Of a DNA stretch of 64,000 bases, positions 1 to 64,000 are shown in pieces (positions within the stretch are counted from its first letter, which is position 1; each line of letters opens with the position of its first letter). The stretch is from Acidobacteriota bacterium (GTDB lineage Bacteria; Acidobacteriota; Terriglobia; Terriglobales; SCQP01), in NCBI GenBank assembly GCA_021818955.1, contig JAKASR010000001.1, forward strand, positions 1-64,000. Reading direction: 5' to 3'. The notes beneath the pieces are model-generated. The model saw nothing but the letters and a program-made list of their open reading frames with translations, ran no database searches and had not been told where the DNA came from. A program made the position numbers and the translations under genes.

Positions 1-9
1 TTGCGCCAT
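1..9 (-). CDS. Start of an unidentified gene, cut by the window edge
   Basis: Only an ATG and two further codons (Met-Ala-Gln) lie inside the window, reading off the left edge on the minus strand. The start is supported by a good Shine-Dalgarno (AGGAGA, complement of 15-20) about five bases upstream. Function cannot be judged. The gene would run in the same direction as the two hemerythrin-type genes to its right. Confidence 0.5.
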
Positions 10-35
10 GCTGGTCTCCTGTGCTGGTTAATCGC

Positions 36-74
36 TGGCGCCGCTCTGTTTCAGTGGCGCCAGCTCTGTTTTTG
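36..74. repeat. Imperfect 19-20 bp tandem duplication
   Basis: Two adjacent units beginning TGGCGCC (36-54 and 55-74) share TGGCGCC, GCTCTGTTT and differ at a few positions. They lie just upstream of the minus-strand start at position 9, so they could be part of its promoter region. No function can be assigned. Confidence 0.45.
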
Positions 75-107
75 TACCAGACCAGCTCAGGCCTGTTCAA
101 ATGTGCG

Positions 108-149
108 AAAAATAGAGTACGTTATCCGCGGGAATGGAGCGGGATAACG
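108..149 (-). terminator. Possible terminator behind the short hemerythrin gene
   Basis: Arms CGTTATCC (120-127) and GGATAACG (142-149) form an 8 bp stem with a 14-base loop. Read on the minus strand, the stem is followed after seven bases by a run of five T (complement of 108-112). It sits 24 bases past the stop codon at 173. The gap between stem and T-run makes it a weak intrinsic terminator. Confidence 0.35.
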
Positions 150-172
150 AATCCCTAGGAAAAAGGATGAAT

Positions 173-748
173 TTAACTCCGGCCGGAAGCCATGCGAGAA
201 GCGCGATTCCGCTCGTTTTCGTGCTGGATGGCAAGGGGTAGGAGAACCTTTTCTTCCAGTTCGAAATTGCGGCGCAGTTCGATTTCCAGATTTTCCAGGC
301 GGCGATACATCTCACGCCAGGAAGAGCAGGCTCCCATCGGCAATTTGAAGCCATCGGTGGTGTTCCGGATCGCGGATAGCGAGTCCGAGATTTCGGAATG
401 CTCGTGCTGGCAAAAATCGAGACAAGTGGTCAAGCTTTCCAGGGAAAATGATTCGGCATAATCGAGCGCATTATAATTGCGCTCAATGCGGGGATAGATC
501 ATATTCTCTTCTTTATCCAGGTGTATCAACAGCCGGGATTGCAGGTGCGCGGCCAGCGTCCAGATCTCATCCAGCGCGGGGAATTCCAGAGTGTGGTGCT
601 CGGCAACTTTCTCGGCCAGGGCGGTAATTTCCGGCAAATCCTGTCGTATTTGGCGGATCGAGGTATAAAGCTTTGCCAGCAAACCAGGAATGTCCGCCTG
701 GTTCCATGAAAGCGAGGCGCCGGCACGGTTGGAATATACGAGGTACAT
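173..748 (-). CDS. Hemerythrin-like di-iron protein, short RIC paralogue
   Basis: A 191-residue cytoplasmic protein made of a helical hemerythrin-like domain. Likely iron ligands are visible in HHTLEFP, HLDKEENMIYP, QHEHSE and ELEEKVLLP. It resembles the C-terminal half of the RIC protein encoded next door (869-1606), including the LP-x-x-ACSSW segment, but lacks the N-terminal Cys-Cys domain of that family. RIC proteins help restore iron-sulphur clusters after NO or oxidative damage. Without the cysteines this paralogue may sense or bind O2 or NO rather than repair. The start is supported by AGAGG upstream. The gap to the RIC gene is about 120 bases, so both may share a transcript. Confidence 0.8.
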   Translation of the reverse strand: MYLVYSNRAGASLSWNQADIPGLLAKLYTSIRQIRQDLPEITALAEKVAEHHTLEFPALDEIWTLAAHLQSRLLIHLDKEENMIYPRIERNYNALDYAESFSLESLTTCLDFCQHEHSEISDSLSAIRNTTDGFKLPMGACSSWREMYRRLENLEIELRRNFELEEKVLLPLAIQHENERNRASRMASGRS

Positions 749-868
749 GGCCGACCTCTTGAAAGATCAATCCGAGTTACCGTATACATGTCAGATGCCA
801 GTCCATGGGGCACTGATGCGCCTGAGATTGAATTGATCTCAGTCATAAATAAAAGCCCCGCCCCCACC

Positions 869-1606
869 TTAATTCAGGCTGGCTTCGAGTGCCGCCGCGC
901 GCGGGAACAGGATGTTGTTTTCAAGATGAATGTGCGCGTGCAAGTCCGATTCCAGCTCGCGCAGGCGGGCATAGAGGGATTGCCAGGAGGCGCAGGCCTC
1001 GGCCGGGAGGGTATAGTCGCCGGTCAAGCGGCGAAGCGCGTCGAGCGATTCTCCCGCCTGAGCATGTTCGCGCAGCATGACACTCACTGGATTACGCAGG
1101 CTGCCAAAGGGAGGAGGTTGATAGCCGGCCTGCCCAGGCTGTAAGCCGGCCAGTTGTCCGATAAAAGGAAAAAGAACGTATTCTTCCTTTTCCATGTGCG
1201 AGTGTAGCTCGGTGGCGAGATGATCCAATTCCTGGCGCAATTCGAGTAATGCGGGATGGCGCCGGCCATGGGCATTGACGACCTTTGCCGCTAGCGCGTT
1301 GAGTTCTGGCAACCAGGTTCGCAGGCGCTGATGATGAGTGGAAACTATATGCTCGATCAGGTCGGTTAAGGATGCGGTGTCCCAAGCGGCAGCGGGTTCC
1401 GAGCCAGTAACGCTCACAAGCCGCGAGGCGGTATCCAGCTCGCGGCCCAATTGTTCGAGGGATATGCCGGCAGCCGCACAGGCGTCTTCGACTTGGGTTG
1501 CGCCCTTGCAACAGAAATCCATATGATGGCGTTCGAGCACGCCGGCGGCAAACGGCAGGCGAGCGACTAAGTCTCCTAGAGTCTGATGGCGATCAAGCGG
1601 TACCAT
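869..1606 (-). CDS. Iron-sulphur cluster repair di-iron protein (RIC/ScdA/YtfE family)
   Basis: A 245-residue protein with the two-part RIC architecture. The N-terminal ScdA_N-type domain carries the paired cysteines (MDFCCKG, near residue 32). The hemerythrin-like domain carries HHQRLR, HSHMEKEEYVLFP, REHAQAGES and HLENNILFP, which supply His/Glu ligands for a di-iron centre. The family repairs iron-sulphur clusters damaged by NO or peroxide. A strong Shine-Dalgarno (AAGGAGATTAGG) fixes the start. It is divergent from the Fe/Mn transporter at 1814, which suits a shared iron or nitrosative-stress role. Family assignment is secure; the inducing signal is inferred. Confidence 0.93.
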   Translation of the reverse strand: MVPLDRHQTLGDLVARLPFAAGVLERHHMDFCCKGATQVEDACAAAGISLEQLGRELDTASRLVSVTGSEPAAAWDTASLTDLIEHIVSTHHQRLRTWLPELNALAAKVVNAHGRRHPALLELRQELDHLATELHSHMEKEEYVLFPFIGQLAGLQPGQAGYQPPPFGSLRNPVSVMLREHAQAGESLDALRRLTGDYTLPAEACASWQSLYARLRELESDLHAHIHLENNILFPRAAALEASLN

Positions 1607-1705
1607 CCTAATCTCCTTTTTTCTTTAAGCATCGCCGGACGCGCCATCTCTTCTGCTGGCACCACCGGCTTAGTTTAGATTGATGTATTCCAGAAATCCT
1701 TCCCT

Positions 1706-1719
1706 ATGACCAGGATCAT
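1706..1719. promoter_or_regulatory. Candidate FNR/DNR-like half-palindrome between RIC and VIT genes
   Basis: ATGAC-CAGG-ATCAT resembles the TTGAT-N4-ATCAA core bound by FNR/CRP-family regulators. It has three mismatches, but the arms are nearly symmetrical. It lies in the 207-base divergent gap between the RIC gene and the VIT transporter. No matching regulator gene is in the window, so the call rests on sequence similarity alone. Confidence 0.3.
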
Positions 1720-1813
1720 GTCCCGGTTGGAATTTCCCCGGACGGGAATGAGCTCACGCTCGTGGCAGTGGCATAGAGACAACGCTTTAGGGTAAGGTCA
1801 AAGACATCGCGCC

Positions 1814-2536
1814 ATGAAGCTGGAACATGAACATACTTATGAAGCCATTGCAGAGCGTTTGGCGCAGCCGCGGGCAAACTATCTGCGCGACTGGCTCTAC
1901 GGCGGGCTGGACGGTGCGGTGACCACGCTGGCGGTTGTGGCGGGCGCGGTGGGGGGCGATGTGCCGCATACGGTGCTGCTGTTGCTCGGTTGCGCCAACT
2001 TACTCGCTGACGGTTTTTCGATGGCGGCGGGAAATTACCTGGGCACGAAATCGGAGCGCGACGATTACGAACGCCTGCGGGCGCGCGAGCGGCGGCATAT
2101 CGAACTGCATCCCGAAGGCGAGCGCGAGGAAGTCCGGCAGATCTTTCAGGCTAAAGGCTTCAGCGGGGCGGAGTTGGAGCATGCGGTATCAGTTATTACC
2201 GGCGACCAGGAACAATGGGTCAACCTGATGCTGACGGAAGAGTACGGCCTGGCGCGCGCCCAGCGCTCGCCGGTGCGGTCGGGGGCCAGCACTTTTGCCG
2301 CTTTCGTGCTCTGCGGCTTGGTGCCGCTGCTGCCCTATTTCCGGGATTTTGGGCACCCGCTGGTCTTGGCGGTGGGAACGACCGCCCTGATGTTTTTTGG
2401 CATCGGAGCCGGAAAAAGCCGCTGGTCGGAACAGTCCTGGTGGCGCTCGGCGCTGGAAACGCTGGCGATCGGGCTGGGGGCGGCGGTGATCGCCTTTTGG
2501 GTCGGACGTGATTTACGGCACTGGCTGGGCAGGTAA
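1814..2536 (+). CDS. VIT1/CCC1-family iron/manganese transporter
   Basis: A 240-residue inner-membrane protein with the VIT arrangement: two N-terminal membrane helices (DGAVTTLAVVAGAVGG, then ANLLADGFSMAAGNYLGTKSE), a charged helical cytoplasmic segment (about residues 80-145, rich in Glu/Arg), and three C-terminal helices. The family moves Fe2+ or Mn2+ out of the cytoplasm by proton exchange. Next to two di-iron repair proteins, it plausibly limits free iron released from damaged clusters. No strong Shine-Dalgarno precedes the ATG. Its stop codon almost abuts the convergent regulator gene ending at 2540. Confidence 0.88.
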   Translation: MKLEHEHTYEAIAERLAQPRANYLRDWLYGGLDGAVTTLAVVAGAVGGDVPHTVLLLLGCANLLADGFSMAAGNYLGTKSERDDYERLRARERRHIELHPEGEREEVRQIFQAKGFSGAELEHAVSVITGDQEQWVNLMLTEEYGLARAQRSPVRSGASTFAAFVLCGLVPLLPYFRDFGHPLVLAVGTTALMFFGIGAGKSRWSEQSWWRSALETLAIGLGAAVIAFWVGRDLRHWLGR

Positions 2537-2539
2537 AAT

Positions 2540-4009
2540 CTAAGCTTGCGGCACGGCGGCGGGATGCTCGAAGTGTTCAGCCTCGCCGAGATGGAATTTT
2601 TTCATTTTGTAGCGCAAGGCGTCGCGGCTGATATCGAGCAAGCGGGCGGCCTGTGACTGATTGCCATGGGCCTGCAGCAGGGCCTGTTCCACCATGGCGC
2701 GTTCCATCTCTTCCAGCGAGGTGCCGGGCGCGGGTATTTCCAATTTGGGCAACAGGCGTCCGGAGGGCAAGGCTTGCCATTCGGGGCTGGCAGGGGCGGC
2801 GTTGGGAAAGGCTTCGCGCGAGGTCATCATGGCGGCGCCTTCCGGCTGCAGCGGCAGGTAGGTGGGACGGATCCATTCCCCGTCTTCCAGGATCATGGCC
2901 CGCTGGATGGCATTTTTCAGTTCGCGCACATTGCCCGGCCAATCGTACGCCAGCATCAATTTGCGCGCGTCCGGGCTGAGGCCGCGGATAGTTTTGCGAA
3001 AGCGGCGATTGTAATGCGCGATGAAGAATTGGCTGAGCGGCTCAATATCTTCGCGGCGCTGGCGCAGCGGCGGAATGAAGATGGGGATCACCATGAGCCG
3101 ATAGAACAGGTCCTGGCGGAATTGTCCGGTGCGCACGGCATCCTCCAGATTGCGGTTGGAAGCGGCGACGATGCGTACGTCCACATTAATATCTTTAAGT
3201 CCGCCCACACGGCGGAAGCTTTGCTCTTCGAGCACGCGCAGCAACTTGGCTTGCAGCATCATCGGCATCTCGCCGATTTCATCCAGGAAGAAAGTGCCGC
3301 CGTCGGCGCTTTCGAGCAGGCCCTTTTTCGCGGTTTTGGCATCGGTAAATGCGCCACGCTCGTGTCCGAACAACTCGGATTCGAGTAACTGTTCGGGAAT
3401 GGCGGAGCAGTTGATGGCGACAAAGGGACGGTCGTGGCGAGAGGAATCGGCGTGGAGGACGCGGGCGAAGAGGTCTTTGCCAGTGCCGCTTTCGCCCTGC
3501 AACAGGATAGCGCTGGCTTCGCTGGCGGCGACTTTGCGCACGAAGGCATTGAGAGCCTGGAGTTTAGCCGAGGCGCCAATCACCTCGAGCGGCGCGGTCT
3601 GGCGCTGCATTTGATCGCGCAAAGTGCCGACTTCCTGGCGCAGGCGGCTGGTTTCCAGGGCATTGGAAATCGTGATCTGCAGCGCCTCGAAATCAATTGG
3701 CTTGGTCAGGTAATCGTACGCGCCCAGGCGGATAGCGGCTTTGACGTCATCAATCCGCGGATCGGCGGTAATCATGATGGCGGGGGCAAGAAAGCCTTCG
3801 TCGCGCAAGCTGCGCAATAGATCGACCCCGCTGCAATCGGGAAGGCGGACATCCAGAAGAATCAGGTCGGGGGTATTGGAGCGGACGGCGGCTTGGGCGG
3901 CGCCGCAATCGGCGGCTTCGTCCACCGCATACCCCCATTCCTCACATTTGCGGCGCAGGGGCCAGCGAAGAAGTTTTTCGTCATCGACGATCAGAATGGA
4001 CGATTTCAC
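2540..4009 (-). CDS. NtrC-family sigma-54-dependent response regulator
   Basis: A 489-residue regulator. The receiver domain occupies residues 1-120, with phospho-acceptor Asp53 (LLDVRLPD), acidic pair Asp9-Asp10 and Lys103. The AAA+ domain has Walker A GESGTGKD (172-179), the sigma-54 contact loop GAFTDA (219-224) and Walker B FLDEIGEM. The C-terminus is a Fis-type helix-turn-helix (SQAARLLDISRDALRYK). GAFTDA replaces the usual GAFTGA, a common natural variant. The start is a GTG at 4009, with GGGAGG upstream and a 4-base GTGA overlap with the kinase stop. An upstream ATG in frame would add 38 unlikely residues. It should activate -24/-12 promoters, and two candidates lie in the divergent gap beyond the kinase. 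Confidence 0.93.
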   Translation of the reverse strand: MKSSILIVDDEKLLRWPLRRKCEEWGYAVDEAADCGAAQAAVRSNTPDLILLDVRLPDCSGVDLLRSLRDEGFLAPAIMITADPRIDDVKAAIRLGAYDYLTKPIDFEALQITISNALETSRLRQEVGTLRDQMQRQTAPLEVIGASAKLQALNAFVRKVAASEASAILLQGESGTGKDLFARVLHADSSRHDRPFVAINCSAIPEQLLESELFGHERGAFTDAKTAKKGLLESADGGTFFLDEIGEMPMMLQAKLLRVLEEQSFRRVGGLKDINVDVRIVAASNRNLEDAVRTGQFRQDLFYRLMVIPIFIPPLRQRREDIEPLSQFFIAHYNRRFRKTIRGLSPDARKLMLAYDWPGNVRELKNAIQRAMILEDGEWIRPTYLPLQPEGAAMMTSREAFPNAAPASPEWQALPSGRLLPKLEIPAPGTSLEEMERAMVEQALLQAHGNQSQAARLLDISRDALRYKMKKFHLGEAEHFEHPAAVPQA

Positions 4010-5511
4010 GGCTGCGCCTCCCGCGCGTTTTCCAGCGGCAAAGTGACGATAAACCGGCTGCCCTCGCCCAGATGGCTTTCGACGCGAATCGTGCCGCCAT
4101 GGAGTTCGGCTATGCGGCGGCAAAGCGAGAGGCCGAGGCCGGTGCCGTGCTTTCCCTTGGTGGTGTAGAAGGGACGAAAGATCTTTTCCTGCTCCGCCGA
4201 AGCAATGCCGGGGCCGTCGTCGCGCACGCTGATCGTCACTTGCTGGGCGGAAGGATCCAGTTGGGTGAGAACCTCGATTTGCCCACCGGGAGGCAATGCC
4301 TCGATGGCGTTCATGACCAGGTTGAGCACCATGCGCTGGATCTGCTCGGGATCGTGCTGCAATACGGGTAGCGAGCGGGGTAAAAACGTCAGCCGCAACT
4401 GGCGCAATTGGGCGCGCGGCAAAGCGAACTGCACTGCCCGGGCGACCGCTTCATTGAGGTCGCCGGGAACCAAAGCGAGCGGACGCGGGCGGGCATAGTT
4501 AAGCAGTTCGTCCACAATGGAACGAATCCGGACCACCTGCTGCTGCACCTCCGACATCAACTCGCGTGATTCGGGCGCATTTCCAAAATTGCCGGCCAGG
4601 ACTTCTAGCACCGCGGCAATGCCGGCCAGCGGATTCTTGATCTCGTGAGCCAGGCCGGCGGCGATCTCGCCCAGGCTGGCGAGGTGCTCGGTTTGAGCCA
4701 GTTCCAACTGATGCAGCCGATGCAGGGCGGCTTCGGCGCGCTTGCGCTCGGAGACGTCGCGAATGGCGCTGGCCACCACCCATTCCCCATCGATTTCAAT
4801 GGGGCTGAGGCTGATCTCGACCGGAATCTCGACACCATCGCGGCGGCGGGCGTAGAGCTCAAGGCCGGCCCCCATCATCCGGGTGCGGGGTTGGCGATTG
4901 TATTCGCCGCGCAGCCGGCGGTGATGCTCGCGGAAACGCTCGGGCATGAAATCTTCGATCGAACGGCCGAGAATTTCCGCGCGCGGGCAGGCGAACAGTT
5001 TTTCCGATTGTTGGTTGGCCATCAGGATACGGCCGGAACCGGCACTGATCAGGATGGCGTCGGGTGCGGATTCGAGCAAAGCGCGGAAGCGGCGTTCGGC
5101 GATTTCATGCTCGCGCCCGCTGACCAGCGTGCGGGCCAGCGTGGCTTCCTGCTGTTTATAACGCGTAATGTCCACTAACCATCCTTCCGTGATGTTTTCA
5201 CCGATCTCGCAGCCGCTCATCAACACCCAAATGGAGCCGCCATTATGGGTAAGCAGCGGCAATTCCTGCGCCTGGCCGGGACTTTGGCGCACCGCTTCGT
5301 TCCATCGCGTCCAGCTTGCAGGGTCAAACAGGCTCCGCTCCACCAGTTGTTCGGGTTGGGTATATCCCAGTAGGCGGGCCGCGGCGGCACTGGCGGAGAG
5401 AACTCGCCCCTGGGGCGAGAAACGAACCCAGGCCAGGTAGGGACACAGAGCCAGCGTGTCGAGCGCGGATACCTGCACGATATTTCTAAAGCTATCATCC
5501 CAACGCCCCAA
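4006..5511 (-). CDS. PAS-domain sensor histidine kinase, partner of the NtrC-type regulator
   Basis: A 501-residue protein with no evident membrane helix, so sensing is probably cytoplasmic. Two PAS domains (about 20-120 and 140-255) precede a HisKA domain with phospho-acceptor His289 (LAHEIKNPL) and an HATPase domain. The N-box is NLVMNAIEA and the G-boxes are DDGPGIA and GTGLGLS. This is the NtrB-like layout. It overlaps the regulator by four bases, so translation is probably coupled. Cysteines at 23, 101 and 175 are possible redox ligands, but no haem or flavin motif can be proved by eye. The kinase-regulator pairing is secure from context; the signal is unknown. Confidence 0.92.
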   Translation of the reverse strand: MGRWDDSFRNIVQVSALDTLALCPYLAWVRFSPQGRVLSASAAAARLLGYTQPEQLVERSLFDPASWTRWNEAVRQSPGQAQELPLLTHNGGSIWVLMSGCEIGENITEGWLVDITRYKQQEATLARTLVSGREHEIAERRFRALLESAPDAILISAGSGRILMANQQSEKLFACPRAEILGRSIEDFMPERFREHHRRLRGEYNRQPRTRMMGAGLELYARRRDGVEIPVEISLSPIEIDGEWVVASAIRDVSERKRAEAALHRLHQLELAQTEHLASLGEIAAGLAHEIKNPLAGIAAVLEVLAGNFGNAPESRELMSEVQQQVVRIRSIVDELLNYARPRPLALVPGDLNEAVARAVQFALPRAQLRQLRLTFLPRSLPVLQHDPEQIQRMVLNLVMNAIEALPPGGQIEVLTQLDPSAQQVTISVRDDGPGIASAEQEKIFRPFYTTKGKHGTGLGLSLCRRIAELHGGTIRVESHLGEGSRFIVTLPLENAREAQP

Positions 5512-5592
5512 TGGCTACCTCTTCAGCTTGCACGCTGTCTGCCAACCGGGTGTCTCCTGTACATTGATCAATTCAGCTTGTAGATCATGGGC

Positions 5593-5608
5593 TGGCATGC
5601 AGGCTGCA
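5593..5608 (+). promoter_or_regulatory. Distal sigma-54 (-24/-12) promoter-like element
   Basis: TGGCATGCAGGCTGCA matches the TGGCACG-N4-TTGCA consensus with two mismatches, and has the required GG-N10-GC spacing (GG at 5594-5595, GC at 5606-5607). It points toward the cupredoxin gene but would give a leader of about 250 bases, so it may be secondary to the proximal element. Confidence 0.45.
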
Positions 5609-5760
5609 ACCGGCGCGGGTATCGCCTCGGATTGATCGGATAGGGGTGAATAACGCAAGGGTGGGGTATTTCACTCAAGGGGGAGGGTTGGTCCCTTGGT
5701 CGCGGCATCGAGGACGATATGCTATGCAGTCATGCAAAACCTTGAAAATACAGGTTGAAA

Positions 5761-5774
5761 TTGATCGCGATCAT
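5761..5774. promoter_or_regulatory. FNR/CRP-like or activator-binding palindrome
   Basis: TTGATCGCGATCAT differs from the FNR consensus TTGAT-N4-ATCAA at the last base only. It lies about 25 bases before the proximal -24 element. It could bind an FNR/DNR-type regulator or be a site for the neighbouring sigma-54 activator, though that is unusually close for an enhancer. Confidence 0.45.
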
Positions 5775-5799
5775 GTCATTTGAAGTTGGTGATCACAAT

Positions 5800-5815
5800 T
5801 GGCCCACTTCATGCA
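5800..5815 (+). promoter_or_regulatory. Proximal sigma-54 (-24/-12) promoter-like element
   Basis: TGGCCCACTTCATGCA has GG at 5801-5802, exactly ten bases, then GC at 5813-5814, with the flanking TGGC and TGCA of the consensus. Transcription would begin near 5826, giving a leader of about 43 bases with its own Shine-Dalgarno before the cupredoxin start. Position and spacing make it the better of the two elements. Confidence 0.55.
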
Positions 5816-5868
5816 TAAAAGAAATATGCAGGGCTTCCGCCCGGCATATTTGCAGGAGGACTCATACG

Positions 5869-6483
5869 ATGAAAGGCATACGCAGTATCGCAGTGATGAT
5901 GATGTTGGGCATGGTGGCCATGGCCGCCACAGGCATTCATGGCAAGGTCAACGGCGGCCCCCCGCCACGGGCGCTGCCGGGAGCGTTTCCACCGCCTCCG
6001 CCACGCTCGGTGGTGTGGGCGATTGGGCCGTCGCATCTGATGCCGGTTGCGGCGAAGACGTACACGATGGACCAGAAATGGACGGCGTTTCAGCCGCACG
6101 TGCTGGCGGTCCCCGTGGGCTCGACGGTGGTGTTCAAGAACAACGATACGGTGAAGCACAACGTATCCTGGAAATCCATCGGCGGCAATCGCGCGCTGGC
6201 GAAAAACTTGGGCAATGCGTCGCCGGGGCAATCGCTAAACTTTCGCTTCACGCATCCCGGCGTGATCCATCTGCGCTGCACGCTGCATCCCGATATGAGC
6301 GCTTATATCGTAGTGGTGCCGACGGCGTATTTCACAACGACCAAGCGCTCGGGCAACTATAATCTCAAGCTGCCGGCCGGCCATTATCGCGTGGTCGCTT
6401 GGCATGAAGGCCGCCACGAGCAGTCGCGCACAGTGACGGTGGGCGAGGGTTCTTCCACGGTCAATTTCAATTTATCGAAATAA
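5869..6483 (+). CDS. Secreted cupredoxin (plastocyanin-like) with C-terminal beta domain
   Basis: A 204-residue exported protein. A signal peptide (about 1-25) and Pro-rich spacer precede a cupredoxin fold. The type-1 copper ligands are all present: His97 (KHN), Cys137, His140 and Met143 in the C-x2-H-x2-M pattern. Residues 160-204 form a second small beta domain like carboxypeptidase regulatory modules. The start is set by GGAGGA eight bases upstream; an earlier in-frame ATG at 5755 would bury the signal peptide. The protein probably shuttles electrons or holds copper in the periplasm or on the surface. It is followed after 67 bases by the barrel cytochrome, whose leader carries the same AGGAGGACTCAT. 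Confidence 0.85.
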   Translation: MKGIRSIAVMMMLGMVAMAATGIHGKVNGGPPPRALPGAFPPPPPRSVVWAIGPSHLMPVAAKTYTMDQKWTAFQPHVLAVPVGSTVVFKNNDTVKHNVSWKSIGGNRALAKNLGNASPGQSLNFRFTHPGVIHLRCTLHPDMSAYIVVVPTAYFTTTKRSGNYNLKLPAGHYRVVAWHEGRHEQSRTVTVGEGSSTVNFNLSK

Positions 6484-6499
6484 ACTAGAACTATACGGC

Positions 6500-6525
6500 C
6501 TGGACGCCGCCGGCGCGGCGTCCAG
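6500..6525 (+). other. Perfect intergenic stem-loop between cupredoxin and cytochrome
   Basis: CTGGACGCCGC (6500-6510), loop CGGC, then the exact reverse complement (6515-6525). The 11 bp GC-rich stem has no T-run, so it is more likely an mRNA stability or processing hairpin that sets different protein amounts than a full terminator. Confidence 0.55.
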
Positions 6526-6550
6526 GAAGCTGTACACATCAGGAGGACTC

Positions 6551-7900
6551 ATGACGACCTTGCGAAAAGTAGGGCAGTGGATGTGTATGCCGCTGCTGGT
6601 CATGGCGGCGGCAGGCGCGGCTTGGGGCGTCCCCAGCTTTGCCCGGCAAACCGGGTTGCCGTGCAGCCGGTGCCATATCACCTTTCCGGAATTGACCGCC
6701 TTCGGACGCCAATTCAAACTCAATGGCTACACGCTGAGTGGAAAAAACACACCCAAAATCTATAAGCCCGGCAGCAAAAATGAGGCTGGGCTGTGGTTGA
6801 ACGAAAATCTGCCGCTTTCGGCGATGTTTCAGATTTCGGATACGCTGACGCGCAAGGCCCAGCCGGGTACGCAAAACGGCAATATCGAATTTCCACAGCA
6901 GCTAAGCCTTTTTCTGGCCGGCGAGCTGGCGACTCACATGGGCAGCTTCATTCAGGTCACCTATAACACCCAGGGCGACCATTTTTCCATGGACAATACC
7001 GATATTCGCTACGCCAATCTCCGCTATTTCGGCAGCAAGCCGCTGGTGTACGGACTGGATTTGAACAACAATCCGACCGTCGAAGATTTATGGAACGATA
7101 CGCCGGCCTGGGGCTTTCCCTGGGCGGGGCCCGACAGTTCGCCGTCGCCTATGGCCAGCACCCTGATTGACGGCGGGTTGGCGCAGGATGTGGGCGGCGT
7201 GGGCGCCTATGCGATGTACAACAACAGTTTCTACGGCGACTTTACGCTTTACCGGTCCATGCATATCGGCGGCCCGCAGCCGCCCGATGGCAAGGGATTT
7301 GGCATCAACATCTCTGGCGTGGCGCCCTACTGGCGCGGCGCCTATCAGACCACCTGGGGAAGCGGCCTGAATTATCTCGAGGTTGGAACCTATGGGATGC
7401 ACGTCAACAGCTTCCCCAATACCATCGGCGGAGCGGAGAATCGCTACACCGACGCCGCCGGCGATGCCCAGTACGAACGCCATCTGGGAAAAGATACCCT
7501 GACCCTGCACACTACTTATATCCATGAGAGCTCGAATTTATTCGGCACGCTGGCGGCGCGGGGCGCGAGCTTTGCTGCCCACAAGCTGCACACGTTCAAG
7601 CTCGATGGGCTGTACCACCTCGGCAATATGTACGCCTTTGGCGGCGGCGGCTTCTCCACCAGCGGCACCGCCGATGCTACCCTCTTCGCTTCCGGCGCGT
7701 TGAACGGCAGCAATAACGGCAGCCCGGATAGCAACGGCTACATTCTCGAAGCCAGCTACTGGCCGGTGCAGAATATCTCGCTCCAGCTTTATTACCTGGG
7801 CTTTACCAAGTTCAATGGCGCCTCCACCAATTATGATGGCGCGGGTCGCAATGCCAGCGACAACAACACGCTTTATATAAACCTGTGGCTGATGTTTTAA
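6551..7900 (+). CDS. Outer-membrane barrel protein with an N-terminal haem c site
   Basis: A 449-residue exported protein. A signal peptide (about 1-26) is followed by one haem c motif, Cys38-Ser-Arg-Cys41-His42, in the context FARQTGLPCSRCHITFPELTAFGR. That pattern is shared by a family of monohaem barrel proteins often annotated as cytochrome c. The rest (about 60-449) has alternating aromatic/Gly-rich beta strands and ends in Phe, as outer-membrane barrels do. It could carry electrons across or onto the outer membrane with the cupredoxin as partner. AGGAGGA precedes the ATG. The fold is inferred from composition and the C-terminal Phe. Confidence 0.8.
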   Translation: MTTLRKVGQWMCMPLLVMAAAGAAWGVPSFARQTGLPCSRCHITFPELTAFGRQFKLNGYTLSGKNTPKIYKPGSKNEAGLWLNENLPLSAMFQISDTLTRKAQPGTQNGNIEFPQQLSLFLAGELATHMGSFIQVTYNTQGDHFSMDNTDIRYANLRYFGSKPLVYGLDLNNNPTVEDLWNDTPAWGFPWAGPDSSPSPMASTLIDGGLAQDVGGVGAYAMYNNSFYGDFTLYRSMHIGGPQPPDGKGFGINISGVAPYWRGAYQTTWGSGLNYLEVGTYGMHVNSFPNTIGGAENRYTDAAGDAQYERHLGKDTLTLHTTYIHESSNLFGTLAARGASFAAHKLHTFKLDGLYHLGNMYAFGGGGFSTSGTADATLFASGALNGSNNGSPDSNGYILEASYWPVQNISLQLYYLGFTKFNGASTNYDGAGRNASDNNTLYINLWLMF

Positions 7901-7940
7901 ATCCAGATTTTATTTAAATAAAGAGCCTCCTGGCAATAGA

Positions 7941-7984
7941 GCCGGCGGACGCGCTACGCTGACGCGCCCGCCGGCACCGTTTTA
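7941..7984. terminator. Terminator between cytochrome and ADOP permease genes
   Basis: Arms GCCGGCGGACGCG (7941-7953) and CGCGCCCGCCGGC (7963-7975) pair nearly perfectly around a 9-base loop. They are followed by a TTTTA stretch at 7980-7984. It ends the rightward cupredoxin-cytochrome operon and lies at the end of the convergent permease gene. Confidence 0.7.
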
Positions 7985-10660
7985 TTCCGCGTGCAACAGC
8001 CGGGCGGGATCCAGCCGGCCGGCCTGGCGGGCAGGCCAGGCGCCGGCGGCCAGCGCGATCACGCTCAGCCCCAGGGCGACGGCGAGATAGATAGAAGGAT
8101 TCATGGGGCTGACCTGATAGAGCAGGCTGCTAAGGGAGCGGGCCAGCAGCGCCGCCAGCAACAGGCCGGAGGTGAGCCCGAAGCCGAGCAGGCGCAGGGT
8201 GTGGCGTAACACCAGGCGGCGGATAGCATCGGCATCGGCGCCGAGCGCCATGCGGATGGCGATCTCGTGGCGGCGCAGCACGACCGAGGCGGAGAGCACG
8301 CCATAGAGTCCCAGCGCGGCCAGCAGCGCCGCGGCGAGGCCATATGCTCCGGCCAGTTGCGCCTGAAAACGCCGGGTGTGGGTAGCGGCGCTGACCAGAT
8401 GGGAAAGCGCCGCGGCGGGGGGTAAGGGCTCGTTGGAATCCAGGCTCCAGATAAGCGGTGGCAGGCTGCCGGCGAGTCGGCGCCAATTGCCCGCGGTGCG
8501 CACCACCAGGGAATAATCGATGCCGGGCCAATCCTGCATAGGTTGGTAGATCATCAGCGGCGCCGGTTTTTCCGGATCGGCGCGCACGTCGGCGGCCACG
8601 CCCACCACCCGCAGCCAGACATGTTGCTCGCCGCTTTCCATGATTTTCATGCCGATCGGATTGCGCCCGCCGAGCACCTGGCGAACCACGTTTTCCGAGA
8701 TGATGGCGACATCGGCGCGATCCGGCGGCAAAGTCGTGCCGGCGACGAGCGGAATGCCGGCGGCGCGAAAATAATCGGGGCTGATGAAGCGGAAGTTGCC
8801 CTCATGCCGCGGTCGCGCCGGCAGGCCGAAAAATTGAATGCCGGAGGTCCAGGTTTGGCCTTCCAGCGGCAATTGGCTGATCCAGCCGGCGGCGCGGACG
8901 TCGCCCAGGCGGCGCACGCGGTCGAGCACCTGGCGAAAAAATTGCAGCCGCTGCGCGTCCGCTTGGGCCAGGCGGCCATGGCTGAGCGGGGCCACGACTT
9001 TTAGGGTGAGCACGCGGTGGGTGTCGAGGGCGCGGTTGACGCGCAAGACCTGGCGGAGGCTGGCGGCGAGCAGCAGCGCGGTGGTGAGCAGCAGGGCCGA
9101 AAGCGCGATTTCGGTGCCGCTCAGCCATTCGCGCAGGTGCAGCGAATGGCGGTGCGAGGCAATCGTGGACTGGCTGACCTGCAAGCTTTCAGGCGCCGCC
9201 TGGCGCAGCAGGTGCAAGGTGGGTGGCAGGATGAAGAGCGCGCCGGCCAGCAGCGTGACCACCCCGGCAAAAGCCCAGCCGGCCGGAGTCAAATGCAGCC
9301 CGCCGAGACGCGGCAGGCCGATGGCGGTATCGGCGGCCAACAGGCGCAGGCCGGCCCAGGCCAGCAGCAGGCCCAGCGCGAAGCCGGCGGCCAGCAGCCA
9401 GACCATTTCGCTTAAAAGCTGGCGCAGCAGCCGGCCGCGTCCGGCGCCCACCGCGCTGCGCACCGCCATCTCGTGCAAGCGTCCGCTGTTGCGGGCAAGC
9501 AGCAGGTTGGCCAGATTGAGGGCGATCAGTAGCAGCAGCAGCCCGGCGCCGATGGCGATAAGCAATAAGCCGGAACGATATGGCGCAGTCAGAACGCGCT
9601 GCAAAGGCGTGAGGAACGTTTGCGTGTGAATTTTGGATTCGTGCAAGCTGGCGAGAATACGCCGATTGATCAGGTCGAGCTGGCGCCCCGCCGCAACCGG
9701 AGATATGCCCGGGCGCAGCCGGCCAAGCGCGATGAAATTCTGATCGCAGATACAGAGGTGCGTTTCCCAACCGGCCAAACCGAGCGGGAAAAACATTTGA
9801 ATGGGCGGCGTTGCTTGCGAGCTGCCGAACTGCCCGGCCAGCCGGCCCAGGCGGGGCAGATAGAAGCCGCGCGGCAAAACGCCAACCACGGTGTACAGCG
9901 TTCCATTTAAAACGAGCCGGGCGCCGAGTGATGCGGCTGAGGCGGAGAACAGCCGCCGCCAGAGCGGCCAGGCAAGGATGACCTCGTGATCCTGTCCCTG
10001 CAATTCCTCGGCCGGAGTAAAGGCGCGGCCCAGCCGCAAGGGCGCACCTAGGGTGCGAAAGAAGTTGGCGGAAACGCGGGCGGCGGGAATGATCTGCGCT
10101 CGCCCGCGTCCGGTGAGAATCAGGCCGCGGGCTTCCAGCAGGCTCATGTGCTGGAAGTGCGTGGCCTGCCGTTGCCAGATTTGAAACATGCCGGCATTGA
10201 CCAGGCTGGAGACGCCTTGCCGGGAGTCCGTGCGATAACGCAGGGAAATCGCCACCAGGCGGCTCGCGTGGGGATAAGGCAGCGGTTGCCAGAGCTCGCG
10301 TTGAATCAGCGAAAAGAGGATGGTGGCGGCGCCGAGGCCGAGCGCCAGCGTCACTAGCGCTACCACGGCGAAAGCGGGATTACGGCGCAGCAGGCGCCGG
10401 CTCTGGCGCAGGTCGCGCAGGAAATCGCCGCCCCAAAGCCTGCGCCGCTGCTCGCGGCGGCATTCGCGCAGCTGCTCGCTCCCGCCCAACTTCACCCGCG
10501 CCCGGCGCCCGGCTTCTTCTGGCGGCAGGCCCTGGCGGCGGTATTCCTCGATCAGCAGCGCGAGATGAGCTTCCAGTTCTTCGTCGAATTCACGTTCCCA
10601 GCGGCGCGGGTGCAGCCGGGCAATCAGTCGTGAAAGGAATTGGCGCGGGGATTCGAGCAT
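7982..10660 (-). CDS. ADOP permease (acidobacterial duplicated MacB/FtsX-type permease)
   Basis: An 892-residue inner-membrane protein. The N-terminal cytoplasmic prefix (about 1-80, WEREFDEELEAHLALLIEEYRRQGL) is the PadR-linked permease prefix. A membrane helix and a large periplasmic MacB-like domain follow. Two FtsX domains of several helices each (about 370-470 and 770-892) complete the duplicated layout. No ATPase is encoded nearby, as is typical of these orphan permeases, which are abundant in Acidobacteriota. The substrate is unknown; relatives handle peptides, lipids or drugs. The PadR gene lies 23 bases upstream and is co-directional, so it very probably controls this gene. Confidence 0.93.
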   Translation of the reverse strand: MLESPRQFLSRLIARLHPRRWEREFDEELEAHLALLIEEYRRQGLPPEEAGRRARVKLGGSEQLRECRREQRRRLWGGDFLRDLRQSRRLLRRNPAFAVVALVTLALGLGAATILFSLIQRELWQPLPYPHASRLVAISLRYRTDSRQGVSSLVNAGMFQIWQRQATHFQHMSLLEARGLILTGRGRAQIIPAARVSANFFRTLGAPLRLGRAFTPAEELQGQDHEVILAWPLWRRLFSASAASLGARLVLNGTLYTVVGVLPRGFYLPRLGRLAGQFGSSQATPPIQMFFPLGLAGWETHLCICDQNFIALGRLRPGISPVAAGRQLDLINRRILASLHESKIHTQTFLTPLQRVLTAPYRSGLLLIAIGAGLLLLLIALNLANLLLARNSGRLHEMAVRSAVGAGRGRLLRQLLSEMVWLLAAGFALGLLLAWAGLRLLAADTAIGLPRLGGLHLTPAGWAFAGVVTLLAGALFILPPTLHLLRQAAPESLQVSQSTIASHRHSLHLREWLSGTEIALSALLLTTALLLAASLRQVLRVNRALDTHRVLTLKVVAPLSHGRLAQADAQRLQFFRQVLDRVRRLGDVRAAGWISQLPLEGQTWTSGIQFFGLPARPRHEGNFRFISPDYFRAAGIPLVAGTTLPPDRADVAIISENVVRQVLGGRNPIGMKIMESGEQHVWLRVVGVAADVRADPEKPAPLMIYQPMQDWPGIDYSLVVRTAGNWRRLAGSLPPLIWSLDSNEPLPPAAALSHLVSAATHTRRFQAQLAGAYGLAAALLAALGLYGVLSASVVLRRHEIAIRMALGADADAIRRLVLRHTLRLLGFGLTSGLLLAALLARSLSSLLYQVSPMNPSIYLAVALGLSVIALAAGAWPARQAGRLDPARLLHAE

Positions 10661-10683
10661 GACTGCTCCGCAATCAAGAGCGG

Positions 10684-11034
10684 TTAGTTTTCAGGAGCGA
10701 GTTTCAAGAAGCGTTCCATCACCGCCGCAAGGCGGTTCCACACCGCGGTTTCGCGCTCGATCCGCTTGCGTCCGCGGGCGGTGAGCACGTAGTATTTCGC
10801 CCGCCTGCCGTTTTCGGATTTACCCCAGGCGGCGGAGATCAGCCCGCGCTGCTGCAGGCGTAGCAATGCGGCATAAATGGTGCCCTGGTTGAGCAATATA
10901 CGATCGCCGCTGGTCTGCTCGATGCGCCGCGCCAGTCCGTAGCCGTGCTGTGGCCCCAGCGCCAGCAGGGTGCGCAGCACCATCAAATCGAGCGTGCCTT
11001 GCAGCAGATCGAGCCGGGTAGTGTCTTCGAGCAT
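10684..11034 (-). CDS. PadR-family transcriptional regulator of the ADOP permease
   Basis: A 116-residue winged-helix repressor. It has the family pattern LLQGTLDLMVLRTLLALGPQ, GYGLARRIE, LNQGTIYAALLRLQQRGLI and RRAKYYVLTARG. The start at 11034 gives the usual PadR N-terminus and has AGGAA upstream; longer in-frame readings add Ser/Arg-rich sequence with no similarity to the family. It is transcribed with the permease and presumably responds to the ligand that the permease handles. It is divergent from the hydrolase gene at 11171. Confidence 0.92.
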   Translation of the reverse strand: MLEDTTRLDLLQGTLDLMVLRTLLALGPQHGYGLARRIEQTSGDRILLNQGTIYAALLRLQQRGLISAAWGKSENGRRAKYYVLTARGRKRIERETAVWNRLAAVMERFLKLAPEN

Positions 11035-11170
11035 GTTCCGTTCCTGTGGCGATACCACATCAGGCTGGCAGGTTTGCTGTGGCATGTCAACAGGAAACAG
11101 AGTGTCGGATCGCGCGTACCTGGGCATGTACTCAACCCTTCGCGCCGCATCGAAAAAATAGAAGAAGCCT

Positions 11171-11866
11171 ATGAATCGCGATACGGATACAGCAGAGCGG
11201 CCGGCGCTGGGCGCACGTATTCCCGCCGGAGATGTGCTGCTGGAAGGCGATCTGGAATTGCCGGCGAATCCGAGCGGGCTGGTCATTTTTGCCCATGGCA
11301 GCGGCAGCAGCCGCCATAGTCCGCGCAATCGCGAGGTCGCACTGGTGCTGCGGCATGGCGGGCTGGGCACGCTGTTGTTCGATCTGCTCACCCGGCGTGA
11401 GGAAGAACTGGACCTGCGCACGGCGGAATTGCGGTTCAATATTGAATTTCTGGCGCGACGCTTGCGAGCCGCAACCGATTGGGTGCGGGCGCAGCCGGTG
11501 TTGCAGGCGCTGGGTTTAGGCTATTTCGGTGCCAGCACCGGGGCGGCAGCGGCGCTGGTGGCGGCGGCGGACGCGCCGGAATGGATGCGGGCGGTGGTCT
11601 CGCGCGGAGGCCGGCCCGACCTGGCCGGGGCCGCGCTGGCGCAGGTGCGCGCCCCGACGCTGTTGCTGGTGGGCGGCGAAGACACGCGGGTGCTGGCATT
11701 GAACCGGCAAGCGCTGCAGCATCTGCCGGGGAAAAAGCGGCTGGAGATCATTCCCGGGGCGACGCATTTATTCGAAGAGCCGGGCGCTTTGGAGCTGGTG
11801 GCGCAGTTATCGCGCGACTGGTTTCGAGCACATCTGGGACGGCGCCGCGCCCCGCAAGCCGCATAA
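11171..11866 (+). CDS. Alpha/beta hydrolase, dienelactone-hydrolase-like
   Basis: A 231-residue cytoplasmic hydrolase. The oxyanion region is VIFAHGSGSSRHSPRN. The nucleophile elbow is probably GYFGASTGAAA, with Ser in GAST, and the late acid and base are in GGEDTRV and GATHLFEE. Small hydrolases of this type are often found fused to, or next to, a phosphoribosyltransferase. Here the likely partner is encoded separately at 12888-13568, with a PEBP gene between. The start has GAAG upstream. The substrate is not known. Confidence 0.85.
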   Translation: MNRDTDTAERPALGARIPAGDVLLEGDLELPANPSGLVIFAHGSGSSRHSPRNREVALVLRHGGLGTLLFDLLTRREEELDLRTAELRFNIEFLARRLRAATDWVRAQPVLQALGLGYFGASTGAAAALVAAADAPEWMRAVVSRGGRPDLAGAALAQVRAPTLLLVGGEDTRVLALNRQALQHLPGKKRLEIIPGATHLFEEPGALELVAQLSRDWFRAHLGRRRAPQAA

Positions 11867-11979
11867 AGTTGCCAGCAGCGGCGCATGCACTTTCAATCTT
11901 CGAATAGGCCAAATTTTGCGCTAGCGGCCGGGCCGGGCCGGCGCGCTCTGCCCGCATCCGGCCCACTTGACTCGCCCGC

Positions 11980-12453
11980 TTACGCCGCTTTGCCGCTGGA
12001 TTTCGCGAAGGCCCCCATCAGTTCGGTTTCATCGAGAATGTGCCCGCGCATGGCGGCGCGCACTTCTTTTTCGCTGGCGCCGGGGCTCAGCGGAAGATCG
12101 CTATCCAGCGCATATAACCGGAAAAAATAACGGTGTTTTCCCGAAGGCGGGCAAGGACCGGTATAGCCCAGCTTGCCGGTGCTGTTTTTTCCCTGCACGG
12201 CCACTTCCGAGATGCGTTCTTGCGGCTGCAGATTGGCGGCGATGCCGGAAACGTGGGCGGGAATGTTGTACACCACCCAGTGAGTGAAGCCTCCGCTTAT
12301 GGGCGCGTCCGGATCGTGGACCAATAGAGCGAAGCAGCGGGTTTGCGCCGGCGCGTTTTTCCACGACAGCTCGGGCGAGATGTTGGCGCCCTCGCAGGTG
12401 AACTGGCGCGGAATCTCTCCATTGTGGGTAAAAGCCGTACTAAATAGTTGCAT
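11980..12453 (-). CDS. PEBP-family protein (YbhB/YbcL type)
   Basis: A 157-residue phosphatidylethanolamine-binding-protein fold with the bacterial signatures CEGANISPELSW, LLVHDPDAP, THWVVYNIP and GYTGPCPPSGKHRYFFRLYALD. These line the anion pocket of the family. GGGGAGGAG lies seven bases before the ATG at 12453 and fixes the start. Bacterial members are small cytoplasmic or periplasmic proteins of uncertain role. It lies between the hydrolase and phosphoribosyltransferase genes on the opposite strand. Confidence 0.92.
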   Translation of the reverse strand: MQLFSTAFTHNGEIPRQFTCEGANISPELSWKNAPAQTRCFALLVHDPDAPISGGFTHWVVYNIPAHVSGIAANLQPQERISEVAVQGKNSTGKLGYTGPCPPSGKHRYFFRLYALDSDLPLSPGASEKEVRAAMRGHILDETELMGAFAKSSGKAA

Positions 12454-12887
12454 GCCGTTCTCCTCCCCTATACCGATGTCGGTTCGATGCGCCACCGGGC
12501 GTGCCGGATTGCCCCGTTTCGCCTCCGATCGCGCATCCAAATAGTGATGGAAGCCGGACTTCCACTTGAGGCCCGGATGGTGCGCGAGCATGCGCATGCG
12601 CTCTCGTGCGTTGCCGGCGATTACCAGCTCCCGCTGGAGCTGATCGGGGATGCGGTGCTGAGAAAACGGCGGCTGGTGGAGTGCGCCATGGGTGTGCTTG
12701 ACCTGCCGTAAACGGAGCGCGCCAGCCATTATTTTGAGGCCGAATTGCCGGCGCACGATTCGATGCTATCATTCATTGCGATACGACCCACGCGGTCGAG
12801 CCGCTGGTACGCAGCGCCGGCTGGGAAAGCGCGGAAGTTCCGGAGTCTTATTCCGCCGGGGCATGCGCGCGCGCGTGAGGCGTGATC
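12454..12887. other. Gene-free stretch, possible relic
   Basis: A 434-base gap with no gene I can support. A plus-strand frame near 12550-12711 reads REHAHAL then GDYQLPLE. This weakly echoes REHAQAG and GDYTLPAE in the RIC protein at 869-1606, so a decayed hemerythrin fragment is possible but unproved. The last 20 bases hold the phosphoribosyltransferase ribosome-binding site. Confidence 0.3.
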
Positions 12888-13568
12888 ATGCTATTTCGTG
12901 AAAGCCAGGTCCCATTCCAAGACCGCTTCGATGCGGGCCGGCAACTGGCGTCGCACCTGGAAGCATATGCTGGCGCGGCGGCCCTGGTCCTCGCCCTGCC
13001 GCGCGGGGGCGTGCCGGTAGCTTACGAAATCGCCCGCTCGCTGGCGGCGCCGCTGGAGATCTTTGTCGTTCGCAAGCTGGGCGCCCCCGGGCAGGAAGAA
13101 TTGGCCATGGGCGCGATCGCTTCCGGCGGCATGCGGGTGTTGAACCAGGAAGTCATCCAGGTGCTGGGGATTGCGCCGGAGCAGATCGACTCCGTCACCG
13201 CGCGGGAAACGGTGGAACTCGAGCGCCGCGAACGGCAATATCGCGGCGGGCGGGAACCGGTGAATGCGCGCGGGCGCACCGTCATCCTGGTGGACGACGG
13301 CCTGGCCACCGGTTCGACCATGCGCGCCGCCGCGGCGGCGTTGCGGCAATGCGGGCCTCAAAAAATTGTGGCCGCGATTCCGGTGGCCGCCCAGGTGACT
13401 TGCGCCAACTTGCGCCGCGTGGTGGATGAGGTCGTTTGCCTGCTCACCCCCCAGGACTTTTATGCCGTGGGGCAGTTTTATCAGGATTTCTCCCCGATTA
13501 GCGACGGTGAAGTGCGCGAGTTGTACCGGCGGGCGGCGCAGGAATTGAGTCAGCATCCGGCGGCGTGA
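12888..13568 (+). CDS. Phosphoribosyltransferase-domain protein
   Basis: A 226-residue type I phosphoribosyltransferase fold. The PRPP loop VILVDDGLATGSTMRAA is near residue 145, with the PPi loop LPRGGVPVAYEIA near residue 40. Members of this group are usually annotated as predicted phosphoribosyltransferases and are often fused to a dienelactone hydrolase domain; here the two are separate genes. GAGG seven bases before the ATG at 12888 favours it over a GTG two codons earlier. The substrate base is unknown. Confidence 0.88.
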   Translation: MLFRESQVPFQDRFDAGRQLASHLEAYAGAAALVLALPRGGVPVAYEIARSLAAPLEIFVVRKLGAPGQEELAMGAIASGGMRVLNQEVIQVLGIAPEQIDSVTARETVELERRERQYRGGREPVNARGRTVILVDDGLATGSTMRAAAAALRQCGPQKIVAAIPVAAQVTCANLRRVVDEVVCLLTPQDFYAVGQFYQDFSPISDGEVRELYRRAAQELSQHPAA

Positions 13569-13624
13569 GCGGACAGGGGCGGCGCATAATCGCCAATGCG
13601 GCCGAATCCCCAGGCTGCGAGCCG

Positions 13625-13996
13625 CTATCCGCGCAGGCTGAGACGTCCGGCGCCGCGAAAAGCAATAAAGAGGAACGAAAAGCAGTAGAGCACGGCCAGC
13701 TCGCCGCCATTGCGGATCGGCCAAAAACCGTTCCGGGCATGCACCATAAAATAGGCGACGGCCATTTCGCCGCTAGCCAGAAAGGCGGCTGGGCCGGCGA
13801 AGAGTCCGAGTGCTACCAGCAAGCCGCCCAAGAACTCGATCACCCCGGCGGCGGCCATGAGCGGATTCGAGAGCTCATTATGGCCAATCCAGGCGCCAAA
13901 TAGCTTTTCCGCGCCATGGCAGGCAAATAAAGCGCCGACAATGATCCGAAATAGGGGATAGATCCACTCGGAGACTTTTCCCTGCCAGTTGGCCAT
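13625..13996 (-). CDS. DoxX-family membrane protein
   Basis: A 123-residue inner-membrane protein with four hydrophobic helices and DoxX features: LFRIIVGALFACHGAEKLFG, GVIEFLGGLLVALGLFAGPAAFLASGEMAVAYF and a short Gly/Arg tail. GGGAGG before the ATG at 13996 sets the start. DoxX proteins act with thiol or quinone redox systems in some bacteria. No direct partner is adjacent; the xylose isomerase is divergent from it. Confidence 0.88.
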   Translation of the reverse strand: MANWQGKVSEWIYPLFRIIVGALFACHGAEKLFGAWIGHNELSNPLMAAAGVIEFLGGLLVALGLFAGPAAFLASGEMAVAYFMVHARNGFWPIRNGGELAVLYCFSFLFIAFRGAGRLSLRG

Positions 13997-14130
13997 CCGC
14001 CAGTCCTCCCTGAAATGTAATAGATTCGCCGAAGTTACCAGTATGCCGGATTCAAAACCGGTGCGGACTATGCGCGTGCGCGCCGCGTGATTTTGGTGCC
14101 CGCTGGCGCGTGACTGGTAAGATGCAAAGT

Positions 14131-15303
14131 ATGCCATCTCTCAATGCGTATCAACCCCGTCCGGAACATAAGTTTTCATTCGGCCTCTGGACGGTGGGCA
14201 ATCGCGGGCGCGATCCTTTTGGCGATGGTGTACGCCCGGCTCTGGCGCCGGTGGACGCGGTAGCGTTGCTGGCCGAAACCGGCGCCTGGGGCGTGAACTT
14301 GCACGACAATGACCTGGTGCCGATTGACGCCGCGCCCTCCGAGCGCGACCGCATCGTTAAGGAGTTCCAGGCGGCCTGCCGCCGGCACGGCATCGTCGTG
14401 CCCATGGCTACGGTGTCGCTGTTTTTTCATCCTGTATTTCGCGATGGCGCCTTTACCGCGAACGATCCGGAAGTCCGCGCCTACGCGCTGCAGAAGACGA
14501 TGCGGGCGATGGACCTGGGTGCGGAGTTGGGCGCCAAAATCTTCGTGCTCTGGGGCGGACGCGAGGGAGTCGAGACCGACGCCTGCCGCCGCGCCGACGA
14601 GGCGGTCAAGCGCTTGCGCGAGGCGGTCAATTATCTGTGCGCGTACAACCAGGAACAGCAATACGGCTACCACTTCGCTCTCGAAGCCAAGCCGAACGAG
14701 CCACGCGGCGATATTTATATGTCCACCACCGGCCATTATTTGGGTTTCATCCCTACGCTCGATCATCCCGAGATGGTGGGGGTGAATCCGGAATTCGCGC
14801 ACGAGACCATGGCGGGACTGAATTTCATGCATGCCGTCGCTCAAGCCTGGGAAGCCGGCAAATTGTTTCATATCGACCTGAACGATCAGATGCCGGGGCG
14901 CTACGACCAGGACCTGCGCTTCGGCTCGGCCAACCTCAAGGCGGCATTCTGGCTGGTCAAGTTTCTCGAAGACGTGGGCTACGACGGCCCGCGCCATTTC
15001 GACGCGCACGCCTACCGCACCGAAGACCTGGAAGGCGTCAAGGATTTCGCCCGCGGCTGCATGCGCAGCTATTTGATCTTGAAGGAAAAGGCGGAGCGCT
15101 GGAATGCCGACGGGGAGATCCAGGCGATCTTGAGCGAGTTGGATGTCGCCCCGCCGGGCCTGCCCGCGGCCGGGCGCTACGCATCTTCCGGCGCGGCGGC
15201 GCTGCTCAAGCATGAGTTCAATAAAGACCAAATCATGAAAAAGCGGCTGCCCTACGAGCGGCTCGACCAGCTTACCTTCGACCTTCTGACCGGCGTGCGC
15301 TGA
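14131..15303 (+). CDS. xylA: Xylose isomerase, class I (actinobacterial-type)
   Basis: A 390-residue TIM-barrel isomerase converting D-xylose to D-xylulose (also D-glucose to fructose). Signatures include [16 protein letters not shown], the catalytic His in NLHDNDLVP, metal ligands in [12 protein letters not shown] and [11 protein letters not shown], and [17 protein letters not shown]. Its length and N-terminus match the short Streptomyces-like class. The start at 14131 aligns with that class; ATG 14122 and GTG 14110 are also in frame and no clear Shine-Dalgarno decides. No xylulokinase or xylose transporter is in the window. Confidence 0.95.
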
Positions 15304-15487
15304 AGCGCGGCTTTAATGCGAATGGGTGCGGTTTTTGATGACGAATTGGGCTTTTATGCTCCCCATCGACACGAAACTTAGCAGAAAAAATCCAAGCCAG
15401 ACGGTTCGTCGAGATTCATACAGAATCCGGTCATAAAGAATCCCCTCACCGGCGAAAGCATAAATCAACTCGCTTTAAAATGCGCGC

Positions 15488-15522
15488 TTGACAAGCGCAA
15501 ATATTAGTGCTACACATTGTAG
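15488..15522 (+). promoter_or_regulatory. Promoter with overlapping BlaI-type operator
   Basis: A perfect -35 TTGACA (15488-15493) lies 17 bases before TACACA (15511-15516). The -10 is embedded in CTACA-CAT-TGTAG (15510-15522), a palindrome like the TACA/TGTA operators of the BlaI/MecI/CopY family. A second TGTA-N4-TACA pair (15518-15529) runs into the start codon. Repressor binding would block RNA polymerase directly. Confidence 0.6.
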
Positions 15523-15529
15523 CGTTACA

Positions 15530-15976
15530 ATGTTTCGCAGTAAAAACCAACCCGCGCAACCCTCCCCGCAGCCGGGGCTCAGCCGGCTGGAGCAGCAGGT
15601 GATGGATTGCATCTGGCGCCACGGCGGCATCAGCGCCGAGGCCTGCCGGGAGCAATTGTTGCCGCAACGCGTGTTGAAGGATTCCAGCATTCGCACCATC
15701 CTGCGGCGGCTGGAGGAAAAAGGCTATTGCCGGCATCGGCTGGAGGGCCGAACCTATATATATGAGGCCCGGCAGGCGCGTCCGGCGGTAGCGGCCGCGG
15801 CGGCGCGGCAGGTGCTGGAGCGCTTTTGCGGCGGCTCGGTCGAGCAGCTCCTGCTGGGGCTGGTCGAGCATGAAGGCTTGGATCCGGCCGAGTTGGAGCG
15901 GCTGGCGCAACGCATACGCCAGCGGGCGGCGGAACGCCACGATCCGCCTGCGCCGGAAGGTGGCGCCAGGAGCTGA
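15530..15976 (+). CDS. BlaI/MecI/CopY-family repressor
   Basis: A 148-residue winged-helix repressor with LSRLEQQVMDCIWRHG, the recognition region SSIRTILRRLEEKGYCRHR and GRTYIYEA, then a Cys-containing helical dimerisation domain (LERFCGGSVEQLLLGLV). BlaI-type repressors are inactivated by proteolysis triggered by a membrane M56 peptidase, and that partner follows at 16036. Start 15530 is chosen because longer in-frame versions begin inside the promoter and operator. Transcription should then begin only a few bases before the ATG, so the message may be nearly leaderless. Confidence 0.92.
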   Translation: MFRSKNQPAQPSPQPGLSRLEQQVMDCIWRHGGISAEACREQLLPQRVLKDSSIRTILRRLEEKGYCRHRLEGRTYIYEARQARPAVAAAAARQVLERFCGGSVEQLLLGLVEHEGLDPAELERLAQRIRQRAAERHDPPAPEGGARS

Positions 15977-16035
15977 GAACGCAAAAGCGGCTGCGGCGGC
16001 CATTCCTGGAAAAGAGACAGGCAAGGAGACGAAAC

Positions 16036-18327
16036 ATGCTCTCCCCCATCTGGTTGGAACGGTTTTGGCAATGGCTGGCGCTGCCGGCATTGAGGGCCGG
16101 CGGTCTGGGCTTGTTGCTGGGGCTCTGGTTGCGACGCCGGCACTGGACGGCTACCGCGTTGATGCCTTGGTGGCGGGCGCTCCTCTATGCCGCCATCTGC
16201 ATGCCGCTGCTGGGATTGCTGCCTGGTTACCGTGTATCGATACCTGATCTGCTTGCGAGCCGGAAGGGATTGCCGGCGGCAATCACGAACGTTCCAGCCG
16301 CCGCCCCGGCAGCGATCCGGGCGCAGGGAACTACGCCAAACTTGGCCCCGGCCGCCAACACGATACCGGCTTCGACTGAGGCCGGCAGCGCCGCATCCGA
16401 AATAATCGAAACGTATCGCTCTCCGGCCAGGTTCCTGGCGGCGGCAATAACAATACCGGCGGCAAAACCGGCGGCGGCGGGCAATTCTGTAAGTAGTTTC
16501 TGGCCTGTGCTGGCGAGTTTTGGGCTGGTTCTATACCTGCTGGTGGCCGGCTTGCTCGGCGCGCGCTGGCTGGCCGCCTGGTTGATGACGCGCCGGCTGG
16601 CGGAAGCCGGGACCCCGTTCCGCATGAGCGGCAAGGGTGGGCGCGAGACGGATGAGAAAGCGCAACGCGTGTTGCGGCAGGAATGCCGGCGCCTGGGATT
16701 GCGCCGCGCGCCCGCGCTGCACCGGGTGAATTTGCCGGCGCCGTTGACCACCGGCTGGCGCCGGCCTGTAGTGTTGCTGCCGGAAGACAGTGAGGATTGG
16801 AATGAAGCCAAACTCAGCATGGTGCTGGCGCACGAGCTGGCGCATATCGCCCGGCGCGATTATGTGCACCGGCTGCTGAGCGGCCTGCATGTGGCGGTGT
16901 TCTGGTTTAGCCCTTTGAGCTGGTGGCTGGACCGGCGGCTGCACGAGCTTTCCGAGCAGGCTGCGGATGAGGCCGTGGTCTCGAGCGGGATCGCGGTCAC
17001 CGCCTATGCCGAGATGTTGCTCGGCTTCATGGGCCGCTTGCGCGGCGGCGAGCTGCGGCGATGGTCCTGGCTGGGGCGCCAGGCCTATGTTCCTTTGGCG
17101 CAACCCGGCCGCATGGCGCGGCGCCTGGAGCGCTTATTGGCGCCGGCGCCGGAGAAAGCGGGCGGCAACCGGCTGGCGGCGGTCCTGGCCGTACCCCTGA
17201 TTTATGGCCTGGCGGGACTGCATATCGGCGCCATGAAGCCGATCTCGGCAGCGGCAAAGAATCCCGCCCGGCCGGCGGCAGCGCATAAGACGCTACCGGC
17301 AAGGCCGGCAGGTCATGATGTTATTCATGGGCGGCAATCGGCAACCCCGCAGGGAGCCGGGGTGAATTCGCAAGCGGGGGCGGCTCGGCGCGGCCCTTCC
17401 AGTGTTCCGCTGCGTGCCTCCGGCCCGCCGATTGGCGCGTATTACCTCCATACGCGCCATAGCGTCGCCGCCGCCGGCGATAGCCTCGCGGGCGAAAATC
17501 TCGGCGGGAATTATCTTTGGTTCCGTAGCGGCGGCAAGAGCTATGTGATTCGCGACCCCAAAGTGCTGGCGGCGGCGCGCCGGATTTTGATTTCTCCAAT
17601 TTTCCGGCCTTTGGCCCAGCCAGGCTGGATTTTCAACGCCGGGATGACGCCGCAATTGCAGTCGCAACTGGAAGCCTTGCAACAGCAGTTTCAGTCGCAA
17701 ATGACGCATAGCCGGCAAGCGCTGGAACAATCGCTCCAAGCCTTGCAGAAACAGCAATGGTTTTCTCGGCGGCGGATGGACGCGCAGCTCGCTGCCGGGC
17801 AAAAGGCGATGCGGCAGGCGCTGGCCGAACTGCAACTGCATCCGCCGGATTTATCCTCGCTGCATCTGCTGCTGAACGAAAATAAGCTTCCCCCGGATTT
17901 GCGGCTTTCGCCCGACAACTCCAAACCATCGAATGCGGCGATGGAGCGCGCCCAGCGGCAGTGGCGCCAGGACATGGCTGTGGCCCGGCTGCAAATGCGG
18001 CAGGCGCAAAAACAGATGGAACTGGCGCAGCGGCAGATGTTCAAAGCGCAAGCCGAATGGCGGCGGAAATGGCAGCAGCAGTACGCCCGGCAGTTCGCCC
18101 GGGCGCAGGCGGATATGCAACGCTTGCGCCGGCGGAATTGGAAACAGATACAGGAAAGAATGGCCCAGGCGCAGCGACGGATGCGGCAGGATATGGCGCG
18201 GGATCAGCTCCGCATACGGCGGCAGGTGCAGGCCATGCGGGCGCGGCAGCGGCGCATGCAACAGCGCTTGCGACAATTGCTGCGGCGAGCCGTGCGCACC
18301 GGCGTCGCCAAGCCGGTAAAAAAATAA
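16036..18327 (+). CDS. M56-family (BlaR1-like) membrane metallopeptidase with Gln/Arg/Met-rich tail
   Basis: A 763-residue protein. Several N-terminal membrane helices flank the zinc peptidase motif HELAHIARRDY (about residue 262), in the BlaR1/MecR1 arrangement. After a helix near 395-410 there is a Pro/Ala-rich stretch. The C-terminal third (about 530-763) is an extended, very basic Gln/Arg/Met-rich predicted coiled coil. No penicillin-binding domain is present, so the signal differs from beta-lactam sensing. AAGGAG precedes the ATG. The expected role is cleavage or inactivation of the upstream BlaI-type repressor; what the tail recognises is unknown. Confidence 0.87.
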   Translation: MLSPIWLERFWQWLALPALRAGGLGLLLGLWLRRRHWTATALMPWWRALLYAAICMPLLGLLPGYRVSIPDLLASRKGLPAAITNVPAAAPAAIRAQGTTPNLAPAANTIPASTEAGSAASEIIETYRSPARFLAAAITIPAAKPAAAGNSVSSFWPVLASFGLVLYLLVAGLLGARWLAAWLMTRRLAEAGTPFRMSGKGGRETDEKAQRVLRQECRRLGLRRAPALHRVNLPAPLTTGWRRPVVLLPEDSEDWNEAKLSMVLAHELAHIARRDYVHRLLSGLHVAVFWFSPLSWWLDRRLHELSEQAADEAVVSSGIAVTAYAEMLLGFMGRLRGGELRRWSWLGRQAYVPLAQPGRMARRLERLLAPAPEKAGGNRLAAVLAVPLIYGLAGLHIGAMKPISAAAKNPARPAAAHKTLPARPAGHDVIHGRQSATPQGAGVNSQAGAARRGPSSVPLRASGPPIGAYYLHTRHSVAAAGDSLAGENLGGNYLWFRSGGKSYVIRDPKVLAAARRILISPIFRPLAQPGWIFNAGMTPQLQSQLEALQQQFQSQMTHSRQALEQSLQALQKQQWFSRRRMDAQLAAGQKAMRQALAELQLHPPDLSSLHLLLNENKLPPDLRLSPDNSKPSNAAMERAQRQWRQDMAVARLQMRQAQKQMELAQRQMFKAQAEWRRKWQQQYARQFARAQADMQRLRRRNWKQIQERMAQAQRRMRQDMARDQLRIRRQVQAMRARQRRMQQRLRQLLRRAVRTGVAKPVKK

Positions 18328-18360
18328 AGGAGGCTCGGTCGTCTCTGTTAGGCTTAAAGC

Positions 18361-18630
18361 ATGGCGCGGATGGTGCATTGCATAAAATTGGGGCGCGAGC
18401 TGCCAGGGCTGGATGAGGCTCCGTGGCCGGGCGAGCTGGGACAACGCATTTACGAGCACGTCTCGGCTGAGGCGTGGGCGATGTGGAAGGACTACGCCAA
18501 GATGCTGCTCAATGAGTACCGGCTGGCGCCCTGGACGCCGGAGGCGCAAAAGCTGATCCAAGAGCAGATGCAGGTGTTTTTCTTTGGCTCCGGCGCCGAT
18601 GCCCCCCCGGGCTACGTCCCGCCCAAATAA
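18361..18630 (+). CDS. yggX: YggX-type Fe(2+)-trafficking/oxidative damage protection protein
   Basis: An 89-residue small acidic-basic protein with the family core VHCIKLGRELPGLD, PWPGELGQRIYEHVSAEAW, WKDYAKMLLNEYRL and a C-terminal FFFGSGADAPPGYVPP. YggX proteins protect iron-sulphur enzymes and help supply iron. In this member the Cys normally near position 7 is present (HCIK). It ends 23 bases before a strong terminator. It is 33 bases after the M56 gene, so read-through expression is possible. Confidence 0.93.
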   Translation: MARMVHCIKLGRELPGLDEAPWPGELGQRIYEHVSAEAWAMWKDYAKMLLNEYRLAPWTPEAQKLIQEQMQVFFFGSGADAPPGYVPPK

Positions 18631-18652
18631 ATTTCTAAATCCAAATCCATTT

Positions 18653-18686
18653 AAAAAAGCGCGGGTTTTTTACCCGCGCTTTTTTT
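18653..18686. terminator. Bidirectional intrinsic terminator
   Basis: A run of six A is followed by GCGCGGGT (18659-18666), loop TTTTT, ACCCGCGC (18672-18679) and seven T. The structure works on both strands. It ends the yggX transcript and, on the minus strand, the DUF4252 operon whose stop codon lies at 18685. Confidence 0.92.
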
Positions 18687-19344
18687 AATTAATTTGAGCC
18701 GGCGGCGGAGGCGGTGTATGCGGCTTCGGCGGCGCCGGCGGGCGGACGGGCAATGGTGTGCGCCCATGGGCATTCACAGCCAGTTTTGACAAATCCATGC
18801 CGGAAAGTCCGCTCAGCGAGCCCAATTCGTTCAGCCGTATCGGTCCCACGATATTGATTAAGGCCAGCTCGCGCGGTTTGGCGTCGACAATCGCCAGCGC
18901 GGTAATCATTTCGCGATTCCGCTGAACTGAAACCCAGACATTTTCCTTGGCGCTACGCGAGCGGACGATGGTAATCCAGGCGGGATTGCGCAACTGGCGG
19001 GCAATCGAAGCCACGGTGGACATGGAATACTCGCCGGGGTGGGTGAATTTCAAATCCTGCACATAGACGCCCTTCAGTCCGCGCAGCGCATGGGCAGCCT
19101 GGGCAGCCTGGCCCGGCTGATTTTTTGCCGTGCTAAGGAACATCTGGATCAGGGATCGGTCCAGCGAGACCTGGGTATATTTGCTGGCCCGCTTTGCTAG
19201 ATTGCCGACCTGGAAGATGATGCGGCCGGGCAAGGGCATCGGCGGCATGCCGGCGCCATTTTGCGGCCAGGCGAGCGGAACGGCTAGCAGCGCCAGAATG
19301 CCAACTGCGGCGCGGCGGCCTAAGCTAAATTTATAGGGAATCAT
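18685..19344 (-). CDS. DUF4252-like secreted protein of the ECF sigma operon
   Basis: A 219-residue exported protein. The signal peptide (about 1-28) is followed by a mixed alpha/beta domain (about 40-185) containing LKGVYVQDLKF, AWITIVRSRSAKENVWVSVQ and LALINIVGPIRLNELG, which resemble DUF4252. The C-terminal tail is Pro-rich. It is the last gene of the sigma/anti-sigma operon and overlaps the preceding gene by four bases. Proteins of this family commonly accompany ECF sigma factors, possibly as envelope effectors or signal proteins. The biochemical function is unknown. Confidence 0.75.
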   Translation of the reverse strand: MIPYKFSLGRRAAVGILALLAVPLAWPQNGAGMPPMPLPGRIIFQVGNLAKRASKYTQVSLDRSLIQMFLSTAKNQPGQAAQAAHALRGLKGVYVQDLKFTHPGEYSMSTVASIARQLRNPAWITIVRSRSAKENVWVSVQRNREMITALAIVDAKPRELALINIVGPIRLNELGSLSGLSGMDLSKLAVNAHGRTPLPVRPPAPPKPHTPPPPPAQIN

Positions 19345-19772
19345 AGCGTTTCTCCTCGTTGTGAAACTTTCGCCCGCAGTCCGGGCAGGGCGTGCAGCAC
19401 GATCCGCCGCAGGCGGACTCGGGTAAATTGCAATGCAAACTCAACTTGTGCCTGGATCTGGCGCGCCTGCGCCGAAGCGGGCATCGGCGTTGCCGGTGCC
19501 GTCGGCGGGTGCAGGCGTAAGCTCAGCCCTAGCGCCAGCGCGATAAGCAAGCCGGCGGCCAAGCTGAAACCAGCGCGCCATCCCCGCGAAAACCAGGAGA
19601 ATGTTCCAATGGGCTCATGCGTCGGCGGCAAGTTTTCGCCGGAGGGCTCAGCCGGCGCGGCCGCCCGGGAGCGCATCGCGGTGCGCCAGGCAAAATCGGG
19701 CGAGGGGCGGCGCGCGGCGAGCGCGCGGCGCAACTCGGTTTCCAGCCAGGCGGAATCGTTTCGGGACTTCAC
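19341..19772 (-). CDS. Putative membrane anti-sigma factor
   Basis: A 143-residue protein with a soluble N-terminal part (about 1-65), one clear membrane helix (AGFSLAAGLLIALALGLSL) and a periplasmic C-terminal segment. This topology, and translational coupling to the sigma gene (ATGA overlap at 19769-19772), suggests an anti-sigma factor. A classical zinc-binding anti-sigma motif (H-x3-C-x2-C) is not visible, so the call depends on context. Confidence 0.6.
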   Translation of the reverse strand: MKSRNDSAWLETELRRALAARRPSPDFAWRTAMRSRAAAPAEPSGENLPPTHEPIGTFSWFSRGWRAGFSLAAGLLIALALGLSLRLHPPTAPATPMPASAQARQIQAQVEFALQFTRVRLRRIVLHALPGLRAKVSQRGETL

Positions 19773-20455
19773 GGGTTGACTCCTCGATCGGCGCCGGCTC
19801 CGTCAAAGCCGGGGCGCGCGGCGGGCGGCAGCCGGCGGCGCAGCCGCGCTAACCCGCGCCGCAGATGACTTTTGACCGTGGCGCGTGGCAAATTCAGCAC
19901 TTCGGCAATTTCTTCCGGCTGTAAATCCTGTTGGTAACGCAGTAGCAGCACCAGGCGCATGCGCGCCGGCAGCGAAGCCAATAATTGGCGCAAACGGCGG
20001 GCCAGCCAGGGATCGGCTTGCGGCGGCGGTACGGCCGGCCAATCCTGTTCCAGCGCATCGGGATGGCCTAGCGTAAACAAAACCCGCCGGCGTCGCCGTC
20101 GGTCGAGACATCGCCGGCAGGTGACCTGCCGTAGCCAATGCATCAGATGCCGCTCCGATTCGATGGAATGGCGATGGCGGAAAAGCACCCAAAAAACATC
20201 TTGCGCCAATTCTTCGGCTTCGGCGGCATCGCGCAGAAAATACAAGGCAAGCCCGAAAACCAGGGTTTCATGGCGGCGGATCAGTTCGGCAAAACCTTGT
20301 TCGTCCCCCGGCACGACCTCATGCAGGCCCACGGCTGGCGTTTCCACATCCAAGTCCGCCTTCACAGCATGTGCGGCAGCTAGGGAAGCGGCTGCATGCG
20401 CCCCCAGATCGGGAGCTAAAGTGGGGATCGCGGCAGGAGTGGTGAACCATGCCAT
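19769..20455 (-). CDS. ECF RNA polymerase sigma factor
   Basis: A 228-residue sigma-70-family factor. Region 2 spans GFAELIRRHETLVFGLALYFLRDAAEAEELAQDVFWVLF. Region 4 has LPARMRLVLLLRYQQDLQPEEIAEVLNLPRATVKSHLRRGLARLRRRL. An Arg/Cys-rich stretch (CRRCLDRRRRRR) links them. The first 45 residues are atypical for the family, so a later GTG start is possible. An ECF-type promoter lies immediately upstream and would place the RNA start about three bases before the ATG at 20455. The operon is sigma, putative anti-sigma, DUF4252. Confidence 0.9.
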   Translation of the reverse strand: MAWFTTPAAIPTLAPDLGAHAAASLAAAHAVKADLDVETPAVGLHEVVPGDEQGFAELIRRHETLVFGLALYFLRDAAEAEELAQDVFWVLFRHRHSIESERHLMHWLRQVTCRRCLDRRRRRRVLFTLGHPDALEQDWPAVPPPQADPWLARRLRQLLASLPARMRLVLLLRYQQDLQPEEIAEVLNLPRATVKSHLRRGLARLRRRLPPAARPGFDGAGADRGVNP

Positions 20456-20464
20456 ACAGTGTGA

Positions 20465-20490
20465 TTACGCAAACCGCGGACGGCTGTTCC
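20465..20490 (-). promoter_or_regulatory. ECF-type promoter, probable autoregulation site
   Basis: On the minus strand GGAAC (complement of 20486-20490) is separated by 16 bases from CGTAA (complement of 20465-20469). This is the standard -35 GGAAC, -10 CGT pattern of ECF sigma factors. It directly precedes the sigma gene, so the factor probably drives its own operon. Confidence 0.6.
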
Positions 20491-20602
20491 TTATTACATT
20501 TATATATACGCAAGCGGGCGAGGGGGAGAACGCGGGAATTTAAATGTTTGCCAGGCGGCGGCGAAAAGCGTTCACGGCCGATAGCGTTTGCGCCTAAAAA
20601 GT

Positions 20603-20624
20603 AAAAGCGGCCGAGCCGGCTTTT
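20603..20624. other. Terminator-like stem-loop in divergent gap
   Basis: AAAAGCGGC, CGA, GCC, one bulged G, then GCTTTT. The same AAAGCGGCC-G/A-AGCCG core occurs at 22692-22714 and near 41355-41375. This copy lies upstream of both flanking genes (the sigma gene at 20455 and the ABC gene at 20707), so it is not an obvious terminator for either. Confidence 0.45.
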
Positions 20625-20706
20625 GCTAAAGCGCTATGCGAGAGCGGAATACATACGTACCTTGCCTTAGCCTGATATTGTAAAAAGCTGGAGGCGTAAT
20701 CAAAGC

Positions 20707-21636
20707 ATGAGTGGATTGCCGGCAGTCGAGGTGCGCGATCTGCGCAAAAGCTACGGAACGCTCGAAGCGGTGCGGGGCATCAGCTTCAGCATCCCGGAAC
20801 GCACCATTTTCGGGCTTTTAGGCCCGAATGGGGCCGGCAAAACTTCGACGATCGAGATGATTGAAGGCTTGCGGGCGCCCGACAGCGGCCAGATCCGCGT
20901 AAAAGGGCTCGATCCCGTAAAAGACGCGCTCAAGGTCAAGCAGCTCATCGGCGCCCAATTGCAAACCACCACGATGCAAGACAAAATCCAGGTGGAAGAA
21001 GTGCTGGATCTTTTTGGCACTTTCTATGCCCATCCCATGCCGATCGACAACTTGCTCGATCTGGTCGGGCTGGCTCACAAACGCACTGTTTATTACCAAT
21101 ACCTTTCCGGAGGTGAAAAGCAGCGGGTCGCCTTGGCGCTGGCGCTGGTGGGCAACCCACAAGTGTTGTTTCTGGATGAGCCTACCACCGGGCTGGATGC
21201 GCAAATCCGGCGCGAGCTGCATCAGTTGATTCTGCGCATTCGCGATCATGGCGCCACCATCCTGCTCACCACTCACTATATTGAGGAAGCCGAGCGGCTT
21301 TGCGACCTGGTCGGGATTTTGAGCCAGGGCACGCTGCATGCCGTCAGCTCGCCGAAGGAGTTGATCCGCAATTTGGGTGAAGGCGACCGGCTGGAAGTGA
21401 CGCTCAAAGATCCGATCGCGGTGGAAACGCTGGCTGGCCTGCCGGGCGTGACCCAGGCGGTGCGGAACGACGGCACCACTGAATATACCCTGCGCGGGCC
21501 CAGCGGTGGCAAGATTTTGGCCGCGCTGGCGGTGCACGCCGACCGCGCCGGCAATGAATTGCTCGAAGCCCGCGTCGCCCAGGCCACGCTGGAAGACGTG
21601 TATTTGCAGATGACGGGAAGGAGAATTGAGGAATGA
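20707..21636 (+). CDS. ABC transporter ATP-binding protein
   Basis: A 309-residue ATPase. Walker A is GPNGAGKTST (about residues 39-48), the signature is YLSGGEKQR (about 132-140), Walker B is VLFLDEPTTGLD, and the switch His is in TTHYIEEAE. A C-terminal extension (about 225-309) is of the DrrA/CcmA drug-exporter type. It overlaps the permease gene by four bases (ATGA), forming a two-gene ABC-2 exporter. The substrate is unknown; relatives export drugs, polysaccharides or lipids. GGAGG lies 13 bases upstream, a rather long spacing. Confidence 0.93.
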   Translation: MSGLPAVEVRDLRKSYGTLEAVRGISFSIPERTIFGLLGPNGAGKTSTIEMIEGLRAPDSGQIRVKGLDPVKDALKVKQLIGAQLQTTTMQDKIQVEEVLDLFGTFYAHPMPIDNLLDLVGLAHKRTVYYQYLSGGEKQRVALALALVGNPQVLFLDEPTTGLDAQIRRELHQLILRIRDHGATILLTTHYIEEAERLCDLVGILSQGTLHAVSSPKELIRNLGEGDRLEVTLKDPIAVETLAGLPGVTQAVRNDGTTEYTLRGPSGGKILAALAVHADRAGNELLEARVAQATLEDVYLQMTGRRIEE

Positions 21637-22544
21637 GAAAGATTTGGAAGATGAGCTGGGTGCAGGTCAAGCTCTCTTACCGCATAAAAATCGCCTTCTT
21701 TTTCGCTTTCATCATGCCGATGATGTTCTTTTTCATTTTCACCGGTCTGATCGCCCACGGCAAGCCCGGCGAGGTGGCCGAGTTCATGGGCCCGCTGATC
21801 AGCCTTTCGGTGATTAGTAGCGGCATTATGGGGTTGGGCATGCAGATCGTGATGATGCGCGAGCGCGACATGCTGCGCCGCTATCATCTGGCGCCGATTT
21901 CCTCGCTCGATCTGATCCTCAGCCGCATCCTGGCCAACTACCTGCTCTTTCTGCCGCTGATCGTGGTCCAATTCGCGCTGGCGATGCTGCTGTTTCACAT
22001 GCCCCTGCGCGGCTCGATTTTCGGGCTCTGGTTGGTCTTCACCCTCGCTTTTCTGGCGCTGAACGGCTTCGGCCTGATCGTCGCTGGCGTGATCAACACC
22101 ATGCAGGAAGCCCAGGCGGTGAGCCAAATTCTGCTCTTCGGTCTGATGTTCCTCACCGGCAGCACCGCGCCGCTCTACTATCTGCCGCGTTTTATTCAGC
22201 ATCTCTCGCTCTTCCTGCCGCCGACGCTGATGGTGGTGGCCAGCCAGATGATGATGCTGGGCGGGCAGGGCATTCGCCAGCATTGGCCGGAGATTATCGG
22301 TTTGGCGGCGGCGTTCGTGACCTCGTTGGGTCTGGCCGCGCCGCTGTTCCGCTGGGAAAAAGAAGAAAAAGTCTCGCGGCAAAACCGGCTGAAGGCTCTG
22401 CTGGCGCTGATCCCGCTGATCGTGGTCGGTATCTGGCTGAATTTCTCACCCACCTTTCAGCGCACCAATCGCGCCCTGTTTCATCCCACCGCCGCCGAGC
22501 GCTCCGCCGCCGCCCAATCGGTGCAGCGGAATCTAAATGAATAA
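21633..22544 (+). CDS. ABC-2 type transporter permease
   Basis: A 303-residue inner-membrane protein with six to seven predicted helices and the ABC-2 pattern FFFAFIMPMMFFFIFTGLI, MGPLISLSVISSGIMGLGMQIV and LTGSTAPLYYLPRFIQHLSLFLPPT. It is translationally coupled to the ATPase gene. The C-terminal 30 residues are unusual and polar (NRALFHPTAAERSAAAQ) and may lie outside the membrane. It forms the channel of the exporter. Confidence 0.9.
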   Translation: MRKIWKMSWVQVKLSYRIKIAFFFAFIMPMMFFFIFTGLIAHGKPGEVAEFMGPLISLSVISSGIMGLGMQIVMMRERDMLRRYHLAPISSLDLILSRILANYLLFLPLIVVQFALAMLLFHMPLRGSIFGLWLVFTLAFLALNGFGLIVAGVINTMQEAQAVSQILLFGLMFLTGSTAPLYYLPRFIQHLSLFLPPTLMVVASQMMMLGGQGIRQHWPEIIGLAAAFVTSLGLAAPLFRWEKEEKVSRQNRLKALLALIPLIVVGIWLNFSPTFQRTNRALFHPTAAERSAAAQSVQRNLNE

Positions 22545-22691
22545 TTTGAGCTGGGCCTGGCTTCCGCTTCAAGCGGCGGCCAAGGCCACGCTGCCGTATG
22601 GGTTGCATTTACAGCGGAATTTTGAGCTTGCAATATGCCCGTGACACCAGTGACGCCAATTTGACAATAGGCGAACGTCAGCGTCTAAAAG

Positions 22692-22714
22692 AAAAAGCGG
22701 CCGAGCCGCCTTTT
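22692..22714. terminator. Terminator between ABC exporter and FucP genes
   Basis: Five A, GCGGC (22697-22701), loop CGA, GCCGC (22705-22709), one unpaired C, then TTTT. It is in the convergent gap and overlaps the FucP stop codon, so it can serve both strands. Confidence 0.65.
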
Positions 22715-24062
22715 ATGCCGCGGGCGAGACGGCGCGCACTTTCGCGCCGGCAAAGCTGAACCAGGCGATAAACGCATAACAGGCCAGCGGCACGATCATG
22801 GCGGTCGCCATGCCGGCCTTCGAAATCAGGCCGATGATGGGGGTTAAGACTCCGCCGCCAATGATGGCCATAATGATGATCGAGCCGCCCAGCTTGCGGT
22901 CGGGGCCCAATTGTTTCACCCCCAGCGCAAAGATGGTGGGAAACATCAGCGACATGAAAAAGCTGGAGAGCGCCAGCGCGTCCACCCCGCCCCAGCCGGG
23001 TGCAAGGCGCAAGTGCAGCGTCAGTCCCGTCAGGCGCGGCGCGCCGGCGGCGACCGCCAGCAAGCCCACGTTGACCAGGCAATAAATGCCCATCAGCCGC
23101 CCGGGCGAGACGTAGCGCATCAGCCCGGTCGAAACCCAGCGCCCGAGGGCGAATAAGACCAGGCTGGCAGTCAGTACATATCCGGCAACTTTCTCGCCGG
23201 CTTGCGTATAGCTTTGGACGTAGGCGATGGTATAGCTCCAGGTGCCGACCTGGGCGCCGACATAAAAAAATTGCGCGATCACCGCCAGCACCAGATGACG
23301 ATAGCGGAACAGGCGGGAAAAGCTGCCTTTTCCCACCGCCAGCGCATCCTCGGCGGCGGCCGTCTCGGCAGGAAATTTGGCCAGCCCGATCAGCAGCGCC
23401 ATCACCAGCAGGGTGCCCGCAATCACCAGGTAGGGCGGAATCACCCGCAGATTTTCGCTGCGCACATAGGCGGCATAAGTGCCGGCACGCTTGGCGGCGG
23501 CAACCTGCGCGGGCGAGAGCTCAACCCCGGAAAAAATGAAGTACGTGCCGATCCAAACCGCCGTGATCGAACCCAGCGGATTAAACGATTGCGCCAGGTT
23601 GAGCCGCTGCTCGGAGCGCGAAGCATCGCCGAGATGGGCAATGAAGCTGTTGGCGCCGGTTTCTAAAAAAGATAGCCCGCTGGCAATAACGAACAGCGCC
23701 ATCAGGAAGAAGGCATAGGATTGCTCCAGCGCCGCCGGCCAGAATAAAAACGCTCCGCCGGCGAACAGCAACAGGCCGGTGACCAGCCCGGCTTTATAGC
23801 CGCGCTTTTGCATCAGCAGCGCCGCCGGAATCGCCAGCAGAAAATAGCCCAGATAAAACGCCGACTGCACCAGCCCCGCCATATAACGCGAGATGTCAAA
23901 CGCATCCATAAACTGCTTGATCAGGATGTCGTTTAAATTATTGGGCAGCGCCCAGAGATAAAACAGCGCCGACACCAGGAAGAACAGCAGGCCATAGCCG
24001 GCTAAAAACAGCGGCGGACGTTTGGATTCAGCGGCCAAGGGGGCGGGAGAGGTGGCGTTCAA
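22713..24062 (-). CDS. FucP-type sugar:proton symporter (MFS)
   Basis: A 449-residue transporter with twelve predicted helices. It matches the FHS/FucP branch of the major facilitator superfamily: FFLVSALFYLWALPNNLNDILIKQF, QSAFYLGYFLLAIPAALLMQKRGYK, and SGLSFLETGANSFIAHLG. The likely substrate is L-fucose or a related sugar. The start is a TTG at 24062 with GGAG seven bases upstream; another TTG five codons earlier has a weaker site. The aldo/keto reductase upstream on the same strand resembles L-fucose dehydrogenases, which supports a fucose role. Confidence 0.9.
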   Translation of the reverse strand: MNATSPAPLAAESKRPPLFLAGYGLLFFLVSALFYLWALPNNLNDILIKQFMDAFDISRYMAGLVQSAFYLGYFLLAIPAALLMQKRGYKAGLVTGLLLFAGGAFLFWPAALEQSYAFFLMALFVIASGLSFLETGANSFIAHLGDASRSEQRLNLAQSFNPLGSITAVWIGTYFIFSGVELSPAQVAAAKRAGTYAAYVRSENLRVIPPYLVIAGTLLVMALLIGLAKFPAETAAAEDALAVGKGSFSRLFRYRHLVLAVIAQFFYVGAQVGTWSYTIAYVQSYTQAGEKVAGYVLTASLVLFALGRWVSTGLMRYVSPGRLMGIYCLVNVGLLAVAAGAPRLTGLTLHLRLAPGWGGVDALALSSFFMSLMFPTIFALGVKQLGPDRKLGGSIIIMAIIGGGVLTPIIGLISKAGMATAMIVPLACYAFIAWFSFAGAKVRAVSPAA

Positions 24063-24164
24063 ATCAGTACTCCGCAAGCCGAAACGTTTTCCATCACCAC
24101 TGGATAACCCTTGATGACGTCTGATGGCATCTTTTTATGAAAAGGCGTCATATGTATCCTATTG

Positions 24165-24194
24165 ATAATAAAAAACTTATTATGTTCATGACAA
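24165..24194 (-). promoter_or_regulatory. FucP promoter with overlapping inverted repeat
   Basis: On the minus strand TTGTCA (complement of 24189-24194), an 18-base spacer and TATTAT (complement of 24165-24170) form a good sigma-70 promoter. The -10 lies within the inverted repeat ATAATAA-N5-TTATTAT (24165-24183). A second repeat ATGACG (24114-24119) / CGTCAT (24146-24151) lies downstream, and CTTTCGAAAG is at 24272-24281. These are candidate operators for a sugar-responsive repressor. Confidence 0.5.
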
Positions 24195-24303
24195 CTATGA
24201 TTTTTTTCCCGTCCGGTTGCTGCCGGCGGTATTCGCCGCATTTTTATCGTAAATAATTGACACTTCAGCCGCTTTCGAAAGTCGTTTGATAAAACCAGTT
24301 AAA

Positions 24304-25257
24304 TTATGAATTGGGGAGCGATGGCAAATGCTCATGTTCGGGACGGCCGGAAGGCCATTCCAGATCGCGCACCGGAGCGATAACGTGTTGAATTTCGGCC
24401 AGCAGATTGGGAGGCAACCGATAATCGAGGGCGCGCAGATTGGTTTCCAATTCCGCCACGCTGGTCATGCCCACCAGGGTTGAACTCAAGCCGGGTTCAT
24501 CGAGCGCGAAGCGCAGCGCGACGGTCGCGGGCGCTACGCCGTGACGGCGGCAGATGGCGACTACCTGGCGTCCGGCCTCGAACAGTTCCGCCGGCGCCGG
24601 ATGCCATTCCGGCGGCCCTTCTTCGGTCAGCACCCCCATATGCAAGGGAGAAGCGTTGATCAACCCCAATCCCCGCTCTTGCGCCAGCGGTAGCAATTCG
24701 GTTTGCAGGCGCGTGTTCAGCAGGTTGTCATGGCAATACGACAGCAGGAAATCGAGCGGGAATTGGCGCGCCACGTGCGCCAGCACCCGCAGCGGATATC
24801 CCGATACGCCGAGAAAACGCACCTTGCCGGCTGCGCGCGCCTGCTGCATGGCGGGCAACGTTTCCTCCACCACCTGCCGCAAATCGCCGAATTCGATATC
24901 GTGCGCGATCAATAAATCCAGGTAATCGGTGCGCAAGCGGGCGAGCGATTCCTCCAGGCTCGAAGCCACTCGTCCGGCGGAAAAATCGAAATCGTCGAAG
25001 CCGAAGCGGCAGCATTTGGAGGAAAGAATGATTTCCTTCCGCCGGCCTGCCAGCGCCTCGCCTAGCCGGCTTTCGGCCAGCGTCAGGCCATAGTAGGGCG
25101 CGACATCGAAATAATTAATGCCGGCGTCAATGGCGGCGCCTACCGCGCGGCTGGCCTGCTGGAAGTCGGTAGGGTGATAAACCCCGCCCAGCGGCGCGGC
25201 GCCGAAGCCGATGGCCGAGAGCCGCAGCCCGGTGCGTCCCAGAAGGCGATATTCCAT
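24304..25257 (-). CDS. Aldo/keto reductase, L-fucose/L-galactose dehydrogenase-like
   Basis: A 317-residue NAD(P)-dependent oxidoreductase with TIM-barrel fold. The active site is visible as NYFDVAPYYG (Asp, Tyr), SSKC (Lys) and DLLIAHDIEFG (His). EYRLLGRTGLRLSAIGFGAAPLGG is the typical N-terminus. The group includes L-fucose dehydrogenase, pyridoxal 4-dehydrogenase and L-galactose dehydrogenase. The start at 25257 gives the usual MEYRLLG beginning; an in-frame ATG eight codons earlier is less likely. Proximity to the FucP symporter suggests oxidation of an imported deoxy sugar. Confidence 0.9.
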   Translation of the reverse strand: MEYRLLGRTGLRLSAIGFGAAPLGGVYHPTDFQQASRAVGAAIDAGINYFDVAPYYGLTLAESRLGEALAGRRKEIILSSKCCRFGFDDFDFSAGRVASSLEESLARLRTDYLDLLIAHDIEFGDLRQVVEETLPAMQQARAAGKVRFLGVSGYPLRVLAHVARQFPLDFLLSYCHDNLLNTRLQTELLPLAQERGLGLINASPLHMGVLTEEGPPEWHPAPAELFEAGRQVVAICRRHGVAPATVALRFALDEPGLSSTLVGMTSVAELETNLRALDYRLPPNLLAEIQHVIAPVRDLEWPSGRPEHEHLPSLPNS

Positions 25258-25410
25258 GCGGAACCAGAATACAGAAGCCAAAAATAAGAAGAAAGAAGAA
25301 ACAGGTAATAAACGTACAAATCAGGCGGCACACAATCGCGGCACAGAATAGAAGCCGAATCGTAAAATCAGTTAATGTAGTGCATTGGCTGGTTTTCAGC
25401 GAGGACTCAA

Positions 25411-26619
25411 ATGAAACAGAATCGATGGCGTACGTGCATCTGCCTGACCGGTTTAGTCTGCCTGGCGGCAAGCGCCTGGGCTCAGGGCGGCCCGCCGCCG
25501 GTGCGTCCGCGATTTAAGCCGGAAACGTCGGTGCAGGCTATTGCCAAGGCCTCCAAGCCCGCGTCGGCAGTCTTTCGGAATATCAAGGTGCTCAAGACCA
25601 TCCCCGCCGGCGAATTGATTCCCACCATGCGCTACATTACCGTGGCGCTGGGAGTGCGCTGCACTTTCTGCCATGTCAAAGGCGCATTCTACAAAGATAC
25701 CAAGCGAACCAAGCGCACCGCGCGGGTGATGATGCGCATGCTGCTGGCGATCGACGGCCAGAATTTTCATGGGCGTCCGGAAGTCAGTTGTTATACCTGC
25801 CATCGCGGCAGCGCGCACCCCGTGGGCATACCGCCGCTGGTGGGCATCGCCATGGGGCCGCACGGCCCGGGAGCGACGCCGGCAAGTGCGCGGTCGGCGC
25901 CGGTGGCGCGCTCCGGGCGTCCGCCGCGCGTGCCCCCGTCGGGTCTGCCCACTGCGGCGGCGATTGAAGCCAAATACCGGCAGGCGCTGGGCGGCGAGGT
26001 GGCGCTCTCTGGCCTGCGCAGTCTGATTGAGCAGGGTACGGTCAGCATGGGCCACGGGCGGCGGGCCTCGATCCGCATCGAGCGCCGCGCACCTGACCTG
26101 TCGCGCACCGTGGTCAGCACCCCGCGCGGCAGCTTTGTCAGCGGCTTTGATGGCCATACGGCGTGGAGTCAGCTGGGCCACGGCCTGGAAATTTCCGTCG
26201 GCGCGCAACGGCAACTGGCCCGGATGCAAGCCGCCTTAATTCCCGCGCTCGACCTGACCACCGCCTTCAGCCGCATCCGCGTCACTGGCATCGTGCCCGT
26301 CAACGGCCATGCCGCCTTCCATTTGTTTGGCATGCAACGCGGCGGCATTTTTGAACAGCTTTTCTTCGGGCAAAAAAGCGGGCTGCTGCTTCGGATGGTG
26401 ACCTACACCCCCAATCCGCTCGGGGTATTGTCGGAAGCCACCGATTATAGCGACTACCGCGCGGTGTCGGGCGTAAACATTCCGCACCGGATGATCATTC
26501 ACAGCGCCGAGGGCGAGCAGACCATCACCCTGTCCGAGGTCAAGGCCAATGCCCCGCTGGCGCGGGCGCAATTCGCGCCGCCCACTCCGCCCGCTCGGCC
26601 GGCGCCCATGCGCCAATAG
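25411..26619 (+). CDS. Exported dihaem cytochrome c, reaction-centre-cytochrome-like
   Basis: A 402-residue exported protein. After a signal peptide (about 1-25), two haem c motifs follow: Cys84-Thr-Phe-Cys87-His88 and Cys127-Tyr-Thr-Cys130-His131. The pattern MRYITVALGVRCTFCHVK and SCYTCHRG matches the photosynthetic-reaction-centre cytochrome-like family common in non-phototrophic Acidobacteriota. A Pro/Arg-rich linker leads to a C-terminal beta-rich domain (about 180-390) resembling outer-membrane lipoprotein-sorting folds. It probably acts in periplasmic electron transfer. The C-terminal domain may bind a hydrophobic ligand, which is inference. Confidence 0.87.
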   Translation: MKQNRWRTCICLTGLVCLAASAWAQGGPPPVRPRFKPETSVQAIAKASKPASAVFRNIKVLKTIPAGELIPTMRYITVALGVRCTFCHVKGAFYKDTKRTKRTARVMMRMLLAIDGQNFHGRPEVSCYTCHRGSAHPVGIPPLVGIAMGPHGPGATPASARSAPVARSGRPPRVPPSGLPTAAAIEAKYRQALGGEVALSGLRSLIEQGTVSMGHGRRASIRIERRAPDLSRTVVSTPRGSFVSGFDGHTAWSQLGHGLEISVGAQRQLARMQAALIPALDLTTAFSRIRVTGIVPVNGHAAFHLFGMQRGGIFEQLFFGQKSGLLLRMVTYTPNPLGVLSEATDYSDYRAVSGVNIPHRMIIHSAEGEQTITLSEVKANAPLARAQFAPPTPPARPAPMRQ

Positions 26620-26737
26620 GCGATTTTCAACAACTATAACCGCTATCATTTCGGGTAACTTTTCAGGTTGAAGCAGACCACGAATCATCTGCTTAACGTT
26701 TTAGAGAAGCCGAGAACGAGTGGGAAGTCCAGGGTCT

Positions 26738-26902
26738 CTGTCAGATCCCGGACCGCTGCTGCAAGAAGTGGTTAAGCGCGAGGCGAGATGCGAGCAGCGG
26801 TGAGGCCGCGGGATGCGAGGCGACCGCAGTGTGTACGGAAGTACATGAGGATCGCCGAGCATCCGTGAACGATGCTATGCGATGCTTATCGCCTCGCTTT
26901 TT
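26738..26902 (+). repeat. Leader element copy A, upstream of the GH2 gene
   Basis: This is one of three copies of a structured element. In gene direction it has block 1 (CTGTCAGATCCCGGACC, 26738-26754), then GAGGCCGCGGGA, GCGAGGCGACC, a hairpin TGTAC-GGAA-GTACA (26832-26845), GAGGATCGCCGAGCATCC, and finally GCGATGC-TTAT-CGCCTCGC followed by five T (to 26902). The GGACAATTTC hairpin found in copies B and C is missing. The first arm of the final hairpin has one mismatch. The element ends 71 bases before the GH2 start. Confidence 0.75.
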
Positions 26903-26973
26903 CGCAAAGAGGCGAGCAATGGTGTTTCATTGCTCGCTGTTTATATAAAATAGAGAGTCTCTCGGAGAACTAT

Positions 26974-29652
26974 ATGCATATCCGGCCCCGTCAGTTATTT
27001 TTCTTATTCTTTGCGTTCGCGTTCGCCTCGCTGCCGGCCGTAGCGCGGCCGCCGCGGCGCGAAGCTCGCCCGCGCGGCGGGGAAGCGCGTCTGGTGCTGA
27101 GCCATGGCTGGGCGCTTGCCAGCTCGGCGAATGTTCCAAGCGGCGGGGCGGAAATTTCACGCCAGGGCTTTGAGACCCGCGGCTGGTATCCGGCCTTGAA
27201 AATGCCGGGCACGGTGCTGGCGACGCTGGTGCGCGACCGCATTTATCCCAACCCCGATTTTGGTACCAATCTGCGCAAGGTGCCGGGGACGACTTATCCG
27301 ATCGGGGGAAATTTTGCCAATTTGCCGATGCCCGGCGGCAGCCCCTTCGCGGTGGGCTGGTGGTATCGCAGCACCTTTAGCTTGCCCGCGCGCTGGCGCG
27401 GACGCCAGCTTTGGCTCCATTTCAACGGCATCAACTACCGCGCCCGGATTTGGATGAATGGCGAAAAAATCGCCGCTTCCAGCCAGGTGCAAGGCACCTG
27501 GCGCACTTGGCGGTTCAATGTCACGCGCTTCGCGCGTGCGGGCGCGGAAAATTGCCTGGCCGTCGAAGTTTTCGCGCCTACGCCGGACGATCTGGGCATC
27601 ACGTTTGTGGATTGGAATCCGCTGCCGGCCGATAAAGATATGGGCATTTTCCGCCAGGTTTATTTCACTGCCACCGGGCCGGTGGCGATCGAACATCCGC
27701 AAGTGGAGACGCGCTTCGATTTGCCCTCGCTGGCGGTGGCGCACCTGACCGTGTCGGCTACCTTGCGCAATGCCTCCTCGAGCGCGGTCAGCGGCCGCCT
27801 GCGGCTAAGGCTGGCGGGACGAGTGTTCTCGCAAACGGTGCGGCTCGAGCCCGGCCGGAGCCGGCGCGTGGTCTTCCGCCCGGCGCGGTATCGGGGTTTG
27901 AACCTGCCGCATCCGCGCGTCTGGTGGCCTTGGATTTACGGCAAGCAGCCGCTGTATCAGGCCCATTTTGCGTTTTTATCCGGCAGAAAGATAAGCGACC
28001 GGCGGCAAGTCACGTTTGGCGTGCGGCAGGCGACTTCGTATGTGGATTCCAGCCGGCACCGGGTTTTCGAAATCAACGGCAGGCGCATCTTGATCCGCGG
28101 CGGCGGCTGGTCGCCCGACATGCTGTTGCGGTTGAAGCCGCGGCGTACGCTGGCCGAGTTGGAATATCTGAAAGCCATCAACCTGAACGCGGTGCGGCTG
28201 GAAGGCAAGCCGATGAACCAGCGTTTTTACCGCATCTGCGACCGCCTGGGCATCCTGGTCTTGCAGGGTTGGTGCTGCTGCTCGCGCTGGGAACACTGGA
28301 ACGATTGGCGTCCGGTGGATTACAAAGTGGCCGCCGGGTCGCTGCGCGATCAGGTGCGCCGTCTGCGCAATCACGCTAGCCTGCTGGCCTACCTATACGG
28401 CAGCGACAATGCCGCGCCGCCGCGCGTGGAGCGCATGTATCTCGGCGTTTTCAAAAAGTATCATTGGCCCAACCCCACCGTGGCCGCGGCCTCGGCGCGA
28501 AAAACCACCGTCGGCTGGACCGGCGTGAAGATGACCGGTCCTTATCAATACGTCGCGCCCTCCTACTGGTCGCTCGATACGCATCATGGCGGGGCTTACG
28601 GCTTCAACACCGAAACCAGCCCCGGGCCGGCGATTCCTCTGCGCGCTACCCTGCGCTCATTTCTGCCCGCCGATCAGCTCTGGCCCATCAACGATACCTG
28701 GCTGTATCACGCCGGCGGCGGCCAGTTTAAAAACCTGCATGTCTACAACCATGCCCTGGACGAGCGCTATGGCAAGCCCGCCGGCTTTGACGATTATGTC
28801 GAAACCTCGCAGTTGGTGGCGTATGAGGGCGAACGGGCGATGTTTGAGGCGTATGGCGAGAAGAAATACGTCTCCACCGGCGTCATCCAGTGGATGCTGA
28901 ACAACGCCTGGCCGTCGCTGATCTGGCACCTTTTCGATTACGATCTGCGGCCGGGTGGCGGCTATTTCGGTACCCGCGAGGCCTGCCAGCCAATCCATAT
29001 TCAATACGATTACGACACCAACTCCGTCTCGGTGGTCAACTCGCGGCTGGTGAATTATCCCCGGCTGCGCGCCGAAGCCGAAATTTATACCCTCAATCTG
29101 CAACGGCGCTTCCACCGCGTCGTCAACTTGCGCTCCCCTGCGGATAGCGCCAAGGTCGCGATCAAGCTGCCTACTTTGACGGACCTGACCCCTACCTACT
29201 TTTTACGCCTGCGGCTGATCGGCGCCGGCGGGATTGTGCTGAGCCGGAATTTCTACTGGCTTTCGACCCAGCCGGACGTTTTCGACTGGCCGCATTCCAC
29301 CTGGTACTACACCCCGCTCAGCGGTTTTGCGAATTTACGCGGGCTGCGGCAACTGCCGCGCACCCGGGTGCGAGTGCAACTGGTGCGGCGCGAACGCGTG
29401 CGCGACCAGGATTATTTGCAGGTCGTGGTCAGCAATCCCAGCCCGCGGCTGGCGTTTTTCCTGTATTTGAAGGTGCTGCGGGGCGCGCAGGGCGGCGACC
29501 TGCGGCCGTTATTCTGGTCGGACAATTACATTACGCTGATGCCGCATGCGCGCCGGCGCCTGACAGTGCATTTCGCGGCTGCGGCGCTGGGGCGTCAGCG
29601 CCCGGTGGTCGAGGTGAGCGGCTGGAACGTGCCGGCAACGTACGCGCGTTAA
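26974..29652 (+). CDS. GH2 exo-beta-D-glucosaminidase-like hydrolase
   Basis: An 892-residue exported enzyme. A signal peptide (about 1-22) is followed by a GH2 sugar-binding domain (about 40-230), an immunoglobulin-like domain, a TIM barrel and C-terminal beta domains. Asp478 in YGSDN and Glu547 in GFNTETSPGPAIP correspond to the catalytic acid (Asp469) and nucleophile (Glu541) of CsxA-type exo-chitosanases, with similar spacing. It should release glucosamine from chitosan ends, complementing the GH20 enzyme at 35926. GGAG six bases before the ATG at 26974 sets the start; a longer frame would run into the leader element. Confidence 0.87.
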   Translation: MHIRPRQLFFLFFAFAFASLPAVARPPRREARPRGGEARLVLSHGWALASSANVPSGGAEISRQGFETRGWYPALKMPGTVLATLVRDRIYPNPDFGTNLRKVPGTTYPIGGNFANLPMPGGSPFAVGWWYRSTFSLPARWRGRQLWLHFNGINYRARIWMNGEKIAASSQVQGTWRTWRFNVTRFARAGAENCLAVEVFAPTPDDLGITFVDWNPLPADKDMGIFRQVYFTATGPVAIEHPQVETRFDLPSLAVAHLTVSATLRNASSSAVSGRLRLRLAGRVFSQTVRLEPGRSRRVVFRPARYRGLNLPHPRVWWPWIYGKQPLYQAHFAFLSGRKISDRRQVTFGVRQATSYVDSSRHRVFEINGRRILIRGGGWSPDMLLRLKPRRTLAELEYLKAINLNAVRLEGKPMNQRFYRICDRLGILVLQGWCCCSRWEHWNDWRPVDYKVAAGSLRDQVRRLRNHASLLAYLYGSDNAAPPRVERMYLGVFKKYHWPNPTVAAASARKTTVGWTGVKMTGPYQYVAPSYWSLDTHHGGAYGFNTETSPGPAIPLRATLRSFLPADQLWPINDTWLYHAGGGQFKNLHVYNHALDERYGKPAGFDDYVETSQLVAYEGERAMFEAYGEKKYVSTGVIQWMLNNAWPSLIWHLFDYDLRPGGGYFGTREACQPIHIQYDYDTNSVSVVNSRLVNYPRLRAEAEIYTLNLQRRFHRVVNLRSPADSAKVAIKLPTLTDLTPTYFLRLRLIGAGGIVLSRNFYWLSTQPDVFDWPHSTWYYTPLSGFANLRGLRQLPRTRVRVQLVRRERVRDQDYLQVVVSNPSPRLAFFLYLKVLRGAQGGDLRPLFWSDNYITLMPHARRRLTVHFAAAALGRQRPVVEVSGWNVPATYAR

Positions 29653-29663
29653 AACGGCCTCCC

Positions 29664-31025
29664 TTACGCGCCGGCGGTGATCGGAACCAAAGCCAGCGGC
29701 TTGTTCAGTTGCATTTCGATATGTTCGCCGGTATACAGGCGGATGTCGCGATTGCGGCCGGCGATTACGCCTCCGGTGCCGACAATCGCGCCGGCAATGG
29801 CGCCGCGCAGAATGCCGCCGCCAAAAATCCCGCCCAGCACCGCGCCGGTGCCGCTGGCCACGCCGATCTTGCGCTCGTCGGTCCCTTTTTTATTCGCCTG
29901 TGTCACCCCGCCTTCGCCGTTGGTGCGGACGTCGGTCTGCCGGCCCACCCCGGTGGTCACGGCGGAAAACATGTAGGTGCGATTGCCGGGAATCATAATC
30001 CGCTGGTAATCGAGCGTTAGCTTGGCCTTGCCGCCGAGGAATCCGCCGCGGTGCACGCGGCGGATCACGCCTTCGATGCGGCTGCCGGCGGGAATGGCGA
30101 TCTGGCCGTTGGTGGCGTACACCGGAACATTGACGGTGGCGCTGAAGGTGTCGCCCTGATGGCTGCTCTTGGTGCTGATGTAGTTATCGAGCAGCGCGTG
30201 CACAAACGTACCGGCGGACAGTTGCAGCGAATTATTCTGAATCGGCGCCGCCGCCGCATCTTGTTTCGGCCGCAATCCGATGCTGGAATTATAAAGTCGA
30301 TGATGGTACCCGTCATCGTAGCCGGTGACAAAACCCGCGCGAAATTCCTGTTGGAACGCGGCAAAATTGCCTAAATCGGAGGTATACCCCGCTGAGGCCT
30401 GCTGGTATTCATGGCTATGTTGCACATTGTCGGCGGCGCCGCGGTCGGCGTCGTATTGGCCGGCGCTATAGCCTTCGCGATAGCCGATGGCGCGCGCGCG
30501 CCGCTGCTGCGGTGTCAGTTGCGTTTCCGACGGTGTTCGCGGTCCGGGCGCGGGGGTGGGCCCGAACCCGGCTACGGTATTCGCTGAGCCTGTCGCCGCG
30601 GCCGGGGTCGTTGCCGCGGGAGTGGCGCCAATGCTTTGCGGCCGGTTTTGATAGGCGTCATTGTAGCCGTCGGCAAATCCGCTGCGGAAGCCGGCCTGGT
30701 ATTCGGCGCGGCTGCCATCGTTGGGCTGAAAGCCGCTGATCGCTTCCTGGTAGGCGAGAAATTTATGGAAATTGAATGCCTTCTTGGCGGCGCGATCATG
30801 CGCGCCGGCTTGATACCCGGCGCGATAGCCGTTCAGATAGGCGGGATCGGTGGCGGTTGAGCTTTGTGGGGCTGGGTTCGGCTGCTGCTGCGCCGGCGGT
30901 TGCTGAACCGTTTGCTGCTGGACCGGCGGCGGCTGTGCCGGCGCCATCTGTGGGCGCGCCACCATCGCGGTCAACCCTAAAACAATTACCCATGCCACGG
31001 CGCGCCAGCTCATGCGGAAAGGCAT
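29664..31025 (-). CDS. Exported repeat-containing glycine-zipper protein
   Basis: A 453-residue protein. After a signal peptide and Gln/Pro-rich linker, residues 55-250 contain at least four Tyr/Gly/Asp repeats of the form GY-R-x-GY-x-x-G (LNGYRAGYQAG, YQAGFRSGFADGYND, IGYREGYSAGQYD, FRAGFVTGYDDGY). A beta domain (about 275-385) with LLDNYISTKSSHQGDTFSATV and IPAGSRIEGVIRRV resembles TrbI/VirB10-like folds. A glycine-zipper hydrophobic stretch follows (AVLGGIFGGGILRGAIAGAIVG). AGGAGG fixes the start at 31025. It is probably envelope-located; no function is known. Confidence 0.7.
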   Translation of the reverse strand: MPFRMSWRAVAWVIVLGLTAMVARPQMAPAQPPPVQQQTVQQPPAQQQPNPAPQSSTATDPAYLNGYRAGYQAGAHDRAAKKAFNFHKFLAYQEAISGFQPNDGSRAEYQAGFRSGFADGYNDAYQNRPQSIGATPAATTPAAATGSANTVAGFGPTPAPGPRTPSETQLTPQQRRARAIGYREGYSAGQYDADRGAADNVQHSHEYQQASAGYTSDLGNFAAFQQEFRAGFVTGYDDGYHHRLYNSSIGLRPKQDAAAAPIQNNSLQLSAGTFVHALLDNYISTKSSHQGDTFSATVNVPVYATNGQIAIPAGSRIEGVIRRVHRGGFLGGKAKLTLDYQRIMIPGNRTYMFSAVTTGVGRQTDVRTNGEGGVTQANKKGTDERKIGVASGTGAVLGGIFGGGILRGAIAGAIVGTGGVIAGRNRDIRLYTGEHIEMQLNKPLALVPITAGA

Positions 31026-31059
31026 GGCCGCACCTCCTATGATATAACCCGTCAATCTG

Positions 31060-31073
31060 GTTACCATTGTAAC
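31060..31073. promoter_or_regulatory. Short inverted repeat in the 29664/folP divergent gap
   Basis: GTTAC-CATT-GTAAC lies midway between the two divergent starts (31025 and 31092). It could be an operator for either gene. There is no independent support. Confidence 0.3.
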
Positions 31074-31091
31074 GTTATTCTTTCGAACTTC

Positions 31092-32021
31092 ATGACGGCG
31101 GCAAGCCGCCGCAAACGCATGTTTTCTCCACGTCCCATTAGGGTTTGGCAATTGGGCGGACGCCGGCTGGAGCTGGGCCGGCGAACCCTGCTGATGGCAA
31201 TTTTAAATCTCACTCCCGATTCCTTTTTCGCCGGCAGCCGGCTGGATGGCGAACCGGCGGCTATGGCCGCGGCCGAGGCGGCGCTCGAAGCGGGCGCCGA
31301 TGTGCTCGATTTAGGGGCGGAATCCACCCGGCCGGGAGCGGCCGCGCTGAATCCGGCGGAAGAGCAATCGCGGCTGCTGCCGGTTTTGGAACGGCTGCGG
31401 GCGCGGTTTCCGCAAGCCTGGCTTTCGGCCGATACTCGCCATGGCGCCACCGCGCGCGCGGCCCTGCAGGCCGGCGCCGACATCATCAACGATGTCAGCG
31501 GACTGGCGAACCCTGCAATGCTCGCAACCGCGGCTGCTTCTAATTGCGGCCTGGTGCTGATGCATCTGCGCGGAGATTTTTCCACCATGCACCGGCTGCC
31601 GCCCCTGGCCGATCCGGTAGGTGAGGTGACGGCAGGATTCAAAGCCATCCTGGCGCGGATGCGCGCGGCCGGCATCGACATCGAGCGCGTCGTGCTCGAT
31701 CCGGGCTTCGGTTTTGGCAAAAACATGGCGGAAAATTTTCCCCTGCTGGCGCGCTTCGACGCCTGGCATGCGTTGGGCTGTCCGCTGCTGGCTGGAGTCT
31801 CGCGCAAATCGTTCATCGCTTATGCCCTGGCGGGAACCGATCAAACCGGCGCGCGCCGGCCGCCGCCACCGCCGGAAGCGCGGCTGCATGGCACCTTGGC
31901 GGCGGTGATCGCGGCCATATTGAACGGTGCGCATATCGTGCGCGTTCACGATCTGGCCGCGGCGCGCGATGCCGCCCGCGTCGCCGACGCGGTGCTGGAA
32001 GCCTCCGCCTCTGGCCACTGA
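31092..32021 (+). CDS. folP: Dihydropteroate synthase
   Basis: A 309-residue TIM-barrel enzyme of folate synthesis that joins p-aminobenzoate to 6-hydroxymethyl-dihydropterin diphosphate. Signatures: MAILNLTPDSFF (pterin and PPi loop), DVLDLGAESTRPGA, SADTRHG, IINDVSGL, LVLMHLRGD, VVLDPGFGFGK and GVSRKSFI. The start is ambiguous: ATG 31092 is used, and a second in-frame ATG at 31119 would also keep all motifs. DUF1015 follows on the same strand after 77 bases. Confidence 0.95.
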   Translation: MTAASRRKRMFSPRPIRVWQLGGRRLELGRRTLLMAILNLTPDSFFAGSRLDGEPAAMAAAEAALEAGADVLDLGAESTRPGAAALNPAEEQSRLLPVLERLRARFPQAWLSADTRHGATARAALQAGADIINDVSGLANPAMLATAAASNCGLVLMHLRGDFSTMHRLPPLADPVGEVTAGFKAILARMRAAGIDIERVVLDPGFGFGKNMAENFPLLARFDAWHALGCPLLAGVSRKSFIAYALAGTDQTGARRPPPPPEARLHGTLAAVIAAILNGAHIVRVHDLAAARDAARVADAVLEASASGH

Positions 32022-32098
32022 ACGCCGCTGCCGCACCCGGCTTGCGTGCATTCTCTTGCAATCGCGCCCGCAGTTTTGCTTTCACCGATAATTGACGT

Positions 32099-33478
32099 AT
32101 GGCTTCGATACTTCCTTTTCGCGCTTACCGCTACAATCTCGCTCGCGTGCGTCCGGAAGACGTGCTGACGCAGCCCTACGACAAAATTTCGCCGGCGATG
32201 TATGCGCGTTATCTGGAGCGCAGCCCGTACAATCTGGCTCGGCTGATTTTGCCCGCGCCTCCGGCGGAAGCGCATGGCGTCGCCGGCATGGCCGAGCCGC
32301 GCGCCTATGAGGCGGTAGCGGAGCGCATGAAGGCCTGGATTCAAGACGGCATCATGCAGCGCGACCGCGGCGCCGCCGTCTATCCCTATCGCCAGAGCTT
32401 TATCCCGCCCGGCGGTTCCCAGCGCCTGACCCGGCAAGGCTTCATCGCGCTGGGGCGGCTGGAAGATTACGATCGCCGCGTTGTTTTCCGTCACGAGCAG
32501 ACGCTGGCCGGACCGAAAGCCGACCGGTTGGCGCTGCTGCGGGCGACGCACACGCATTTTGGGCAGGTCTTTATGCTGTACAGCGATCCCGGACTGCGGT
32601 TCGAGGCCGAGCTCTGGGAGCATGCGCGCCAGCCGTTGTTTGAGCTGGAAGACGAATACGGCGTGCAACACAGCCTGTATCGCGTGATCGAGCCGGAGGT
32701 GATCGAGCGGCTGCAGACCGCGATGCGCAATCGCGAATTGGTCATTGCCGATGGCCATCATCGCTATGAGACGGCGCTGGCCTGGCGCAACGAGCAGGCC
32801 AGGCAGCGCGGCAACGATTCGCCCGCCGGCGCGCCCCCGGCCGAGGCGGGTTGGAATTACGCCATGATGACCTTCATCAATCTGGATGCCCCCGGCCTGG
32901 TGGTGCTGCCCACGCACCGGCTGGTGAGCGGCCTGACCGGCTTCAATGCCGCCAAATTCCTGGCCGCGGTCGGGGCCCATCTGGCCATGGTCAAGCTCGA
33001 GCTTGCACCGGAGAAGTGGGCGGAAGCCTGGCCGCAAATCGAAGCGGCATTCGAAGCTCGACATGGCGGAACGACGATCGCCGCGGCGGCGCTCGCGGGC
33101 GAGTCCGGCGTATACCTGTTTCGCTGGAAAGCGGAGAACGATCGCGAGCGGTTGCTCGAGAGCTATCCTGCAATCCAGCGGCAACTGGATGTGGTGGCGC
33201 TGCACGAGTTGCTGCTGCACCGCGGCCTGGGCATTACCTCAGAAGACGTGCGCGCCCAGCGCTATATCGGATACGAGCGCGAGCCGCGGGCGGCACTGGC
33301 GCAGGTGGCCCGCGGCGAGGCGCAGGCGGCCTTTTTACTGCGTCCGCTGGCGCCGGCGGTGGTGCGCGATGTGGCGATCGCGGGCGGCGTGATGCCGCAG
33401 AAATCGACCGATTTTTATCCCAAGCTGCTGAGTGGGCTGACGCTCTACTGTGTCGAGCAGCCCGAGCATTTGACCTGA
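32099..33478 (+). CDS. DUF1015 family protein
   Basis: A 459-residue cytoplasmic protein with the DUF1015 hallmarks ILPFRAYRYN, LTQPYDKIS, SPYNLARLILP, YPYRQSF and IADGHHRYETALAWRNE. Members are widespread in anaerobes and Acidobacteriota and are often called SerK-like or HipA-like because some archaeal relatives phosphorylate serine using ADP. Whether this member is a kinase cannot be judged, although the conserved DGHHR segment is intact. It is co-directional with folP. Confidence 0.85.
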   Translation: MASILPFRAYRYNLARVRPEDVLTQPYDKISPAMYARYLERSPYNLARLILPAPPAEAHGVAGMAEPRAYEAVAERMKAWIQDGIMQRDRGAAVYPYRQSFIPPGGSQRLTRQGFIALGRLEDYDRRVVFRHEQTLAGPKADRLALLRATHTHFGQVFMLYSDPGLRFEAELWEHARQPLFELEDEYGVQHSLYRVIEPEVIERLQTAMRNRELVIADGHHRYETALAWRNEQARQRGNDSPAGAPPAEAGWNYAMMTFINLDAPGLVVLPTHRLVSGLTGFNAAKFLAAVGAHLAMVKLELAPEKWAEAWPQIEAAFEARHGGTTIAAAALAGESGVYLFRWKAENDRERLLESYPAIQRQLDVVALHELLLHRGLGITSEDVRAQRYIGYEREPRAALAQVARGEAQAAFLLRPLAPAVVRDVAIAGGVMPQKSTDFYPKLLSGLTLYCVEQPEHLT

Positions 33479-33555
33479 AGTTATTGGCAAATTCAAAGAA
33501 ATGGCCTCAAGGAATGTCCGCTGGCGGCTTCGCCGGGGCAATAAAACAAATAGCT

Positions 33556-35274
33556 TTAGCGTCCCGGCAATTGCAGCACGGCGCCATCGGCGGCGGAGCC
33601 GACCAGGGCGGCGTAGCGGGCGAATACGCCGCGGGCAAAGCGCGGCGCCGGCGGGCGCCAGCCGGCCAGGCGGGCTTCCAGCGCGGTTGGCTCGAGTTCG
33701 ACTTCGAGCTTGCCGTGCTCGGCGTCGAAGACGATCATGTCGCCGTCACGCAGCGCGGCAATCGGTCCACCCGCGGCGGCTTCCGGAGCGACATGGCCGG
33801 CCATAAGCCCATGGGTGGCGCCGCTGAAACGGCCATCGGTGAGCAGGGCGACTTCGCCGCCCAAGCCTTCGCCGATCAGGGCGGCGGTGACAGCCAACAT
33901 TTCGCGCATCCCCGGTCCGCCGCGCGGTCCCTCGTTACGAATCACCACCACATCGCCGGCTTTAATCTTTTCCAGGTCGGGACGGCTGCCGGTGACCGCC
34001 GCCATGGCTTCTTCTTCCGATTCGAAGATCCGCGCCGGGCCGCGATGGTATTGGCGCTCGTGTCCGCTTAGTTTGGCAATGCAGCCCTGGGGCGCGAGAT
34101 TGCCGCGCAGCACCACCAGCCCGCCGGTGGGCTTGAGCGCGCGCTCCATCGGCAGAAAGACTTCCTGGCCGGGCGTCTCGGTTCCGGCGGCGGCCTCTTC
34201 CGCCAGCGTGCGGGTGGTGACCGTGCGGCAGTCACCCTGGAGCAGGCCGGCGGCCAGCAGGCACTGGGCGAGAACGGCGACCCCGCCGGCACGGTCGATA
34301 TCCGCCGCCATGAAGCGTCCGGAAGGTTTGAGGTCGGCCAGCAGCGGAGTGCGGCGGCTGATGGCGCCGAAGTCGTCCAACTCGAGCTCGACTTCGGCTT
34401 CGCGCGCGATCGCCAGCAGGTGCAGCACGGCATTGGTCGAGCCGCCGCTGGCGGCCACGCCGGCGATGGCGTTGTGAAAGGCCACGCGGGTAAGAATATC
34501 CAGAGGCCGCAGCTTCTGGCGCAGCAGCTCCATAATCCAGGCGCCGCATTGGCGGGCGACGGCCGGCTTGCGCGCATCCACCGCCGGCACGCTATTGGCG
34601 CCCAGCGGGGAGAGCCCCAGCAGCTCCATCACCATCGACATTGTGTTGGCGGTGTATTGCCCGCCACAGGCGCCGGCGCCGGGGCAGGCAACGTCTTCCA
34701 GCGCTTTCAACTCGGCATCGTTCATGCGTCCGGCGGCATGCGCGCCCACCGCCTCGAATACGTCTTGCACGGAGACATCGCGGCCCTGAAAGCGTCCGGG
34801 AGCGATTGTCCCGCCATAGAGCACCAGGCCGGGCAAGTTGAGCCGCGCCAGCGCCATGGCGGCGGCGGGAATGGTTTTATCGCATCCAACCAGGGCTACG
34901 ACCGCATCGAAAAGCTGGCCGCGGCAAACCAGCTCGATGGAGTCGGCAATCACCTCGCGGCTGACCAGCGAGGCCCGCATGCCCTCGGTGCCCATGGTCT
35001 CGCCGTCGCTGATGGCAATCGTATTGAACTCCATCGGCGTGCCGCCCGCGGCGCGAATGCCGGCCTTGACGTCTTCGGCCAAGCGCCGCAGGTGGAAATT
35101 GCAAGGCATGGTCTCGATCCAGGTATTGGCGACGCCGATCAGCGGCCGCTGCAGGTCGGCGTCGGTGAAGCCGATCGCCTTGAACATGGCGCGCGAGGGG
35201 GCGCGATCCCGGCCATCGGTGATTTCGCGGCTGCGGTGTTTGAGCTGGCGCAAGTCGTTTTCGTTGTTGGGCAT
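33556..35274 (-). CDS. ilvD: Dihydroxy-acid dehydratase
   Basis: A 572-residue enzyme of valine and isoleucine synthesis that dehydrates 2,3-dihydroxy-isovalerate and its homologue. The iron-sulphur cysteines are visible in VGCDKTIPA and [16 protein letters not shown]. Other signatures are [38 protein letters not shown] and [18 protein letters not shown] upstream of ATG 35274 sets the start; a longer reading would add over 50 unrelated residues. The cluster type is not determined by eye. It is divergent from smpB. Confidence 0.96.
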
Positions 35275-35386
35275 GGCGCTTCCTTTTAAACTATAAAGGC
35301 TACATTGTACTGCAGGCGGCATGACGCGCCATGCGGGAGCGGACATAGACGAAAAATCATCGGGATTGCGAGCGATAAGGAATCCA

Positions 35387-35851
35387 ATGGCCGAAGCCGA
35401 ACGCATCATTGCCGAAAACCGCCAGGCGCGGCACAACTATCACCTGCTGCAGTTCTGGGAAGCGGGGCTGGTGCTGACCGGCAGCGAGGTGAAATCCTTG
35501 CGCGCCGGCCAGGTGCAGCTCAAAGACAGTTTCGCGCTGGTGCGAGGCGGGCAGGCTCAATTGGTGAATTGCCACATCAGTCCATACCGCAACGCCGGCT
35601 ATGCCGGCCATGAGCCGGAGCGCAGCCGGCGCCTGCTGCTGCACAAGGCCGAAATTGACAAGCTCGAAGGCCAAACCCGCGAAAAAGGTCTGACGTTGAT
35701 TCCGGTACGGCTGTATTTTAAGCGGGGGCGGGTGAAATGCGAGTTGGCGCTGGCGAAAGGCAAGCAACAATACGATAAGCGCGAAACCGAGCGCCGGCGC
35801 GAGGCGGAGCGCGAAGCCCGCGCGGCGATGAAAGCGCACGGCCGCCGCTAG
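35387..35851 (+). CDS. smpB: SsrA-binding protein SmpB
   Basis: A 154-residue beta-barrel RNA-binding protein that carries tmRNA to stalled ribosomes. It has [62 protein letters not shown] and [25 protein letters not shown], followed by the basic C-terminal tail that enters the mRNA channel. The start at 35387 has AAGGA upstream; an in-frame ATG 22 codons earlier is less likely. No tmRNA gene was seen near it. Confidence 0.96.
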
Positions 35852-35925
35852 CTTTCTTCTTTTTCCTGGGTTTCGCCATGCGTCCGGAAACGTTAACGGC
35901 CGAGGCGGACGGCGCTGGCTTTTTT

Positions 35926-38097
35926 TTATGTCTCTGCGGCGCGTTCCAACAGGGTCTGCAATCCGGGAATGACAATCAGCATCAGGTCCGCGGCCGGCTG
36001 GGTGGCGCGCTCGAGCCGGCGGCGGGCGGCGGCGGCTTGCGCGGGAGTTAGCCGTTGGCCGGCGGCGATGGCGTTGACGCAGGTTTCTCCCACGCCGGCG
36101 CACTGAGTCAAGGCGGCATAGAGAGGCTGCAGCATTTGAAGCTGCGGCGGCGTGCGTGCCACCAGCGGCTGATATCCGGCGTAGGCCTGCTGCCAATGGG
36201 CGAACAGCGCCAACAACCGCTGTTTCGGCGCGGCGGCGGTGGGACGGCGGAGGAACGCGTTCACCAACCGGGGAAAACCGCGCCGCGCCGGGCTTTCCGG
36301 AGGCACGGCATAATACATCCAGTCAGGCGGAGTAAAAACGTTATACGGCATACTGCGCCGGTCATACCCTTTGGTGGGCTCAACCGCCTGCACCAGGGTT
36401 TTCAGCGGCCGGGTGTCTTCGCCGCGGGCGAACCAGCGCAGCAGCCGGTCCTGATTGGTGCGATGTGTCGAGCCGAGGTCTTCCAGTTGCAAGCTGGCTG
36501 CTTCCATGCGGCGATACATGTCGTCCACGTCGGTCACCGTGCCCGGGGACCAGAAGCGCTCGGCAATGGCGGCGGCGCGCGGCCAGATGTGGCTGTCGAG
36601 CGTTTGCGGCGGAACATATTCGCCCCACATGCAGGCCTCGCAGCCAACGACGCGCTTGCGCTCGCTCGCGTTCAACGGGCTGTCGGCCGGGATTGGGTCC
36701 ACGGCATAATGCTGTTCCGCCGGCCACATCAGGTCGAGATAATAACCGGCGGCAAGAATGCCTTGATAGCCGTGCTGCACGATTTCAGCCAGCGCCGGAA
36801 CGCTGCGCCAGGCTTCGACCATGATTTCGTGCGGCAGATGCGGATTGAGAATTTCTTCCCAGCCCATCATCTTCTTGCCGTGCCGGCGCACCAGCGGCTC
36901 GATGCGGCGATTAAACATCGCCTGCAAGTCGTGCGTGTTGGCAATGCGATGGCGGCGCATGTAGGCCTGAATGCGCTGGTTCACGGTCCAATCATGGCCG
37001 TTGTTTTCGTCGCCGCCGATATGAAAATAGGCGTCGGGAAACAACTCCGTCATCTCGGCAAAGAAGCTATTGAGAAAACGGTAGGTGGAGGCCCGGGTTG
37101 GATCCATGACGCCGTTGTGAATACCGAAACGGCGGGCGATGTGATAGGGGCCGGAAGCGCTGCCAAGAAAGGGATAGCCCACCAGCCAACTGGTTGAGTG
37201 CGCCGGCATGTCGAATTCCGGCAAGATGCGGATGCCGCGATCGGCGGCAAAGGCGATGGTTTCGCGTATCTCGGCCTGGGTGTAGAACAGCCCGTCGGAA
37301 CCTTTGCGGGTCAGCAGCGGATGATGCCGGCTTTCAACCCGGAATCCCTGGTCATCGCTCAAGTGCCAATGAAACACGTTGTACTTGAATGCCGCCAGGC
37401 ACTCGAGCGTGCGCCGCACGTTCTCCAAAGGCTGGAAATGGCGGCTGCAATCGAGCAGCATGCCGCGCCACGGGAAGCGGGGCCGGTCGGCGATCCGCGC
37501 CGCCGGCAGCACATAACCGGAACCCTGCGCTTCCGGCAACTGGAGCAGGGTCTGAAGTCCGCGCAACGCCCCATATACGGTGGCGGAGACGATCCGCGCC
37601 TGTTGCGGGCCGATTTCCAGCGTATAGCTTTCGTCGTCTTCCAGCGAAGGCAGAGCGCTTCCGGCGCCGCGGCAGTCCACCACCAGGTTGGCGGTAGCGG
37701 GTTGAGCGCGAAGAAAAGGGTCAATCGCCAGTCCGGTGCGGCGCGCCAGGCTGGACAGCGTGCGCGTGAGCGCCGCCTCGAGCCGGCGGTCGCGATGCCG
37801 GGCGAAGGCGGCATTGAAGCCGGAGTTTAACGCCAGCGCGCCCTCGCGCCATTCCACCGCGGCCGGCACCGGCATCAGGTTGCGGGTGCGCGCAGCGGCG
37901 CCGCTCAAAGTCTGGAGCGAGACCTGCGGCGAGGGGGGGACGGCGGTGGGCTTGCTTGCCGGCCGGCCGGCGTCCGGGATCGAGCCGGCGCCAAAGGCGC
38001 TGGCGCCGAGCGCGCCGGTGCCCAATGCCTGCAGAAAACGCCGACGGCGCAGGGCGGAGGAACGGTGGAGGGTGGACAAAAATGACGGGTCGGACAT
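35926..38097 (-). CDS. GH20 beta-N-acetylhexosaminidase, Tat-exported
   Basis: A 723-residue enzyme. A twin-arginine signal (RRRRFLQALGTGALGASAFGAG) precedes a small alpha/beta GH20 N-domain and the catalytic TIM barrel. The catalytic pair Asp363-Glu364 is in FHIGGDENNG; FHWHLSDDQGFRVES, GIRILPEFDMPAHS and WSPG further define the family. The enzyme removes terminal GlcNAc or GalNAc, as in chitin breakdown. The ATG at 38097 has AGGA seven bases upstream; the alternative ATG at 38112 overlaps the preceding stop by ATGA. The gene is tightly coupled to the BNR-repeat gene before it. Confidence 0.94.
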   Translation of the reverse strand: MSDPSFLSTLHRSSALRRRRFLQALGTGALGASAFGAGSIPDAGRPASKPTAVPPSPQVSLQTLSGAAARTRNLMPVPAAVEWREGALALNSGFNAAFARHRDRRLEAALTRTLSSLARRTGLAIDPFLRAQPATANLVVDCRGAGSALPSLEDDESYTLEIGPQQARIVSATVYGALRGLQTLLQLPEAQGSGYVLPAARIADRPRFPWRGMLLDCSRHFQPLENVRRTLECLAAFKYNVFHWHLSDDQGFRVESRHHPLLTRKGSDGLFYTQAEIRETIAFAADRGIRILPEFDMPAHSTSWLVGYPFLGSASGPYHIARRFGIHNGVMDPTRASTYRFLNSFFAEMTELFPDAYFHIGGDENNGHDWTVNQRIQAYMRRHRIANTHDLQAMFNRRIEPLVRRHGKKMMGWEEILNPHLPHEIMVEAWRSVPALAEIVQHGYQGILAAGYYLDLMWPAEQHYAVDPIPADSPLNASERKRVVGCEACMWGEYVPPQTLDSHIWPRAAAIAERFWSPGTVTDVDDMYRRMEAASLQLEDLGSTHRTNQDRLLRWFARGEDTRPLKTLVQAVEPTKGYDRRSMPYNVFTPPDWMYYAVPPESPARRGFPRLVNAFLRRPTAAAPKQRLLALFAHWQQAYAGYQPLVARTPPQLQMLQPLYAALTQCAGVGETCVNAIAAGQRLTPAQAAAARRRLERATQPAADLMLIVIPGLQTLLERAAET

Positions 38098-38108
38098 AAA
38101 CCTTTCCT

Positions 38109-41100
38109 TCATTCAGCCGGCGGGGCCACTGCCGGAATGTGGCGGGCTTCGATCAGGCGATTCAACGCGGCGAGATGCTGGCTTTTGAGCCGCTGCCAAG
38201 CCGCCAATTGCTGCATTAATTGGCCGTGCAACACCTGATCATAGGCCAATTGCTGTGCGGTGGGCGCGCTGTCGGCGCTATCGACGGAATTTTCAAGATA
38301 GCCTAGCTTGCTATTGATCTCGATAGGGAAATTCAGCATTTCTTCGCTGGCCTTGGCCTTGGGCTGGTAAAGACGATGCTCCACCGCCAGCAGGCGACGA
38401 TCGAGATCACGCGCGGCGGCAGCCACCGCCGCCGCCGCGGGCGTTTTTGGCAGACGTTCCAGCAACATATGCAACTGCCGGTCGAGCGACTGCATGGCCA
38501 GCACGGCGCGATGATCGGCGGTCATATCGGCATTCAGCTTGAACATCAGCGCCTGCTGCGCCGCGAGCGCCTGCGGCGTGACCTGCATGCGCGGATCGGG
38601 CCGGATGGCCAGCGGACGTGTATAGGTATGGCCGGCCACGGTCAGCTCCACCCGATATGCGCCCGAAAGCGCCATCACCCCCACTGGATCGCCTTCGTCA
38701 TAGATGGCGAGGGGGATGGCGGGTGGGCGCGGATAGCGCAGATTCCAGACGAAGCGGTTGAGCCCCGCCTTTTTCGGCAGTTGCGGATGCGCCGCATGCG
38801 TCGGATGCGGGAAAAGATTGGCATAAATCGGAGCCAGAGGCGGCAGCTTGCGGCTGCTGAAAGCATGGACCAGACGGCCGCGGGCATCCAGGATGCGCAG
38901 CGTAATATCGCCTTTGGGCGCGGCCTTCAGGTAATAATCAATCACCGCGCCGGCGGGCGGGTTGGCGCCCAGGCTCATGCCCGGCTTGACGGCAAAGTGG
39001 GGAATCCGCAGCCGCAAGGCGGGAGCGGGCGTGAAAAGATAAGCGGGTTGCCCGGCCAGCGCCGGCGTGATCTGGCGCAGCGGCGACAGATCGTCGAGCG
39101 CCCAAAATGCGCGGCCATGGGTGGCGGCGATCAGCGCATTATCCTTAATGGCCAGATCGCGCACCGGGGAGACGGGCAGGTTAAGCTGCAACGGCTGCCA
39201 ATGCGCGCCAGCGTCAAAGCTGATAAAAACCCCCAACTCGGTGCCGCAATAGAGCAGTCCCTCTTTTTTCGGATCTTCCCGCACCACCCGTACCACCGCC
39301 TCGCCGGGCAGTCCGTTGACGATTTCGGTCCAAGTGCGGCCAAAATCGCTGGTTTTATAAATCATCGGCCGCAGATCGCCCAGCTTGCGGCGATTGATGG
39401 CGGCATAGGCCGAGCCGGCATGAAAGGGAGAAGGCTCGATCAGGCTGATTTTGCTCCAGGCGGGCAGGCTGGGAGGCGTGACATTAGCCCAGCTCTTGCC
39501 GCCGTTGCGGGTGAGTTGAATCAAGCCATCGTCGGTGCCCACCCAGATCAGGCCGGCGCGCCGGGGCGAAGGGGCGATGGTGTAGATCAGGTCGTAATAT
39601 TCGGCGCTGGCGTTGTCCTGAGTGATCGGCCCGCCGGAGCTTTGCTGTTTGTTTTTATCGTTGCGGGTGAGATCGGGGCTGATGCGGCGCCAGCTCATGC
39701 CGCCGTTTTGAGTGGCGAACAGGTACTGCGCGGCAAAGTAAAGCGTGTGCGGGTCCTGCGGCGAGAAGGCCAGTGGCATGGTCCAGGTAAAGCGGTATTT
39801 CAGCCCGGCGGCCGGCTGGCCATCGGTGTCGTCTGGCCAGAGAGAAATATCCTGGACCTCGGCGGTGCGCAGGTCGAAGCGGGTGAGAATGCCGAAATAG
39901 CTGCCGGCGTAAACGATCCGTGGATCCAGCGGATCGGGCAGAATATAGCCGCTTTCCCCACCTCCGACCGGGTACCAATCGCGCGCACCGATGGCGCCCC
40001 ACTTGCTTTGGCTGGCGATGGCGACAGAAGAGTTATCCTGCTGCGCGCCGTAAATATAGAAAGGAAAGCGGGTATCCGTGGCGACATGATAGAACTGCGC
40101 CGTGGGCTGGTTATCAAGCGTGCTCCAGGTTTTGCCATGGTTGAGCGAGACGGTGGCGCCGCCGTCATTGCCGACGATCATGCGCTCGGGGTGATGCGGC
40201 GCGATCCACAGGGCGTGGTTGTCGCCGTGGGGCGCGTGCATGCGGGTGAAGGTGCGCCCGCCGTCGGTCGAGCGGAAGAAGCCGACGTTCAACTCGTAAA
40301 GCGTGTTGACATTGACCGGGTCGGCAAAAATGTGGGTGAAATACCAGGCGCGCTGGCGGAAGTTCTGGTCGGAATTGATGAGTGTCCAGGTGCGGCCGAG
40401 GTCGTTGGAAACATATAATCCGCCTTTTTGCGCTTCCACCTGGGCATAGACTCGCCGGCCGTTGGCGGCGATGGCCACGCCGATTTTGCCCAGCGTACCC
40501 TCCGCGAAGCCGTGGCCGGAGAGGTGCTGCCAGGTCTTACCGCCATCCAGCGAGCGATACAGCCCGCTGCCGGGGCCGCCGCTGGTAAAGCCCCAAGGCT
40601 GGCGCCGCACTTGCCACATGGCGGCGAACAGAATATGCGGGTTGCGCGGATCGAAAGCGACCTCGTCGGCGCCGGTGTTGTCGTTCACGTAGAGCACGCG
40701 CTGCCAGGTTTTGCCGCCGTCGAGGCTGCGATAGACCCCGCGCTCGCTATTGGCGTCGAAAATATGGCCCAGCGCGGCCGCGAAAACGCGGTTGGGGTTG
40801 TTCGGATCGACCACAATGGCGGCAATGTGGCGGCTGTGCGCCAGCCCGATATGCTGCCAGGTCTTGCCGCCATCGAGCGATTTGTACATGCCGTCGCCGT
40901 AGGAGATATCGGCGCGGGGATCGGATTCGCCCGTGCCCACGTAAACGATATTGGGATCCGAAGGCGCGACCGCAATCGCGCCGATAGAGGCGATGGGCTC
41001 GTGATCAAATAGCGGCGTCCAAGTGTTGCCGGCGTCGGTGGTCTTCCAGACGCCGCCGGAGACGGCGCCGAAGTAAAACGTGCGCGGCTGGCCGGGCACG

Positions 41101-41267
41101 CCGGTGACCGCCAGCACGCGGCCGCCGCGGAACGGGCCGATCAGCCGCCATTGCAGGCCGCTGTACAGCTTAGGCGAAACCTGAGCGGCGAGTCCGCAGA
41201 CGGAAATTAGCAGCATACCGGCTAGCAGGCCTGGCCGCCGGAAGAAAGTCATAGCATATCGGGTCAT
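38109..41267 (-). CDS. BNR/sortilin-like beta-propeller protein, exported
   Basis: A protein of about 1050 residues with a signal peptide ending near LLISVCGLAAQ. Many BNR/Asp-box-like repeats follow (SLDGGKTWQ, TTDAGNTWTP, SNDLGRTW, STDGGRTFTR, TSDFGRTWTE), forming ten-bladed propellers like VPS10/sortilin domains. A C-terminal beta and helical region (about 700-1050) completes it. Such proteins are frequent in Acidobacteriota and Bacteroidota secretomes and are often mislabelled glycosyl hydrolases; no catalytic residues can be identified. Several Met codons near the N-terminus are possible starts (41333, 41267, 41252). It precedes the GH20 gene in one transcript. Confidence 0.85.
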   Translation of the reverse strand: MTRYAMTFFRRPGLLAGMLLISVCGLAAQVSPKLYSGLQWRLIGPFRGGRVLAVTGVPGQPRTFYFGAVSGGVWKTTDAGNTWTPLFDHEPIASIGAIAVAPSDPNIVYVGTGESDPRADISYGDGMYKSLDGGKTWQHIGLAHSRHIAAIVVDPNNPNRVFAAALGHIFDANSERGVYRSLDGGKTWQRVLYVNDNTGADEVAFDPRNPHILFAAMWQVRRQPWGFTSGGPGSGLYRSLDGGKTWQHLSGHGFAEGTLGKIGVAIAANGRRVYAQVEAQKGGLYVSNDLGRTWTLINSDQNFRQRAWYFTHIFADPVNVNTLYELNVGFFRSTDGGRTFTRMHAPHGDNHALWIAPHHPERMIVGNDGGATVSLNHGKTWSTLDNQPTAQFYHVATDTRFPFYIYGAQQDNSSVAIASQSKWGAIGARDWYPVGGGESGYILPDPLDPRIVYAGSYFGILTRFDLRTAEVQDISLWPDDTDGQPAAGLKYRFTWTMPLAFSPQDPHTLYFAAQYLFATQNGGMSWRRISPDLTRNDKNKQQSSGGPITQDNASAEYYDLIYTIAPSPRRAGLIWVGTDDGLIQLTRNGGKSWANVTPPSLPAWSKISLIEPSPFHAGSAYAAINRRKLGDLRPMIYKTSDFGRTWTEIVNGLPGEAVVRVVREDPKKEGLLYCGTELGVFISFDAGAHWQPLQLNLPVSPVRDLAIKDNALIAATHGRAFWALDDLSPLRQITPALAGQPAYLFTPAPALRLRIPHFAVKPGMSLGANPPAGAVIDYYLKAAPKGDITLRILDARGRLVHAFSSRKLPPLAPIYANLFPHPTHAAHPQLPKKAGLNRFVWNLRYPRPPAIPLAIYDEGDPVGVMALSGAYRVELTVAGHTYTRPLAIRPDPRMQVTPQALAAQQALMFKLNADMTADHRAVLAMQSLDRQLHMLLERLPKTPAAAAVAAAARDLDRRLLAVEHRLYQPKAKASEEMLNFPIEINSKLGYLENSVDSADSAPTAQQLAYDQVLHGQLMQQLAAWQRLKSQHLAALNRLIEARHIPAVAPPAE

Positions 41268-41430
41268 GTGCAGTGGTAATCGCCGGAGAGGCTGAAAAAG
41301 CAGCATCGTACTCTTATTGTGCGGCACGGGCAAGCGTCAACGCGCTTACCTTGAAGGTAAAGCGGCCAAGCCGCCTCTGCGGTCCTTCGCCGCCCGCTTT
41401 CCCCGTGCACCGACCGCGCTGCGTGCGACA

Positions 41431-42435
41431 ATGCCGCTGATGAAGCAAGAATTGACGGCGGGAGAAGACGATCGCGGTTTGCGTCTGGACCAGTTTTTGG
41501 CGCGCCGCCTGGGCGGCCTCAGCCGTAGCCGCATCCAGCAATTGATTGCTGAAGGCAAAGTGGCGAGCGGCGATCCGGGCCGCCGGCCATGGCGCGCCGC
41601 CGACCGCCTGCGCGGCGGAGAGCGTTTCGCGGTCACGCTGGAGCCGCCGGCCGCAGCCCCCCGCCTGGAGGCGGCCGCCCTCCCGCTCGAAATTCTTTAT
41701 CAGGATTCCGACCTGGCGGTCATCGTCAAGCCGGCGGGCCTGGTCACACATCCCGCGCCGGGCGCGCGCGGGCCGACGCTGGTGCATGCGCTGTTGCATC
41801 ATCTTGGCCCGTTGCCCGGCGCCGCGACCCTCCGTCCCGGCATCGTACACCGGCTCGATCGCGGAACCAGCGGGCTGATGCTGGTGGCGCGCAACGAAAC
41901 CGCCCAGCGCCGGCTGAGCGAGATGTTTCGCCGCCGCGAGGTGGAAAAATATTATTGGGCGCTGGCGCAGGGCCGTCTGGCGGAAGAGGCCGGCGTGCTG
42001 GCGGCGCCCATCGGCCGCGACCGCCGCCGGCGGATTCGCATGACCACCCGCCGCGCTCCCGGCGCTGCGGGCGTGCGCGCCGCGCGCACGCAGTATCGCG
42101 TGCTCGAGCGGTTTCCCTTTCGCGGCCTGCCGGGCGGCGGGTTTACTTATCTAGAACTGCGGCTGGAGACGGGGCGCACCCACCAGATTCGCGCCCATCT
42201 GGCCGGGTTGGGCCGGCCGCTGGTGGGCGATACCGTCTATGGCGCGCCGCGCCAGTTTCCCGGCCCGGGCGCGCTGCGCGGTTTTCGCCTGGAGCGGTTA
42301 TTTTTACATGCCCACCGGCTCGCCTTTACCCACCCGGCCCGGGGCGAGTGGATGAGCTTTCAATCGCCCTTGCCGCCAGAACTGGAAAATCTGCTGTTGC
42401 GCCTGCGCCAGGAGTTGGAATCCGGATTGCTATAA
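41431..42435 (+). CDS. RluA/RluD-family pseudouridine synthase
   Basis: A 334-residue RNA-modifying enzyme. An S4 RNA-binding domain (LDQFLARRLGGLSRSRIQQLIAEGKV) is followed by the catalytic domain, with the Asp-containing motif RPGIVHRLDRGTSGLMLVA, EKYYWALAQG and RLETGRTHQIRAHLA. It matches RluD-type enzymes that modify 23S rRNA. The start at 41431 is preferred because longer frames run into low-complexity sequence, though no Shine-Dalgarno is obvious; a second Met lies three codons on. The VWFA gene follows after nine bases. Confidence 0.93.
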   Translation: MPLMKQELTAGEDDRGLRLDQFLARRLGGLSRSRIQQLIAEGKVASGDPGRRPWRAADRLRGGERFAVTLEPPAAAPRLEAAALPLEILYQDSDLAVIVKPAGLVTHPAPGARGPTLVHALLHHLGPLPGAATLRPGIVHRLDRGTSGLMLVARNETAQRRLSEMFRRREVEKYYWALAQGRLAEEAGVLAAPIGRDRRRRIRMTTRRAPGAAGVRAARTQYRVLERFPFRGLPGGGFTYLELRLETGRTHQIRAHLAGLGRPLVGDTVYGAPRQFPGPGALRGFRLERLFLHAHRLAFTHPARGEWMSFQSPLPPELENLLLRLRQELESGLL

Positions 42436-42444
42436 TCATCAGAA

Positions 42445-43437
42445 ATGTCCATTCGCCGCAGTCTATCTGTTTTCCTCCTGCTGGCCGGTTTAGGTTGCGG
42501 GCCGCGCCTGCTCGGACAAGCTCAATCCCCCGCGCCCGCACCAGCCCAGCCCCAGTCATCCGCGCAACGCCGGCCCGGACAAACTCCGTCCCCCACGCCC
42601 AGCCCCTCGTTTAGCAAGACGGTGAACGAGGTCAACATCGTTTTCTCCGCCACCACCAAGCATCATCAATACATCACCGGGCTGACGCCGCAGTATCTGC
42701 ATGTGTTCGATAACCACAAGCCGCAGCAGATTCAGCAATTGCTGACCGAGGGCAACGTCCCCTTGCGCCTGGCGCTGGTGATTGACACCTCCACCAGCGT
42801 GCGCACCCGCTTCCATTTCGAGCAGCAGGCGGCGATCACGTTTTTCGAAACCGTGCTGCGGCCCGGCGTGGACAAGGGCATGGTTGTTTCCTTTGACACC
42901 AACGTCATCGTGAATCAGCCCATGACCGGTGACGTGCACCTGCTAGCGCAGGCCATCCGCGGGCTGTCGGCCAACGGCGGCACAGCGCTTTACGATGCCG
43001 TGTATGACACCATCGCCAAGGGGTTGCTGAAATCCGGCACGCCCAAGATGCGGCGCGCGATTGTGCTCATCAGCGACGGCGACGACGACGCCAGCGCGCC
43101 GGGGATGCGCGAAAAAGCGGTTGCGCTGGCGGAAAGCGCCGGGGTGGTGATCTTCAGCATCAGCACCGATGCCACCGGTATGGACGAGCACGGCGATAGT
43201 GTCATGCGCAGCTTCGCCTATTACACCGGCGGTCAGTTCTATTACCCCTTCCGCGCCGACAAACTCGGCAGCATGTTCGAGCAGATCGCCTACGAACTGA
43301 ACCACGAATACCTGCTCACCTACATTCCCAACGATTTCGAGCTCAACGGCGACTATCACGCGGTGAAAATCAAGCCCATTTCGCCGAACATCGTCATCCG
43401 CGCCCGCAAGGGCTATTACGCCATCCGCACGCCGTAG
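42445..43437 (+). CDS. Acidobacterial VWFA-domain protein
   Basis: A 330-residue exported protein. Signal peptide (about 1-25), Pro/Gln-rich linker, then a beta segment (VNIVFSATTKHHQYITGLTPQYLHVFDN) and a von Willebrand A domain. The MIDAS motif is DTSTS, followed by the Thr in GGTALYDAV and the Asp in LISDGDDD. This is the VWFA-related domain expanded in Acidobacteria (TIGR03436 type). It probably binds a metal-dependent protein or surface ligand. It is co-directional with and close behind the pseudouridine synthase gene, an unlikely functional pair. Confidence 0.93.
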   Translation: MSIRRSLSVFLLLAGLGCGPRLLGQAQSPAPAPAQPQSSAQRRPGQTPSPTPSPSFSKTVNEVNIVFSATTKHHQYITGLTPQYLHVFDNHKPQQIQQLLTEGNVPLRLALVIDTSTSVRTRFHFEQQAAITFFETVLRPGVDKGMVVSFDTNVIVNQPMTGDVHLLAQAIRGLSANGGTALYDAVYDTIAKGLLKSGTPKMRRAIVLISDGDDDASAPGMREKAVALAESAGVVIFSISTDATGMDEHGDSVMRSFAYYTGGQFYYPFRADKLGSMFEQIAYELNHEYLLTYIPNDFELNGDYHAVKIKPISPNIVIRARKGYYAIRTP

Positions 43438-43487
43438 CTTGTCTTCGCAGACTTGGACCGGAGCAAGTTGAGTAGATAGGCTTCGGG

Positions 43488-44546
43488 CTAATGCGTTGCG
43501 GCCCACTGCTCCAGGAAGCGGGCCACATCCGCCGGCGCCAGCGAGCGCGCGTCTTGAAACTCGCCATGGCCCTGGCTATACAGCAATCGGCCGCGGCTGG
43601 AGAGCACGGCCAGCGCCGGCACGCCCAGCTTCAGCGGCACCTGGTAGCGCGCCGCCAGATCGAGGTTGCGGTCGAATGTGCCGATGTTGATATGCACCAC
43701 GACGAAATGGGCGCGCAGGATGGGCGTGACCCGGGAATGGAGGAATGCCTGGTCGAGCACATGGCAGTCGTAACACCAGTTGCCGCCGAAATCGAGCAGC
43801 ACGCGTTTATGCTCGCGCCGCGCGCGGGCCAGCGCGGCGGCTAAATCGGAGCGGGCCGCCTGCGCGGAAGGGTAGATGTTGACGCGGACTTTTTTCGGCG
43901 CGGCGAGCTTGCCCGGCCGCCCCGATGCCGGCTCGTTTTCCATCTGGGGAAAACTGGCCATGGCGTCCTGCATGGCGACATAGGCGCCTTCAAGTTCCCA
44001 GTTATCCAGCACCTGCAAGCGCAGTTGCAAATAGCGCGGAAACAGCACCATCGGCTCGACCGGTGCGCCGCGCCGGGCGTTTTGCAGCAAGGATTGCAAT
44101 TGCGCGCGGGTAAACGCGCGCGCGTAGAGCGCGGCCAGGGCGTGCCGGCTGGGCGGGTGTTGCATGCGCGCCTGAAACTTGCGGCGAAAGGCGGCTAGCA
44201 TCCGGGCGGTTTGCGCGGCATTCAGGCGCGCCACGGCGGCGCGCGCGCGCAGTTGCGCCCCGGTGATGCGCTCGATGGGTAAATACCAGCCGCGAGGCAG
44301 CAATTCCAGGGATGGGCGCTCGGTGTGTGCTAAGGCTCGGGCAACTGCCAGTTGGGCTCTCGCCGGCGCCGCAGGCGGAGTCGAATTAGCATGCGCCGCC
44401 GATGCGGCCGGTTTGGATTTCGGCGCCGCTGACGCCATCTGAGCGCGCAATCCGGGCCCCAAGCCGACCCAGGCGGCCAGCAGCAGGCCTGCCACCAAGC
44501 CGGCTTGCCGCCGTAGCATTTGGCGAAGTTTCTTGCGGCGGATCAT
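43488..44546 (-). CDS. Exported thioredoxin-fold protein with DUF2059-like region
   Basis: A 352-residue protein. A signal peptide or anchor (about 10-36) and an Ala/Pro-rich spacer precede a helical segment (about 110-170) with ARMLAAFRRKFQARM and LAALYARAFTRAQLQSLLQ, reminiscent of DUF2059. The C-terminal thioredoxin domain (about 220-350) has active site Cys-Tyr-Asp-Cys in GNWCYDCHVLDQ and the cis-Pro in GVPALAVLSS. It is likely a periplasmic disulphide reductase or a DsbD-related partner. The two-domain combination is uncommon. It ends 50 bases from the convergent VWFA gene. Confidence 0.8.
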   Translation of the reverse strand: MIRRKKLRQMLRRQAGLVAGLLLAAWVGLGPGLRAQMASAAPKSKPAASAAHANSTPPAAPARAQLAVARALAHTERPSLELLPRGWYLPIERITGAQLRARAAVARLNAAQTARMLAAFRRKFQARMQHPPSRHALAALYARAFTRAQLQSLLQNARRGAPVEPMVLFPRYLQLRLQVLDNWELEGAYVAMQDAMASFPQMENEPASGRPGKLAAPKKVRVNIYPSAQAARSDLAAALARARREHKRVLLDFGGNWCYDCHVLDQAFLHSRVTPILRAHFVVVHINIGTFDRNLDLAARYQVPLKLGVPALAVLSSRGRLLYSQGHGEFQDARSLAPADVARFLEQWAATH

Positions 44547-44634
44547 GCAGTTTCAGTTTACCCGGTGGCGTGCGATCCAGCCGCGCCCGGAAAGGCTTGC
44601 CCCCAGGAAAGGAGCGCGATGGAAGATTACAAGC

Positions 44635-45936
44635 TTATCCCCTGGCCTGATGCCGGCGGGAGGGCAAAAACAGCACCATGGCGCCGGCGGCGGCCAGGCA
44701 GGCGGCCAGCAGGGCGAGGGCGGCGTGGAAGGAATGGGTGTGCTGTTCGAGCGAGCCGACCCAATACGGTCCGGCAAAGCCGCCCAGGTTGCCGATGGAA
44801 TTGATCAGGCCGACGGCCACGGCGGCGGCCATGCCGCCGAGGTAGCGGGAAAGCAGCGCCCAAAACCCGGGCATGAAGGTATAAAGCGCGAAGCCGACCA
44901 GCACGAAGCTGAGCAGCAGCAGGCCGAGCTTGGCGGCGGCGAAGATACCCAAGCTCAAGCCGGCGGCGCCTAAAAACAGCGGCACGGCGGTATGCCAGCG
45001 CCGCTCACCGGTGCGGTCGGAATTCCAACTGATCAAAATCAGCGCGAAAAACGAGAGCACGTACGGCAGCGTGCTCCACCAGCCCCGGGTCCAGGCGGAG
45101 AAATGGGCCATGGCTTGGAGCATGGTGGGCAGCCACAAGCCGAAGCCGTAGGAAGCGGTGACGGCGAGAAAGTAGATCAGCACCATCCACCAGACCCGGC
45201 CGTTGAGCAGCATGCGCCAGGTCCAGGCCTGATCCAAATCCGCCGATTCATGCCGCAGCACCGATTCCAATTGCGCCTGTTCCGCCGGGTGCAGCCAGCG
45301 CGCCTGGCGCGGCCAGTCGGTCAGCCAGAAATAACTGATCACGCCGAAAACCACCGCCGGCATGCCTTCCAGCAGAAACAGCCAGCGCCAGCCGGCCAGG
45401 CCGAGCCAATGCAAGCGCAGCAGAAAGCTGGAAAGCGAGCCGCCGACAATGAAGGCGGTGGGCAGCGCCAGGGTCATGGCGGCCAGGGCACGGGCGCGGT
45501 CGCGCTCGCTGAACCAATGGGTGAGATAGACCACCAGCCCGGGGAAAAAGCCGGCTTCCGCCGCGCCCAGCAGCACCCGAATCCAGTAATATCCGGCCAG
45601 CGTGTGCACCAAGCTCATGCCGGCGGCGAGCACGCCCCACCAGACCATCATCACAGCGATGGTCCAGCGCGCGCTCCAGCGCTCGATCAGCACCGTGGCG
45701 GGTATCTCCAGCGAAACGTAACCGAGGAAGAAGATGCCCATGCCGAAGCCCATCTGCTTGGCATTGAAGCCCAGATCGCGCATCATGCCGGGCGCGGCAT
45801 TGGATAAATTGACCCGGTCGAGAAAGGCGATCAGGTAAAGCAGAAACAAGTAAGGCAGCAAACGCCAGGCGATGCGGCGGCGCAGGGCGGCCGGCAATTC
45901 CGTCGTGACGGGCAGCGCGGGCCGAGGATCGCTCAT
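44635..45936 (-). CDS. MFS transporter, anion:cation symporter (ACS) family
   Basis: A 433-residue protein with twelve predicted helices. YLIAFLDRVNLSNAAPGMMRDLGF and LGAAEAGFFPGLVVYLTHWFSERDRARALA are typical of the ACS family, which imports organic anions such as tartrate, glucarate, phthalate or hexuronates. The substrate cannot be decided. No catabolic operon is adjacent; the divergent alpha/beta hydrolase at 46064 is a possible partner. Confidence 0.9.
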   Translation of the reverse strand: MSDPRPALPVTTELPAALRRRIAWRLLPYLFLLYLIAFLDRVNLSNAAPGMMRDLGFNAKQMGFGMGIFFLGYVSLEIPATVLIERWSARWTIAVMMVWWGVLAAGMSLVHTLAGYYWIRVLLGAAEAGFFPGLVVYLTHWFSERDRARALAAMTLALPTAFIVGGSLSSFLLRLHWLGLAGWRWLFLLEGMPAVVFGVISYFWLTDWPRQARWLHPAEQAQLESVLRHESADLDQAWTWRMLLNGRVWWMVLIYFLAVTASYGFGLWLPTMLQAMAHFSAWTRGWWSTLPYVLSFFALILISWNSDRTGERRWHTAVPLFLGAAGLSLGIFAAAKLGLLLLSFVLVGFALYTFMPGFWALLSRYLGGMAAAVAVGLINSIGNLGGFAGPYWVGSLEQHTHSFHAALALLAACLAAAGAMVLFLPSRRHQARG

Positions 45937-46063
45937 GATCGCTTGCCAAGCCTCCAGTCGATCGTTGCCAGTATGGTGTGTCTTACGCCTGGATGCCAGC
46001 GTGTTTCCGCTACTCTTTTACGAAAGCGTTAGCGCCTATTTCACTGGCCGTTACCATGGCACT

Positions 46064-46936
46064 ATGAGTTCAATTTCGCCAAAGAGCCTGCGCCTGGCCT
46101 GGGGCCGAATGTCCTGGCTGGAAAGCGGTCCGGAAGCCCATCCCTCCTCCGCGCCCACACTGGTGTATTTGCACGGCCTAGGCGCCGGATCGTTTTGCTG
46201 GCGGGTGCAATTGGAAGCCTGGGCGGGGCGGGCGCGCAATCTGGCGCTCGACCTGCCCGGCTATGGCGATTCGGACCTTTTACCGGGCCGGCGCGCCTCG
46301 CTGTCGGAGTTGGGCGAAGCGGTCGCCGCCTGGCTCGGCGCGCTTAGGATCGAGCGGTTCCGGCTGATCGGCTCCTCCTGGGGCGGAGGCGTGGGGCTGG
46401 CGCTGGCCGGCGCGCATCCGGAACGCATCGAGCGCCTGCTGCTGGCCGCGCCGCTGCACCCGGATTTTCATCCTCACTGGCGTCAACGCCTGTTAATGCG
46501 CCCGCCCTGGACCCGCCTGGCGGCCGGAATCCTGCGCCATGGCCCGCGCCGGTTGCGGTATAGGGCGCTGGCCGAGATGTGGGGCGATCCGCGGCGCATG
46601 AGCGCGGCTATCGCTCGAGAATATGCCCAGGCGCTGGGGCGCACCGGCTTCGGCGCCTCCGCCGCCTACACGCGCGGCTGGCGTGGCGATCTGGAACGAG
46701 TGGCGACCCGGCTGCCGCGCTTGCGCCGACCGGTCATGCTGCTCTGGGGCGATCGCGATCGCGTCATTCCGCCGGCCAGCGCCGCCGCACTGGCCGCGCG
46801 GCTCGCCGCCTCGGGCTTAACCCCCGCCCGCGTGCTGCTGCCCGGGCTGGGCCACCTGCCTTTTCAGGAAGATCCGGCGAGCTTTCATGCCGCTGTGGAA
46901 CCGTTCTTATTCTCCGAACTCCAGCCGCCAGACTAA
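46064..46936 (+). CDS. Alpha/beta hydrolase
   Basis: A 290-residue hydrolase. Oxyanion region LVYLHGLGAGSFCW, nucleophile elbow IGSSWGGGVGLA (Ser), acid in LLWGDRDRVIP, and base His in GLGHLPFQEDP. The C-terminal cap is Arg-rich. The start at 46064 gives the usual short N-terminus; longer frames add 64 residues through the divergent promoter region. The substrate is unknown. Confidence 0.88.
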   Translation: MSSISPKSLRLAWGRMSWLESGPEAHPSSAPTLVYLHGLGAGSFCWRVQLEAWAGRARNLALDLPGYGDSDLLPGRRASLSELGEAVAAWLGALRIERFRLIGSSWGGGVGLALAGAHPERIERLLLAAPLHPDFHPHWRQRLLMRPPWTRLAAGILRHGPRRLRYRALAEMWGDPRRMSAAIAREYAQALGRTGFGASAAYTRGWRGDLERVATRLPRLRRPVMLLWGDRDRVIPPASAAALAARLAASGLTPARVLLPGLGHLPFQEDPASFHAAVEPFLFSELQPPD

Positions 46937-47029
46937 TTCATTCCTGGTCTTCCCTTGCTTTCCCTATCTCCCGGTCTTCCCTTCCTTTCCCGTTCGTCGG
47001 CGATACTATAGCCAGCCGATCCGCATCCT

Positions 47030-47629
47030 TTGCTCACCCTGCTCCATCATCTCGAGATCTGGTTCGCGCAGCACGGATTACCGGCTGTTTTCGCGCTCCT
47101 GCTGCTGGAAAACGCCGGCTTGCCGCTGCCGGGCGAGACGGTGTTGCTTTATGCCGCATTTCTGGCCGAGCAGCATCACGGGCTGCATCTGGATTCGCTG
47201 TATGTCATCGCCGTAGCCGCCTGCATACTGGGCGACAATACCGGCTACTGGCTGGGGCGCAAGGCGCGCGGGCCGATTGCGCGCATGCTGCGGCTGACGC
47301 CGGCGCGGCTGCGGCTGGCCGAGCGGTATTTTCAAAAGTATGGCCACGCCACCATTTTTTTCGCCCGTTTCATTGCCGTGCTGCGCATCCTGGCCGGCCC
47401 GGCGGCAGGCGTGAACCATATGAAGTGGCGCACGTTTTTTCTCTTCAATGCGCTGGGCGCGGCCAGTTGGGTGGCGGCAATCGTCGCGGTCGGCGCCCTG
47501 GTCGGGCATCATTGGCAGCGCTGGGCCTCGCGCCTGGGCAATCTTGACGTGGCGCTGCTGGTGGTGGCGGTGGCGCTGATTTATGCGGTCATCCACCGCC
47601 TGCTGAAACAACTGGAAATCCAACAATAA
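47030..47629 (+). CDS. DedA-family membrane protein
   Basis: A 199-residue inner-membrane protein with LENAGLPLPGETVLLYAAFLA, a DNTGYWLGRKARG motif and FFARFIAVLRILAGPAAGVNHM, the conserved Glu/Arg elements of DedA proteins. Members flip or transport undecaprenyl-phosphate or phospholipids. The start is a TTG at 47030 with no clear Shine-Dalgarno. It nearly abuts the convergent PHP gene (gap of two bases). Confidence 0.9.
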   Translation: MLTLLHHLEIWFAQHGLPAVFALLLLENAGLPLPGETVLLYAAFLAEQHHGLHLDSLYVIAVAACILGDNTGYWLGRKARGPIARMLRLTPARLRLAERYFQKYGHATIFFARFIAVLRILAGPAAGVNHMKWRTFFLFNALGAASWVAAIVAVGALVGHHWQRWASRLGNLDVALLVVAVALIYAVIHRLLKQLEIQQ

Positions 47630-47631
47630 AA

Positions 47632-48495
47632 TTATTTCGGCAGCGGCAGCTGGAGCGGCCATTCCTTCAGCCGCTCCAGCGGCAGGATCACCGCCGCCAG
47701 GCGGTCATCCGGGCGCCCGTGAAAATCGGAACCGCCGCTGCTGGCTAGATGATGCCGCCGCGCCAAGGCTTCAAATTCCTTGACATCGGCGGGCGAATGC
47801 AGCGGGTAATAGACTTCGAGCGCATCCAGTCCCGCCTCGGCGAGCTCATGCAAATGCTCACGCCAGGGCCATTTCAGCCGGCAAGGGTGGGCCAGCGAGG
47901 CCATGCCACCGGCGGCGTGGACTTGAGCAATCGCCTCGCTGGCGGGCAGGCCCTCGAGGCGGGTATAAGTGGAGGCGCCGGGGGTGAGAAAGCGGGCAAA
48001 AGCGTCGGCGATGGAGGCGGCGTGGCCGTAATCGACCAGCCAGCGGGCGATGTGCGGGCGTCCGAGTTGGTGTCCACCGGCGCGCAGGCGCTCCGCCTCG
48101 AGCGCTTCCACGTCGAGCGGAATGCCGGCGTGGCGGAAGTTTTCCCCCAGGCGTTTATTCCGCTGGCGGCGCAAATCGCGCGAGTGTTGCATCCAGGCGG
48201 AAAACGCGCGCGCGTTTTCCGCCTCCAGCTCCCAATCCGGCGGGAAATAGCCCAGCAGGTGGGCCGAATGGCCATGCCAGGAGGCGCTGATCTCGACCCC
48301 GGGCACGAGCGTCAGCCCCTGCCCGCGCGCCGCCGCGCGCGCCGCATCGAGCCCGGCGAGGGTATCGTGATCGGTCAGCGCCAGCAGCGCCAAGCCGGCG
48401 GCAGCCGCCAGCGCCACCAGCTCCGCCGGCGATTGGCGTCCGTCGGAAGCGGTGGAATGGGCGTGCAGCTCGAATTGAAATTCGGGCGAGGCCAT
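47632..48495 (-). CDS. PHP-domain phosphoesterase (3',5'-nucleoside bisphosphate phosphatase-like)
   Basis: A 287-residue PHP-fold enzyme. Metal ligands are in ELHAHSTASDGRQSP, LTDHDTLAG, PGVEISA, GHSAHLLGY, LAHPCRLKW and GGSDFHG. The layout matches TrpH/RnaAM-type phosphatases that remove 3'-phosphate from bisphosphonucleotides or trim short RNAs. Upstream lies a 379-base AT-rich region with a cluster of TGTCAC half-sites, which probably includes its promoter. Confidence 0.88.
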   Translation of the reverse strand: MASPEFQFELHAHSTASDGRQSPAELVALAAAAGLALLALTDHDTLAGLDAARAAARGQGLTLVPGVEISASWHGHSAHLLGYFPPDWELEAENARAFSAWMQHSRDLRRQRNKRLGENFRHAGIPLDVEALEAERLRAGGHQLGRPHIARWLVDYGHAASIADAFARFLTPGASTYTRLEGLPASEAIAQVHAAGGMASLAHPCRLKWPWREHLHELAEAGLDALEVYYPLHSPADVKEFEALARRHHLASSGGSDFHGRPDDRLAAVILPLERLKEWPLQLPLPK

Positions 48496-48637
48496 TGATC
48501 AGGATGACCCAGGCTTTATACTTCGCGCAATGGCACGGTGGCGGAAGAATGGGCTATTGTTAGAAGCTGTTTTGACGATTCATGAGAATTGAAGCTAAGG
48601 CTGAAAAATAAATTTCGAAATAATTCCGCAGCAAACA

Positions 48638-48780
48638 TGTCACACTTGTCACCAGCCGTTCAAGTGCTTTCATATCAGTGACTTATAGGTGACAAGTTGG
48701 AGAAAAATCATGTCACGGCAAAATCGCCGAAAAATGCATGTAAATACTTAATCATCAATGGTTTAAAGCTGGTGACAAGT
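48638..48780. promoter_or_regulatory. Cluster of TGTCAC/GTGACA half-sites in AT-rich gap
   Basis: Inside the gene-free stretch 48496-48874 the decamer GGTGACAAGT occurs twice (48688-48697, 48771-48780) and inverted once (ACTTGTCACC, 48644-48653). Shorter TGTCAC cores are at 48638-48643 and 48711-48716, and GTGACT at 48678-48683. The stretch is much richer in A/T than its surroundings. It is upstream of the PHP gene (start 48495) and behind the GH31 gene (stop 48875). The rest of the gap holds no gene I can support. Confidence 0.55.
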
Positions 48781-48874
48781 TTGCGCGGTCCGACCATTCC
48801 ATACAGGTGCGAAGCGCCGCGATCCGGTAAAAAAGAGACACTTACCAGCTTCGATAAGGCAGCGCCGGGCGCGA

Positions 48875-51328
48875 TTATTTTCCCACCACCCGCACCGGCC
48901 AGCTAGAGGCTTCCGCATGCCGGCGTTTTCCGCCGCGGGTCAATTGCCGCCGGGCATCGTGCCAGCGCAGCTCGGTGAGATGGTATACGCCGGTTTCGTA
49001 GGCGTAAGTCCAGCCGTCATCGTCGAAAAGGTTGAAGCTCGCGTCGGCGCCGGGATAGACGCGCAATTCGGCAATCGCCTGCGGCTGGTGGGCATTAAGG
49101 ATGGGTTTGCCGAAGGGCACAATCGAGCCGGCGCGGACGAACAGAGGCAGCGTGTCGATCGGCGCTTCGGTCTCGATCCATTGCCCGCCCCGCAGCCGTT
49201 CTTCGGTCCAGAAGTTGTACCAGTCGGCGCCGGCGGGCAGATAGACGCGCTTGCGCGTCTCGCCCTGCTCGGTCACCGGGGCCACCAAAAAGGCCGGGCC
49301 GAACATGTACTGGCCGCCCAAATTCAAGACCTGCGGATCGCGCGGAAAATCCATAAACAACGCTCGCATGTAAGGCGCGCCGGTGCGGCAGGTGCGCCAG
49401 GCGAGCGAATAAATATAGGGCAACAGGGCATAGCGCAAGCGCAAATATTTTTCGAGAATGGGCTCGGCCTGGCGCCCGTAAGACCAGACTTCGTTGTAAC
49501 GCCGGCTGCCGTGAGTGCGGAAGATGGGCAAAAACGCGCCGTACTGGAACCAGCGGGTGTAAAGCTCAGGGTAATCGTCATAGTGGCCGACGTTGTCGCG
49601 GCAGTCATCGGGCGAGAGCAGGGGCGGATGTTTGGGATGATGCACCGGAGGCAGATACTGCCAGCCGCCCACATCCTGCGTCCAGTGCGCCAAGCCGGAG
49701 GCGGTGAAGTTCAAGCCGGTGGGAATCTGGCGGCGGAGCGTATCCCAGGTGGGAAAAATATCCGACGACCAGAACATGGCGCCGTGGCGCTGCGCCCCCA
49801 GCCAGGCGTCGCGCGACAAAATCAGCACGCGTTGCTGGGGAAAGTCGCGGCGGTAGCCGTCGTAGAGCGCGGCGGTGTGAAACAGCGGATAAACATTGAA
49901 ATAGCGCGTGCCGGGACCGATATGGAAATAGCTGCCGTTGGGAGGCAGATCGGGCTCGGTCTCATCCGCCCAGAGCGAATCGAAGCCGCGGCGGAGGATG
50001 TGGTCGCGAATCACCTGCCAATACCAGCGCGCCGCCGCCGGATTGGTGGTGTCGATATCGGAGCCGGCGCGGTCGTAAGGCAGACCGTCGGTGGGCGTGC
50101 CGTCCGCCCGATGCTCGAACCAGCCGTTGGAGCGTATGAATTCATAAAAACGCGAGCCGGGAGTGAAGCGCGGCCAGACGCTGATCATGGATTGAAAGCC
50201 CATGCGGTGCAGCTCGCGGTTCATCGCCGCCGGATCGGGCCAGTCCTGGGGGTTGAAGTCCATCTGGCCCATGCGGGTGTAATAGAACCAATCGACCACG
50301 ATGTAGTCGGCGGGCAGCTTGCGCTGGCGATAGCCATGGGCGACGGCGAGCACTTCCCGCTGCGAACGATAGCGCTGCTTGCACTGCACGAAACCATACG
50401 CGCCTTTGGGCAGCAGCGGCGTGGGGCCGGTCAGCCGGCGATAGCCGGAATAGATTTCATCGGCGTCGCGGCCGGCGATAACGAAAAACGAGACGCGGTT
50501 GCCGACTTCCGAGACCCAGCGGGTTTGGCGGTTAAAGCCGGGGGAAATCGTAGTTTTCGAGGGGTTATCCCAGATGACGCCATAGCCGCGGTTGGTGACC
50601 AGAAAGGGAATGCCGACGGTGGGAGCGGCGGGGGCGTCGTAATCATGCCAGCAGCGCACGGCATGGTTGCGGTGGTCGAGATAGCCTTCCTGATTTTGTC
50701 CCAGGCCGTAATAACATTCGTCCTCGGGGGCGGCAAAGGTGGCGCTGACTTGAAAAAAAGGCAGATCGCCAGGGCGGCGATCGTAGGCCAGATCGGCGTT
50801 GCCGTCTTTATGGTTGAGCACGGTCATGCTCCAGCCGTACATGCGCAGCAATGGCCGGCCATCGGGCAGGCTGAAGGCGATCAACACCGGCGGGTTGGAG
50901 CCGGGGAAAAACCAGCCGGGGGTGTTGGGCGGGGCGGGGCGCGCAGGGTGAATCTTGGGGATGGCAAGGCGCAGGCGCGGCGAGCGGTAAAAATCCATGC
51001 GGGCGTTGGAGGATGCCCTCCAGCCCGCGGCCTGGGGACGGGCGAGGAAGCCGTAGCCGGGCGCGGACAGCGCCTGGGCGCGGTCCATGCTGATGGAGAC
51101 GCGCACGATATTGGGGGCGTAAGGCTCGAGCGCGACGGTAGCGTTGCCATGCTCGAGAATCAGCGGCGGCGCGGGCCAATCGGTTGCCGCAGCGGGCGCG
51201 GCCGTTACGTCCAGCGGGCCGGGCGCAACCCCGGCGGCTTCGGCGACATTTTCCAGGGAAGAGGCGGCCAGCGCTCCGGAAGAGAGGCCGAGCAAGGTGC
51301 GTTGCATCCATTCCCGCCGGGTGGACAT
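48875..51328 (-). CDS. GH31 alpha-glycosidase (alpha-xylosidase/glucosidase-like), Tat-exported
   Basis: An 817-residue enzyme. A Tat-like signal (RREWMQRTLLGLSSGALAA) precedes an N-terminal beta domain, the GH31 TIM barrel and C-terminal beta sandwiches. The nucleophile is Asp455 in SLWADETEPD and the likely acid/base is Asp523 in FWSSDIFPTW; GLAHWTQDVGG is another family block. Substrates of close groups are isoprimeverose or other alpha-xylosides and alpha-glucosides. The enzyme would fit xyloglucan breakdown with the xylose isomerase at 14131, but this is inferred. Confidence 0.92.
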   Translation of the reverse strand: MSTRREWMQRTLLGLSSGALAASSLENVAEAAGVAPGPLDVTAAPAAATDWPAPPLILEHGNATVALEPYAPNIVRVSISMDRAQALSAPGYGFLARPQAAGWRASSNARMDFYRSPRLRLAIPKIHPARPAPPNTPGWFFPGSNPPVLIAFSLPDGRPLLRMYGWSMTVLNHKDGNADLAYDRRPGDLPFFQVSATFAAPEDECYYGLGQNQEGYLDHRNHAVRCWHDYDAPAAPTVGIPFLVTNRGYGVIWDNPSKTTISPGFNRQTRWVSEVGNRVSFFVIAGRDADEIYSGYRRLTGPTPLLPKGAYGFVQCKQRYRSQREVLAVAHGYRQRKLPADYIVVDWFYYTRMGQMDFNPQDWPDPAAMNRELHRMGFQSMISVWPRFTPGSRFYEFIRSNGWFEHRADGTPTDGLPYDRAGSDIDTTNPAAARWYWQVIRDHILRRGFDSLWADETEPDLPPNGSYFHIGPGTRYFNVYPLFHTAALYDGYRRDFPQQRVLILSRDAWLGAQRHGAMFWSSDIFPTWDTLRRQIPTGLNFTASGLAHWTQDVGGWQYLPPVHHPKHPPLLSPDDCRDNVGHYDDYPELYTRWFQYGAFLPIFRTHGSRRYNEVWSYGRQAEPILEKYLRLRYALLPYIYSLAWRTCRTGAPYMRALFMDFPRDPQVLNLGGQYMFGPAFLVAPVTEQGETRKRVYLPAGADWYNFWTEERLRGGQWIETEAPIDTLPLFVRAGSIVPFGKPILNAHQPQAIAELRVYPGADASFNLFDDDGWTYAYETGVYHLTELRWHDARRQLTRGGKRRHAEASSWPVRVVGK

Positions 51329-51387
51329 ATTCGTTTAACCCCCGGCACATTGTATGGCAGATAGGCTCAGTTTTCAGTTCTTAGCTG

Positions 51388-53292
51388 TCAGTTCTCAGTT
51401 TTGAGGGACAAGGCTTGAAGCCAGGCATGGGCGAGGCGGCGGAAGCGCCGGCCGAAAAAGGGGTGATATACGCCGGTGGGGGTGTATTCCAGGCTGAAGA
51501 TAGGCGAGCAGCGCGGCCGGGCGGTGTTGCGGATGAGGCGGTATTGCCAGGCGCCGTACACCTCGTAGATACGAAAGCCGGGCGGCGCGGGAGCCGCCGC
51601 GCCGGCCGCGGGCGAATTTTGCCGACGCAGATAGAGCCAATTGACCAGATCGGCGCCCGGCATGGGGCGATCGAAGCGCGCGCCCAGCAGCAGCAGATCG
51701 GCAAGGATGTAGGGATCGGTAGCGGGCGAGCCCAGATAACAAGGAGACGAAGCGGCGGCGGGCACATCGCCGGCAACATAGAAATCCCGGTCCGTTTCCG
51801 ATAAATTTCCGTTGTCCGCGGCCGGGCGCAAGGCGGCGCGGGTGATTTTGGCGCGACCGTGGGGTTGCAAGCTGCGGCGAAGATGCGCGGCCAAGCGCAG
51901 CATCACGGCTTCATCCAGGCGCAAGCGCCAGGCGCTGCCGGGCACATTGGCGGAAACGGCCAGGTTCAAATCGGCCGAGGCCGGCGGCAGCCAAAGATTT
52001 AAGCCGCAGGCAAAAAGCAACAGCCAGCCCACCAGGGCCAAGGCCGAGGGTTGAAACCGGCGGCGCGCATTCGCGGCCGCGGGACGCCGGGCCAGCCGTT
52101 GCGCCAGCGATTGGAAGAAACGCCGCCAGCCTTCCAATCCCGCCCAGAGCGCGGGTAAAAATGCGAAGGCGACATGACGCGCGTTGTTCCCCAGCACCAG
52201 GAACCAGAACAGGTAGGAGGGCAGGCTCCAGGCCGCGAGCATGAGAAACAGCGCGCCAACATTGCCGATGTCAAGGTCTGGATGGCCAGCGCGGGCCCGA
52301 TGCCTCCAGAGCCAGAGCATGCCGGAGCCGGCCAAGGCGGCTAAAAACAGTCCCGGACTGAGCGCCATCGGCGCCAATTGCTTAAAGACGTAATGGGGCT
52401 GGTTCAGCAGGGTAAAGCCATGCAGGATGTAGCCCGCGGTTTTGCGTTCCAGATGGCTGCCGGCGCCGGGCAGAGGGCCGAGCAGCCGGCGTTTAGCCAA
52501 CAGGTAAATCAAGCTGGCCGCGCCCAGAAATAACAAGGAGCCGAGCGCAATCCAGACGATCTCGTATAAACGAGCGCGGCGCGGCGGCTGCGTTTTTGCT
52601 GCGAGGGTTTCCGGCCGCCTTGGCGCAGCGGCATAAACTTCATACCCGCCGATGGCGAGAAAGGCGGGGAAGAACAGCACCGCGTCGGCGCGCAAGAGCA
52701 GCGCGAGCAGCAGCGCCAGAAAGCTGGCAAGTATAAATGCGGCTCGCCGTGGATTCGACCCTGGCGGATGACGGGTTGGGCTTGGCGCAGTAGAAAGACG
52801 AAAGCTGCGCGCCCAGAGCCAGAGCGAGAGCAGCAGCAGGGCGCCGGCCGGCGCCTGAGGATGGGCTTCCATGCCCAGCCACCAAACGCCCGGAGTGAAG
52901 CACCAGGCCAAGGCCGCCCAGGCGGCCAGGCGCGGCTCCAGCCACAGGCGGCCGAGCTCAAAGGCCAAACCGGCGAGCGCAATGTAAGCTAAAGCGCTGG
53001 CCAGCTTCAGCAGCGCCGGAACCAACGGCAGCGACAGGCGCAAAGCATGAATGAGCGCGGCGAAGAAGGCATAATAGCCGGCGGAAAAATTGAGGTCGTA
53101 AATATGTCCGCTGGCCCGGCCCCAAGCCAGCCAGCGCCAGAGGCCAAACAGAAAGCGGGCGCTATCGGGTTCGCCGAATGCGGGCGAGAGCGCGCAGCCG
53201 AGGCCCGCCAGCGCCGCGGCGAAAAGCATGACCCTCAGCCGCAAGCGCGCAACGGCAATCGGCCGCTCGGAAGTCTTTCCACTCTGGAACAT
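51388..53292 (-). CDS. Membrane glycosyltransferase, GT39/GT83-like
   Basis: A 634-residue integral membrane protein with about ten to twelve hydrophobic helices and a C-terminal soluble domain (about 480-634). The first luminal loop has acidic residues near GEPDSARFLFGLWRWLAWG, as expected for lipid-linked-sugar glycosyltransferases of the mannosyltransferase/ArnT type. It would transfer a sugar from a polyprenyl phosphate to a protein or lipid. GGGAG before the ATG at 53292 sets the start. The TIM-barrel gene lies 108 bases upstream on the same strand. Confidence 0.78.
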   Translation of the reverse strand: MFQSGKTSERPIAVARLRLRVMLFAAALAGLGCALSPAFGEPDSARFLFGLWRWLAWGRASGHIYDLNFSAGYYAFFAALIHALRLSLPLVPALLKLASALAYIALAGLAFELGRLWLEPRLAAWAALAWCFTPGVWWLGMEAHPQAPAGALLLLSLWLWARSFRLSTAPSPTRHPPGSNPRRAAFILASFLALLLALLLRADAVLFFPAFLAIGGYEVYAAAPRRPETLAAKTQPPRRARLYEIVWIALGSLLFLGAASLIYLLAKRRLLGPLPGAGSHLERKTAGYILHGFTLLNQPHYVFKQLAPMALSPGLFLAALAGSGMLWLWRHRARAGHPDLDIGNVGALFLMLAAWSLPSYLFWFLVLGNNARHVAFAFLPALWAGLEGWRRFFQSLAQRLARRPAAANARRRFQPSALALVGWLLLFACGLNLWLPPASADLNLAVSANVPGSAWRLRLDEAVMLRLAAHLRRSLQPHGRAKITRAALRPAADNGNLSETDRDFYVAGDVPAAASSPCYLGSPATDPYILADLLLLGARFDRPMPGADLVNWLYLRRQNSPAAGAAAPAPPGFRIYEVYGAWQYRLIRNTARPRCSPIFSLEYTPTGVYHPFFGRRFRRLAHAWLQALSLKTEN

Positions 53293-53400
53293 CCAAGCTC
53301 CCGCGGGAACGCGCAAACTCGGGCAGTTGGCAGAGTTGGAAAAAGACAGCCGAGCGGCTGTTGTATCTACTTGGGAAATCCGAATTGCGGCCCGACCGCG

Positions 53401-54417
53401 CTATTTCATCTCCCGGCGGCCAGGCAAGAACAGGCGCAGATAGCGGGCGCCGAGCATGAAGCCATCCGCGCGCGCCGGAGAAAAAGTGGAGCCTTCCCGC
53501 TGGTGACCGCGGTTCCAGAAGGGATCTTCCTGCTCGACCGCGATGCCGCCGTTGAAGCCGGCTTCGAGCAGCACGGTGAGAAACGCCGGCCAATCCACGC
53601 GCCCCTGTCCGGGGATGCGATAGCGCCACCAGCCCTGGCCGTGAATGCCGACCTGCTGCAGCACCGGCTGATTGATCTCGGTATCTTTGGCGTGCGCGGC
53701 GTGAATCCGGTGGCGAAATTGCCAGGCGGCGGCGATGGGATCGATGAACTGGCGCACGAAATGGGAAGGGTCGAATTCCAGTCCCAGGCGCGGATTGGGC
53801 ACCAGCTCGAAGACTTTTTCCCAGGCCGCGGGGGTGGTGGCGAAGTTCACGGGGCAGGGAAAGTTTTCCCAGCCGACGAGCAAATCCAGTTTTTCGCAGA
53901 CCGGCAAATAGACTTCGTTCATGACGGCGGCGAATTCCCGCGCCTGGCGCTCGATGGAGGCGCCGGGGATGCCGCCGCTGAAGGTACCGGCGAAACGGCA
54001 GCCCAGCTCATGCGCCATTTCCAGGTAACGCAGGAAGCGGGCGTGCGCCTGGCGGCGTTTCACCGGATTGGGATCGATGTGGTTGACGTTCCACATGTAT
54101 TCCAAGCTGATGATGCGGGCGCCGGTGTCGCGGGCGGCGGCGCGAATCGAATCCAGCAGGCGCGGGGTGACGCGGTCGGGATGAAGATATTGCCCGGCGT
54201 GCAGCACCACGCCCTGGTAGCCCTGGGCTGCGGCAAAAGCCAGTTTTTCCGACGAAAAATTCAGCACGATCATCGCCAGTTGCGGCCCCGGGGCGGGCGT
54301 GGTGGCGGCGGATGGAACCGCGGCATTCGGAGCCGCGGCGCCGCGCGGCAGGCCCGCGCCCAGCGCCGAGGCGCCGGTCAGCTTGAGGAAATCGCGGCGG
54401 CCAGGATCGAAACTCAT
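53401..54417 (-). CDS. Tat-exported xylose-isomerase-like TIM-barrel protein
   Basis: A 338-residue sugar phosphate isomerase/epimerase-family protein. A twin-arginine signal (RRDFLKLTGASALGAG) precedes an AP-endonuclease-2-type TIM barrel with metal-ligand-like residues in ISLEYMWN, LGLEFDPSHFVRQ, HAAHAKDTEI and GIAVEQEDPF. These secreted members are common in Acidobacteriota and Planctomycetota; some act on keto-sugars. GGGAGG six bases before ATG 54417 sets the start. The gene is preceded by leader element copy B, whose final hairpin lies 17 bases upstream. Confidence 0.87.
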   Translation of the reverse strand: MSFDPGRRDFLKLTGASALGAGLPRGAAAPNAAVPSAATTPAPGPQLAMIVLNFSSEKLAFAAAQGYQGVVLHAGQYLHPDRVTPRLLDSIRAAARDTGARIISLEYMWNVNHIDPNPVKRRQAHARFLRYLEMAHELGCRFAGTFSGGIPGASIERQAREFAAVMNEVYLPVCEKLDLLVGWENFPCPVNFATTPAAWEKVFELVPNPRLGLEFDPSHFVRQFIDPIAAAWQFRHRIHAAHAKDTEINQPVLQQVGIHGQGWWRYRIPGQGRVDWPAFLTVLLEAGFNGGIAVEQEDPFWNRGHQREGSTFSPARADGFMLGARYLRLFLPGRREMK

Positions 54418-54433
54418 AACCATCCTCCCATTG

Positions 54434-54628
54434 AAAAGCGAGGCGATAAGCCTCGCATAACTTCGTGCCCGGGTGCTCGGCGAGCCTCATGTATTTCCAA
54501 ATACACCCATCGTCGCCTCGCGGCTTTTGTTTGGACAATTTCCATGAAATTGTCCCGCGGCCTCGTTCCGCTCGCTTCTCGCCCTGGCCCTAGAACTTTT
54601 TTACAGAATTGGTCCGGTCTTACACTCG
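54434..54628 (-). repeat. Leader element copy B, upstream of the TIM-barrel gene
   Basis: In gene direction (minus strand) it contains ACCGGACCAATTCTG, GAGGCCGCGGGA, the perfect palindrome GGACAATTTC-ATG-GAAATTGTCC, GCGAGGCGAC, a hairpin TGTATT-TGGA-AATACA, GAGGCTCGCCGAGCACCC, and finally GCGAGGC-TTATC-GCCTCGC followed by TTTT (complement of 54434-54437). That last part has all features of an intrinsic terminator. The ribosome-binding site of the gene begins only a few bases further on. Confidence 0.78.
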
Positions 54629-54749
54629 CTGGCTTCTTAATTTTAAGAAGATGACTGCATCCGGACGCAGAACCCGAGGGTAACGCGAACGGCGTGGAAA
54701 TGCGAGGCCAAAGCTTACCTTGCGCGCCGCCGCCCGCATCCAAGCCAAT

Positions 54750-54983
54750 ATGGCAACCTATAAAAAGAACCGGCATTATCGCGGCGCCGAAGGGAAGGCC
54801 AGCCGCGCCAGCAAGAGCCAGATTAAACGCGGAAGAATGGCCGCGCACATGCAGGAAATTATGACCGAGCGCAAGCCCGGCGCGTCGGGCGCGGAGGAAA
54901 GAATGTTTGCGCCCCTACCCATGCCCCGCAAAAAGAGCCTGCGCCAGCCCGCCGCCGAAAAAACTCATTCGGCGGCGATGTAA
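54750..54983 (+). CDS. Possible small basic protein
   Basis: A 77-residue reading frame (MATYKKNRHYRG onward) rich in Lys, Arg, Ala and Ser. Codon use is like its neighbours, with mostly G or C in third positions. It has no Shine-Dalgarno and no recognised family, and its 3' end overlaps the convergent membrane-protein gene by 19 bases. It could be a genuine small nucleic-acid-binding protein or a chance frame. Confidence 0.4.
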   Translation: MATYKKNRHYRGAEGKASRASKSQIKRGRMAAHMQEIMTERKPGASGAEERMFAPLPMPRKKSLRQPAAEKTHSAAM

Positions 54984-55657
54984 CGCGCGGTGCGCGGCAG
55001 CCAGCCGCGCACGCCCAACCCGAAGATGACGGCGCTGGAAAGCAGAAAGCCGCCGAGGCGAAGCGCCAATAACGGCGCGGCCGCCAGTCCGGCCCAGGCG
55101 CCCAGCCGCCAGCCGGCCCAAGCCAGGATTTGCGCCGGCACGACCGTCCAGATGGCGACGTAAAACCAGGCGCGCTCCTCGCCTTCGTTCACGGTGGAGC
55201 GCCGCGCCCGCGGCGTCCACTCCAGCAGCGTGGCGGCGACCACCAAGAGCGCCAGCGGCCAATACAGCCAGGCGTAGAGCCAGGCCAACCGCCAGCGTCC
55301 GGTGAAGGCGGCCACGAGCAGCCCGATCAGGTTCAGGCCCCAGGGCGCCAGCAAGTCAATCCAGGCGGCGGTGTAGCATACCCGGCGATAGAGGAGATTA
55401 GGGGTAGGTTCGCCGAAGCGGCGGATGTAGGGCTTGGGCTCGACCCCAGGCAGGCGGCCGCGCCAGCCGCGCCAGGCGCAGACCACAAACACGATGCCCA
55501 GCCAGATCCAATTCCAGCGCCTGGGGCCGCGGGTGAACAGGTCGTAGGTCAATGGGCCGGGCAGAATCCAGAACACCCAGAGCCAGATCGGCAGATGCAG
55601 GACGCGGTAGTAGGTTTTATTGCGTTCGCGCTTAACAACTGTCTGCAAAACGGGCAT
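54965..55657 (-). CDS. Multi-pass membrane protein of unknown function
   Basis: A 230-residue protein with about five to six hydrophobic segments (LPIWLWVFWILPGPLTYDLF, WNWIWLGIVFVVCAWRGW, LLAPWGLNLIGLLVAAF, LYAWLYWPLALLVVAATLL and more). It has an Arg/Pro-rich loop with PGVEPKPYIRRFGEP. No family is recognised with confidence. It lies alone between the small convergent frame and the divergent ThuA gene. Confidence 0.7.
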   Translation of the reverse strand: MPVLQTVVKRERNKTYYRVLHLPIWLWVFWILPGPLTYDLFTRGPRRWNWIWLGIVFVVCAWRGWRGRLPGVEPKPYIRRFGEPTPNLLYRRVCYTAAWIDLLAPWGLNLIGLLVAAFTGRWRLAWLYAWLYWPLALLVVAATLLEWTPRARRSTVNEGEERAWFYVAIWTVVPAQILAWAGWRLGAWAGLAAAPLLALRLGGFLLSSAVIFGLGVRGWLPRTARYIAAE

Positions 55658-55765
55658 GGACCGGGTTGCCCCCTATGCTTTTCAGCCAGTTCGGTGTAGC
55701 TTAAGGACGCGGCCGGCCGCGCCGGCCGCATTGAAGTACGCACGTGAAGTAATAGGATACCCGCG

Positions 55766-56569
55766 ATGCGAATGCCCGTTATGTTTCGAGCCGGCCTGTC
55801 GAGCCTGGCGATGGCCGGCACACTTTCCCTGACTCTCGTCTCCGCCGCGCCGGCCCAGACGCCGCCGCGCCGCGTGCTGATGGTGATCGAGACGCTGGGT
55901 TTTCATCATGCCGTCACCGATCATGCCGCGCGGGTACTGGCGCGGCTGGGCCGCCGCAGTGGCGCGTTTCAACTGGACGTCACCCGCCATGCCGAGAAAA
56001 CGCTGACCGCGCGCAACCTGCGCCGCTACAGCGCGGTGGTTTTTTTCACCACCGGCAACCTGCCGCTTAGCGCCGCCCAGAAGGCTGCGTTCATGCGTTG
56101 GCTGCGCGCCGGGCATGGTTTTGTCGGCATCCATTGCGCCACCGACACCAATTACACCTGGCCGGCGTACGGCCGCATGATCGGCGGCTATTTCAACAAT
56201 CATCCCTGGGTGAACGGCTCGAAATTATGGCTGCTGAACCGCGATCCGCATTTCCCTTCCCAGCGGCAATGGCCCAGGCGTTTTCAGTGGACGGATGAGT
56301 TTTATCAATTTCGCAACTGGCATCGCCGGCAAGTGCACATTCTGCTGCAACTCGATCCGAAAACCCTGCCGCACGTGCCCGGCATGAAGCCGCCGCCCAG
56401 CGGCATTTTCGCCAGCGCCTGGGTGAAATATTGGGGCAAAGGACGGGTCTTCTACACCGCGCTCGGACACGGCTACCACGCCTGGAATAATCCGCAGTTC
56501 CAGCAACAGGTGCTGATGGGGGTGCGCTGGGCCGATGGCGAAATCCCATATCGCGTACACGTGCCCTAG
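55766..56569 (+). CDS. ThuA-domain secreted protein
   Basis: A 267-residue exported protein. A signal peptide (about 1-32) is followed by a glutamine-amidotransferase-like ThuA fold with VLMVIETLGFHHAVTDHA, VVFFTTGNLPLSAAQKAAFMRWLRAGHGFVGIHCATDTNY, IGGYFNNHPW and GRVFYTALGHGYHAWNNPQF. ThuA-type proteins are linked to trehalose or other sugar utilisation in several phyla, but the reaction is unclear. Three in-frame Met codons near the N-terminus make the exact start uncertain. Confidence 0.88.
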   Translation: MRMPVMFRAGLSSLAMAGTLSLTLVSAAPAQTPPRRVLMVIETLGFHHAVTDHAARVLARLGRRSGAFQLDVTRHAEKTLTARNLRRYSAVVFFTTGNLPLSAAQKAAFMRWLRAGHGFVGIHCATDTNYTWPAYGRMIGGYFNNHPWVNGSKLWLLNRDPHFPSQRQWPRRFQWTDEFYQFRNWHRRQVHILLQLDPKTLPHVPGMKPPPSGIFASAWVKYWGKGRVFYTALGHGYHAWNNPQFQQQVLMGVRWADGEIPYRVHVP

Positions 56570-56586
56570 GCCGGCCTCAGGCCGGC
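56570..56586. other. Short perfect hairpin between convergent genes
   Basis: GCCGGCC-TCA-GGCCGGC lies across the stop codon of the kinase gene and just after the ThuA stop. It has no T-run, so it may limit read-through only weakly. Confidence 0.4.
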
Positions 56587-57818
56587 GGCGACAGAGTGAA
56601 ATAAAAGCTGGCGCCACGCTCGGGTTGCGATTCCGCCCAGACCCGCCCGCCATGCTTGCGCACGATGCGCTGCACCGTGGCCAGGCCGATGCCGGAGCCG
56701 GGAAACTGCGCGGCGGAGTGCAGGCGCTGAAAGGGAGCGAACAGCCGGCCGGCGTATTGGGCCTCGAACCCGGCGCCGTTGTCGCGCACACAGTAAACCG
56801 CCGGTTCGACGCCGGCCTGCCGGCCAAAGAAAATCCGGGCCGGGGAGGCGCGGGCGGTGAACTTCCAGGCGTTGCCCAGCAGGTTTTCCAAAACGATGCG
56901 CACTAGCTCCGGATCGCCTTCCGCCTCGAGGCCGGGCTCGAGCTGAAAATCCACCTGCCGTTCCGGCTGCCGCTGGCGCAAAGCCGCCACCACCTCGGCG
57001 GCCAGCTTGCCGATGGGGAAAACCTGCCGGCGCATTTCCGCGCGGCTGATGCGCGAGAGCCGCAGCAGGTCGTCGATCAGCGCGTCCATGCGCTTCACGC
57101 CGCGCCGGATCGCCTGGAGGTGCGCTTCGCATTCGCCTTCCAGCCGGCCGGCGGCGTCTTCCTGCAAGGCCTGGCTGAAGCCATCGATGGCGCGCAGCGG
57201 CGCTCGCAAATCGTGCGACACCGAATAGGCGAAGGCTTCCAGTTCGGCGTTGGCGGCTTCCAGTTGCAGCGTCCGCTCGCGCACGCGCTGCTCGAGCTGG
57301 GCGTAAAGCTGCGCGTTTTCAATCGCTACGGCGGTGGTATTGGCCAGCGATTGCAGCAGCTCGATTTCATCCGCGCCGGCGGCGTGGGGCGAAGCCCAGT
57401 AATTGCCGATAGCGCCGATGGGGTCCGCCGCGCGGACCGGCACCATGACCAGGCTTTTCACAAAGGTCGGCCGGTAGGCATCGTGGGGAATGCGCGGGTC
57501 GGCATAGATATCGGGAATCATCGCCGCTTGCCGATGCAGCATCGTCCAGCCGCTGATGCAGGCGGTGAGCGGAAAGCGGCGGCCCTTCCAGAGCGGCGCG
57601 ATGGCGTCTTCGTCGGCGTAAAAACACTGTTCGCCGTCGCGCAGCACGAAGGAGGCGCCGTCAGCGCCGGTCAACTCGCGCGCGGCGTGGCGGACGATTT
57701 CCTGGATTTCGGCGAGGCTGCGCGCCAGCGAGAGCGCCTGCACCGCCGCCACCAGGCGGCGAAAGGCCATTGCCGACTTTTCGCCCGACGCCTGCGCTGA
57801 AGATGAAAGTTCGCCCAT
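56577..57818 (-). CDS. GAF-domain sensor histidine kinase, orphan
   Basis: A 413-residue soluble kinase. A GAF domain (about 25-165) contains one Cys in ACISGWTMLHRQ. A coiled linker is followed by a HisKA domain with SVSHDLRAPLRAIDGFSQAL (phospho-acceptor His about residue 203) and an HATPase domain with N-box ENLLGNAWKF and G-boxes DNGAGF and GSGIGLAT. The layout resembles phytochrome-type kinases without a photosensor. No response regulator is next to it. The start at 57818 is the second Met; an ATG 15 bases earlier is also in frame. Confidence 0.88.
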   Translation of the reverse strand: MGELSSSAQASGEKSAMAFRRLVAAVQALSLARSLAEIQEIVRHAARELTGADGASFVLRDGEQCFYADEDAIAPLWKGRRFPLTACISGWTMLHRQAAMIPDIYADPRIPHDAYRPTFVKSLVMVPVRAADPIGAIGNYWASPHAAGADEIELLQSLANTTAVAIENAQLYAQLEQRVRERTLQLEAANAELEAFAYSVSHDLRAPLRAIDGFSQALQEDAAGRLEGECEAHLQAIRRGVKRMDALIDDLLRLSRISRAEMRRQVFPIGKLAAEVVAALRQRQPERQVDFQLEPGLEAEGDPELVRIVLENLLGNAWKFTARASPARIFFGRQAGVEPAVYCVRDNGAGFEAQYAGRLFAPFQRLHSAAQFPGSGIGLATVQRIVRKHGGRVWAESQPERGASFYFTLSPPA

Positions 57819-57908
57819 GGCGCGGCCACGCACCTGAAAAATAAAATTTGATAACCGCCGGCGTCAATAGGATTTTTCACGGGGGATCTTTAGCGAGTCA
57901 AGCTAGGC

Positions 57909-58688
57909 TCAACGCACGGGATCGAGGAGCAGCTTGAGCGTGATCAGGATGCCGATGGCGATCAGCGCCCGGCGCAGCCAGGCTTGCGGCAGGCGGCGGG
58001 CGAGATGGGCGCCGCCCCAGCCGCCCAATGCGGTGCCCGCGGCCAGCACCAGCGCCGCCGGCCAAACGATCATGTGGCGCGCGATATAGAGCACGATGGC
58101 GATGGATTTGATGGCCAGCGCCAGCAGGTTTTTGACCCCGATATTGGCGCGCAGGTCGCTCCAGCCCATAAAGCCCAGATCGGCGAGCAGCAGAATGCCC
58201 ATGCCGGCGCCGAAATAGCCGCCATAGACGGCGATCGCGGCCAGGAAGAAGACGCCCGCGCGCAGATGCCCGCGGCGGTGCGTTTGCCGGGCGAAGCGGG
58301 CAAGCGCCGGCTGCAGCGCCAGCAACAGCGTGGCCGCCATGACCAGGAGCGGCGCCAGCCGTATAAACCAACGGGCGCGGGTCAGCAACAAGAGCCAGGC
58401 GCCCAAGGCGCTGCCGCCCAGCGCGGCAAACAGCCACGGCCACCAGCGCTGCGGGGCCTCGCGAATTTCGCGCCGCAAACCCCAAGCCCCGGTCATGGTT
58501 CCGGGCCAGACCGCAAAGGAATTAGTGGCGCTGGCCAGTTTGCCCGGCACGCCCAACCAGAGCAGGGCGGGAAAGGTCAAAATCGAGCCGCCGCCGCCGA
58601 CCGCATTCATGATGCCGGCGGCCAGCCCGGCCGCCAGGGCGGTCAGCAGGCGCGTCGCATTCCAAGCCTGCATGTCAGTCGCCAGCAT
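57909..58688 (-). CDS. TauE/SafE-family sulfite/sulfonate exporter-like permease
   Basis: A 259-residue inner-membrane protein with seven to eight helices and the repeated family motifs GIMNAVGGGGSILTFPALLWLGVPGKLASATNS and VYGGYFGAGMGILLLADLGFMG. The family exports sulfite, sulfoacetate or related anions. It lies between two orphan kinase genes on the same strand, but no sulphur metabolism gene is near. Confidence 0.9.
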   Translation of the reverse strand: MLATDMQAWNATRLLTALAAGLAAGIMNAVGGGGSILTFPALLWLGVPGKLASATNSFAVWPGTMTGAWGLRREIREAPQRWWPWLFAALGGSALGAWLLLLTRARWFIRLAPLLVMAATLLLALQPALARFARQTHRRGHLRAGVFFLAAIAVYGGYFGAGMGILLLADLGFMGWSDLRANIGVKNLLALAIKSIAIVLYIARHMIVWPAALVLAAGTALGGWGGAHLARRLPQAWLRRALIAIGILITLKLLLDPVR

Positions 58689-58775
58689 CGCGCCTCGCTA
58701 GACCGGCCATATTATCCCGCCGCGCATGAATTTCCATGCTACGGCATGCGAAACAACGGCATTAGTTGTCACGGC

Positions 58776-60620
58776 TTAATTGCCGGCGGCGGCGGGCGCG
58801 ACGGCCGCCAGCCGGGGCAGATAGATAGTGAAACGCGCGCCCTGCCCCACCTGACTGGCGACCTCGATGGCGCCGCCGCTTTGGCGGACAACCCCATACA
58901 CCGTGGCCAGCCCCAGGCCGGTGCCTTGCCCCAAGGGCTTGGTGGTGAAAAAGGGCTCGAAAACATGCGACAAAATCTCAGGCGCGATACCGCCGCCATT
59001 GTCGCTCACGATCAGCCGGGTGTACTGGCCGGGCGGGATTTCGAGTCGGCGCGCCTCGCCCTCGGCGAGCACGGCCGGTTCGGAGAGCAGCCAGATCTTG
59101 CCCTGGCTATGGTCAATCGCATCGCGGGCGTTGATGACCAGGTTGAGCAAAAGTTGCTCGAGCTGGGCCGGATCGGCCTGAATTTCCAACGGTTCGATCG
59201 AAGGAGTCCAATGCAGGTTGACGCTTTCACTGGCGGCGGTGCGCAGCAGCGGCAACAGGTCCGCGACGAGCCGGTTTAGATCCAGGCGGCGCGGGGTCAA
59301 GGGCTGTTGCCGGCTGAAAGCCAACAGGCGCCGCACCTGGTCGGCGGCGCTGGCGGCGGCCCGCAGCGCGATCTCGAGCCGCTGGCGCAAGGGCGAGTCG
59401 CCCAGCTCGTGCTGCAACAATTCGCACTGTCCCTGGATGATGGTCAGCAGGTTGTTGAAATCGTGCGCCACGCCTCCGGCCAGCCGTCCCACCGCTTCCA
59501 GCTTCTGCGCCTGGCGCAAGGTGTCTTCCATCTGCTGGCGCTGCCGCAGTTCGCCGCGAATGACCGCTTGCGCGCGCATCAACATGAACTGCACCGCGCC
59601 CTGGCGCGCGACATACAGCAGAAAGCAGGCGATGCTCGCCACCACGGCCACCGCCATCGGCAAATTGGTCTTCAGGAAGCCCGCATGCCGCAGCAGATAA
59701 AAACGGGTGATCGCCAATGGCGCCAGCGAGGCCAGCAGCCAGCCGAGCCCGGCCAGGCGTTCCCGCTTTTCATCCGCCAAGGTGGCTTGGGCAGGCGCGG
59801 CGGCGATATCGGGGGCGGTTACGATCAGCCAGGTCAAGCCCAGAAACGCGAGCGTAAACCCCAAATCCACCTGGCCGTGGTTGGCGGCAAGCCAGAAAAC
59901 GCCATGCAGGGCAACGACCAGGGTATAGGCGCCTAAAAACCAGGCCATTCTTAAATAAAGGCGGCGAATCGGCCAGCGCGACATCCAGCCGCGCAACAGA
60001 AAGCCGGCAAATAACAGGAGGCCTTCCAGGAAATGGACCTGAATGGCGGTCCGCAATCGCGTCTCCAGGGAAGCGGCGGCTTTACCCGGCAAGATGAAAA
60101 AATCTATGTATAAGAAGCCGGCGACAATCAGCACCTGCAGATAGTCGAACCAACCGACCAGCCAGGAGAGGCGGTCGCGGCTCACGGTGAGAAACAGCGC
60201 CCACGCCAGCGGAGCGCCAAAAAGAAATAAAAAAAAATCCTGCGCCGTCAGCGCGAGCGGCGAGCGGTAATGAAAATCCGAAGTGGCAATGAACCAACTT
60301 TGGCCGGCCACCCAGCAGGCCAGAGCCGCGGTAATGAACATCCAGAAGCGTGGTTGCAGGCGGGCGTCGGCGGCGTCGGCCGGGCTTGCCGCCATACCGG
60401 GGCGGGTTGAATCCGACATGGGCGCGGGCGGGCGCAGGGTGGCATAGCCGGCCGCCAGCGTGGCCAGCCCGGCCGCGGCCAAAGTCGCAAAATGCGCCAG
60501 CTCAGCCGCAGCGCCGCCCCGCGCCAGGGCAAGGGCTTGGCCCGCCAGCACGGTCAAGCTTGCGAGCAGCAGCGCTCGGTGAAGGGCCAGTTTCATAGAG
60601 AGACGATCCAAGCCCGGCAT
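58776..60620 (-). CDS. Membrane sensor histidine kinase, orphan
   Basis: A 614-residue protein. About ten N-terminal hydrophobic helices (up to about residue 345) precede a HisKA domain with GGVAHDFNNLLTIIQGQCELL and an HATPase domain with N-box NLVINARDAID and G-boxes SDNGGGIAPEI and GQGTGLGLATV. The C-terminus has no receiver domain. The multi-helix input resembles 7TMR-like or MASE-like sensors. The gene is preceded by leader element copy C. ATG 60620 is six bases after the T-run; ATG 60596 is the alternative start, and neither has a good Shine-Dalgarno. Confidence 0.85.
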   Translation of the reverse strand: MPGLDRLSMKLALHRALLLASLTVLAGQALALARGGAAAELAHFATLAAAGLATLAAGYATLRPPAPMSDSTRPGMAASPADAADARLQPRFWMFITAALACWVAGQSWFIATSDFHYRSPLALTAQDFFLFLFGAPLAWALFLTVSRDRLSWLVGWFDYLQVLIVAGFLYIDFFILPGKAAASLETRLRTAIQVHFLEGLLLFAGFLLRGWMSRWPIRRLYLRMAWFLGAYTLVVALHGVFWLAANHGQVDLGFTLAFLGLTWLIVTAPDIAAAPAQATLADEKRERLAGLGWLLASLAPLAITRFYLLRHAGFLKTNLPMAVAVVASIACFLLYVARQGAVQFMLMRAQAVIRGELRQRQQMEDTLRQAQKLEAVGRLAGGVAHDFNNLLTIIQGQCELLQHELGDSPLRQRLEIALRAAASAADQVRRLLAFSRQQPLTPRRLDLNRLVADLLPLLRTAASESVNLHWTPSIEPLEIQADPAQLEQLLLNLVINARDAIDHSQGKIWLLSEPAVLAEGEARRLEIPPGQYTRLIVSDNGGGIAPEILSHVFEPFFTTKPLGQGTGLGLATVYGVVRQSGGAIEVASQVGQGARFTIYLPRLAAVAPAAAGN

Positions 60621-60626
60621 GACCGG

Positions 60627-60877
60627 AAAAACGAGGCGATAAGCCTCGCCTCGGGCCAGCCAGGCGTCAAACCTTCGGCTTTGCGCTCGGATGCCCGGCG
60701 ATCCTCATGCATTTCCCTATACACTCCGGTCGCCACACAGCGTGGGCTGGGGCAAGTTCCGCGAAATTGTCCCGCAGCCTCGCTCGGCTCGCGGCTTCGA
60801 TTCGCCTCTATTCGCCTCGCGCTACGTTTTGCCTCGCCCCTGGCTTCTTTTTGCCGCAGTGGTCCGGGGTCTGACAG
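60627..60877 (-). repeat. Leader element copy C, upstream of the membrane kinase gene
   Basis: In gene direction it carries CTGTCAGACCCCGGACC (complement of 60861-60877), an inserted GC-rich stretch, CTGCGGGACAATTTC, GGCGACCGG, a hairpin TGTAT-AGGGAA-ATGCA with one G-T pair, GAGGATCGCCGGGCATCC, a second inserted stretch, and CGAGGC-TTATC-GCCTCG followed by five T (complement of 60627-60631). It ends six bases from the ATG at 60620. Confidence 0.75.
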
Positions 60878-61079
60878 GGGCCCCGGAACCTCCTCCCCGT
60901 TCCCGGCTTTCCGGATTCAAGCCGAAAACACGCGACCGGCTTCAAAATGCATAAAATGTATACCTTACTGAATCCTGATTTGTAGAAAAAGATTTTTTTG
61001 TCCGCTGTGGATAATTTATTTATCGTATCGCGGATAACCGGCGCCGGAAAGGATCGTAGCGCCGGCATGGCGCCGCGCC
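60878..61079. other. AT-rich gap with one DnaA-box match, no gene
   Basis: The remainder of the kinase-histidine gap has no gene I can support. A perfect 9-base DnaA-box match (TTATCCACA on the minus strand, 61006-61014) lies in an A/T-rich patch, but it is single and no replication gene is near. A hairpin-prone GCGCCGGCATGGCGC follows at about 61060-61075, behind the histidine operon, without a T-run. Confidence 0.3.
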
Positions 61080-62492
61080 TTATTCATTCAGCCGCACTGG
61101 AATGCCAGCGCGCCGCAACTCGCGTTTGAGCTCGGCGACGCTGGTTTCACCGAAATGAAAGATGGAAGCGGCCAGGGCGGCATCGGCGCCGCCGGCGCGG
61201 AAGACCTCGACAAAATCCGCCGCCGAGCCGCCGCCGCCGGAAGCGATGACCGGAATCGGCACCGCCTCCGAAACGGCGCGCGTGAGTTCGCAATCGAAGC
61301 CGCCGCGGGTGCCATCGCGGTCGAGGCTGGTGAGCAGGATTTCGCCCGCGCCGCGCTCGGCGGCCTCGCGCGCCCAAGCCACCGCGTCGCGGCCGCTGGC
61401 GCGCCGGCCGCCGTGCGAGAGCGCTTCCCAACCCCCGCCCGCCGCCGCCGGCCGGCGGCGGGCGTCGATGGCCGCCAGCACGGCTTGCGAGCCGAAGGCG
61501 GCGGCCAATTCGCTCAGCAGCGCCGGCGATTCCAGCGCCGCGGTGTTGACGCTGACCTTGTCGGCGCCGGCGCCCAGAATTTCATCCGCATCGGCGCGGG
61601 AGCGCACGCCGCCGCCGACGGCGAAGGGAATAAACAGCCGGCGCGCCACCTGGCGGACGGTTTCAAGCAAAATGGGCCGGGCCTCGTGCGAGGCGGTAAT
61701 GTCGAGCAGCACCAGTTCATCCGCCCCGGCGCGGTTGTAAGCGCCGGCCAGCTCGGCCGGGTCGCCGCTGTCGCGCAGTTCCAGGAAGCGCACGCCTTTC
61801 ACCACCCGGCCGCGATGCACGTCCAGGCAGGGGATGATGCGGCGCGCGGGCGCGGTCATGGGGGTCGCCGGCGGCCGCACCGCGACCGGCGCGCCGCGCG
61901 GCAGGGTGAGGAAATTCACCAGCACCGCCAAGCCCGCCTCGCCCGATTTTTCCGGATGAAATTGCGTGGCCAGCACGTTTTCGCTTTCCGCCACCGCGGT
62001 GAAAGCTTCCGGATAATAGGCGGCGTAGCTGGTGGCAGCGTCCACGGGAAGGTAATAAGAATGGGTGAAGTAAAAACTGGGCGCCGAGCCCAAGCCGGCG
62101 AGCAGGCGGGAAGGGCGGCGTCCGTACACTTGAGTCCAGCCCACATGCGGCACCTTTTGCCCGAGCGGAAAACGCCGCACCCGCCCGCGCCACCAGCCCA
62201 GCCCGCGCGCTTCCGGAGCTTCTTCGCTGCCTTCATACAGCGCCTGCAAGCCGACGCAAATGCCGAGAAAAAACCGGCCCGAAGCCAGAAAATCGAGCAG
62301 CGGCCGGCGCAACCGGCGGCGGTCGAGTTCGTCCATCAGCGCGCCGAAGTGGCCCACGCCGGGCAGGATGACTTTCTCGGCGGCGGCGATTTTTTCGGCA
62401 TCGGCGGTCAAGACGTGTTCCGCGCCCAGCCGCGCCAGCGCCTTGCTGACGGAAGCGGCATTGCCGGCGCCGTAATCGATCAAAGCAATCAT
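61080..62492 (-). CDS. Fused HisH-HisF imidazole glycerol phosphate synthase
   Basis: One uninterrupted 470-residue frame. Residues 1-200 are the glutamine amidotransferase HisH: Cys79 in [13 protein letters not shown], with His179 and Glu181 in TQFHPEKSG. After a short Pro/Ala linker (about 198-211), Met212 begins the cyclase His[18 protein letters not shown] (Asp224), [39 protein letters not shown] and PVIASGGGG. Together they convert PRFAR and glutamine to IGP and AICAR. Separate genes are usual in bacteria; the fusion resembles fungal HIS7. Met212 has only a weak possible ribosome site. It begins one base after the hisB stop. No hisA is present between the two parts. Confidence 0.92.
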
Positions 62493-62493
62493 G

Positions 62494-63120
62494 CTAGAGC
62501 AAGCCTTTGGTGGAAGGCAGCCGCCCGCGCAGGCGGGCATCGCGCTCGCAGGCGGAGCGCAGCGCCCGCGCGAAGGCCTTGAAGGCGGCTTCCACCTTAT
62601 GGTGGCTATTGCGGCCGGCGACGGTGCGCACATGCAGGTTGGCGCGCGCGGCCATGGCGAAGGCTTCGAAAAAATCCTCCAGCAATTCGGCATCGAGATC
62701 GCCCACGCGGCGCACGCGCAGCGGAAGGCGCAGCACCGCCTTGGGCCGTCCGCTGAAATCCACCGCCGCCAGCGCCAGGGCTTCATCCATGGGCATCAGG
62801 AAATAACCGGCGCGGCGGATGCCGCGCTTATCGCCCAGCGCCCGCGCAAATGCTGCGCCCAGGGCCAGGCCAGTATCTTCCACGGTGTGATGCTGGTCCA
62901 CGTCCAGATCGCCCTGAGCGCGCAGTTCGAGATCGAAGCCGCCATGCATGGCGACCAGCTCCAGCATGTGATCGAGAAAGCGCACGCCAGTGGAGACCTG
63001 GGCGCGGCCGCGGCCTTCGAGCGCCAGCGACAACTCGATACGGGTCTCGCGGGTGGAGCGGCGGATATGCGCGCGGCGCGCGGCGCGGGCGGCGGGTTTT
63101 TTCCCGGGCATGGGGTTCAT
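62494..63120 (-). CDS. hisB: Imidazoleglycerol-phosphate dehydratase
   Basis: A 208-residue monofunctional HisB. The manganese-binding His/Glu motifs are [68 protein letters not shown] and [16 protein letters not shown]. An Arg/Ala-rich N-terminal tail (about 1-20) is unusual. It overlaps the upstream HAD gene by four bases (ATGA) and is followed after one base by the HisH-HisF gene, so the three genes are one operon. Confidence 0.95.
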
Positions 63121-63827
63121 CGCTCCTTTTCCGCCAGCAGGCGCTCGGCCAGGGCATTGATGGCGGGAAAAATCCGGCGGCAGCCGCTGCCGCGAAATAA
63201 CCGGCGCAACGCCGCGGGGGTATGATGCGTGTCCGGCAGAATACCGTAAAAGGGAACGCCGGCGGAGGCGGCGCAGCGGGCATCATCTACGGTGTCGCCG
63301 ATATAGGCAGCAATCGGCGCCGGCGCGCAGTCGCGAAGCAGGCGCCGCAAGCCTTCCGGATGCGGCTTCACCCGCCGCACGTCTTCATGCCCGATCAGCC
63401 GGGGAAAGGCCGATAATTTGCGGAAACGGCGCAATACATACTCGGCCTGCGCGCGCGGGCGCCCAGTAAAGATGGCCAGGCGATAGCGGCGGCGCAGGCG
63501 GGCCAGCAGCTTGCGGTCGAGCAGCCAGCGCTCGGCGCGGATCAACCCGCGGGCGCGGCGCGGAAAACCGGCGCCGAGATAATAACCATCGAAGGCGGGC
63601 ACCAAGGCGCGCAAGGGCACGCTCAGGCCGCGGCGCCGCAGCAGCTCGCGGGTGACGTGCCAATCGTTGTTATAACCGCCCAGATTTTTAAGGGCTTGAA
63701 CTTCCTTATCCGTGACCTGGCCGCCGCCGAAATGGCGCACGGTTTCCAGGATGGCCCGGCGGTACGAGCCGTTGACGTCCACCAGCACGCCATCCAGGTC
63801 GAACACGAGCCAGGGCCGCGGCGCCAT
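63117..63827 (-). CDS. HAD-family phosphatase, candidate histidinol-phosphatase
   Basis: A 236-residue haloacid-dehalogenase-type hydrolase. Motif I is [14 protein letters not shown], motif II IFTGRP, motif III Lys in RVKPHPEGL, and motif [14 protein letters not shown]. It resembles the HAD subfamily IA group found in histidine clusters of some bacteria. It overlaps hisB by ATGA. Monofunctional HisB lacks the phosphatase domain, so this gene could supply that step. The frame continues at least to the window edge as a very Arg/Ala/Ser-rich extension (63828-63998), so the true start may be a GTG near 63998 or lie outside. Confidence 0.82.
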
Positions 63828-64000
63828 GGCGCCCGAAGACAAAGCCGCACTAGCGCCGGAACGCAAAGCCGCATTCGCGCCACTATTTGAAGTTGCGCGC
63901 CGGAGGCGGGTCGAAGCGGCGCGGCGCACTGGACGCCGAAGGCGAGACCTGGAAGAGCCGGGTTTACGCGCGGAAGCTTTGGCGTTAGGCGTGGACACGG

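Follow-up and report, generated by a model that had tools for sequence, protein, structure and literature searches.

The 64,000-nucleotide stretch of DNA analysed here (the window), from an uncultured acidobacterium, carries genes for a histidine kinase and an NtrC-type response regulator next to a cupredoxin gene and a gene for a Cyc2-type fused cytochrome-porin. Our analysis argues that the kinase and the regulator likely form a respiratory or redox two-component system that drives the cupredoxin-Cyc2 operon by sigma-54. The computed part of this case comprises a conserved promoter element, rpoN in the genome, a complete sigma-54 activator, the linkage of the genes and the membership of the cytochrome in the Cyc2 family. 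The features are listed in Table 1.

Table 1. Features of the window around the kinase-cupredoxin intergenic region
Feature	Position	Strand	Basis or remark
Second hemerythrin-domain protein	173-748	-	Pfam Hemerythrin
RIC/ScdA-type Fe-S cluster repair di-iron protein	869-1606	-	TIGR03652, above cut-off
VIT1-family Fe/Mn transporter	1814-2536	+	Pfam VIT1
NtrC-type response regulator: receiver, Sigma54_activat AAA+ with GAFTDA, Fis-type HTH	2540-4042	-	Pfam
Histidine kinase, two PAS domains	4006-5511	-	Pfam, PDB search, alignment of 10 orthologues
Candidate sigma-54 element TGGCAGACAGCGTGCA, facing the kinase gene	5544-5529	-	Counterparts in L032 and L033
Distal GG-N10-GC match TGGCATGCAGGCTGCA	5593-5608	+	Without counterpart in L032, same genus
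Candidate enhancer (UAS) for the NtrC-type regulator	5643-5677	.	Between two divergent promoters
FNR-like box TTGATCGCGATCAT	5761-5774		Upstream of the cupredoxin gene; not kept in L032
Proximal sigma-54 -24/-12 element TGGCCCACTTCATGCA	5800-5815	+	Conserved in 9/9 orthologous loci
Secreted type-1 blue copper protein (cupredoxin) with C-terminal CarboxypepD_reg-like domain	5869-6483	+	Pfam
Cyc2-family fused monoheme cytochrome-porin, 449 aa	6551-7900	+	Motif, AlphaFold model, Foldseek

A conserved -24/-12 element upstream of the cupredoxin gene

The initial annotation had pointed to two elements with GG-N10-GC spacing directed at the cupredoxin gene; both are present on the plus strand, and the proximal one is conserved, whereas the distal one is lost in L032. 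Nothing similar to the distal match (2 mismatches to TGGCACN5TTGCW) aligned in this nearest relative of the window locus, and a second promoter at this place was therefore rejected; the match is probably due to chance.

Homologous loci were gathered by way of the cytochrome and cupredoxin proteins, which gave nine loci with a cupredoxin-cytochrome operon from five genera of one family. The proximal element shows the GG-N10-GC spacing and has 2 mismatches to TGGCACN5TTGCW, and TGGC-N8-TGC[AT] is found in 9/9 of the orthologous loci, where it starts 51-70 nt ahead of the cupredoxin gene. Its versions are TGGCCCACTTCATGCA in the window locus (W in comparisons), TGGCAAAATTCATGCA in L032, TGGCATGCAATTTGCA in L033, TGGCTACGTGCGTGCT in L034, TGGCATGATGCGTGCA in L035, TGGCCAACCGCGTGCA in L036, TGGCCACACGCTTGCT in L037, TGGCCACATGCTTGCT in L038 and TGGCCACCCGCTTGCT in L083; the last three loci belong to one genus, so that the nine are only partly independent. 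In the alignment of W with L032, the proximal element and the Shine-Dalgarno region stood out as conserved islands. The control set consisted of 223 genes whose non-coding upstream DNA measured 150 nt or more: TGGCN8TGCW lay within 110 nt upstream in 13 of them (about 6%), several of these 13 being cupredoxin genes themselves. When each upstream region was shuffled by dinucleotides, an element within 110 nt arose in 0.2-1.4% of trials. Taken alone, the motif is weak, with 309 three-mismatch matches in the window against 324 expected from shuffles and 875 exact TGGCN8TGCW sites genome-wide.

Strong -24/-12 sites are enriched in the genome (51 near-consensus sites compared to 19 for the reversed pattern), and rpoN, which the initial annotation had proposed to look for along with conservation of the proximal element, is present in the window's own genome, G000 (G000:C11:17594-18070; Sigma54_DBD, 193.7 bits). 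Upstream of the cupredoxin gene the plus strand showed no sigma-70-like site, and between the cupredoxin and Cyc2-type genes it showed no terminator. The conservation across five genera, combined with the presence of rpoN, supports a sigma-54 promoter on the cupredoxin gene, and the proximal element is very likely to be that promoter. The start predicted from it, 12 nt after the -12 C, falls at about 5826, in agreement with the earlier estimate.

The upstream regions of the other Cyc2-like homologous loci showed no consistent sigma-54 element, indicating a promoter peculiar to the cupredoxin-first operon of the window's family; sigma-54 control of Cyc2-like genes in general was rejected for the same reason. 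The order-level cupredoxins encoded upstream of Cyc2-like genes in L057, L062 and L068 are likewise without the element.

A minus-strand element and a candidate enhancer between the divergent genes

The minus-strand element facing the kinase gene, absent from the initial annotation, has counterparts at the matching place, TGGCAGAGGGCGTGCA in L032 and TGGCACGCTCCGTGCA in L033 (11/12 consensus). From this element the kinase leader would measure about 7 nt with the TTG start at 5511 and about 40 nt with the GTG start at 5478. The chances that it mediates autoregulation of the kinase are evenly balanced.

Within the candidate enhancer, the half-site GGGTGAAT (5644-5651) faces an inverted TTTCACTC (5669-5676). 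Its segment TTTCACTCA is conserved in L032 and L035. In the genus of the window the dyad is degenerate; clearer versions occur in relatives, among them GGGTGAAATCACCC (L033) and a pair of dyads in L037. The pattern GGGTGAWW occurs in 7/9 cupredoxin promoters and 5/10 resB promoters. Across loci it was found at 13 of the 21 genes with a sigma-54 element compared to 12 of the 217 without one (p = 8e-10), and the co-occurrence calculated without the cupredoxin genes gave p of about 1e-5. Half-site and sigma-54 element stand together at the cupredoxin, HK (histidine kinase) and Usp-RIC-HK-RR-nar promoters. These half-sites are the best candidate for the putative binding site of the regulator, and we lean slightly towards 5643-5677 being an enhancer common to both divergent promoters. 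In the own genome, GGGTGA-N2-TCACCC had 3 exact matches and 10 with one mismatch; since a sigma-54 site was clearly placed at none of them, the use of perfect dyads as a list of the own-genome regulon was dropped.

The operon encodes a blue copper protein and a Cyc2-type cytochrome-porin

The type-1 His-Cys-His-Met ligand set of the cupredoxin is complete, with His97, Cys137, His140 and Met143 invariant in the nine sequences, and its relatives in the PDB include amicyanin, plastocyanin and nitrite reductase. In the initial annotation the unit was called a cupredoxin-cytochrome operon; the word cytochrome could be sharpened to a Cyc2-type fused cytochrome-porin by the motif, a 16-strand model and the porin fold. 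No Pfam or NCBIfam model matched the 449-aa protein, and no solved structure in the PDB is related to it in sequence. It displays the motif PSFARQT-GLP-CSRCH-ITF-PEL, and in motifs and length it falls within the published definition of Cyc2, namely PXFAR[QK][TY] upstream of CXXCH, PXL downstream, at least 365 aa and a fused 16-strand porin (PMC8406198). Residues R32, Q33, T34, C38, C41, H42, P46 and L48 are invariant or nearly so in 35 homologues. The AlphaFold model (pLDDT 76, pTM 0.75) has 16 strands in residues 89-448, together with a signal helix and a small N-terminal domain, and its Foldseek matches included OprP, OprO and OmpC/OmpF-type porins. Motif and predicted barrel thus place the protein in the Cyc2 family with high confidence.

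Cyc2-like proteins 40-46% identical, which are represented among these 35 homologues, were found on contigs labelled Proteobacteria (L088, L090-L096); the contigs apparently come from mine-drainage metagenomes. Acidobacteria homologues have been noted near Leptospirillum Cyt572 (PMC10654088), and the function of Cluster 3 Cyc2 has been called uncertain (PMC8406198). The own genome has a second Cyc2-like gene, the first in an alternative complex III cluster with c7 cytochrome, MoCo-like, Fer4, NrfD and ActD genes (L130, G000:C5, 6745-13586), and in G009 the cupredoxin-Cyc2 operon lies divergent from such a cluster. Both links fit electron exchange with the respiratory chain. Behind the operon, on the other strand, the window encodes a MacB/FtsX-type duplicated permease (892 aa) and a PadR regulator (7982-11034).

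The kinase-regulator pair and its genomic neighbours

The regulator comprises the Pfam domains receiver, Sigma54_activat, AAA lid and HTH_8. The GAFTDA loop reported by the initial annotation was confirmed and is invariant in 13 orthologues (57-88% over the alignment), in which the ATPase motifs and the HTH are invariant or nearly so; the recognition helix is nearly identical in the window's family and a sister family. The kinase shows no evident membrane segment. The PDB entries closest to its second PAS domain (PAS2) are those of FixL, DosP and an unnamed multi-sensor kinase (10jx). FixL has a heme-ligand His and a distal Arg; His197 of the window kinase is in register with the former and invariant in 10 orthologues, and the latter, on the GIGR strand, is not conserved, the window kinase having GAGL. 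Since the distal Arg is missing, we do not file the kinase as FixL and say only that it may work like it. The likeness of PAS2 to FixL and DosP, with the invariant His197, makes a heme-based sensor of O2 or NO possible, an analogy that we put forward tentatively.

The orthologous kinase-regulator (HK-RR) pair adjoins the operon in 6/9 genomes and in two gene orders, being divergent from it in the window, L032 and L033 and downstream of it in L037, L038 and L082. In G003, G009 and G012 the pair is not adjacent to the operon and the element is kept. An orthologue of the regulator was present in 9/9 genomes with the cupredoxin compared to 2/5 without it. One of the genomes, G005, has the pair and lacks both cupredoxin and cytochrome, indicating that the pair has other targets.

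Elsewhere, the pair is part of a Usp-RIC-HK-RR-cytochrome c-NarG-NarH run, all of one strand and preceded by a sigma-54 element and a GGGTGAWW half-site (L134, 2518-13734); it also accompanies cytochrome bd and RIC in L136, Crp/Fnr-type and multiheme cytochrome genes in L137 and L138, and Usp in L135 and L139. The RIC/ScdA-type protein is a recurrent neighbour of the two-component system, and the VIT1-family transporter also adjoins the pair in L032 and L033. In the sister family, a resB-ccsA-HK-RR block ends with the regulator orthologue and contains a different, HAMP-type kinase, and a sigma-54 element lies 38-51 nt before resB in seven loci (L190, L191, L192, L194, L197, L199 and L203), which suggests that cytochrome c maturation could be under sigma-54 control in that family. 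Sigma-54 elements precede other RR-linked operons as well, namely Usp-RIC-HK-RR-narGH, HK and resB-ccsA. The common theme of the pair's neighbours is respiration, cytochrome c maturation and nitrosative or redox stress. An orphan second copy of the cupredoxin gene, 77% identical and without a Cyc2-like gene, was seen in L129 (G001:C54, about 6300-6953), near a PAS-PAS-GAF sigma-54 activator.

The linkage in 6/9 genomes, the regulator orthologue in all nine cupredoxin genomes and the co-occurrence of half-site and sigma-54 element give indirect support to the earlier proposal that the two-component system controls the operon, and we consider activation by the adjacent pair probable.

Alternative explanations

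It is very unlikely that the -24/-12 likeness is coincidental and that transcription of the operon depends on sigma-70 or on a Crp/FNR-type regulator. Sites matching the motif are frequent, an FNR-like box is present and the Acidithiobacillus rus/cyc2 operon is sigma-70 dependent (PMC5506826), but the element is kept in all nine loci at a near-fixed distance, no sigma-70-like site was found upstream and the FNR-like box is lost in L032. A true sigma-54 promoter might also be served by another NtrC-family activator, the pair being linked by chance or controlling only itself and the Fe-S repair genes. The genome holds at least 13 sigma-54 activator matches resembling the regulator, so that another of them could act on the operon; the genomes that keep the element with the pair elsewhere and the PAS-GAF sigma-54 activator adjoining the second cupredoxin copy in G001 point in the same direction. 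Recurrent adjacency in two gene orders, the regulator orthologue in every cupredoxin genome and a half-site common to the pair's own promoters and the operon argue against this explanation, which we regard as unlikely.

The kinase and the regulator score well against AtoSC/ZraSR models, and VIT1 transporter and Usp/Hsp20 genes lie nearby in the window or in related loci, as would be expected if the system answered to metals (Cu, Fe or Zn) or to envelope stress like ZraSR, with the cupredoxin and the Cyc2-like protein employed in metal handling rather than respiration. However, the kinase is soluble with PAS domains, while ZraS is a membrane-bound kinase, and the linked genes are narGH, cytochrome bd, RIC, resB-ccsA and those of multiheme cytochromes; a metal or envelope-stress response is accordingly quite unlikely.

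Proposed mechanism and implications

Under the reading that we prefer, sigma-54 control of the operon by the adjacent pair, 5512-5868 would be a divergent regulatory region. The soluble kinase would perceive, perhaps via its FixL-like PAS, a signal related to respiration or redox state, for which low O2 or NO is the likeliest candidate, and would phosphorylate the NtrC-type regulator. The latter could then assemble around 5643-5677 on half-sites of the GGGTGAWW type, some 100-150 bp away from each of the two -24/-12 elements, and open the sigma-54 RNA polymerase at 5800-5815, so that the cupredoxin and Cyc2-type cytochrome-porin genes would be transcribed as one operon from about 5826; the same enhancer would probably serve the kinase-regulator operon too. 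The gene products may form an electron path between outer membrane and periplasm. By family resemblance, electrons would be taken in from Fe(II) or another outside donor, and we rate such inward flow through the Cyc2-type protein a little below even. Of these steps, we infer enhancer binding, the signal, autoregulation and the direction of electron flow.

A wider reading, which we hold to be doubtful, is that a heme-PAS, low-O2/NO-responsive NtrC-type system in Terriglobia-type Acidobacteria might run a sigma-54 regulon of envelope electron transfer, comprising Cyc2-cupredoxin, narGH, cytochrome bd, cytochrome c maturation and Fe-S repair, with the Cyc2 operon induced by oxygen limitation. If this is true, acidobacteria that are not known as iron oxidisers could, for example, oxidise Fe(II) under microaerobic conditions or in a way linked to nitrate. 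Cytochrome-porins of the Cyc2 type are employed by iron-oxidising bacteria, and Cyc2 serves as the chief genetic marker of Fe(II) oxidation by microbes, but its function is uncertain for homologues outside the tested clusters. Here a Cyc2-type protein is linked to a respiratory regulator, and the conserved promoter, the activator and the co-regulated genes give a testable statement of when Cyc2-type genes are used; the pairing of GGGTGAWW with sigma-54 elements can be used to look for the remaining regulon members in uncultured genomes.

Comparison with known systems

The regulator resembles the NtrC/AtoC/ZraR-type regulators in its receiver, AAA+ domain with GAFTDA and Fis HTH (matches of about 400 bits), but it lies below the cut-offs of every named subfamily among the matches listed, and its target genes differ. 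PAS2 aligns with the FixL-type heme PAS kinases (E about 1e-14) and has a His at the heme-ligand place; unlike FixL, the window kinase has an NtrC-type partner instead of FixJ, and GAGL in place of GIGR. The Cyc2-type protein shares PXFAR[QK][TY], CXXCH, PXL, the fused 16-strand porin and a length of >365 aa with the family described by Keffer et al. 2021 (PMC8406198), and differs in having G, not A, first in the longer AXPXFAR motif.

The rus operon of A. ferrooxidans (cyc2-cyc1-cox-rus) likewise encodes a Cyc2-type outer-membrane cytochrome-porin with a cupredoxin, rusticyanin. Its promoters are sigma-70 dependent and RegBA-controlled (PMC5506826), whereas in the window the predicted promoter is of the sigma-54 type and lies next to an NtrC-type pair, and the unit lacks cyc1 and cox. 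The closest precedents for such regulation are the tet and cyd operons of the same organism, respiratory genes with sigma-54 promoters and a neighbouring NtrC-type regulator (PMC5506826), although what is controlled there is tet and cyd rather than a gene for a Cyc2-type protein. A full-text literature search on cyc2, sigma-54 and iron oxidation did not find sigma-54/NtrC-type wiring of Cyc2-type genes; the three were found together only in PMC5506826, where the Acidithiobacillus cyc2 operon is sigma-70. Given that the tet and cyd precedents are sigma-54 and the cyc2-bearing rus operon is sigma-70, the parts of the system described here are of known kinds, and what is new relative to the literature searched is their wiring.
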